Assembly: GCA_025054615.1 (NCBI GenBank)
Contig: JANWZO010000022.1
Coordinates: 1 to 39,532 of the forward strand
Source of the DNA: Kiritimatiellia bacterium
GTDB taxonomy: Bacteria > Verrucomicrobiota > Kiritimatiellia > CAIVKH01
DNA: 39,532 nt
Direction of reading: 5' to 3'
The translations under genes and the position numbers were made by a program. The notes beneath the pieces are model-generated. The model saw only the letters and a list, made by a program, of their open reading frames with translations, did not search any database and was not told the DNA's origin. Numbering within the stretch: the first letter of the stretch is position 1; each line of letters starts with the position of its first letter. Below, in pieces: positions 1 through 39,532 of the stretch.

Positions 1-1254
<1,254 letters not shown>

Positions 1255-1652
1255 GTAGGGCGCCTGAACAAGGCGGCAGATGTCGCTTCGCGCTGGGATT
1301 CCAGTTTTGGAGGGCGCCTGGTCCGCTTTCCAGTCCTTGAACGGTGCGCGAATGCGCAGGCGGACGAAATGGCGGTAAACGAAATACTCGAGGCAGTGGG
1401 TATGGCCCGGCATCCGCTCCAAGAAGAAAGGCAGATGCGATGGTGGAGGGGATTGTAGGTCAGTACTTTGTTATCCGAGTGCTAGACAGAATACTTGAAG
1501 CCTGGCCAGGTGCTACTCAGACGCCGTAATCCCAACATCCGCTAGAGGCGCATCGTGAATGGTTGCTTATTCCTCGCGCTTTGGAGGAATCCCATCCGAG
1601 ATGCCGAAGGCCCGCCTCGGTTCAGGCGATGATGCCCGCGTTTGGAGCCTCG
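1255..1652. other. Intergenic stretch, no supported gene
   Basis: About 400 bases between hsdR and the convergent amidotransferase gene. The only open frame (1344-1529, +) has no recognisable product or clear ribosome binding site. GGGCGCCTG occurs twice as a direct repeat (1258-1266 and 1312-1320) around a segment that looks like non-coding filler or a degraded element. No tRNA or strong terminator was recognised. Confidence 0.5.
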
Positions 1653-2420
1653 CTACGCGCCTGAATAAACACATGCGCCGCCTACGAAGACGTTGAGCGT
1701 GCCCGGTGTCAAATCCTGCCATTTTTCCCCGACGGTCAGAGGCTTACTTGCAATGATGATCCCTCGCTGATCAGGACTTTTTTCCTCATCGAGGTCCACA
1801 ATCCAATCTTCATCCATGAGTCGCACGGTGCCAAAGGGAGTGACTCGCCGTGTCACCGATAGCCCATTGTAACCGTGAGCATCGCGGTAGCTATACAGAT
1901 GGACGCCTTCCGACATCAGCAGGTTCATGGTTCCAAACTGATTGAACTCACGGAGCATCGCCTCGATTTTCTCATAGTCTTCAAAATCAATTTTCTCCAC
2001 CGACATTTTCGTGAGGAGTGAGCAAAAGAGATACTCTGAATCGGTCTCCCCCACGGGGTGAAATTTCAATGCCGACGGGTCCATAACAGATTCCACATGT
2101 CCGTTGTGCGCGAGAACCACCTCCCGTTTTCGAAAGGTTCGAACAAAAGGATGGGTATTCACCAGCGCCGGGCTTCCTCGGGTAGCATGGCGCACATGCC
2201 CGATAAAAATTGTGCTTCGAAAATTTTCATAATCTCGAAGAAACTTCGCCAAACCGCTGTCTGTTGCACAAGTCGGCTCTTTCACAACCTGGCAAGCCTT
2301 CCCTTCAAAGCGAGCTATGCCCCACCCGTCTGGATTTTCCTCACCGCGGTGGCGAAAACCTCGAAACGAAAGCGAGGGAGAAATCGGTAAATTAAAATTT
2401 AGGCCGAGAAGCTCACACAT
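1653..2420 (-). CDS. Class II glutamine amidotransferase (YafJ-like)
   Basis: 255 residues. The protein begins Met-Cys-Glu-Leu-Leu, the N-terminal nucleophile signature of class II (Ntn) glutamine amidotransferases: after Met removal Cys2 hydrolyses glutamine to release ammonia. RHRGEENPDGWG (about residues 23-34), GHVRHATRGSP (about 94-104) and an AHNGHVE motif are the usual glutamine-binding elements. There is no synthase domain, so it belongs to the stand-alone YafJ/DUG3-like group, whose acceptor is often unknown. The start is supported by GAGGAG about nine bases upstream of the ATG. The gene stands alone and its base composition is by eye more AT-rich than the genes on either side, which may indicate separate ancestry. 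Physiological substrate unknown. Confidence 0.85.
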   Translation of the reverse strand: MCELLGLNFNLPISPSLSFRGFRHRGEENPDGWGIARFEGKACQVVKEPTCATDSGLAKFLRDYENFRSTIFIGHVRHATRGSPALVNTHPFVRTFRKREVVLAHNGHVESVMDPSALKFHPVGETDSEYLFCSLLTKMSVEKIDFEDYEKIEAMLREFNQFGTMNLLMSEGVHLYSYRDAHGYNGLSVTRRVTPFGTVRLMDEDWIVDLDEEKSPDQRGIIIASKPLTVGEKWQDLTPGTLNVFVGGACVYSGA

Positions 2421-2772
2421 ACAGTTACGCTCCTCTGGAGATGTTATGCATCGGATAGGAAAAGTAATCTTTTTTCACTGCCGAATTTAAGATTCAAGCG
2501 ATCCGCGCTCCGCCGCGAGGAGGTATACGCCTCTAGGTCTTCCGTGCGTGCTTCTTCGAAGGTGTGCATTCACCGTGTATCGCCGTCATTTTTCGTTTCG
2601 GTTCGATTGCCTGCATTTCATCAAGGAAGCCGTCGTGCGCCTTTCGACGACCCAAACACGGAGGAAGCTGCCGAGGGGTTCGGGCGTCTCCGTCCCCAAT
2701 TTGACAATTCCGGATTAGCCGACGCTTGAGGGTAAAGGGCGAGACTTCGGATCTCCCTGAGGCCCCAACTGA
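2421..2772. other. Intergenic stretch upstream of the amidotransferase and downstream of pcm
   Basis: About 350 bases between two minus-strand genes. It must carry the amidotransferase promoter (minus strand, near 2440-2500, where there are A/T-rich runs) and the 3' end of the pcm transcript. A short plus-strand frame (2544-2729) has no recognisable product. No hairpin with a convincing T-run was found. Confidence 0.4.
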
Positions 2773-3522
2773 TTACGGCTGATCACGCCGCTCGGCGTTG
2801 GGGCCTGTCAACGGGACAAACCGCACCGGCAGGACGTCTCGTTCCTCAAGGGAACCGTCCTCCCTTTTCTCCAGAAGCCGCAAGGACTGGGTGTGCAGCG
2901 TCTCGCCAACGGGGATCACCATGCGGCCGCCCGGCTTTAATTGGTCAATCAGCGGCTGCGGCACATGCGTGGCGCCGGCGGTCACGATCACCGCGTCAAA
3001 GGGCGCCGCCTCAGGCCAGCCGAGGTAGCCGTCCCCTGCCCTCACGTGCACGTTTGTATATCCCAGGGTCTGCAAATCTCGGGCGGCGCGCTCGGCCAGC
3101 GGCTCGAGAATTTCGATGGTGTAGACCTCCGCGCCCATTTGAGCCAGGACTGCAGCCTGGTAACCGGAGCCCGTGCCCACCTCGAGCACGCGGTGTCCGG
3201 GACGGACTTGCGCTAACTCCGTCATCAGCGCGACGATGTAGGGTTGCGAGATCGTCTGGCCCCAGCCAATGGGCAATGGGGTGTCCTCATAGGAGTAAGC
3301 CCGCACGTCATCTGGCACCAATCGATGTCTGGGCACAGTGCGCATCGCCTCGAGAACCGCCCGGTCCCGCACGCCGCGCGCCTCGATCTGCCAGGCCACC
3401 ATTTCGTGGCGAAGACGGCTCCATTCGTCGTCGGCCGCCGTCCCTTTTTCCGCGCGGCAACTCGATTGCATGAGCAACCCTCCAACCAGTAGACTGATGG
3501 CAACGTACGCGAATCTCTGCAT
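2773..3522 (-). CDS. pcm: Protein-L-isoaspartate O-methyltransferase, predicted exported
   Basis: 249 residues from the ATG at 3522. The open frame continues upstream to 3714, but that extension crosses the divergent fabI start and lacks family character. The product transfers a methyl group from S-adenosylmethionine to isoaspartyl residues as the first step in repairing aged proteins. Family motifs: ISQPYIVALMTE (about 91-102), the SAM loop VLEVGTGSGYQAAVLA (about 112-127), then VHVRAGDGY and FDAVIVTAGA. The first 20-odd residues are a hydrophobic signal sequence (VAISLLVGGLLMQSSC) with a Cys that could be a lipobox, although Gln at -3 is poor. This predicts a periplasmic or lipid-anchored enzyme rather than the usual cytosolic one. 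It is divergent from fabI with a short shared upstream region. Confidence 0.88.
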   Translation of the reverse strand: MQRFAYVAISLLVGGLLMQSSCRAEKGTAADDEWSRLRHEMVAWQIEARGVRDRAVLEAMRTVPRHRLVPDDVRAYSYEDTPLPIGWGQTISQPYIVALMTELAQVRPGHRVLEVGTGSGYQAAVLAQMGAEVYTIEILEPLAERAARDLQTLGYTNVHVRAGDGYLGWPEAAPFDAVIVTAGATHVPQPLIDQLKPGGRMVIPVGETLHTQSLRLLEKREDGSLEERDVLPVRFVPLTGPNAERRDQP

Positions 3523-3616
3523 GTTGTTCTTCTTAGCATGAATTCCGCCGGCACGGCGAGCTTGAAAGGGGCGCCGCGAGTGTGCGACCGTCCTTGATGA
3601 ACCACGGAGGCATGAC

Positions 3617-4420
3617 ATGATCGAGAGCGGTAAAACGTACGTCGTGATGGGTCTGCTCAACAGCGATTCGATCGCATTCGCGGTGGGGCGAGTCATCGAG
3701 CAGTATGGAGGCAAGGTCGTTTATACGGTGCAGAACGAGCGATTGAAGCGGATTTTCTTCGATCGCAGCAAGGACCTGACCCCCGAGCAAAAAGCCGCGC
3801 TCGATATCCGATTTTGCGACGTGACAATTGAGGACGAGCTTAAGTCCTTTTTTGGTGGCTTGGGAGAGATCGCCGGCGTGGTTCATTCGATCGGGTACGC
3901 GAACCCCAAGACATGTTTGGGTCCCGAATTTCACACCGACGCGATCGAGGACATCAAAACGGCATTCCACATCAGCGCGGTATCGCTCGCCTCCGTGGTC
4001 CGGCACGCCTACCCGCACATGCCTCATGGCGGATCGGTCGTCACGCTCACCTTCGAGTCGCGGCTGGCATTCCCGCACTACAATTGGATGGGCGTCAACA
4101 AGGCGGCCTTGGAGGCCATCGTGCGCGCGCTGGCAAGGCGCCACGGCAAAGACCTGATTCGCGTAAATGCGGTCTCCGCAGGGCCTGTGGCGACGAAAGC
4201 GGCGACGTCGATCCCTCATTTCGATATGCTCGCCGCCACGTGGCAGAAAATCAGCCCGCTGCCTTGGAATGTGTATGAGGAGAAAACACAGGTTGCCTAC
4301 GCGGTAGCGTTTCTTCTGGGACCGTTTTCGCAAAAAATCACGGGCCAGACGATTTATGTGGACGGGGGTGCGTCCATTATCGGCGGCGAACTCACCCCTG
4401 AAGAACGGCCCGCGAATTGA
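3617..4420 (+). CDS. fabI: Enoyl-[acyl-carrier-protein] reductase (NADH), FabI/InhA type
   Basis: 267 residues, the usual FabI length. It reduces the trans-2-enoyl-ACP double bond in the last step of each fatty-acid elongation cycle, using NAD(P)H. It is an SDR-fold protein with the relaxed N-terminal dinucleotide loop of this family (MGLLNSDSIAFAVGR). The catalytic Tyr-x6-Lys lies in PHYNWMGVNKAALEA. Nine residues before that Tyr is Phe (TFESRLAFPHY), the spacing of InhA Phe149, where E. coli FabI has Tyr146; PLPWNVYEE downstream also resembles InhA. VNAVSAGPVATKAA and the C-terminal YVDGGASI are standard. CGGAGG sits seven bases before the ATG. The adenosine deaminase gene follows at once, so the two are probably co-transcribed. 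Confidence 0.92.
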   Translation: MIESGKTYVVMGLLNSDSIAFAVGRVIEQYGGKVVYTVQNERLKRIFFDRSKDLTPEQKAALDIRFCDVTIEDELKSFFGGLGEIAGVVHSIGYANPKTCLGPEFHTDAIEDIKTAFHISAVSLASVVRHAYPHMPHGGSVVTLTFESRLAFPHYNWMGVNKAALEAIVRALARRHGKDLIRVNAVSAGPVATKAATSIPHFDMLAATWQKISPLPWNVYEEKTQVAYAVAFLLGPFSQKITGQTIYVDGGASIIGGELTPEERPAN

Positions 4421-4428
4421 GGCTTGCG

Positions 4429-5646
4429 ATGCCCCGCCCCATCACCGAGGAGTTCATTCGGCGAATTCCAAAGACGGATCTCCACGTCCACCTTGATGGC
4501 TCGCTCCGCATCTCAACGCTGATTGAATTAGCAAAGTCGGGGGGGGTCAAATTGCCCTCCTACACCGAAGCCGGGCTTCGCGAGAAGGTCTTCAAGGATT
4601 TCTACAAAGACCTACCCGATTATCTGGCAGGGTTTGCCTACACCTGCGCCGTGATGCACACGCCCGAAAATATCGAGCGGATCGCATACGAGCTGGCGCA
4701 AGACAATATCGCGGAGGGCGTCCGCTACGTCGAGGCGCGGTTCGCACCGCAGCTTCATGCGCGCGAAGACTTCCCGATGGACGAAGTCGTCAAATCGGCG
4801 GTACGAGGCATGGAGCGCGCACAAAAGGAGCACAACCGATCCCAGGCGGTCCGAGAAGGCCGCGACTTGCCCTTTCACTTTGGCATCATTGTGTGCGCCC
4901 TGCGATTTTTCAACGAGCGCATGTCGCCCTACTACAAGGCGCTGATGCACATCATGCCGTATGCCCCCCGCAAAAAAGTCTACGCGGCCGCATCCCTCGA
5001 GCTCGCCCGAGCCGCCGCGGTTTTCAAGCATGAGCTCGGCCTTCCCGTTGTCGCCTTTGACCTTGCAGGCGCCGAGGCGGGCTACCCGGCCGACGATCAC
5101 AAGGAGGCCTTCCAATACGCCCATCGCCATTTTCTCAGAAAAACCGTTCACGCCGGCGAGGCCTATGGACCGGAATCCATTTTCCAGGCGATCACCGAAT
5201 GTTACGCCAACCGAATCGGCCATGGCACGTGGCTGTTTGCGGAAAATCTCATCCGGGACCCCGAAATAGAGGACCCCGCGGCGTATGTCCACCATCTGGC
5301 GGATTACATCGCCAGCCAACGTATCTGCATCGAAGTCTGCCTCACGAGCAATCTGCAGACGCTGCCCCAGATGAAATCCCTTGCGGAACACCCGCTTCGA
5401 AAAATGCTGGACCACAGCCTCTCCGTGAGCATCTGCACTGACAACCGCCTCGTCTCCAACACCTCGGTCACGCGGGAAATCTTGCTTGCGGTCGAGCATT
5501 TGAAGCTCACGCCACGCGAACTCCGAAATATCATCGTCGCCGGCTTCAAGGGCAGCTTCTTCCCGGGCGACTACTCCGCTAAACGCGCCTACGTCAGACA
5601 GGTGATCGACCGCTTCGAGACCCTCGAAAGAGAATATCTCACTTAG
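4429..5646 (+). CDS. add: Adenosine deaminase
   Basis: 405 residues from ATG 4429; a TTG at 4417 overlapping the fabI stop would add four residues. It hydrolyses adenosine or deoxyadenosine to inosine and ammonia in purine salvage, using one zinc ion in a TIM barrel. Visible catalytic elements are the metal-binding HVHLDGSL (about 18-25), HAGEAYGPE (general-base region), NRIGHGTW with a zinc His, VCLTSNLQT, and the late aspartate in SICTDNRLVSNTS. The last motif has TDNRL rather than the animal and enterobacterial TDDP, a variant I associate with actinobacterial-type enzymes. The deaminated substrate could differ (aminodeoxyfutalosine enzymes are relatives), but the long insertion and TDNR motif favour adenosine. 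The gene follows fabI with an eight-base gap. Confidence 0.87.
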   Translation: MPRPITEEFIRRIPKTDLHVHLDGSLRISTLIELAKSGGVKLPSYTEAGLREKVFKDFYKDLPDYLAGFAYTCAVMHTPENIERIAYELAQDNIAEGVRYVEARFAPQLHAREDFPMDEVVKSAVRGMERAQKEHNRSQAVREGRDLPFHFGIIVCALRFFNERMSPYYKALMHIMPYAPRKKVYAAASLELARAAAVFKHELGLPVVAFDLAGAEAGYPADDHKEAFQYAHRHFLRKTVHAGEAYGPESIFQAITECYANRIGHGTWLFAENLIRDPEIEDPAAYVHHLADYIASQRICIEVCLTSNLQTLPQMKSLAEHPLRKMLDHSLSVSICTDNRLVSNTSVTREILLAVEHLKLTPRELRNIIVAGFKGSFFPGDYSAKRAYVRQVIDRFETLEREYLT

Positions 5647-5673
5647 AGTGGCTGCCTGCTCCCGCGGCCGCAC

Positions 5674-5702
5674 TTGACGAACGGACATTCGCCCGGTTTA
5701 TT
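5674..5702 (+). promoter_or_regulatory. Probable sigma-70-type promoter of the thiamin operon
   Basis: TTGACG (5674-5679) and TTTATT (5697-5702) are separated by 17 bases, ending about ten bases before the TPP riboswitch begins. The position is what is expected for a start site immediately ahead of the aptamer. The -10 match is only partial, so this is an inference from position and spacing. Confidence 0.4.
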
Positions 5703-5711
5703 GCCCATATA

Positions 5712-5805
5712 GCTAGGGGTGCTCGCGCCGACTAGGTGCGGGCTGAGACGCGGCGCGTGCCGCGAACCCTTTGAACCTGTTCGGATAATGCCGACGGAGG
5801 GAAGC
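5712..5805 (+). promoter_or_regulatory. TPP riboswitch (THI element)
   Basis: All conserved blocks of the thiamin pyrophosphate aptamer are present in order: GGGGTGC (5716-5722), GGCTGAGA (from about 5740), ACCCTTTGAACCTG and GGATAATGCC, closing with GGAGGGAAGC directly before the cytX ATG at 5806. The conserved 3' core block (AGGG) overlaps the GGAGG that serves as ribosome binding site, so ligand binding should occlude translation initiation; no terminator hairpin lies between aptamer and gene. High TPP is therefore expected to switch off the cytX-thiOSGE operon at translation. Confidence 0.93.
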
Positions 5806-7098
5806 ATGACATCAAATCCTTCATCTACGTCAATCGAACCGCCAGCGTCCGCTGGAGATTCATCTAACCGACTAAGAGGTCGCGAATACTTTTTCCTTTG
5901 GGCCGGCGCCGCGATTGCCCTCTCTGAAATCTGGGCAGGCGGATTGCTGGCACCCCTTGGCCTTTCGGCCGGCCTGGCCGTCATCATCCTCGGCCGGCTG
6001 ATCGGAAACCTCCCGATGGCCATCGCCGGACACATCGGCGCGGTGACCGGAGAGCCTTCGATGGTCACCACGCGCGGAGCGCTCGGGCGCCGCGGTTCCT
6101 ACCTGCCGGCCGCTCTCAATGTGCTGCAGCTCATCGGCTGGACGGCGGTGATGCTCTGGATCGGCGGTCAGGCGGCCTCAAAACTCGCACCCTCGGTCTC
6201 CGCCGATCCGCGGGTTTGGGTTGTCGCCATCGGCGTACTGACCACCCTCTGGGCGCTGGGCGGACCGCGTGTGTGGCGTCGTCTCCAGCAAATCAGCGTA
6301 ATCCTCCTCGCGCTGTTGTGCGTAGCGATGACGGTGCTTTTTGTTTCCAAATACGACCTCGGCGGCCTTCTCCGCGAGGACGGCCGAGGCGGCATGCCGT
6401 TCATGGTGGCGCTGGACCTCGCGATTGCCATGCCGATCTCCTGGATGCCTCTTGCCGCCGACTACGCACGCCACGCCGCGAGCCCGCGGGGCGCGTTTTG
6501 GGGAACCTATCTGGGTTATTTTGCCGGCGGCGTCTGGATGTATGCCCTCGGAATCGCGGCAGCCATCGCCGCAAATTCGAACACCCCTGACGCCGTCCTC
6601 ATGGGCATGATGGCCGAAGCCGGCTGGGCGGCCGCGGCGTTGGTGATTGTGCTCATCTCCACGGTCACAACGACATTTCTGGATGTCTACTCGCACGCGG
6701 TATCGCTCTCGAGCATCCGCGAGAAAATTTCCGTCCGAACGGGCATCCTGCTCTGCGGCGGACTGGGCACCCTCTTTGCGCTTTTCATGGACCCCACTCG
6801 GTACGAGCACTTCCTCCTCATGATCGGCTCGGTGTTCTGCCCGCTGTTCGGCGTAGTTCTCGTGGACTTTTTTGTGCGCCATCGCGGCCGTTATGACGCC
6901 CGTGTGCTTCGGGCGGGTTCAGTGAATCCCGTTTGGAACGGATTCAACATCCCCGGCGTCGCCGCATGGGTAATAGGGTGCATCGCCTTCCATGCCATCG
7001 CAGGGCTAGCCGCTTGGCTTGGCGCATCTTTGCCCTCGATGGCGGTCTCCGGCTTTGTGTATTTTGTCTTTTCACTCAAGAGAGACGCTCGCTCATGA
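5806..7098 (+). CDS. cytX: Hydroxymethylpyrimidine transporter, NCS1 family
   Basis: 430 residues from the ATG directly after the riboswitch; the frame extends 29 codons upstream, but those lie inside the aptamer. It is a very hydrophobic protein with roughly twelve membrane segments and resembles the cytosine permease/NCS1 family: the N-terminal REYFFLWAGAAIALSEIWAGG (about 27-47, a family-typical first helix), AMPISWMPLAADYARHA in the middle, and C-terminal VDFFVRHRGRYDA. Members under THI elements in thiamin operons are the CytX group, inferred to import 4-amino-5-hydroxymethyl-2-methylpyrimidine for salvage. Absence of thiC from this operon fits a pyrimidine-importing role. The stop overlaps the next start (ATGA), so thiO is translationally coupled. 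Substrate is inferred from context. Confidence 0.87.
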   Translation: MTSNPSSTSIEPPASAGDSSNRLRGREYFFLWAGAAIALSEIWAGGLLAPLGLSAGLAVIILGRLIGNLPMAIAGHIGAVTGEPSMVTTRGALGRRGSYLPAALNVLQLIGWTAVMLWIGGQAASKLAPSVSADPRVWVVAIGVLTTLWALGGPRVWRRLQQISVILLALLCVAMTVLFVSKYDLGGLLREDGRGGMPFMVALDLAIAMPISWMPLAADYARHAASPRGAFWGTYLGYFAGGVWMYALGIAAAIAANSNTPDAVLMGMMAEAGWAAAALVIVLISTVTTTFLDVYSHAVSLSSIREKISVRTGILLCGGLGTLFALFMDPTRYEHFLLMIGSVFCPLFGVVLVDFFVRHRGRYDARVLRAGSVNPVWNGFNIPGVAAWVIGCIAFHAIAGLAAWLGASLPSMAVSGFVYFVFSLKRDARS

Positions 7099-8177
7099 GC
7101 CGATCCTCATCGTTCATCATCGTCGGCGCCGGCGTGGTTGGGCGGCTCCTGGCGGCCCGATTGCGCAAACGCAACTGGTCGGTCGTCGTTTATGATGAAA
7201 ACGGCCCAGATGGCCGAGGATCCTGCACGTGGGTCGGCGCCGGTATGCTCTCCCCCTACTGCGAGCGCGTTGCCTCCGAGCCGATCATAACAGAGCTAGG
7301 ACTGCGGGGTTGCGAGCGCTGGCCCGCCGATCTGGCCGAGCTGGGGGCCGACGTATACCTGCGGCGGAATGGAAGCCTCGTGGTCGCACACCCCCGCGAC
7401 GCGCTCGAACTCGAGCGCTTGCGGAACCGTGTGATTGAACGGGCGCTTCCACCGGAAGCAATGCGTGAGGCCGGCCCCGATGAAATCGGCGCACTCGAAC
7501 CTGAGCTTTCCGGTCGCTTCACGCGCGGCCTCTATTTCCCGCAGGAAGGCCATCTCGATAACCGCGAGTTGTTAGCCGAGCTTGGCCGCGTAATGGAGCG
7601 ACTCGGCGTCGAGACCCGCTACCACCAACGAGTCGAGGTTATCGAACCCGGGCAAATCCGGGCCGACCATGTCGTGGAACGAGCCGACTGGATTGTCGAC
7701 TGCCGCGGCTTGGGCGCAAGGGAGGACGATCCGCGACTTCGCGGAGTTCGCGGCGAGATCGCGATGGTTGAGGCGCCCGAAGTGCATCTCTCAAGGCCCG
7801 TTCGTCTGATGCATCCACGCTATTCCATCTACGTCGTGCCTCGTCGCGACCAGCGTTATTTGATTGGCGCGACGCAGATCGAGAGCGAAGACGCCGGACC
7901 GGTCACGGTCAGGTCCGCGTTGGAACTGCTCAGCGCGGCGTATACGCTTCACAGCGGCTTTGCGGAAGCGCGCGTGGTGGAACTCGCTTCTTCGTGCCGG
8001 CCCGCCTACCCGGACAACCTGCCACGCCTTGTGGCGCGACCCGGCCTGCTCCGCATCAACGGCCTCTACCGGCATGGCTTCCTTCTCGCCCCTGTTCTGG
8101 TCGACGCCGCCATCACCTACCTCGAGCGCGGAGACCGCGATCCCGCGATGGCGGCACTTTGGGAGGTTCACTCATGA
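7095..8177 (+). CDS. thiO: Glycine oxidase, thiamin thiazole branch
   Basis: 360 residues from the ATG overlapping the cytX stop. The FAD-dependent D-amino-acid-oxidase-fold enzyme converts glycine to dehydroglycine (iminoacetate) for thiazole synthesis, releasing hydrogen peroxide. Evidence: N-terminal FAD-binding FIIVGAGVVGRLLAARL (about 7-23) with the acidic end VVVYDE, CTWVGAGMLSPY, IVDCRGLGA, and the C-terminal substrate/FAD region SSCRPAYPDNLPRLV followed by GLYRHGFLLAPVL. Length and position before thiS and thiG match ThiO. Because it needs O2, it suggests aerobic thiazole synthesis; the anaerobic alternative ThiH is absent here. Confidence 0.9.
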   Translation: MSRSSSFIIVGAGVVGRLLAARLRKRNWSVVVYDENGPDGRGSCTWVGAGMLSPYCERVASEPIITELGLRGCERWPADLAELGADVYLRRNGSLVVAHPRDALELERLRNRVIERALPPEAMREAGPDEIGALEPELSGRFTRGLYFPQEGHLDNRELLAELGRVMERLGVETRYHQRVEVIEPGQIRADHVVERADWIVDCRGLGAREDDPRLRGVRGEIAMVEAPEVHLSRPVRLMHPRYSIYVVPRRDQRYLIGATQIESEDAGPVTVRSALELLSAAYTLHSGFAEARVVELASSCRPAYPDNLPRLVARPGLLRINGLYRHGFLLAPVLVDAAITYLERGDRDPAMAALWEVHS

Positions 8178-8371
8178 AACTGCGTGTCAATGGCGAGGTG
8201 GTCGAGGCGGCCGACGGCCTGACGCTTTCCGAACTGATCACGCGCCGAGGGGATCCTCCGTTCGTCGCAGCGGCCGTCAATGGAGAATTCGTGCCGAAGG
8301 GCCTCCATTCGGAAACCGTTTTGCGCGACGGAGACGACGTGGAAATCCTCGGGCCCATTCAGGGAGGTTAA
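8174..8371 (+). CDS. thiS: Sulfur carrier protein ThiS
   Basis: 65 residues. It is a ubiquitin-fold carrier whose C-terminal Gly-Gly (GPIQGG at the very end) is adenylated and thiocarboxylated to donate sulfur for the thiazole ring. Other family marks are the N-terminal [15 protein letters not shown] and AAVNGEFVP. It starts on an ATGA overlap with thiO and is followed after four bases by thiG, its partner. ThiF, which activates ThiS, is not in this operon and must be encoded elsewhere (MoeB could substitute). Confidence 0.93.
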
Positions 8372-8375
8372 GCCC

Positions 8376-9173
8376 ATGCCGGAGTTCGTCATCGGTGATT
8401 ATCGCCCCGTCTCCCGCTTGCTGATGGGGACTGCTCTATACCCCTCCCCTGCGATCATGGCCGAGGCCGTCCGCGCGGGCGGCGCGGACATTGTCACTGT
8501 CGCCATCCGGCGCCAGAATCCTCGGGAAAAATCGGGAGAACGGTTCTGGGAGCTTCTGCGGTCGTTAGGCGTCCGAGTGCTCCCGAATACGGCGGGATGC
8601 AAAACCGTCCGGGAGGCGGTCACCATCGCGCAAATGTCCCGCGAGATCTTCGGGACAAATTGGATCAAACTAGAGGTCATCGGCGACGACGAAACGCTGC
8701 AGCCCGACACCGCCGCGCTGGTTGAAGCCGCCCGCATCCTGACCCGTGAGGGCTTTGAGGTGCTTCCCTACACCACCGAGGACCTCATCACCGCGTTCCG
8801 ACTCGTCGAAGTCGGATGCCGGGTGGTGATGCCCTGGGGCTCCTACATCGGGTCGGGTCGGGGTCTGGTGAACGAATTCGCCCTCAAAACACTCCGAGCC
8901 CGCCTACCTGACACCGTGCTTGTAATCGACGCAGGCCTCGGGAAGCCGTCCGAAGCGGCCCGCGCCATGGAGCTGGGGTTCGACGCCGTACTCGTAAATA
9001 GCGCAATCGCCCTCGCGCGCGATCCGGTCACCATGGCCCGGGCGTTTGCGGAGGCCGTCCGCGCGGGCCGTGCCGGATTCGAGGCTGGCTTCATGCCGGT
9101 CCGAGACTTCGCCTCTCCGAGCACGCCGGTCGCAGGAACGCCGTTCTGGCATGACGCGCCAGCCCGGCCATGA
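8376..9173 (+). CDS. thiG: Thiazole synthase
   Basis: 265 residues from the ATG four bases after thiS, with the end of thiS (GGGAGG) as ribosome binding site; upstream in-frame starts lie inside thiS. It condenses deoxyxylulose 5-phosphate, dehydroglycine and ThiS-thiocarboxylate to the thiazole phosphate. It is a TIM barrel; the Schiff-base lysine is in [11 protein letters not shown] (about residues 95-105). [33 protein letters not shown] and the phosphate-binding [13 protein letters not shown] and AVLVNSAIA are typical. The stop overlaps the thiE start (ATGA). Confidence 0.95.
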
Positions 9174-9808
9174 AAGCGGTCCCCATGGAGCCGTTTTGGC
9201 TCTACCCCATCGTCGACCACCCGGACTGGATCCCCAAACTAGCCGCCTGCGGCCTCGACCTGGTTCAAATCCGCATCAAGGGGATCTCCGAAGAAGAGCG
9301 GCGGCGGCGGCTCGAGGCCGCAGTCCGGATCGCCGACGAACGCCGCGTCCGCCTGATCATCAACGACGATTGGGCCTTCGCTCTCGAAAGCGGAGCCTAC
9401 GGCGTCCATCTCGGGCAGGATGACCTCGACGGCGCTCCGCTGGAGGAGATTTTCGGGGCCGGTCTCCGGCTCGGGATCAGCACACACAACGAGGCGGAAC
9501 TGGCCCGAGCCGAAGCGTGCGAACCGTCCTACATCGCGATCGGGACCGTCTTCGAAAGCCCCTCTAAATCGTTCACACACCGACCGATCGGCATCGAGGG
9601 ATTCCGCAAACTCCGCAGCCTAACACGTAGGCCTGTCGTCGCGATCGGAGGCATCACCGCGGAACGGGCGCCCGCGCTTCGCGCAGCCGGAGCGGATGGT
9701 TGCGCGGTCATTTCGGACCTGCTCCGCGCCGCGGACCTGTCAGAACGGGTCGCCCAATGGAGAAAGGCTTGGTTCGAGACGCCACGCGAATCGACGTCGA
9801 CGATTTGA
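9170..9808 (+). CDS. thiE: Thiamin-phosphate synthase
   Basis: 212 residues; the ATG overlaps the thiG stop, and a second Met five codons in is possible. It joins HMP pyrophosphate and thiazole phosphate to give thiamin phosphate. TIM-barrel family motifs are [17 protein letters not shown] (usually LQLRxK), [44 protein letters not shown] and [13 protein letters not shown]. It is the last gene of the riboswitch-controlled operon, although nikR follows after 23 bases and could receive readthrough. ThiD, needed to phosphorylate imported HMP, is not in the window. Confidence 0.92.
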
Positions 9809-9831
9809 AACTCCATATCTATCATGTCGAT

Positions 9832-10257
9832 ATGGTTGAAAGATTTTCCGTCTCGATTGATTCAGATCTGATCCGTCAATTCGACCGCTGGCTCCATGAG
9901 CGCCGATACAACAACCGATCGGAAGCCGTGCGCGACCTGATTCGCCGCGCGCTGATCCAGCAACGGGTCGAAGACAACCGCGAGGTCGTTGCGGTCATCA
10001 CGATTGTGTACGACCACCACCAACGGCAGCTCCAAGAGCGGCTCACCGACATTCAACACGCCTTCCATCATGAAATCGTGTCGACCACGCACATTCACCT
10101 CAACCACGACGATTGCCTTGAAGTCATCATCGCGCGCGGCCGGGCGACCAAGGCTCAAGACCTCGCCGATCGCTTGATTTCGCTCCGCGGCGTCAAGGAC
10201 GGCTCCATCACCATGAGCGCGGCAGGGTCCCACCTTCACGGGCGCGCCGCTTCCTAA
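9832..10257 (+). CDS. nikR: Nickel-responsive transcriptional regulator NikR
   Basis: 141 residues from ATG 9832; an upstream in-frame start (9700) would overlap thiE and add no family sequence. It has an N-terminal ribbon-helix-helix (RFSVSIDSDLIRQFDRWL, then NNRSEAVRDLIRRAL) and a C-terminal ACT-like regulatory domain. The high-affinity square-planar nickel ligands of E. coli NikR (His76, His87, His89, Cys95) are all present with exact spacing: His in IQHAF, the two His of THIHL, and Cys in NHDDCLE. It binds DNA when loaded with nickel and normally represses nickel uptake. Its position immediately upstream of a nickel ECF transporter supports that role. No clear ribosome binding site is visible. 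Confidence 0.95.
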   Translation: MVERFSVSIDSDLIRQFDRWLHERRYNNRSEAVRDLIRRALIQQRVEDNREVVAVITIVYDHHQRQLQERLTDIQHAFHHEIVSTTHIHLNHDDCLEVIIARGRATKAQDLADRLISLRGVKDGSITMSAAGSHLHGRAAS

Positions 10258-10302
10258 GCCGACCGCTCCCTTCGAGGAACGGGTTCTGAATTTTCTTGCC
10301 GC

Positions 10303-10329
10303 TGGTACGCGCAGACAGTAGTACTACCA
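10303..10329 (+). promoter_or_regulatory. Candidate NikR operator
   Basis: TGGTA (10303-10307) and TACCA (10325-10329) form an inverted repeat with a 17-base spacer. Their centres are 22 bases apart, the same distance as the half-sites of the E. coli NikR operator (GTATGA-N16-TCATAC). A perfect 10-base palindrome, GTAGTACTAC (10318-10327), overlaps the right arm. The site is directly upstream of the barrel gene that heads the nickel transport genes. The arms are short, so this is suggestive only. Confidence 0.35.
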
Positions 10330-10333
10330 ATTT

Positions 10334-11122
10334 ATGAAAGTTATTACTGACGTTCATCGTTGGATGTGCGTTCGTCTCGCCTTTCTCGCGGCCCTGATGG
10401 CGGCGCCCGCCCTTGCGCACCATGCGCTGGAGTTCATCGAACTCGAGAGTTACACGACGGCACGGAAAGGCGAACGGGTCGCCCGTCTTCATTACGATTA
10501 CATGAGCGAGGATCAAAACGACCCCCAGCAGGATCATTGGGAACTCACGCCCGGCCTCGCCTACGGCATCACGGACCGCCTGATGTTCGACGTCCACACG
10601 CATTATGCAAAATTCAACAATGGTCTGGTCGTCGAGGAACGCCAGGAGGAATTCGCGCCCCACGGCCCACCTCCATTTTTCGAGGCGTTTACCGTCTCCC
10701 TGCAATACCGCCTCACCGAGGCCGCGCCCGTCAACGCCGCCATTTCGGCCTCTTTCGAAATCCCCTTCGATAGGGCCAAAGAGCTGCTCGACAGTGAAGA
10801 GGTTTACGAGGGGACATTGATCCTCTCCCGCGAATTCGGCACGCACGGAAATGTGACGCTCAACCTCACTGCCGGCTGGGAGGGCGACGAAGATTACCAG
10901 GAGTGGGGGCTCGGGATCCGCGAGTCACTGACCGGCCAGCCGCACGGCACGGCTGCCGGCCTTGAATTCTTCGGCTCGTTCGACGATCTCGAAAATAGTT
11001 GGTCCATTCTGCCCGGCCTTTACATCCCGTTCGACGAACAGACGATCCTGAAAACCGGCTTCGAAATCGGCGAAGGCGCCGGCTACACTCGCGCGAACAT
11101 CACGTTGATGCATCGCTTTTGA
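10334..11122 (+). CDS. Outer-membrane beta-barrel-like protein of the nickel locus
   Basis: 262 residues with a signal peptide (RLAFLAALMAAPALA, cleavage near HHALEF). The ATG at 10334 has no ribosome binding site and lies four bases after the candidate operator; Met11 at 10364 is a plausible alternative that still keeps the signal peptide. The mature part alternates polar and aromatic residues in short strands (for example RVARLHYDYMSED, LTPGLAYGITDRLMFDVHTHY, VTLNLTAGW) and ends in a Phe-terminated strand, as outer-membrane barrels do (final residues NITLMHRF). The mature N-terminus starts His-His, a possible metal-handling feature. Its stop overlaps the nikK start, so it probably serves nickel passage across the outer membrane. 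That role is inferred from context; I do not recognise a named family. Confidence 0.65.
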   Translation: MKVITDVHRWMCVRLAFLAALMAAPALAHHALEFIELESYTTARKGERVARLHYDYMSEDQNDPQQDHWELTPGLAYGITDRLMFDVHTHYAKFNNGLVVEERQEEFAPHGPPPFFEAFTVSLQYRLTEAAPVNAAISASFEIPFDRAKELLDSEEVYEGTLILSREFGTHGNVTLNLTAGWEGDEDYQEWGLGIRESLTGQPHGTAAGLEFFGSFDDLENSWSILPGLYIPFDEQTILKTGFEIGEGAGYTRANITLMHRF

Positions 11123-11763
11123 AGAGGCTCGTCGTCATCGCCCTCGCAGCGGCCGCTTTCTCCGCTTCCGCACATGAGATCTGGCTGGACGCGGCCAGCC
11201 TACGGCCGGAGCCGGGGCAGCCGGTCGAACTCTTCATCCGATGCGGCCACTATTTCCCAGCGTCGGAATTGGCCGTCGCGGACCGTCTCATCGCCGCTTT
11301 TTATGCGGAGTGCGCGGGGGCGCGCGAAGAATTGGCCTCAACCGCGGAGGGCGGGCAGCGCCGGGCGCTCTATACCGCGCCCGGAGGCTGCGCTGCTCGA
11401 CTCACCCTGGTGCTCAAGCGTCCACACCTGGAGGAGCCTGCCCACTGGGCTTCGCTGATCCTTGTTCCGCAAAACGCGCAAAGCGAACCGGCCGACTACT
11501 CCCGCGGACAGGGCCTTGAAATCGTGCCGCTGGCCCGTGTCGAAGATGCGCGGAGAAATGAGCCATTCCCGCTCGCTGTCCTGCGGGACGGCATCCGAAT
11601 CCGGGCCAAGGTTCAAATTATGGCCGCAGAGGGAGGCACGAGCTGGGTTGAAACTGGCGCTGACCTCCCCTCGACCTTTTCGCCGCGGAAGTCTGGCCGT
11701 CATCTGGCCGCCGTTTCGGACAGAGGGCAAACCGCCACTCTTGTGTTTGACGTGTCGCCATGA
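11119..11763 (+). CDS. nikK: Nickel ECF transporter accessory periplasmic protein (NikK, DUF4198-like)
   Basis: 214 residues using a TTG start that overlaps the stop of the preceding gene (TTGA); the longer in-frame extension upstream lies within the barrel gene. A signal peptide (LVVIALAAAAFSASA) is followed directly by HEIWLDAASL, so the mature protein would begin with His, which together with later His residues suits metal binding. The rest is a predicted beta-rich DUF4198-type domain (QPVELFIRCGHYFP near 50). In nikKMLQO-type operons this accessory protein and NikL replace NikN. Assignment rests on fold-like features plus position before nikL, nikM, nikQ and nikO. Confidence 0.7.
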   Translation: MKRLVVIALAAAAFSASAHEIWLDAASLRPEPGQPVELFIRCGHYFPASELAVADRLIAAFYAECAGAREELASTAEGGQRRALYTAPGGCAARLTLVLKRPHLEEPAHWASLILVPQNAQSEPADYSRGQGLEIVPLARVEDARRNEPFPLAVLRDGIRIRAKVQIMAAEGGTSWVETGADLPSTFSPRKSGRHLAAVSDRGQTATLVFDVSP

Positions 11764-12185
11764 TTCGTGCTGCCCGGTTCGCCGCGCTGATGGCGTGGGT
11801 TCCCCGCCTTCTTTGGGCGCATGCGATCACGGCCGACCCCCTTTCCGGCGGCGCGGGCATCGCCGCCCGCTATGCGGACGGCTCGCCGGCAGCTTTTGTC
11901 GAGGTAACAGTGTACGCTCCGGGCGAGGATCGCGTGTTCCAGCAGGGGTCGACCGACCGTGAAGGCCGCTTCGTTTTTTTCCCGTTCACCGCCGGATCCT
12001 GGCGAATTCGAGTTGATGACGGCATGGGCCACGCGCTGGAAACCACCCTCGAAGCCAGCCCCGCTATGCACACCCCGCCGGCGCCCCCACCCCCTGCCCG
12101 ACCGCTGTTCTGGCCAGTCGTCACCGGCGTGGCCGTGATTTGGGGACTGTTTGGGACCTGGTTCATGGTGCGCAGGCGCGTCTGA
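11760..12185 (+). CDS. nikL: Nickel ECF transporter accessory membrane protein (NikL-like)
   Basis: 141 residues; the ATG overlaps the nikK stop. It has an N-terminal signal/anchor (FAALMAWVPRLLWAHA), a beta-sandwich of the carboxypeptidase-regulatory type (GIAARYADGSPAAFVEVTVY, then DREGRFVFFPFTAGSWRI), a proline-rich spacer (TPPAPPPPARP) and one C-terminal membrane helix (VVTGVAVIWGLFGTWFMV) followed by RRR. This is the layout of NikL subunits, which hold a periplasmic domain beside the NikM core. His21 would be at the mature N-terminus if cleaved (AHAITADP). Function follows from family layout and operon position. Confidence 0.7.
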   Translation: MIRAARFAALMAWVPRLLWAHAITADPLSGGAGIAARYADGSPAAFVEVTVYAPGEDRVFQQGSTDREGRFVFFPFTAGSWRIRVDDGMGHALETTLEASPAMHTPPAPPPPARPLFWPVVTGVAVIWGLFGTWFMVRRRV

Positions 12186-12187
12186 CC

Positions 12188-12826
12188 GTGCACATCGCTG
12201 AAGGCATCTTGTCTGGACCCGTTCTCCTAGGGGGCGGCCTCGCAGCGGCGGCCGGAACCGCCATTGGACTGCGCGCCATTCGAGACGATGACATTCCGAG
12301 GGTCGCGATGCTCACGACCGTTTTTTTTGTCGCCTCGCTGATCCATGTGCCGATCGGGCCGGGCAGCGTTCATTTGATTCTGTCAGGGCTTTGCGGGCTG
12401 CTTCTCGGCATGCGGGCCTTTCCAGCCATCCTGGTAGCGCTTTTTTTACAAGCCGTGTTGTTTGGATTTGGAGGACTAATGGTCCTCGGCGCGAATACGA
12501 CCATTCTGGCCGGACCTGCCGCCTTGCTGGGCGCCGCTGCGCGTGCCTGGATGAACCGATCGCCCGCGGTCGCGCGATGGGCACCGCTAGTCGCCGGCGG
12601 CACGGCGGCTCTGTCGATCGCGTCCAGCGGAGCGCTGGCCGCCCTAGCGCTTGCGCTCTCGGACCGCAGCTTCGTCGGCGCAGCCGCTTTGCTATTTGCC
12701 GCTCACGCCCCAATTATCGCTGTCGAGGCCGTCATCACTGCGGGCATTGCGGGATTCCTGATGAAGGTCCGACCGGAGTTGCTGATCGAGGGAGGGCTGC
12801 TCCATGGCCCTGCTCGCCGCGATTGA
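12188..12826 (+). CDS. nikM: Nickel ECF transporter substrate-binding membrane subunit
   Basis: 212 residues from a GTG at 12188, two bases after the nikL stop. This start, not the in-frame ATG at 12140, gives Met-His-Ile-Ala-Glu-Gly, matching the CbiM/NikM family in which the N-terminal amine and His2 ligate the metal. The protein is strongly hydrophobic with about six to seven membrane segments and the NikM signature HVPIGPGSVHLILSGLCGLLLG in the second region (about 58-79), which contributes a further metal-binding His. It is the S component that captures Ni2+ (Co2+ possible); NikR next door argues for nickel. It overlaps nikQ by 23 bases. Confidence 0.88.
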   Translation: MHIAEGILSGPVLLGGGLAAAAGTAIGLRAIRDDDIPRVAMLTTVFFVASLIHVPIGPGSVHLILSGLCGLLLGMRAFPAILVALFLQAVLFGFGGLMVLGANTTILAGPAALLGAAARAWMNRSPAVARWAPLVAGGTAALSIASSGALAALALALSDRSFVGAAALLFAAHAPIIAVEAVITAGIAGFLMKVRPELLIEGGLLHGPARRD

Positions 12827-13514
12827 GGCGCCCGCCACCCTGAACCGCATCGATCCGCGAGCGCGAATCGCCGTCTGTGCGGCATGGCTATTTGCGCTCT
12901 CGGCCGTTTCGGACCTAAGGGCCCTCTCCGTGGCATGTGGCGCGCTCGCAGCCCTCACCCTCGCCGCTCGACTGCCGTTGCGGTCGATTGCTCCGCGCTT
13001 TATCGCGCTCAATCTATTTCTTCTAATCTGGTGGGCCACGATTCCTCTGTTGGATCCATCACAAGGCTGGCGGTTCGCGGCCGCGATTGCCGCGCGGGCC
13101 AATGCAATGTTGCTGGCCATCACGCTGTTCATCAGCACGATCGAGGCGGGTGCTCTCGCTCACGCCCTCGCGCACCTGCGGGTTCCGCGCCCGCTTGTTC
13201 ACGTCCTGCTCCTTGCCGTGCGATATGCCGAGGTGCTGTGGCTCGAGCAGCAGCGGATGCAGCGGGCGATGCGCGCGCGCGCATTTCGGCCGCGCCCGAA
13301 TGCTCACACCTATCGGAGCCTCACCCGTCTCGTGGGAATGCTCCTGGTGCGGAGCCTCGATCGCGCGGACCGGATCCTCGGCGCGATGAAGTGCCGGGGT
13401 TACCGCGGCGACTTTCCTTTGCTTCACCATTTCCGATTCCGACCGCTCGACGGAGTGTTTGTGGCGGTCGGCCTCGCTTTTGCCGCGTTGCTCGTTCTGG
13501 GGGGTCGGGGATGA
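12804..13514 (+). CDS. nikQ: Nickel ECF transporter transmembrane coupling subunit (EcfT type)
   Basis: 236 residues. CbiQ/NikQ family: an integral membrane protein with several hydrophobic segments and two cytosolic coupling motifs, RAMRARAF (about 155-162) and AMKCRGY (about 194-200), the two Ala-Arg-Gly-type motifs through which EcfT touches the ATPases. NRIDPRARI near the N-terminus is also typical. The 23-base overlap with nikM and the ATGA overlap with nikO indicate tight translational coupling. Confidence 0.88.
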   Translation: MALLAAIEAPATLNRIDPRARIAVCAAWLFALSAVSDLRALSVACGALAALTLAARLPLRSIAPRFIALNLFLLIWWATIPLLDPSQGWRFAAAIAARANAMLLAITLFISTIEAGALAHALAHLRVPRPLVHVLLLAVRYAEVLWLEQQRMQRAMRARAFRPRPNAHTYRSLTRLVGMLLVRSLDRADRILGAMKCRGYRGDFPLLHHFRFRPLDGVFVAVGLAFAALLVLGGRG

Positions 13515-14158
13515 GTGGTCCTATCCTTGAACTCGCCGGCATCGAATTCGCGCATCCCTTTGGGCGCCCGCTTTTTCGAGGTTTTTCTCTTGCGCTTTCC
13601 GAGGGCGAGCGGATCGGACTGACCGGCCCCAACGGCTCGGGAAAAAGCACGCTGCTCCACCTCGCAATGGGTTTGCTTCGCCCGCAGGCCGGCGAAATCC
13701 GGCACCGCGGGTTCCTGTGCAAGACGGAGACGGATTTTCTCGCGCTGCGCCGCGAGGTGGGGCTCGTCTTCCAAAATCCGGATGATCAGTTGTTCTGCGC
13801 GACCGTGGATGAAGACGTGGCGTTCGGCCCGTTCAACCTCGGATGGCCGCGAGACCGGGTGGAGCGCGCCGTCGTCGACACGCTGGAGCGCCTCGGCATC
13901 CGTCATCTTGCCGGGCGCATCACCTACCGCCTGTCCGAGGGCGAAAAGCGGCTGGTCGCGCTGGCGACGGTCCTCGTCATGGAGCCCCGCGCGCTGCTGC
14001 TAGATGAACCAACGGCGGGTCTGGACGAACACGCGCGAGATCGATTGGTCCGTGAATTGGCTGCGTCGCACCTGCCCATGATCATCGCCTCGCACGATGA
14101 GGATCTCCTCGCCCGACTCGCCACCCGCCGCGTCGATCTGGGTGCAGCGCCCCGTTAG
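13511..14158 (+). CDS. nikO: Nickel ECF transporter ATPase
   Basis: 215 residues from the ATG overlapping the nikQ stop; the much longer open frame reaching back to 12884 covers nikQ in another frame and is not coding. Complete ABC ATPase: Walker A GPNGSGKST (about 38-46), Q-loop VFQNPDDQLF, signature LSEGEKRLVALA (LSGGQ replaced by LSEGE), Walker B ALLLDEPTAGLD and switch His in IIASHD. It is shorter than many CbiO proteins (about 250-280) because it lacks a C-terminal extension. It energises NikMQ, probably as a homodimer. It is the last gene of the nickel operon. Confidence 0.92.
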   Translation: MSGPILELAGIEFAHPFGRPLFRGFSLALSEGERIGLTGPNGSGKSTLLHLAMGLLRPQAGEIRHRGFLCKTETDFLALRREVGLVFQNPDDQLFCATVDEDVAFGPFNLGWPRDRVERAVVDTLERLGIRHLAGRITYRLSEGEKRLVALATVLVMEPRALLLDEPTAGLDEHARDRLVRELAASHLPMIIASHDEDLLARLATRRVDLGAAPR

Positions 14159-14178
14159 TTTCGAAGGACGGCGATTTT

Positions 14179-14209
14179 TTCCATGCCCTGTAATTTCCAT
14201 GGCATGGAA
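14179..14209. terminator. Hairpin between convergent nikO and PEP-CTERM genes
   Basis: A perfect 9-base inverted repeat (TTCCATGCC 14179-14187; GGCATGGAA 14201-14209) with a 13-base loop lies between two converging genes. On the plus strand it is followed by an A-run then TTTTT at 14223-14227, so it is not a textbook intrinsic terminator. Part of the loop (AATTTCCAT 14192-14200) can instead pair with ATGGAAATT at 14235-14243, giving a mutually exclusive second stem. Confidence 0.4.
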
Positions 14210-14225
14210 GCCGCGAAAAAAATTT

Positions 14226-15050
14226 TTACATACGATGGAAATTTTTGCGGCGAGCGAAGCCGATAACGGCGGCGCCGAGGGCGATGAAGGCAACCGATGC
14301 CGGTTCGGGAACGATCGACATCCTGTTGATATAGAACCCTTCGCGAACGGGGTTGCCGCCAAATGGAACCAAGTTCGCTGCCTGGACGTAGTTTGGCAGA
14401 TAGCTAACCTCACCTGTTACGTTCGACGCCACGCCGTCGCGCCTTGTGAGCGTCGCCGAATACGCGTAGTTCGTGTAGCTACCGTAGTCAACGGTGCCCG
14501 TAATCGTGAAATCGAGGCGAACGCCTTCTGTCCCATGCTGCAGCCAAGTATCACCGGGACCTCGCTCATAGAACGCGGAGAGTTGGAGGAAAACTTCGAA
14601 GGAAAGATTTATTGGATTGAATGAGGAATCGGTCTCATACAACCGAATGGCGTATAATGCCTCATTTTGCCACCCGTTGTCGAATTCGATCGAAAAAGTC
14701 TGGCCAACCGTCAGAGGTCCGTGGAGGAATCGTCGCCCCGCGGTGGCGGTCTGGTCGACGCCACGCAGACGAAAGGCGTTGCCGATATCGCCATCGTTTG
14801 CGAGTCCCCACAGAACGCCATCATCGACCCCATCGTCGTTTTCCGTGGACGGGCCGATCCCGAATGCGATGGACGGAAACGGATGTGTGAGGACCCAAGG
14901 GCCAAATCCGTATCCTCCGTTGGACCCATTCGTCCATCCACCCGAATAGGCGGGATCGGACGCGGAATCGAAAGCGATAAACGAAGCAGAAGCGCTCGTC
15001 GCGATGAACGCGATGCCAACGATCCGTAAGATGACTAAAAAACGATTCAC
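14226..15050 (-). CDS. PEP-CTERM sorting domain protein
   Basis: 274 residues: an N-terminal signal peptide (ILRIVGIAFIATSASA), a beta-rich Gly/Asn-rich body, and a C-terminal tripartite sorting signal, namely VPEPAS, then a hydrophobic helix (VAFIALGAAVIGFA), then a basic tail (RRKNFHRM). Such tails are recognised and cleaved by an exosortase (EpsH family), delivering the protein to the cell surface, usually with exopolysaccharide. No exosortase gene is in the window. The body has no catalytic motif I recognise. The gene lies downstream of alr on the same strand after an AT-rich gap that could hold its own promoter. Confidence 0.85.
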   Translation of the reverse strand: MNRFLVILRIVGIAFIATSASASFIAFDSASDPAYSGGWTNGSNGGYGFGPWVLTHPFPSIAFGIGPSTENDDGVDDGVLWGLANDGDIGNAFRLRGVDQTATAGRRFLHGPLTVGQTFSIEFDNGWQNEALYAIRLYETDSSFNPINLSFEVFLQLSAFYERGPGDTWLQHGTEGVRLDFTITGTVDYGSYTNYAYSATLTRRDGVASNVTGEVSYLPNYVQAANLVPFGGNPVREGFYINRMSIVPEPASVAFIALGAAVIGFARRKNFHRM

Positions 15051-15108
15051 AACGATGTAGTATGACTATCTATAGGATTTACTAAGCAAGAATTTTGCAA
15101 AATTTTTA

Positions 15109-16257
15109 TTAGACTCTTTGCGGATCTCCAAACAGAGGGAGGCTCGGCGAACTCACATAGCGGCGTTCGATGTTCGGGTGAATGCTGGTGAGGATTTCGT
15201 AGGGGATGGTACGGGCCTGCCGGGCGAGTTCGTCTGCCCAGATGGATTCGGATCCTTGCTGGCCGATAAGAACAACCTCGTCGCCAGGTGAGACATCGGC
15301 ATTCAGTCCGCAGTCGGCGACAATCCAGTTCATGCTAACGCGGCCGACAACGGCGCAGCGCCGACCGCCGATGAGGACGTGACCGCGATTGCTCAACGCT
15401 CGGTGGTATCCATCGGCGTAGCCGACGGCGATGACCGCGAGCGTGGTGGGCGCAGGTGTGACATAGGTGCTGTAGTAGCCGACCAGCGTTCCAGAAGGAA
15501 CGCGTTTGACCTGCATTACGCCGGTGCGCCATTGGAGGACCGGTTCGGTCTGGATGCGCATGCCGCGCTCGCGGGCGCCGTATCCATAGACCGCGATGCC
15601 CGGGCGGATGCCGTCGAGGTCCCAATCGGGCTGGATCAAAAACGCGCGGCTGCTAGAGACATGCCGGAACAGGGGGTGAACCGAGCGGGATCGAATCTGT
15701 TCATCGATTTGCCGGAAGCGTTCCATCTGGAGAGGTCCCAACGAGGGACGCCTGGCTTCGACGGACGCGAAGTGCGTGCAAAGACCCGTGATGGCGAGGC
15801 CCGGCTGGCGGGCCAGACGCTCGTAGATCGGTACGGCCTCTTCCCACGGAACGCCGAATCGGCCCATTCCGGTATCGATTTTGAGGTGGGCGTGCAGAGT
15901 CGCGCCGATCGCGCGCGCGGCGCGGGCAAGGGCCATCCCATGCGCCTCGTCGACAACGATCGGGTATAGACGTTCCTCGATCAGGGTGCGAACGTCCTCG
16001 GGTGAAACCGCGCCGAGGATTACGATGTTGGCGTCCGGCGCCGTGCGACGAACGTTGATTGCCTCCCGCAAATAGGCAACGGCGAACCACGTCACTCCCG
16101 ACCGGGCCGCCTGCCGGACAACCGGAATCAGCCCGTGTCCGTAAGCGTCAGCCTTTACCACCAGCACAACCGAGGTTCTGGAATTCAGGGCCAGCCGGAC
16201 CGCGCGGATGTTCCTGTCCAGCAGGCCCAAATCGACCTGAACCCAGGGCGAAATCAT
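15109..16257 (-). CDS. alr: Alanine racemase
   Basis: 382 residues, normal for the family. It is a PLP enzyme that interconverts L- and D-alanine for peptidoglycan. The PLP lysine sits in VVKADAYGHG (about 33-42); KIDTGMGRFG, THFASVEA and GIAVYGYG are conserved barrel motifs. The second catalytic base, Tyr, is in the GYYSTYVT region (about 265), followed by AVGYADGYHR and VGRVSMNWIVADCG. The gene follows the TPR-GltD protein on the same strand after 63 bases, so co-transcription is possible though not functionally obvious. Confidence 0.93.
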   Translation of the reverse strand: MISPWVQVDLGLLDRNIRAVRLALNSRTSVVLVVKADAYGHGLIPVVRQAARSGVTWFAVAYLREAINVRRTAPDANIVILGAVSPEDVRTLIEERLYPIVVDEAHGMALARAARAIGATLHAHLKIDTGMGRFGVPWEEAVPIYERLARQPGLAITGLCTHFASVEARRPSLGPLQMERFRQIDEQIRSRSVHPLFRHVSSSRAFLIQPDWDLDGIRPGIAVYGYGARERGMRIQTEPVLQWRTGVMQVKRVPSGTLVGYYSTYVTPAPTTLAVIAVGYADGYHRALSNRGHVLIGGRRCAVVGRVSMNWIVADCGLNADVSPGDEVVLIGQQGSESIWADELARQARTIPYEILTSIHPNIERRYVSSPSLPLFGDPQRV

Positions 16258-16320
16258 GGGATCGGACCGTACCGAATCCGTGCCGCGAGGGAAACGGAAA
16301 TCAGGCTCAGGCGGGGCCGT

Positions 16321-18750
16321 TCAGACCTCGAACCGGACGGGCAGGTCGACGGTGGCCGTCTGATCGGTGGTGCGGATCGTCCGTTTGCTCACGCGCTGGA
16401 TGCTGATCGCGTCCACGGGACACGCGTCGACGCAAGCCCCGCAGCGGATGCAGTCCGCCTGATTGATCCAGATCAGCTTGGTCGTTTCGCTGTTTCGCGC
16501 GCGCGTATAACCGACGATGCGGTCCTGGCCGTCATAAATCAGCTCGGCGACCTTGACGATGCAATCCGGCCGAGGCTTCGCCTTCAAACACCAGTCGCAA
16601 AAGATGCATTTGTCGGGATCGATTTCGAATTTGTAATGGCAGAGGTAGCAGCGTTGCGTCTCATCCGTCGCGGTGGCCGGATCGTAGCCCAGCTCCACTT
16701 CCGCCGTAAGTGCCCGCTTTTCGAGCGGGAGCGTTGGCATGGGCTGGCGGTTGACGTAATCCATTTCCCGGATGCGGCCGGTCTGGCGAACATCTTCGAC
16801 GACTGCGACGTCGCGGAGCCGGTCCTCGCCCATGAGGAAGCGGTCGACATGGCGCGCAGTTTCCTTCGCGTGGGCGATGGCCTGAATGAGTGAACTGGCG
16901 CCGGTCGCGAAATCGCCCGCGACGAAAATTTTGTCGACCGCGGTGGTGTGTTTGCGGCCGCTTTTGAGCCATTCATCGTTGTCGACAAGCTTTTCGCGGA
17001 GAGCGCCCTCGATCCATTCTGTGCCGGGGAACTGGCCGGTGGCCAGCAGGACCGTGTCAGCGGGAATCTCGAATTCGGATCCAGGGATTTCCACGGGCCT
17101 GCGACGTCCGCTGGCATCGGGGTCGCCGAGCTTCGTGCGAACAAACCGCATGGCCCGGACATGGCCCGACGAGTCGCCGATGAAGGCTTTGGGCGCCACC
17201 ATGAAATGCATCGGGATGCCTTCGTGCGTCAGCTCCTCGAGCTCGCCGGGTGTGATCAGCATTTCGGACTGCGAGCGCCGGTAAAGAACCTTCACCGACT
17301 CGCCCTTGGGCCTGAGGAGGATCGGCTGTCCCTTCTCGCTCGTCTCGAGCTCAAGCTCGACGGTTTGCGCCCCGAGCCGCGCGGCTGTTCGCGCGCAATC
17401 CATGGCCGTGAAGCCGCCGCCGATCACCACGATGTGCTCGCCAATATCGGATTTTCGAAGCTCGTTTGCTTCGAGCAGGAAGGCCAACCCGTGGCGGATG
17501 CCCTTGAGGTCCGCGCCTGGCAGGTCGAGCATGTTTGGGCGCAGCGTGCCCGCCGCGAGGATCACGGCGTCGTACTCTGCCACCAATTTCTCAAGCGGCA
17601 GTTTCGGGCCCACGGGGGAGTTGCAAATGATTTTCACTCCCTGGCGCCGGATTTGCTCGATTTCCTTGTCGATGATGTCGCGCGGGAGCCGAAACTCCGG
17701 GATCCCCTGATTAAGCATGCCACCGGGCTTGTCGTGCTTTTCGTAAACCGTGACGTCATGCCCCATGAGAGCGAGGTTTCGCGCCGCAGCCAAGCCCGCA
17801 ACGCCTGCGCCGACCACGGCGACCCTTTTGCCGGTGGGCGGAAACCACGGCTCCAGCACGACCAGTCCCTGACGCTTGAAATCTGCGGCCGAGCGTTTGG
17901 AAAAACAAATGGCGACCGGTTCGCCGAGCCCCTGCCAGCCGTGTCGGCACTCCGCCTCGCAAGGGCGCGAGCAGACGCGGCCGAGGATGGCCGGGAAGAC
18001 GTTGTCGTGCAGATTGATTTTGTAGGCAAGGTCGTAGTCGCCGCGGTAAATCGCTGCGAGGTAGCCAGGGATGTCCGTACCGGCCGGACAGGCTTTCTGG
18101 CAGGGGATGTTTTTGTCCAGCCAGTAAAAATCTTTCGGGTGCGTGCCGATGCCCCGGAGCACGGAGATCGCGTTGTTGCGGTACGGCGTGGGGACGCCGT
18201 AGGGGCGTTCGTCGTTCGGGCCGCCGAGGCCAACGGGTGCCTTTCTCCAGGCCCGGCCGGTTTTACCGTCGATGGGCTCGCCGCGGGCCGCGGCTTCCGC
18301 ACGGGCGAGCGCTTCGGCATAATCGGCCCGTTTCGGCGCGAGTTCGACTGCCCGCTTCAGGTGTGGAATTGCCTCGGCTGCTTGTCCGTTGTGTAGTAGT
18401 GCGAGACCCAACAGATGATGCGAAGCGTGCCCTGAATCTTCGCGGACATACCGACGAAGCCATTTGACGGCCTCCGCGTAGCGCTCCTTCTTGAAGGCGG
18501 CGATCCCCGCAATGGCGGGCATCTGGATGTCGTCGCTGCCGAGTTCCATCGCCCGCACAGCGAAATAGTGCGAGGCATATACATCGCCCCGCGTGTCGCC
18601 GCGGGCGTGATAGGCACGCGCCAACATCGCACAGCGCCGCGGGTCGTTCGGGGCGTCCGGCGAGCGGAGGGCCTCGATTGCGTCATCGTATTTATGAACG
18701 CCGATCAGCCACTCGGCCTCACGTATTTGTTTTTCGACATCGACTACCAT
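16321..18750 (-). CDS. TPR-GltD-ferredoxin fusion: NAD(P)H-dependent electron-transfer flavoprotein
   Basis: 809 residues from ATG 18750, which overlaps the upstream reductase stop by seven bases; 76 further codons upstream are open but lie within that gene. Domains: TPR-like helical repeats (about 1-160); an N-terminal Fe-S segment of the GltD/dihydropyrimidine-dehydrogenase type (CQKACPAGTDIPGYL near 216, CSRPCEAEC near 250); an FAD-binding loop VAVVGAGVAGLAAARNLA (about 306); an NAD(P)H loop VVIGGGFTAMDCARTAA (about 440); a FAD C-lobe (IFVAGDFATGAS); and C-terminal ferredoxin-like clusters (CIFCDWC near 710, CIRCGACVDACP near 765). It is related to GltD and AegA. The likely role is to pass electrons from NAD(P)H through FAD and 4Fe-4S centres to the co-encoded siroheme reductase. 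The TPR part is unusual and may be the docking module. The partner is inferred from overlap. Confidence 0.85.
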   Translation of the reverse strand: MVVDVEKQIREAEWLIGVHKYDDAIEALRSPDAPNDPRRCAMLARAYHARGDTRGDVYASHYFAVRAMELGSDDIQMPAIAGIAAFKKERYAEAVKWLRRYVREDSGHASHHLLGLALLHNGQAAEAIPHLKRAVELAPKRADYAEALARAEAAARGEPIDGKTGRAWRKAPVGLGGPNDERPYGVPTPYRNNAISVLRGIGTHPKDFYWLDKNIPCQKACPAGTDIPGYLAAIYRGDYDLAYKINLHDNVFPAILGRVCSRPCEAECRHGWQGLGEPVAICFSKRSAADFKRQGLVVLEPWFPPTGKRVAVVGAGVAGLAAARNLALMGHDVTVYEKHDKPGGMLNQGIPEFRLPRDIIDKEIEQIRRQGVKIICNSPVGPKLPLEKLVAEYDAVILAAGTLRPNMLDLPGADLKGIRHGLAFLLEANELRKSDIGEHIVVIGGGFTAMDCARTAARLGAQTVELELETSEKGQPILLRPKGESVKVLYRRSQSEMLITPGELEELTHEGIPMHFMVAPKAFIGDSSGHVRAMRFVRTKLGDPDASGRRRPVEIPGSEFEIPADTVLLATGQFPGTEWIEGALREKLVDNDEWLKSGRKHTTAVDKIFVAGDFATGASSLIQAIAHAKETARHVDRFLMGEDRLRDVAVVEDVRQTGRIREMDYVNRQPMPTLPLEKRALTAEVELGYDPATATDETQRCYLCHYKFEIDPDKCIFCDWCLKAKPRPDCIVKVAELIYDGQDRIVGYTRARNSETTKLIWINQADCIRCGACVDACPVDAISIQRVSKRTIRTTDQTATVDLPVRFEV

Positions 18751-20432
18751 GGGGAGGTCTCGCTGAGCGCCTCGTCGAAAACGCGCTGGAGGCGCTGGTT
18801 GCGCTCGTTGACCGGTTCGTCGGGGGCGTATGGCACGCCCAGCCATTCCGCCATCTGCGCCGCGCCGACTCTTCGCGCAAAGGCGCCAAAGGTCTCCGCG
18901 GGACTCTCCCGGCGTGCCAGATAAATTTCCAACATCCGGCGGACAGTTGGCACAACCGCCGTAGCCGGGACATCGCAAACGGAACGGCCGATATATCCGG
19001 GGCCCGATAGGCCGCCTCCAATGCAGATGTTGAAACCCTCCTCGCTGCCGCGCTCTGTTTCCTTGCGCATGCCCCGCAACCCGATGTCAGCAATCCAGTG
19101 CTGGGCACATGAGTTCGGACAACCGTTCATGTGAATCCGCAAGGTTCCAACGGCCTCCCATAATGCGCGGTCCGTCGCCAGCTCGTCGTAGAGCCGACGA
19201 TAGGTGTTGGGCGTGTCGGACACCGCGAGATTGCACTGCGTCGTGCCGACGCACGCCACCATATCGGGCAGGCGTTCGTGGCCGTCCATGACAAATCCGG
19301 CGGCCCGAATTTCCTGCAGGAGGGGCTCGACATGGCGGTCCGGCACGAAACGAATCTGGATATTTTGCCTCGCGGTCAGCATGAGCGTGCCATCGCCGTA
19401 GCGCCGGGACCAGTCGGCGAACTGGCGAGCCTGCGCCGAGGTCAATTCCGACCGAAGAATCATCACGCGGACCGTATTGAATCCCGGCTGTCGTTGCGGG
19501 ATAACATTCTGCCCGTCGGTAAACATTTCCCCGATGTTCGGCGGGCCTTCCGCGAACTCTATTCGCTCGATCCCTTGGATCCCCCGTTCGCGGAGGACCT
19601 CGAGCACCGCCTCCCCAAATCCCCTCGCGCCCATCTGGTCGACCACCATTTTCAAGCGAGCGAAAGCGCGGACCCTCCGATTGCCGGTGCGGCGATACAC
19701 TTCTGTTGCCGCGCGGGTCACGTGCAACACCAGGTCCTCGGGAACCCACGAAAAGATCGCCTTCGCCATGTAGGGGCGCGCACCCAGTCCGCCGCCGGCG
19801 TAGTAGGCCCACCCGATTTGCTCCGAGCCGTCAGCTCCGGTTCGCTTGACCGGGTGCCAGGACTGGCAGTTCATGAGGGTTTGGCCGCAGGCGCGGCCGC
19901 ACCCATTCACGCTCATCTTGTGTTTTCGGGGCAGGTTCCGCTGTTCGTCCCGAATTTCAGGATCATTCGCGATGGCCAAGAGCATCGGGCGGACATCGGT
20001 TACCTCATGCGGACAAACGCCTTGGAGGGGGCACGTTACGATGTTCCGCGTCACATCCCCGCAGGCGTTTTTGGAATCCAACCCGACTTCCGCCAGCTCT
20101 TCGAGGACTTTGTAGAGGTCCTCTTTCCGAAGCCAGTGGAACTGAATGGTCATGCGGGTGGTGATGCAAATTTGGTCCTGCGCATAACGGGCGGCCACAT
20201 CCGCAATGCGCTCCATTTGCGTCGCGGTGACCAGGCCGCCGGGAATGCGCAGACGCATCATGAAAAAGCCCTTTTGGAGCTGATGGTAAATGCCAGTCCA
20301 TTTGAACATGCCGATTTCGTTGGTGCGCAGGTCCTCAAACGGTCGGGCCGCGATGTCGTTTTTGAAGTCGAAATCGGGATCGATCGTCAGTTTATCTCGT
20401 TCAATGGGCGTTAAATCGGGTTTTGCTGGCAT
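18744..20432 (-). CDS. Siroheme-dependent sulfite/nitrite reductase
   Basis: 562 residues, the length of ferredoxin-type NirA/Sir. It catalyses six-electron reduction of sulfite to sulfide or nitrite to ammonia on a coupled siroheme-[4Fe-4S] centre. The active-site Cys set is complete in the C-terminal half: CVGTTQC (C-x5-C, about 391) and NGCPNSC (C-x3-C, about 437). Unusually the N-terminal pseudo-symmetric half also has CPLQGVC (C-x5-C, about 132) and NGCGRAC (C-x3-C, about 177). Siroheme-contact Arg/Lys motifs (ITTRMTIQFHW, NLPRKHKMSVNG, TARQNIQIRF) are present. A TTGACA at 20486-20481 (minus strand) may be its -35. Sulfite versus nitrite cannot be decided from sequence. It is coupled to the next gene, its likely electron donor. 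Confidence 0.88.
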   Translation of the reverse strand: MPAKPDLTPIERDKLTIDPDFDFKNDIAARPFEDLRTNEIGMFKWTGIYHQLQKGFFMMRLRIPGGLVTATQMERIADVAARYAQDQICITTRMTIQFHWLRKEDLYKVLEELAEVGLDSKNACGDVTRNIVTCPLQGVCPHEVTDVRPMLLAIANDPEIRDEQRNLPRKHKMSVNGCGRACGQTLMNCQSWHPVKRTGADGSEQIGWAYYAGGGLGARPYMAKAIFSWVPEDLVLHVTRAATEVYRRTGNRRVRAFARLKMVVDQMGARGFGEAVLEVLRERGIQGIERIEFAEGPPNIGEMFTDGQNVIPQRQPGFNTVRVMILRSELTSAQARQFADWSRRYGDGTLMLTARQNIQIRFVPDRHVEPLLQEIRAAGFVMDGHERLPDMVACVGTTQCNLAVSDTPNTYRRLYDELATDRALWEAVGTLRIHMNGCPNSCAQHWIADIGLRGMRKETERGSEEGFNICIGGGLSGPGYIGRSVCDVPATAVVPTVRRMLEIYLARRESPAETFGAFARRVGAAQMAEWLGVPYAPDEPVNERNQRLQRVFDEALSETSPW

Positions 20433-20482
20433 TTTTCGATTTCACCTATCGGAAAAGTAGGTTATACGCATTTTTCAAATTG

Positions 20483-21205
20483 TCAAGTCACGACATTCTG
20501 CTGGAGAAGTTTGGCCTTGTGCTCGTCGAGCTTGCGCTTGGCAGCGCGAGCCGCAAACGCGGCAATTTCTGTAAGGCTGGTGCGGCCGGTGTTGAACACG
20601 GCGTCATACAGCATCGTGTCGGAAATATCCCTGCTGAAGAAATCCCGAACCAGCCTTCGGCGCGCCTCGTCCTGGCGAGTCATGACCTCTCGCGCCTCTG
20701 TCTCGCTGGCGCCAAGCAGATTCATCAGTCGTCGAACGCGCTGCTCCACGGGGGCCACCAGCCGGATGTGGACGCCGAGTGGCATCCGTTGAGTAACGCA
20801 CACGCCTCCTCGCCCGACGATGACGCATTTACCAATCGTGCAGAGGATCCGAATGACCTCAAAGATCCGTTTATACGATTCGTAATGCTCGGAGCGTTGA
20901 AGGATCAATTCGGTGACCGTTCGCGAGATTTCGGAACGATATTCCTCATGAACGAGGTCTGCCAACGATGACGAGAGCGACGGGTCCTCGGCAATCAGGT
21001 CAACGAGGTTCTGGTCGAACACCTCCCATCCCGTTCCAAACGATCCCGGATACATCGATTCCAGTTGACGGATGATTTCCCCAGCGAGCGTTCGGCCCCC
21101 TGCCCCGGCTTCCCGAGAGATCGTGATGAATGGAAACGATTCGACGACCAGTTCTTCCTGTCTTCGTTCGCGAAGGTACTCCCGAACTATAGCTTTGTGG
21201 TTCAT
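20483..21205 (-). CDS. Cytidylate kinase-like family protein
   Basis: 240 residues from ATG 21205, preceded by GGCGGAGAGC (good ribosome binding site); the open frame reaches 21331 but the extra residues are not family-like. It resembles the Cytidylate_kin2 group: a modified P-loop ITISREAGAGGRTLA (about 27-41), FDQNLVDLI, then CVIVGRGGVCVT and VHIRLVAP. LIDs and substrate residues differ from Cmk, so true CMP kinase activity is unlikely to be its only role; many of these proteins are of unknown function. It has an Arg-rich region around RRLVRDFFSRDISDT. The gene ends 50 bases before the reductase start. Confidence 0.75.
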   Translation of the reverse strand: MNHKAIVREYLRERRQEELVVESFPFITISREAGAGGRTLAGEIIRQLESMYPGSFGTGWEVFDQNLVDLIAEDPSLSSSLADLVHEEYRSEISRTVTELILQRSEHYESYKRIFEVIRILCTIGKCVIVGRGGVCVTQRMPLGVHIRLVAPVEQRVRRLMNLLGASETEAREVMTRQDEARRRLVRDFFSRDISDTMLYDAVFNTGRTSLTEIAAFAARAAKRKLDEHKAKLLQQNVVT

Positions 21206-21380
21206 GCTCTCCGCCTTTCCGCCGCGCGCATTCCATCGCCCGGACTGAAGTGATGATACCGCCAACAAGGCTGCAGACAACAACATCCCGGCCTCGGTAG
21301 AGGGGCCGATCGCCTCGACAGTCAGGGTCATTCGTCCTGCGGCTGGGACGAGTCAATAGCCGATTCTTCGCGCGTTCCCC

Positions 21381-21400
21381 AAAACGGATTCGGAAATCCG
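21381..21400 (-). terminator. Possible weak intrinsic terminator after the GH9 gene
   Basis: On the minus strand, just beyond the GH9 stop codon, CGGATT-TCCG-AATCCG can form a six-base-pair stem with a four-base loop followed by TTTT. The stem is short, so termination would be partial, which could still uncouple the giant gene from the kinase-like gene downstream. Confidence 0.35.
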
Positions 21401-21408
21401 CGGCCGAT

Positions 21409-24400
21409 TTACGGAACCCGAATCCGAACGCGATAGAATTTGGCCGGTTCGGCCGGCCCGATCAAATTGGTGAGCGAACCGGAACCGGGCTGATCTACTT
21501 GTCCGGCAACGTTCGACCACACACCCGAGTGGAGTTCATCCGAGGCCTGCAACGTGTAAACCCGGCCCGTCGACGAATCGAACCAGACCTCCACTGTAGA
21601 TTCATCGAGCGAAACGGCCGTGACGGAAAATGCCGCGTTGGACGCATTCGGGTTGCTGTCGGCGATCCACTCTTCCAGGTTGGGTATTCCGTCTCCATCC
21701 GGATCGGCGGCATCGGCAGCGTGACCTGTATTTGAAGGCGTCCCAAAGTGCACCAGCCGCCATCGTTCAAGGTCGGTGTAGGCGGAAACGGGGAATATGT
21801 AGCCGTTCGCGTCCTGGTCGACCGCTCCGCCTTGGATGCGAATAAGGGATCGTTGCGCGTCGGTCAGGCCGTTGCGGTCTTTGCCGACTCGAAGGAATGA
21901 AGTCCCCACAGTGAAATTGGTGACCCACAGCACACCCGTCCAAGTTTCGCCCGTGGAAGCCGCCGCTTCCAGGCGCCCGCCGTTGAGGAACGAAAGAACT
22001 GAATCTGTCGATAGCCTGAGGCGACCGACGTGGGCTGTCCAGCCGTAGACGGACAGAAGACCTCCATTGAATAAGATGTCGCTGGTCCACGCCTCGTTGG
22101 CGCCAAGTCGAGTGATCCCCTGGCGAAGTTCCAGGACCCCTCGCGCATCGGCATACGGCGCCGAGAGGAGGAGATTTCCTGTTCCGCTCTTGATGAAACC
22201 GCCGCTGCCTGTGAGCCGGCGAGTCAGGGTAAACCAGTTGGTGGTCGGTACGCGGATTTGGGCGCCGCCGTTGCCAAGATTAAGGTCGCCGGCGCCGAGT
22301 TCGGCGCGAAGGATCATTCCGCTAACAACTTGGAGCGGTTCGAAAACCCCACCCGCCAAGACGAGGGCTGCGTTCGTGAGGTCGAGTCGGCCATTCGCGA
22401 AATTGGAGGAAAATCCGAGGATTCCGCCACGAATTTCGACATCGCCGACGACCCGCACGACGCCGCTCCAGCTCCCGACGAGCAAGCCGCCCGACTGAAT
22501 GATCAATTTGTCTTGTATCGTCAGCACAGCCCCGGTGCCTGCGCCGTGAAACCGATGACCGGAAACGGCGAAGGGAGCTGCGGAACTGATCACGAGGGAG
22601 GCAATCGTCCGCGGCCCATCCACGCGAAGCGAACCGCCGCCCTGCGTGATATGGATGAGATCATGCGGACCCGGAAACCGTCCTGTTGCATTCCACGTGC
22701 CGTTGCTCTCCCAAGGTCGATTGGTCACATTGGCGCTGGCGAAGTCGTAAACCGAAGTGACGGCCAGGGAGAAAAGGACCCGCTTTTCAGGCGCGTTCGT
22801 GTCATTACTCGTAATCGTCAGGATCGTGGGATAGATCTGACCGGAGAGCAGGCCGCTCGAAGTGAGCGAGAAAGCGAGGTCATGGAAAGCACTCGGCGAA
22901 ACAAGGCCGGTTGAAGATCCTTGGATGACGACCATGTCGGAGGGCTGACCGGGAACATCATAGAGCGTCTGAGGCGGCGGCAGAAACTCGATGGCTACCC
23001 CGCTTTCCGCGGTGGGCACCCGGTAGGCATGTGTGAGGCCGACCGAGGGCGGTCCCTGAAGACCGATGGTATAACCGCTTGTGGCGGCATCTGGAGATCG
23101 GAGAACGTTTTTATACTGGCAGATGATCCGGCCATCCCGTTTCAGAAGGGCCTGGAAGCTCATGCGAGCGATGCGGTCGCTGTAATAACAGACATCGTGC
23201 CATGTAACAGCGAAGGTGTCGGCGTCGACGCGGGCGTAATAAACCTGGCTCGTCCGCCCGATCAGATACAAATCATCCCACCACACCGCCAAGATGTCAT
23301 TCGACGCGGCCGTATTGGGCAGATGAAGATTTGCGTACTGTCCGACAAAGTTCGTGCCAAAGATGATCAGTCCGTTCGACGAGACTCGTATGCGCGACCG
23401 ATTGGTCCCAAAGTAGGGAAATTCAAAGCCGAGGGAAATGGTTCGAGAAACAAGGTCATCTCGATCGCTCGTATTGGGCGTCAATGTCCCGGAGCTGTTC
23501 TCGAATTCGGCCGTCGCCACGCCGGGGATATTGGTCAATTCCAGCCAGTCATAGCTTGGACCGCCGGGGTCGGTCGATGTCTGGACCAGATAATTCGTCG
23601 GCAATCGGGCGCTCCATGTGAGCTCGGCGCGACCGTCGTTGAAGATGCGGAAACTCGCCGAGCGAGAAGATGACGGGGGCAGAGCTTCGTAGAGCGCCGG
23701 CGCGCCTGCTCGGAGGATCGGTTGGCCGCCCTCGCCCCGTCCCCGAATCGCGAAGGTGTAGGCGAGATCCGGTGAAAAGTAATTGGACACGGTCACCATC
23801 GCAGCGTGAGTGGCCGCGGATGTCGGCGAGAAACGGATAGCGAATGTGGAAGAGCCGCCGGGCGGGATAGGCGAAAGCGGCTGATTGAGGACGGCAAATT
23901 GAGCCGCTCCCGGTCCGGAAAGCGACACGGGCGACGGTCCCGCGAGATAGAGGTAGCTCGTCGAATTGTTATTGCGAATCGTAAAGACGTGTTCAACCGC
24001 GCCGGTGGGGTCATACAATAGGGCAGACCCGAAATCCGTATGGTCCGATGGATCCGGGGTGGCATCCCCGTCGGCGATGGCGCGCCCGTTCCCGAAAATA
24101 ACCAACGGTTCGCCCGGATCCGCAGGCCCTCCCCAATCGTCATCTTCGATGGTCACAATCGCGGACGTGACGGCGCCCGCCGACGCGCCGAAGAGATCCA
24201 GTCGAATGGAAAATTCGTGACGTCCTTCATCGTAGGAATCGTTGACAATCGGAATCGCAATGATCCGCTCACCCCATTGCCCGGGTCCCCACTGGACCAC
24301 AGCCGACGCGCCGGTCGGGCCAAAGAAATCGTATTCCGCTGCCGCCGTGCCACTCACGCAGACCACTCGAGCGGACACGGTGCCTTGAACTCCGCCGACG

Positions 24401-27400
24401 CGTTCGACGATGACAGTGGCCGCGCCGGCTCCCTCGAGAAAGTTGTTGATGCGCGCTCTCCGGAATTGAATGTAACCGGAAGAGGGTTCAAACCCGCCCA
24501 GCGGAGTCCATGGCGATGTCGATGTATCGTAGACCGGGATGTTGCGGATCGTTTTTTGAGAGGCGTCGATCGACGCACCGGAAAAATCATTTCCGCGGTC
24601 AAATGTTCCCCAGGGCTGGCTGAATTCGAGCTGAACGCGGCGCCGATATCGCTGGTAGTCGCCGGGAACGATGTAGGCATTGTGAAGTCGAATCTCAAAG
24701 TACCAGTTCGAGGTCCCGGGTACCTGGAATGGTCCGGCCGTCGATACAGATTCTCCACTCAGTAATCCAACACCGGTTGCGGAACAGACCACGGCAGAAC
24801 CGGTAACGCCATCCGGCGTGAAGTAGTAGCGGAAACCGAGCGTATTGATTTCCCGCGGGGGCAGGCTAGCGCGGTTGTTCACAAAACATTGGATCACTCC
24901 ATTTGTATCTGCATAGGCCTCTACAAAAAACGACTCGACCCAATAATTCGTGCTTCGCGGGGTCCATGGGGGAAACGTCTCGATTGGCGCCCAGGTATTG
25001 GTGCTGCCGCGGGCGATGTTGCGAGCCAGAACGGTCAATAAGCCGCCAGAGTAGATAATGGGTTCCTGATGGCCATAGACGACGTTACTGGTCAAGGGTA
25101 CGTAAGCGGGATAGTAATCGCTGCCGTCCGGCCCCGGAGCCAATGCCCCCCACGGAACCGATGTATTCCAAGGAGCTTTATCGGCTGCGGGCGTTCCAAA
25201 GCCACCGTATTGGAACTGGGCGGCGCGATGATGCAGATTGCTCACCCAGCTCCGGTTTCGCGAGGCGTATCCGGCAAGGTAGGACAGTCCGTAGGGATTA
25301 TCGCCAAGTATGTAATCGAGTTGGTGGACCGGGCAGAGATTGGTTTTCGTGCCTTGGGTGTACGTGCCTGTGTAAAGAGCGACCAGATTCGAGCGTTGGA
25401 CGGCATCGGTATTATAGATCGAATCTGCCCATTCCAAAAGCGGCGGGGCCTGGTCCATCAGAGAATTGATATTCCAAGACGCGCCCGGACTACGGGAAAC
25501 GAAGCCGGCGGGTGTCGTGCGGGGATCGGTGGACAACTCGCGGGCATATAGCCAAAAATTCGCGTAGGCGTTGACCTCGGTCACAAATGGGGACAAGCCT
25601 GTATCGGCGGCGAGCAACGCATATGCGCCATTCTGTTCAAACCCCGACCGAAAATCAGACCAGTGCCGGTTGCGGTTTCGCGCATTACCCGGCTCGTTGT
25701 AGAGCGAAAGCGCGATGCCGATCCATTGGGTCGAATAACCGGGCGTTGACGCCGCGACTTCCGCACGATGCAACCAGGCCGCAGCGTAAAGCAGCCGGGG
25801 CCAGTAATTCGTCAAGCGGCCGGGATAATTCGTGATAGTCACCGGGGAACCGCTGGTCATTCGGCGGGTGGACGTGCTGGTATTGCGGTTGCTCAATCCC
25901 CAATTCATCGCCAGTCGCGCGGTAGCCAGGAGACCATCGGCATAGGCCTCATCGCCATATTCACGAAATGCAATCGACGAAGCTGCCATAGCCGCGGCCA
26001 CCGCGCCGGCGACATCCGCGCCTCCCACTGTCGCATCAACCCAGTACGAAGGGCGGATAGATTGTGGCACGCCCCCCACCGGCGTGTCGATTACCTCGTT
26101 GGGCACACCCACGGTTCGGTCGTTCACGGGAGCCGGGTCCAGGGGCGGAGAGTCGCGCAGCGCTCCCTTCCCACAGTAAATCCGTTCGATTGAGCCGGCG
26201 GAGTTCGTCTCGACAATTTTGAAAAAGTACTCGTTGATCTCCCGGAGACGATCCATCGCAATCCGGTACTGGTGAGTCTGAATAAACACCGGCCGATGCA
26301 TAACCAGGCTCCACGCCAGGAGGGACGCCCCGAATGCGTCGTTGCCCGTCCACACCATGCCATCGCCCGCATCAAACCAGCCGCCTGTCAGGTCTCGCCC
26401 CACGTCGGAGCCGTCTCGCAGGCAGGCGTCGCCCCGGTATTCGAGCCGGATGGTCGGCGGCAATCGCCCTGCCAGTTGTAATTCGTAGAATAGCAGGGCG
26501 GTTTGCAACGCGTAAGAATAGTTATGGCCGTTTGTCCACAGACTGCTGGCCGGCGGAGGGTTGGTCGCTGGCGGCGGAGGCGGCGGAGGCGGTGGCGGTG
26601 GAGGTGGCGGCGGTGGAGGTGGGAAGAAAGAGGGCGCCTTGATCATTTCCACACTGGGCGTGTTGTACCCGTGAGCATTTGCGCTCATGAACTGGATGGT
26701 CCCAAGGGTATCGTCGAAGGCGAACCGGTAGACGTACTGGTCCGAAATGGCCACCAGTTGGGTGTCGATCAAAACCACGTCGCGTGCGCGCGGACCCATA
26801 TCCCCGGTCGATGTGTTTTCCGTGGTGGAAAAGGCGAAGGCCTGGCTGAAGACGATGGTAGTCGATGCGATGGCCCCGGTCGCCGACATCCAGATGCCGT
26901 TGTCGCCGATCACGATCATGCGACCCAGCGGAGAAATATCGAGTCCCGTAAAATTCGAGGGGAAGGAGCCGGAAGCCGGAATGTTGGAGATGGAAATCAT
27001 CGACCTCAGGAAGCCATTGGTGGCATCAACTGTCGCCCGCCGGAGAAACGGCCCCGAAGAGCCGTTCATGAAAACATAATTCGTTCCATTGACCTCGCGG
27101 AACACGAAGTCATTCGCCTGCCAATTGCTAATCCCGGCATTCTGCATCGGCACCGACGCAAAATGGGCGCCATTGAAGGCGCTGACCCCAAAGTTCAGCA
27201 CATTCGAACCGCCGGCCGACCCCGCGCTCACGTAGACAAATCCGTTATGCCATCCCAACGGATGGGTATTGAAGCTACCCGTAGCGTCATAAACGTTCGT
27301 CGCGACAAAGGATCCGTTGGTGATCAAAATGGCATAAATGGCGCGGGCATTTGTTGTGTTGGCATTCAGGTCGTTTACAAAGAGAAAACCGTCAGTGCTT

Positions 27401-27579
27401 ACGGCCAGATTCCGAAATTGAGCTCCGGGTCGAATCAGGAGCGTTGACCACGTCGCACCGGCGTCTGAGGACCGCAAAATATTCGTCGAACGAACGGTCA
27501 GAAACAAATCATTGGCGGGTGCGCAAATGAAACTCGCAACCCACGTCACGAATCCAAGCCAAGCGACTCGCTTCTGCAT
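21409..27579 (-). CDS. Giant secreted glycoside hydrolase family 9 (cellulase-type) multidomain protein
   Basis: 2056 residues. Signal peptide (about 1-22); a beta-propeller/BNR-like N-terminal region (about 24-318, with SSDAGATWS); 18 consecutive prolines (320-337); and a GH9 catalytic domain (about 345-860) with DLTGGWFDAGD (near 399), LGDNPYGLSYLAGY, HHRAA (near 782) and the general-acid Glu in GHQEPIIYSGG (near 837). Then come a Calx-beta-like module (about 1040-1150, ending TIEDDD), an abnormal-spindle/choice-of-anchor-like module (about 1155-1280), a nidogen-like stretch (SNGLIIFGTNF), a beta-helix or autotransporter-like Gly/Asn region (about 1610-1900), a calcium-binding DPDGDGIPNLEEW (near 1958) and a C-terminal Ig-like module ending FYRVRI. 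It probably hydrolyses beta-1,4-glucan or a related polysaccharide outside the cell. The substrate is inferred; N- and C-terminal regions are described only by appearance. Confidence 0.85.
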   Translation of the reverse strand: MQKRVAWLGFVTWVASFICAPANDLFLTVRSTNILRSSDAGATWSTLLIRPGAQFRNLAVSTDGFLFVNDLNANTTNARAIYAILITNGSFVATNVYDATGSFNTHPLGWHNGFVYVSAGSAGGSNVLNFGVSAFNGAHFASVPMQNAGISNWQANDFVFREVNGTNYVFMNGSSGPFLRRATVDATNGFLRSMISISNIPASGSFPSNFTGLDISPLGRMIVIGDNGIWMSATGAIASTTIVFSQAFAFSTTENTSTGDMGPRARDVVLIDTQLVAISDQYVYRFAFDDTLGTIQFMSANAHGYNTPSVEMIKAPSFFPPPPPPPPPPPPPPPPPPATNPPPASSLWTNGHNYSYALQTALLFYELQLAGRLPPTIRLEYRGDACLRDGSDVGRDLTGGWFDAGDGMVWTGNDAFGASLLAWSLVMHRPVFIQTHQYRIAMDRLREINEYFFKIVETNSAGSIERIYCGKGALRDSPPLDPAPVNDRTVGVPNEVIDTPVGGVPQSIRPSYWVDATVGGADVAGAVAAAMAASSIAFREYGDEAYADGLLATARLAMNWGLSNRNTSTSTRRMTSGSPVTITNYPGRLTNYWPRLLYAAAWLHRAEVAASTPGYSTQWIGIALSLYNEPGNARNRNRHWSDFRSGFEQNGAYALLAADTGLSPFVTEVNAYANFWLYARELSTDPRTTPAGFVSRSPGASWNINSLMDQAPPLLEWADSIYNTDAVQRSNLVALYTGTYTQGTKTNLCPVHQLDYILGDNPYGLSYLAGYASRNRSWVSNLHHRAAQFQYGGFGTPAADKAPWNTSVPWGALAPGPDGSDYYPAYVPLTSNVVYGHQEPIIYSGGLLTVLARNIARGSTNTWAPIETFPPWTPRSTNYWVESFFVEAYADTNGVIQCFVNNRASLPPREINTLGFRYYFTPDGVTGSAVVCSATGVGLLSGESVSTAGPFQVPGTSNWYFEIRLHNAYIVPGDYQRYRRRVQLEFSQPWGTFDRGNDFSGASIDASQKTIRNIPVYDTSTSPWTPLGGFEPSSGYIQFRRARINNFLEGAGAATVIVERVGGVQGTVSARVVCVSGTAAAEYDFFGPTGASAVVQWGPGQWGERIIAIPIVNDSYDEGRHEFSIRLDLFGASAGAVTSAIVTIEDDDWGGPADPGEPLVIFGNGRAIADGDATPDPSDHTDFGSALLYDPTGAVEHVFTIRNNNSTSYLYLAGPSPVSLSGPGAAQFAVLNQPLSPIPPGGSSTFAIRFSPTSAATHAAMVTVSNYFSPDLAYTFAIRGRGEGGQPILRAGAPALYEALPPSSSRSASFRIFNDGRAELTWSARLPTNYLVQTSTDPGGPSYDWLELTNIPGVATAEFENSSGTLTPNTSDRDDLVSRTISLGFEFPYFGTNRSRIRVSSNGLIIFGTNFVGQYANLHLPNTAASNDILAVWWDDLYLIGRTSQVYYARVDADTFAVTWHDVCYYSDRIARMSFQALLKRDGRIICQYKNVLRSPDAATSGYTIGLQGPPSVGLTHAYRVPTAESGVAIEFLPPPQTLYDVPGQPSDMVVIQGSSTGLVSPSAFHDLAFSLTSSGLLSGQIYPTILTITSNDTNAPEKRVLFSLAVTSVYDFASANVTNRPWESNGTWNATGRFPGPHDLIHITQGGGSLRVDGPRTIASLVISSAAPFAVSGHRFHGAGTGAVLTIQDKLIIQSGGLLVGSWSGVVRVVGDVEIRGGILGFSSNFANGRLDLTNAALVLAGGVFEPLQVVSGMILRAELGAGDLNLGNGGAQIRVPTTNWFTLTRRLTGSGGFIKSGTGNLLLSAPYADARGVLELRQGITRLGANEAWTSDILFNGGLLSVYGWTAHVGRLRLSTDSVLSFLNGGRLEAAASTGETWTGVLWVTNFTVGTSFLRVGKDRNGLTDAQRSLIRIQGGAVDQDANGYIFPVSAYTDLERWRLVHFGTPSNTGHAADAADPDGDGIPNLEEWIADSNPNASNAAFSVTAVSLDESTVEVWFDSSTGRVYTLQASDELHSGVWSNVAGQVDQPGSGSLTNLIGPAEPAKFYRVRIRVP
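26569..26622 (-). repeat. Proline-codon tract (18 prolines) in the GH9 protein
   Basis: Fifty-four bases encode 18 consecutive prolines (residues 320-337) with mixed CCN codons (CCA, CCT, CCG), followed by ATN and three more prolines. It separates the N-terminal propeller-like region from the GH9 domain and will form a stiff polyproline rod. Such a run should stall ribosomes without elongation factor P. The GC-rich, purine-rich strand is also prone to length change. Confidence 0.9.
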
Positions 27580-27890
27580 CTCGCCTTATATCCAAGCAAA
27601 CCAAATCGCAAGTCAGAAGGATATACACATAATGCAGATGGCAAAAATGTCTTCGCCTTCGATATTGGTAAGCATTTATGCTATTTGGCGCTGAAGCCCG
27701 TGGTTTCCGACTCGCTGCCGATCGAATGGCTCCACGGAATCTCTTCGCCGACGAAAACTCAGGAGCAACAGAGAAAACGGTGTCGGATCGAGGTACCTGG
27801 CCTTGATTTTTCTGGACATGATTAGGAACCCTCTCTAGGAATTTGCAATTTGTTAGCAATAAACGCGGCGCGCGACCGATCCTTCAGGCC
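27580..27890. other. Divergent intergenic region between the GH9 gene and the ATP synthase operon
   Basis: About 310 bases holding the promoters of two divergent units. On the plus side AT-rich segments near 27800-27865 (TTGATTTTTC, TTGCAATTTG) are candidate promoter elements for atp. On the minus side the GH9 ATG is preceded by AAGGCGAG. A minus-strand frame (27509-27859) overlapping the GH9 start has no recognisable product. No structured RNA was recognised. Confidence 0.45.
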
Positions 27891-28157
27891 ATGGCTGAGT
27901 CCAAATCAAACTCGGGTGCACCGGTTCATTCAGCCGCCGGACTCGGATTGCAACTGGCGGTCGGAATGGCCGTTTTCACCGGTTTGGGGTACTGGCTCGA
28001 CCAGAAACGCGGAGACGGAGTGTTATTGACGCTGTGCGGCGCCGGTTTGGGATTCATCTATATTTTGTATGAATTGTGGAAAGTCGCGCGAAGTACAAAC
28101 GCGAAAGGTGGGCCGACTCACCGGCCGCCCTCGAATGAGCATGCCCGTCGCGAATGA
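27891..28157 (+). CDS. atpZ: ATP synthase accessory membrane protein AtpZ
   Basis: 88 residues from ATG 27891; a TTG at 27843 would add 16 residues without family character. It has two membrane helices (GLGLQLAVGMAVFTGLGYWL and LTLCGAGLGFIYILYEL) with the LDQKRG turn between them, the pattern of AtpZ/'Fo gene 1' proteins that precede atpI in many atp operons. AtpZ and AtpI have been linked to Mg2+ supply or assembly of the c-ring. It is the first gene of the operon, and its end overlaps the atpI start. Confidence 0.82.
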   Translation: MAESKSNSGAPVHSAAGLGLQLAVGMAVFTGLGYWLDQKRGDGVLLTLCGAGLGFIYILYELWKVARSTNAKGGPTHRPPSNEHARRE

Positions 28158-28512
28158 CCAACGGATCATCGTGGGAGCTTCGCTGGCTGCTCTAGCCCTG
28201 GCGATGCTCGTCCCCGGTCCTTCTCTGCCCGAGGTCCGACTCCTTGGCGCGTTCATTGGAATTGTTCAGTCGCTCATCGGCCTTTATTGTTACCGCGTGG
28301 CGATGAACCGCAAACCGGCTGCAGTGGGTCTGGCCATCGGGAGCGGCGCTCTCCGCGTCGGGGCCCTTGTTCTTGCGGCAGCCGCTTTACTGTCCACGGG
28401 CCTTCCTGCAGTGCCGTTTCTCGGGTCGTTGTTGGCAGCCTACATAGCGATGATGGCCGCCGAGGTGATCCTCGTGGCCCGGTGGAGCCTTCGGACGTGT
28501 GAGACGAATTGA
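28135..28512 (+). CDS. atpI: ATP synthase subunit I
   Basis: 125 residues from ATG 28135 (a second ATG two codons later is equally possible), overlapping atpZ by 23 bases. It has four predicted membrane segments (IIVGASLAALALAMLVPG, LLGAFIGIVQSLIGLYCY, VGLAIGSGALRVGALVLA, FLGSLLAAYIAMMAAEVILV). Size, topology and place between atpZ and atpB identify it as an AtpI-type protein, a chaperone for c-ring assembly in some bacteria. The primary sequence is poorly conserved, so the call leans on context. Confidence 0.75.
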   Translation: MSMPVANDQRIIVGASLAALALAMLVPGPSLPEVRLLGAFIGIVQSLIGLYCYRVAMNRKPAAVGLAIGSGALRVGALVLAAAALLSTGLPAVPFLGSLLAAYIAMMAAEVILVARWSLRTCETN

Positions 28513-28514
28513 GT

Positions 28515-29312
28515 ATGGCCGAACCCGTTGCAGCCGCAGTCGACCAAGCCGTTCGAAACGAGGCCGTTATGGCCTATGTGCTGGGCAAGGCACAAAATTC
28601 GGCGTACTGGAAGCTGCCCCTCCTTGGGAAGGTTCACCTGCCGGAATGGCTCACGCTGCACGGATGGATGATGGTGCTCGCATCGGCATTCCTGATTGCC
28701 GCTTTTTATCTGGCCTTCCGCCGAAAGGATCCGGTTCCAAAGGGGTTCGCCAACCTGCTCGAGGTGCTAGTCCTGTTCGTCCGCGATAAAATCGCCATCG
28801 CCAATCTCGGGGAGGAAGATGGACGCAAGATGGCGCCGTTGCTCTGCACCTTTTTCTTCTTCATTCTCACGTTGAATCTGATGGGGCTCATCCCACTGTT
28901 CTCGACCGCAACCGCCAACATCAACGTGACGGCCGGATTGGCGACGACGACCCTGGCCGTGATGATCGGCGGCGCGATTTATAAAAACGGATTGATGGGC
29001 TTTTTGCACGCCTTCATGCCCCATGGCGTGCCGTGGCCTGTTCTGATCCTTCTCGCCCCGATCGAATTCATGGGAATGTTTATCAAAACGTTTTCTCTGA
29101 CCATCCGTTTGTTCGCGAACATGTTCGCGGGACATGTCGTCATTTACACTCTCATCGGTCTGGTCGTGATGTTCGGGCCCCTCGCCTTTCCCGCGATTGG
29201 TCTTGCAATCGGCATTTATGTTTTGAAGATCGTGGTCGCGCTCCTGCAGGCCTATGTCTTCACGTTGCTGTCCGCGATGTTCATCGCGCAGGTGCATCAT
29301 CCGGAACACTAG
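28515..29312 (+). CDS. atpB: ATP synthase Fo subunit a
   Basis: 265 residues from ATG 28515; a TTG at 28509 overlapping the atpI stop would add two. It forms the ion half-channels against the c-ring. The essential arginine of helix 4 is in FSLTIRLFANMFAGH (about 196-210), and the last helices (YVLKIVVALLQAYVFTLLSAMF) carry the conserved Gln of the channel. LTLNLMGLIPL is also diagnostic. Membrane segments are as expected. Confidence 0.95.
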   Translation: MAEPVAAAVDQAVRNEAVMAYVLGKAQNSAYWKLPLLGKVHLPEWLTLHGWMMVLASAFLIAAFYLAFRRKDPVPKGFANLLEVLVLFVRDKIAIANLGEEDGRKMAPLLCTFFFFILTLNLMGLIPLFSTATANINVTAGLATTTLAVMIGGAIYKNGLMGFLHAFMPHGVPWPVLILLAPIEFMGMFIKTFSLTIRLFANMFAGHVVIYTLIGLVVMFGPLAFPAIGLAIGIYVLKIVVALLQAYVFTLLSAMFIAQVHHPEH

Positions 29313-29372
29313 GCGCGGAAAAGGCCGGCAGGGTTTGAGGGTCCACGATCAGAAACAAAGGAGAGAGCAAGC

Positions 29373-29588
29373 ATGACTGCAGCAACACTGGCATCGATCG
29401 GCGCGGGACTGGTAACCATCGGCGCCGCGTTCGGTATCGGCAAACTCGCGGCGGCCGCGATGGAAGGCATCGCCCGACAGCCTGAAGCGGCCCCCAAAAT
29501 TCAGGGCGCGATGATCATCGCCGCGGCCCTCATCGAAGGCGTTGCGCTCTTCGCGGCCGTCGTCTGTCTGCTGGGCGTCCTGAAGTAA
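29373..29588 (+). CDS. atpE: ATP synthase Fo subunit c
   Basis: 71 residues forming the usual two-helix hairpin with the polar loop ARQPEA (about 34-39). The ion-binding carboxylate is Glu in AALIEGVALFA (near 55). In Na+-type c subunits a Gln in helix 1 and Ser/Thr after the Glu complete the site; here the aligned helix-1 position is Ile (GIGKLAAAAMEG) and the residues after Glu are Gly-Val, so proton coupling is expected. AAGGAGAGAG upstream is a strong ribosome binding site, in keeping with the high copy number needed. Confidence 0.96.
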   Translation: MTAATLASIGAGLVTIGAAFGIGKLAAAAMEGIARQPEAAPKIQGAMIIAAALIEGVALFAAVVCLLGVLK

Positions 29589-29597
29589 TCCGCCTTC

Positions 29598-30131
29598 ATG
29601 GCCGATTCCGCCACAGCCTACTCCGAGAAACCCGCGGGCAAGGGATCCGGCAACCCGATCGAGGTCAGCGCTCCGATGGTCGGCCTGACATGGTTGACCT
29701 TCGGTCTTCTTGCGCTGATCCTTTATAAGGTCGCCTGGAAGCCTGTCCTCTCGGCGCTCGATCGGCGGGAGAAGGAAATCCGGGATGCCCTTGAACAGGC
29801 CCGCATCACGCGAGAAGAATATGCGCGGCTGGAGGAGCGCCGGAAGCAACTGATCGAAGAGGCCGATAACAAGGCCCGCCAAATCATCGACGATGCGCGC
29901 CATGCCGCGGTCGAGGCCGCCCGGACGATTGAAGCGCGCGCCCGCGAGGAGGCGTCCATCCTGCTCGCGAATGCGCAACGCGACATTCGCATCGAACGCG
30001 AAAAGGCCATCGCGGACCTGCGCCGTGAAGCCGCCGACCTCGCCGTCGGACTCGCTCGCAAGGTCCTCGAGGACCAGCTTGATGAGTCGCGGGCACGCAG
30101 CCTCGTCGACCGCATGATCCAGCGCTTGTAA
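29598..30131 (+). CDS. atpF: ATP synthase Fo subunit b
   Basis: 177 residues. One N-terminal membrane helix (VGLTWLTFGLLALILYKVAW, about 28-47) is followed by the typical WKPVLSALDRREKEI and a long charged coiled coil (about 50-165) rich in Ala, Arg and Glu, which forms the peripheral stalk. The N-terminus before the helix is about 27 residues, somewhat longer than usual. It starts nine bases after atpE and is followed two bases later by atpH. Confidence 0.93.
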   Translation: MADSATAYSEKPAGKGSGNPIEVSAPMVGLTWLTFGLLALILYKVAWKPVLSALDRREKEIRDALEQARITREEYARLEERRKQLIEEADNKARQIIDDARHAAVEAARTIEARAREEASILLANAQRDIRIEREKAIADLRREAADLAVGLARKVLEDQLDESRARSLVDRMIQRL

Positions 30132-30133
30132 CC

Positions 30134-30667
30134 ATGCGCCGTTCCCCGGTCATTCGACGCTACGCCCGCGCCCTGTTCGAGTTGGTGCGGGAGGAACGCC
30201 GCCTTGACGAGGTGGAAGCCGACGTCCGCGCGCTCTACCGCGCTCTTCAGCGCAAGGAAGTCGCGGACCTACTCCTGGATCCCCGCGTAGCGCGAAATCG
30301 CGATCGAGTCTGGGGGGCAATCCTCGGACCGGGCGCCCAGCCCTTGTTGCTACGGTTCATCCGATTTCTGTACTTCAAAAATCGGATTGCCTGGCTGCGC
30401 GAAATCCTGGAGGAATTTTGCGCGCTTTGCGACGAGGCCCGCGGATTGCTGGTCGTGGAAATCAAAACCGCCGCCCCAATGCCGCCCGAGCAGGCCGATT
30501 GTCTGCTCGCGCGGTTGTCGCCGAAATTCGGGCGTACCCTTCGGCCTGCGTTTGTGCTCGACCCGTCGCTCATCGGCGGTTTTCGCATCCAGGCGCTCGA
30601 CCGGGTTGTGGACGCCAGTTTGAGCAAACAGTTGGAACGATTGCATCGAACGATACTTGCCTCTTGA
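30134..30667 (+). CDS. atpH: ATP synthase F1 subunit delta
   Basis: 177 residues, normal for delta/OSCP. It clamps the peripheral stalk to the top of the alpha3beta3 head. N-terminal RRYARALFEL (about 8-17) is the family hallmark; the middle is helical (LLRFIRFLYFKNRIAWLREI) and the C-terminal IGGFRIQALDRVVDASLSKQL matches the conserved delta tail (usually IGGxxxxxGDxxxDxS). It starts two bases after atpF. Confidence 0.92.
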   Translation: MRRSPVIRRYARALFELVREERRLDEVEADVRALYRALQRKEVADLLLDPRVARNRDRVWGAILGPGAQPLLLRFIRFLYFKNRIAWLREILEEFCALCDEARGLLVVEIKTAAPMPPEQADCLLARLSPKFGRTLRPAFVLDPSLIGGFRIQALDRVVDASLSKQLERLHRTILAS

Positions 30668-30676
30668 GGGACGACC

Positions 30677-32200
<1,524 letters not shown>

Positions 32201-32219
32201 CAAACGCATGGCGGGGCGA

Positions 32220-32235
32220 GGCCGGTTTGCCGGCC
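32220..32235 (+). other. Small stem-loop between atpA and atpG
   Basis: GGCCGG-TTTG-CCGGCC is a perfect six-base-pair, all-GC stem with a four-base loop in the 60-base gap. No T-run follows, so it is not a terminator; it could stabilise the upstream mRNA or adjust alpha versus gamma expression (alpha is needed threefold over gamma). Confidence 0.4.
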
Positions 32236-32260
32236 AAGGCCGACGCAAGGATCAATAGGT

Positions 32261-34613
<2,353 letters not shown>

Positions 34614-34649
34614 TCAAGGGTATCCGCCAAACGGGGGAACGAGAACTCC

Positions 34650-34979
34650 ATGAGCCGAACATTCAAGTTCGCCATTCTCAGCCCAGGCGGGAAGGCGTTT
34701 GAGGGAGATGCCGAATCCGTCAAGGCAACAGGCGCCCTCGGCGGATTTGGCGTTCTTGCTGGGCATGCTCCGATGATCGCAGCCGTGGTTCCGGGGGTTT
34801 GCGCCGTGCGGACCCTCGACCAAGGTGAAAAATATTTTTTTGCAGGAGAGGGCGTGCTCGAAGTCTCCAGATCTGGCGTGGTGATGCTGGTTGACGAAGC
34901 CTTCGCGGTGGACAATCCGATCGAAGCGCGGCAAAGAGCATCGGAACGTCTCCGTCTCGAACAGAGACCTTCCGCATGA
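34650..34979 (+). CDS. atpC: ATP synthase F1 subunit epsilon, short form
   Basis: 109 residues, compared with about 130-140 in most bacteria. The N-terminal ten-strand sandwich is intact (FAILSPGGKAFEGDAESV, GGFGVLAGHAPMIA, FFAGEGVLEVSRSGVVMLVD), and it alone couples the c-ring to gamma. The C-terminal helical hairpin that can inhibit ATP hydrolysis is reduced to one short helix (NPIEARQRASERLRLEQ). The stop overlaps the next start (ATGA), so the shortness does not look like a recent frameshift. It is the last atp gene. Confidence 0.9.
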   Translation: MSRTFKFAILSPGGKAFEGDAESVKATGALGGFGVLAGHAPMIAAVVPGVCAVRTLDQGEKYFFAGEGVLEVSRSGVVMLVDEAFAVDNPIEARQRASERLRLEQRPSA

Positions 34980-35350
34980 CCCCGACCCTATATGACCTGC
35001 TCCGGTGGGTCCATATTCTGTCGATGATCGGAGTGTTCGGAGGCCTCCTCGTATTCCAACTGGCTGTGCCAAAACCAATTCGCCGAGACCCCGCCGTGGT
35101 GTCAGCCGCAGTCCGCTTGTGGAACACGCTGCTCGCGGTGGGTTTTTTGTCCGCTGTCTGGATGTATCTTATGGCCGGAGGCCTGAATCTGGGCGGCCAT
35201 TATCAGGGCGTAGTCGGTTTGAAGCTCCTGCTCCTCATCGCCGTGGGCGCCCTGCTGCCGATCTCCAAGCGGCAAGAATCCGGGGATCGACTTCGAATGA
35301 TCTGTATCGGCCTTCTCCTACTGGCCTCCTTCTCAGCCTTTACGATCTAA
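34976..35350 (+). CDS. Small four-helix membrane protein, unknown function
   Basis: 124 residues; the ATG overlaps the atpC stop, so it is translated with the ATP synthase genes. It has four predicted membrane segments: LLRWVHILSMIGVFGGLLVF, a second near WNTLLAVGFLSAVWMYLMAG, GVVGLKLLLLIAVGALLPI and MICIGLLLLASFSAFTI. The first helix, with LRWVHI and a Gly-Gly, recalls DUF2269/CopD-type membrane proteins that carry a helix-1 His, but the match is not strong enough to name. A role with the ATP synthase is suggested only by overlap. Confidence 0.65.
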   Translation: MTPTLYDLLRWVHILSMIGVFGGLLVFQLAVPKPIRRDPAVVSAAVRLWNTLLAVGFLSAVWMYLMAGGLNLGGHYQGVVGLKLLLLIAVGALLPISKRQESGDRLRMICIGLLLLASFSAFTI

Positions 35351-35378
35351 GCGCACTTCGAGCCCTTTGCGTGTCCTG

Positions 35379-35696
35379 ATGATTAAGCGCTTGCAGAAGC
35401 GGTGGGGACTGAGCTCCAGCCGCGATCTCATTATCGTGTTTCTCGTTTTCTCCCTCGCAGGCCTTTCGATCCTACCTGCCCGAACCATCGTGTTTCAACT
35501 CCTCGGTGTAGGCGAGCAAACGCCGATTCCCCTTCGCGTGCTCATCTGGATTCTGGTTGTTTTCCCAGCTTACCAGCTATTCCTGCTGGGATATGGGGCC
35601 CTGTTCGGCCGATTCCAGTTCTTTTGGGAAAAGGAGAAGCGGCTTATACGATGGTTGGGCGGCCGGCTCGGACTCCTGCGAACCGGCGCGGGGTAA
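35379..35696 (+). CDS. Small membrane protein, DUF6787-like
   Basis: 105 residues from ATG 35379; a TTG at 35367 would add four residues. It begins KRLQKRWGLSSSRDLIIVFLVFSLAG and has about three hydrophobic segments (FLVFSLAGLSILPA, VLIWILVVFPAYQLFLLGYG) and a C-terminal basic FGRFQFFWEKEKRLIRWLGG. The KRWGL start and the FGxFxFFWxxEK end are the pattern I recall for DUF6787 proteins, better known from Bacteroidota. Function unknown. It follows the previous gene by 28 bases and is probably the tail of the atp transcript. Confidence 0.6.
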   Translation: MIKRLQKRWGLSSSRDLIIVFLVFSLAGLSILPARTIVFQLLGVGEQTPIPLRVLIWILVVFPAYQLFLLGYGALFGRFQFFWEKEKRLIRWLGGRLGLLRTGAG

Positions 35697-35788
35697 GAAA
35701 ACTTCTTTCTGGTTCAGGGAACTGGCCCCGTACACCGTTTTCCTCCGGACACGCTCGCGACTCGGTTTATCGCCGATCGGACATTTAT

Positions 35789-35989
35789 TTATCGTCGAAC
35801 AAGATACAAAACCAGAGATAGCAGCACGGAGAGAATCAGGCAGGTCATGAGGGGCAATTTGACTACATAATTTTCGCCCTGAATGGTGATGTCGCCCGGG
35901 AGCCTGCCAAATGGCAACTTCGTCAGCAGCGGCCAGAGCAAGCCCAATACAACCAGTATAAGACCTAAACCGATGATGATCCTTTGCAT
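35789..35989 (-). CDS. DUF2905 family small membrane protein
   Basis: 66 residues from the Met at 35989 (a first Met at 36016 would add nine and has no ribosome binding site). It has two hydrophobic helices (IIIGLGLILVVLGLLWPLL and LPLMTCLILSVLLSLVLYLV) separated by the diagnostic LPFGRLPGDI. DUF2905 proteins are short inner-membrane proteins of unknown function found widely in bacteria. It is convergent with the preceding plus-strand gene. Confidence 0.8.
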   Translation of the reverse strand: MQRIIIGLGLILVVLGLLWPLLTKLPFGRLPGDITIQGENYVVKLPLMTCLILSVLLSLVLYLVRR

Positions 35990-36249
35990 ACGTCCAATAT
36001 TACAATAAGGACGCATTGACAGGGGTCAATCAACCGGCAACCAAACCCGAGAGTCCCGACCTCATTGTCTTGCGCCCCCGGGGAAGCGTCCTTACTACAG
36101 AACTCGGCTTGTCCGAAGGCTCACGTTTTCTTCTAAAACTTAAGTCGGGCCGGCGATGGAATTCATCGAAGAAAAAAGAATGTGTCTTGCCGAATTCTCA
36201 GCCGCAAAATCCCACTTTGGCGTATTTTATGCTTCGACTCAACTAGGCA

Positions 36250-37788
36250 ATGAACTGGGGTCATGCAGCCGCTCTGGCTATTGGGCTAGCTGCTGTCGCC
36301 ACTGGCGCGGATTGGCCTCAATTGCAGCGTGATGCCGCAAAATCCGGTTATCAGCCGGCGATGCGGATCGCGACCACGAATCGTCACGCAAACTCAACCC
36401 CCTACGGCGGTTATGGCACTGGCATCTGGGCATTTACTAATCGGTTTCTCTCTGGCCAGCCGGTCGTCGCCGGCGATCTGGTCGTCGTCGGCTCCCTCAC
36501 CAACCGCGTCTTCGCCCTCGATTTGACCAACGGCTCCATCCGCTGGTCCGCCGATGTCGGCAGCGCCGTCCTCAATTCCTGCGCCATCCACTCCGGACGC
36601 GTCATCGTCGCCACCCAATCAGGTTTGCTCATCGCTCTCAATCCTGCGAACGGCCAAACGCTCTGGACCTACCACGGCGCCCGCAAAGGCTACGCCGCCG
36701 CCCCCACTGTCGCCGACGGCGTCGTCTACATCGGCTCCAAGGACGGCCGCTTCCACGCCGTCGATGCCCTCACCGGCGCCACCCAGTGGATCTTCCAGGT
36801 CGGCGGACCGGCCGACACCGGCGCGGTGCGCGCGGCGATTCTGTGTTCGGCGGCGGTGCTGAGCAACCGCGTGTTTTTCGGCGCGGAGAACATGTACGCC
36901 TACGCGCTGGACCGCGGCACGGGGCAGCGGCTGTGGCGCCGGAAGCTGACCGGGCAATCGTTTGTCTTTGGGGCGGAAGTGGGGTCGGACGACGAGCGCG
37001 GCGGCGTCTCGGTCTCGGCCGGCTGGCCGGTCGCCTCCCGCCAAAATGGCGGCGTTGTGATATTCCGCACTCAGCCTGTCTACCCGTTCCACCGAAACCT
37101 TGAGATCGGCGAATGGATTATCGAGACGGCGACCGGCACGAACGGCATGGGCAATCCATTGGGCAATACAAACGCCTGGAGAATTGAACAGCGAGCCATC
37201 AGCGCATGGCTATCGAGCAACGCGCAAATCCGCTCGTTCTGGGAACTCGATCCTGCGACGGGCGCCGACAAGTACTCAGTCCCGATGCCGATTCTGTACA
37301 CGAGTGGATCAGGCGGCACCCCCGCGCCGCCGGTCGTGGACGACGTCAACAACCGCGCGTGGGTGGTCTTGCGTTCGGCCTACTCGCGCATCGACAGCTT
37401 CGGCATGGTTCGACAGTACGGGGAATTCGCCAAACTGCATCTCAACTTTGATCCCGCCATCTACACAAATCCGGCGCAGGGCCGCCTCGCCTTTACCTAC
37501 TTTGCCTGCCATGGATGGCCCGAGTGCATCACGGCATGGGGCGACATCCACAAGGTTTCGGACGAAGGGGAGGTTCTGACTGCCTGTGAAAACGCCCTCG
37601 TCTCCAGCACATGGGTCAATGAAGGCGGCTGGGACCTCGACGCCGAGCGCTCGTTCAACATCCGATACTACAGTTCGAACGATTTGGGCGAGGCCCCGCT
37701 GTACGGATCGAGCTGCGGCGCGGTCTTCGCCAACGGCTGGATCATCTTGCGCGACACGGTAGGAGTAAAGGGGTATGAGGCAAACTAG
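36250..37788 (+). CDS. Secreted PQQ-type beta-propeller repeat protein (cassette copy 1)
   Basis: 512 residues with a signal peptide (ALAIGLAAVATGA, cleavage before DWPQLQ). Four clear PQQ/WD-like blades follow: VVVGSLTNRVFALDLTNG, VIVATQSGLLIALNPANG, VYIGSKDGRFHAVDALTG and FFGAENMYAYALDRGTGQRL, each closing with a Trp (SIRW, TLWTY, QWIF, LWRR). The C-terminal half is degenerate and Asn/Trp-rich, with several Cys (ACHGWPECITAW). No PQQ-dehydrogenase catalytic residues are evident, so a binding or scaffold role is likelier than enzymatic activity. It overlaps the next gene by 14 bases. Another copy of its N-terminus begins at 39257. Codon use changes abruptly near 36826, and bases 36454-36528 are nearly identical to the second copy. 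No named family beyond the repeat is recognised. Confidence 0.8.
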   Translation: MNWGHAAALAIGLAAVATGADWPQLQRDAAKSGYQPAMRIATTNRHANSTPYGGYGTGIWAFTNRFLSGQPVVAGDLVVVGSLTNRVFALDLTNGSIRWSADVGSAVLNSCAIHSGRVIVATQSGLLIALNPANGQTLWTYHGARKGYAAAPTVADGVVYIGSKDGRFHAVDALTGATQWIFQVGGPADTGAVRAAILCSAAVLSNRVFFGAENMYAYALDRGTGQRLWRRKLTGQSFVFGAEVGSDDERGGVSVSAGWPVASRQNGGVVIFRTQPVYPFHRNLEIGEWIIETATGTNGMGNPLGNTNAWRIEQRAISAWLSSNAQIRSFWELDPATGADKYSVPMPILYTSGSGGTPAPPVVDDVNNRAWVVLRSAYSRIDSFGMVRQYGEFAKLHLNFDPAIYTNPAQGRLAFTYFACHGWPECITAWGDIHKVSDEGEVLTACENALVSSTWVNEGGWDLDAERSFNIRYYSSNDLGEAPLYGSSCGAVFANGWIILRDTVGVKGYEAN

Positions 37789-39244
37789 TAAAGACCATCT
37801 CGGCCGGATCCTCGCAGTAGCGCTTCTTCTTTTGCCGGCAATGCCGGCCACGTCGATCACGACAAACGATGCGCTTCGATATATCCGAGAAAAGAGGTGG
37901 GTCCAATATCCGCACAATCCGGCATCCGAAGACCTGCGCGAAGAGCTGGATTACGAAATCAATCGCATGATTGATCACTACGATGCCGGCGGTCACTTGG
38001 AGCCGGCGCTATTTTCCATCGGCATCACGGGCGTCTGGCTCCTGTACGGCTATCCCGGCGAGCAGGCCTATATCTTGGCCGACGCGCTGCCGTACCTGCC
38101 GACCTCCACGCAGGCTCGTGTTAAGGCGTACCTTTATCAGGAGATTCGAAATTATGACCCAACCGTCATCGGGTTTGAGCACTGCTCCGATGGTTGGGGC
38201 GCCTGCGAGATGACCGGTAATCGACGTGAGTTTTTCACGATTCCCACCTCGCCGAATCCGGAACCCTTGGTCGTCAATGTTTGGCCGCCGGCGTCCGTGC
38301 CGCCCGAGGGACTGTACATGATCTGGCGATACTGCGATGCCTCCGGCGATTGGGCCTTTATCAGCACAAACAATCCGCCCAGCGGTGACCGCTGGAATCG
38401 GATGTTGAATATGTTCAATGCCATCCCCAACCCGCCGACGCGCTATGGCCATATCGCGGCGGCCATCGGGATGGCTCGCATATGCATGCACTTTGGCATC
38501 ACCAACGGCCACCCCTACACCACGGCCGTGGCCCGCGTGCGAAGTGGCATGCTCGCCGGAACCAATTTCGATGCCTTCGTGCAAACCTCGTACACGAACT
38601 TCCTCACCGGCAGTCATGACTGGGCCTGGACGCCGTTTCATTACACCCGCCACGGACCCGTGGGCGCGATGATGGCCCCGGAAATCGGACGATTTTTGCG
38701 CGAATACGCACTGACCAGCGTGTACCGTCGCGTCACGTACAATCCCCTTGCGGGCCAGACGAACCAGCCCTACGCCATCGAGGACATTTGGCAGGGCTGG
38801 TATCTGACGCGCGGCCATTACATCCCTTTGATCCCGATCATGGGCTACTACGGCGAAAATCACATGGTGACGCCCGACACGCCGTGGGCCCTCTTCATGA
38901 CCCATGCGTGGATTTATAATGAATCAGGGCCGGAATTGCGGCGATGGCTGGATGCGCCCTACTGCATCGGCGACCTATTTCATATTCAGCGGCTGACGGC
39001 GACAATCGCCGCCTATAGCGAACCTGTCTGGAGCAGCGTGCAACCGCCGCTGATGACGCAGATCAGCCGAACCGCGGGCGGCATTTCGGTGAGCGCGACG
39101 GGCGAATCGGCGCCGTATCTAATTGAAGCCTCGGCCAATCTCGAGTGGTGGTCGCCGATTTTCACCAACACAGGGCCTTCCATCGCCGTTACCAACGCAG
39201 GGACCGCGCCGCTCCAATTCTTCCGCGCTAGGCCCGCTCCTTAG
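37775..39244 (+). CDS. Secreted, probably helical-toroid protein with C-terminal Ig-like module
   Basis: 489 residues. Signal peptide (ILAVALLLLPAMPATS). The body (about 25-420) is mostly helical, with paired aromatic and His-rich segments such as ALRYIREKRWVQ, LFSIGITGVWLLYGYPGE, YGHIAAAIGMARICMHFGI and DWAWTPFHYTRHGPVGAMM, suggestive of an alpha/alpha-toroid like those of polysaccharide-acting or prenyltransferase-fold enzymes, but I see no catalytic signature to name. The last 65 residues resemble the C-terminus of the GH9 giant (YLIEASANLEWWSPIF, final FFRARP). AGGAG lies ten bases before the ATG, which is inside the propeller gene. The next gene, a second propeller, begins 12 bases after the stop with AGGAGG. 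Function unknown; association with the propellers is by operon structure. Confidence 0.7.
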   Translation: MRQTSKDHLGRILAVALLLLPAMPATSITTNDALRYIREKRWVQYPHNPASEDLREELDYEINRMIDHYDAGGHLEPALFSIGITGVWLLYGYPGEQAYILADALPYLPTSTQARVKAYLYQEIRNYDPTVIGFEHCSDGWGACEMTGNRREFFTIPTSPNPEPLVVNVWPPASVPPEGLYMIWRYCDASGDWAFISTNNPPSGDRWNRMLNMFNAIPNPPTRYGHIAAAIGMARICMHFGITNGHPYTTAVARVRSGMLAGTNFDAFVQTSYTNFLTGSHDWAWTPFHYTRHGPVGAMMAPEIGRFLREYALTSVYRRVTYNPLAGQTNQPYAIEDIWQGWYLTRGHYIPLIPIMGYYGENHMVTPDTPWALFMTHAWIYNESGPELRRWLDAPYCIGDLFHIQRLTATIAAYSEPVWSSVQPPLMTQISRTAGGISVSATGESAPYLIEASANLEWWSPIFTNTGPSIAVTNAGTAPLQFFRARPAP

Positions 39245-39256
39245 GAGGCTCATCCC

Positions 39257-39532
39257 ATGCTTTGGCAGCTCATCGTATTGACCTTTTTTGTGGCGTTCCC
39301 TGCGCTTGCCGCGGACTGGCCGCAGTTGCAATGCGACGCGCAAAAGTCCGGCTATCAGCCGGCCATGTCGATCACCACGTCTAATCGTCATGCCAACTCA
39401 ACACCCTTCGGCGGCTACGGCGCTCCGTTGTGGCTCTTCACCAACCGTTTTCTCTCCGGCCAGCCGGTCGTCGCCGGCGGTCTGGTCGTCGTCGGCTCGC
39501 TGACCAACCGCGTCTTCGCCCTCGAGCTGACC
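39257..39532 (+). CDS. Secreted PQQ-type beta-propeller repeat protein, cassette copy 2 (truncated by window end)
   Basis: 92 codons are visible and the frame is open at the right edge. A signal peptide (IVLTFFVAFPALA) is followed by DWPQLQ, KSGYQPAM, NRHANSTP, GGYG and TNRFLSGQPVVAG, matching the propeller gene at 36250 position for position. TAGGAGG, overlapping the stop of the previous gene, is an excellent ribosome binding site eight bases from the ATG. Hand alignment with copy 1 gives about 73% DNA identity over bases 39311-39457 and about 93% over 39458-39532. It shows that the propeller-helical pair is a repeating unit; how many copies follow is outside the window. Confidence 0.85.
   Translation, partial: MLWQLIVLTFFVAFPALAADWPQLQCDAQKSGYQPAMSITTSNRHANSTPFGGYGAPLWLFTNRFLSGQPVVAGGLVVVGSLTNRVFALELT

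Follow-up and report, generated by a model that had tools for sequence, protein, structure and literature searches.

Proteins that combine a beta-propeller with an all-helical part have been described in the PVC superphylum, where membrane coat-like proteins carry an N-terminal propeller and a C-terminal alpha-solenoid in a single chain; one member has been located at vesicle membranes (Santarella-Mellwig 2010, PMC2799638). The other described proteins closest to the genes considered here are the PQQ_2 and BamB-like propellers (PF13360, TIGR03300), the (alpha/alpha)6 sugar enzymes (GH88, AGE epimerases, GH81, GH127/146, and PL17), and the DUF5060 glycosidases with solved structures (PDB 9gmj and 9gpc).

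The locus outlined here resembles each of these in part. It has the domain order of the coat-like proteins, with the propeller before the helical part, but the helical part is a predicted toroid, the two parts are mostly encoded by separate genes, and their products begin with signal-peptide-like stretches. Its first propeller shares PQQ-type repeat blades (approximately residues 55-240) with PQQ_2 and BamB-like propellers, but falls far under the BamB cut-off and has a non-repeat region present, among the propellers scored, only in those paired with a helical protein. The helical protein has its predicted fold class, secretion, and sugar-enzyme neighbours in common with (alpha/alpha)6 enzymes, but has no detected sequence relation or significant structural match to them. 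Finally, the glycosidase that probably lies downstream shares DUF5060 and a GH-A-like catalytic part with 9gmj and 9gpc, from which it differs by additional CBM4_9, PKD, and TSP3 modules, a long insert, and its association with a propeller and a toroid. A search of the open-access literature returned no description of such a propeller-helical pair. The degradation of polysaccharides by uncultured Verrucomicrobiota matters ecologically, and for many of the proteins that these bacteria secrete no role has been assigned. The helical family, rare and without a name, is linked to a specific propeller in every case found, in one of them by fusion, and this makes it a concrete candidate for a new sugar-degrading enzyme made of two parts.

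Gene layout and probable continuation

The window (i.e. the whole stretch of 39,532 nucleotides that was analysed) is the entire contig C22 of genome G000, the assembly of which comprises 2.48 Mb in 51 contigs and is 95%-complete. The features at its right end, and those on a second contig of the same assembly (C30), are as follows:

36250..37788, + strand: propeller 1, secreted PQQ-like beta-propeller protein of 512 residues (ORF call and family match)
37775..39244, + strand: helical protein, secreted, 489 residues, unnamed family (ORF call and predicted fold)
37775..37788, + strand: 14-bp overlap of the propeller 1 stop region with the helical start (also 14 bp in G038 and G295)
38225..38227, + strand: codon for R151, a residue invariant among the nine family members
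38681..38683, + strand: codon for E303, an invariant acid within a PE motif and a candidate active-site residue (nine-member comparison)
38972..38974, + strand: codon of D400, invariant acid and candidate active-site residue (nine-member comparison)
39243..39248, + strand: AGGAGG, overlapping the stop codon of the helical gene and probably the ribosome-binding site of propeller 2 (sequence)
39257..39532, + strand: propeller 2, first 92 residues, open at the contig end (ORF), C-terminus probably on C30
C30, 15564-15831, - strand: probable C-terminus of propeller 2, fitting the propeller cut at the C22 end
C30, 11910-15554, - strand: DUF5060 glycosidase gene, 3' of the propeller 2 piece

A previous reading of this DNA from its sequence only (hereafter, the sequence-only reading) had given the reading frames, their lengths, the 14-base overlap, and the 12-base gap between the helical gene and the third ATG, and all of these proved exact. 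It had also assigned signal peptides to all three proteins, with which the hydrophobic N-terminal stretches seen by hydropathy in these proteins, and in the downstream glycosidase, are consistent. An overlap of identical length (14 bp) is present in G038 and G295, at approximately 65-74% protein identity, which makes the arrangement more than chance. A promoter and terminator scan gave no signal exceeding shuffled background, and a plasmid search gave no match. Elsewhere in the window (21409-27579, - strand) lies the gene for another large sugar-degrading protein, of 2056 residues, with matches to GH9 cellulase and to Calx-beta and NIDO-like domains.

The sequence-only reading interpreted the restarted propeller as the beginning of another unit in a tandem array of propeller-helical cassettes interrupted by the contig end, and proposed to extend the sequence rightward and count the units. 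Such an array would account for a propeller that begins 12 bp past the helical gene, and assemblies can break at tandem repeats; the DNA identity of the two propellers does climb toward the C22 end, which could account for the break. The probable continuation, however, contains no further unit. The sole other propeller piece in G000 (residues 425-508) occupies the extreme end of C30 (15831 bp); C22 breaks off at propeller residue 92 and C30, reversed, starts at approximately residue 425, so that the two ends fit one gene of which approximately 330 residues are missing from the assembly. By this fit of sequences, C30 most likely continues C22. On C30, a gene for a secreted glycosidase of 1214 residues, and not a helical gene, begins 9 nt after the propeller stop. 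The helical gene has a single match in the 95%-complete assembly, a second copy being absent, and relatives carry one propeller and one helical gene, in some cases as a single propeller-helical-glycosidase operon. Because only the propeller recurs, we rejected cassette amplification in favour of a duplicated propeller and regard the tandem array as very unlikely. The G000 layout is most likely propeller-helical-propeller-glycosidase, derived from a propeller-helical-glycosidase ancestor.

Propellers 1 and 2 are 76% identical at the N-terminus and only 67% identical at the C-terminus, where propeller 2 is no nearer to propeller 1 than to orthologues in other genomes; with this pattern, the duplication is not datable. 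Just before the contig end, the two propeller genes reach approximately 92% DNA identity (36440-36530 versus 39440-39532), far above the identity at their starts, a possible trace of local gene conversion between them.

Pairing of propeller and helical genes across genomes

The sequence-only reading had proposed a paired extracellular system, to be followed up by a search for co-occurring homologous pairs, and had stated that the proposal would be undermined if most helical homologues lacked a neighbouring propeller. The opposite was found. Close homologues of both proteins occur in the same four of 388 genomes of the phylum (G000, G038, G172, and G295) and are always adjacent. Profile searches of Verrucomicrobiota genomes, which were drafts, reached more distant members, giving nine helical genes: one in each of these four genomes, four in G132, and one in G020. 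All nine, down to approximately 22% identity, are linked to a propeller, eight having it immediately upstream (in two of the eight across a scaffold gap) and one being fused to it. The four separate G132 pairs stand at 22-26% identity; two of these have 4-bp overlaps, and two contain scaffold gaps that make the spacing unreadable. The natural fusion in G020 (L032:6387-9293, - strand) encodes a PQQ-like propeller followed by the helical domain in one polypeptide and overlaps a second propeller ORF of 781 residues, which adjoins a DUF5060 glycosidase.

Propeller-like stretches number 7 to 15 in the three genomes with most matches, among thousands of genes, and one to three elsewhere, from which we estimate chance adjacency at approximately 1% per locus or less. 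Judged by these sequence comparisons, the pairing is real and old. Searches of the class of the window's genome and of that of G132 found no additional members, and a scan of 84,980 species with two short peptide patterns found only the three close relatives. Partner co-divergence was left unused (r 0.98 over nine pairs, with no signal among the divergent ones, in which identities are saturated at 20-30%).

Propeller 1 is a PQQ-like beta-propeller by its match to PQQ_2 (PF13360; E 3e-31, 109.3 versus a cut-off of 27.6 bits). Assignments to BamB (111.5 versus a TIGR03300 cut-off of 285.2 bits) and to PQQ-dependent alcohol dehydrogenase (67.9 versus a TIGR03075 cut-off of 480 bits) were rejected. 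Its repeats are followed by a pair-specific non-repeat region: leave-one-out profiles of this part recovered paired propellers (E 2e-16 for G020 and 8e-9 to 2e-4 for G132) and none of the unpaired propellers scored (E at least 0.2), three unpaired loci (C255 of G132 and C108 and C79 of G050) having gone unscored for lack of a usable ORF.

Predicted fold of the helical protein and its glycosidase neighbours

As the sequence-only reading had surmised, the 489-residue protein belongs to no recognised family, with no match at E<=1 among Pfam or NCBIfam models, nor at E<=10 among PDB sequences. It is predicted to consist of an (alpha/alpha)-toroid (approximately residues 30-420) and a C-terminal beta domain (approximately 424-489) that is FN3-like in Foldseek. 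The AlphaFold2 model of the window protein is mediocre (pTM 0.63); that of the toroid domain of a G132 homologue, approximately 25% identical to it, reaches pTM 0.79 and pLDDT 72 with approximately 12 helices. The better natural Foldseek matches of this homologue model are mostly (alpha/alpha)6 sugar enzymes (GH88, AGE epimerase, GH81, GH127/146, and PL17), none of them significant at E<=0.001 (best E 0.07, TM at most approximately 0.5); TPR and designed-repeat solenoids give TM of approximately 0.15-0.25. R151, W184, W207, E303, W342, and D400 are invariant in all nine members. The modelled fold makes it probable that the helical protein is a carbohydrate-active enzyme with an (alpha/alpha)6 toroid, from a family not yet described; by sequence, it matches no Pfam, NCBIfam, or PDB family that would place it in a known (alpha/alpha)6 CAZy family. 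Assignment through distant proteins of G253 and G039 was abandoned, as these share a partial segment only and neither has a family or convincing PDB match, and a C-terminal sorting domain common to the helical protein and the glycosidase was not significant in hhalign.

The C30 glycosidase is clan GH-A-like, contains CBM4_9, PKD, DUF5060, and TSP3 modules, and aligns in two stretches with 9gmj/9gpc (E 4e-32). N814-E815 and E914 (in N-E and WGE motifs) are invariant in six homologues. Its sequence thus qualifies it as a DUF5060, clan GH-A glycosidase in which these motifs would hold the catalytic acid/base and nucleophile. The simpler operon propeller-helical-glycosidase is present in G038 and G172, of the same family as G000; no other sugar-enzyme gene was recognised beside the G038 operon. 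G295 retains the propeller-helical pair without an adjoining glycosidase, which lies in another contig region. The G132 pairs have adjoining or nearby genes for a SASA esterase, GH39, and GH10 (L035), GH4 (L036), and DUF2961 (L049). In G050 (L033:1241-7143, + strand), a 732-residue propeller resembling the 781-residue one of G020 overlaps the glycosidase gene by 4 bp, and no helical gene was found; in that family, the glycosidase may be served by a propeller partner of its own.

Proposed function and alternatives

What is observed is the order of the genes, the conserved coupling of propeller and helical protein, a single natural fusion, the presence of sugar-enzyme genes nearby, and the conserved acid motifs of the glycosidase. 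The function that we favour on this basis, and consider probable, is that of a secreted polysaccharide-degrading module, of which the window would encode the 5' part of the operon. The toroid would be the carbohydrate-active enzyme, and the PQQ-like propeller its obligate, dedicated partner, presumably in physical complex with it, binding the substrate or bracing the toroid. The propeller is duplicated in G000, with the second copy, if the contigs are joined as proposed, directly upstream of the large DUF5060/CBM/PKD clan GH-A-like glycosidase, which would be a co-expressed depolymerase acting jointly with the pair on a putative polysaccharide substrate. The scaffold-plus-enzyme alternative that the sequence-only reading had entertained thereby gains support as probable, with the toroid as the presumed catalyst. 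A more specific proposal, that propeller and toroid constitute an obligate two-subunit enzyme founding a new carbohydrate-active family, with the propeller completing the active site and the G020 fusion as its single-chain form, is tentative and, in our estimation, rather doubtful.

PQQ-like propellers often serve as scaffolds. This, the modelled FN3-like domain at the C-terminus of the helical protein, and the small number of invariant polar residues across the nine members would also suit a non-catalytic pair for surface glycan binding or adhesion, in which the toroid would have a structural role and the chemistry would fall to the glycosidase alone. The invariant R151, E303, and D400, with W184, W207, and W342, seem more pocket-like than scaffold-like, and pairs also occur in sugar-enzyme loci without a DUF5060 glycosidase; neither point is decisive, and we consider a non-catalytic pair unlikely. 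Less plausible still, and indeed most improbable, is that the pair represents the PVC membrane coat-like architecture, here divided between two genes and in G020 joined in one. The order of propeller and helices, the occurrence in the PVC superphylum, and the union of both parts in one chain in the G020 homologue agree with it. The known members, however, each consist of one chain whose solenoid is built of stacked helices (PMC2799638), whereas the window genes are separate and the best natural matches of the helical model are closed toroids, solenoids fitting poorly; signal-peptide-like starts and sugar-enzyme neighbours suggest export and work on glycans.

Two further proteins of approximately 1,100 residues (L048:6604-9894 and L050:7223-10450, both + strand), without a Pfam or NCBIfam family match, have a partial helical segment (e.g. 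TLYALWAYARCSGDWE) in common with the helical family and, judging by that segment, are possibly distant toroid glycosidases.
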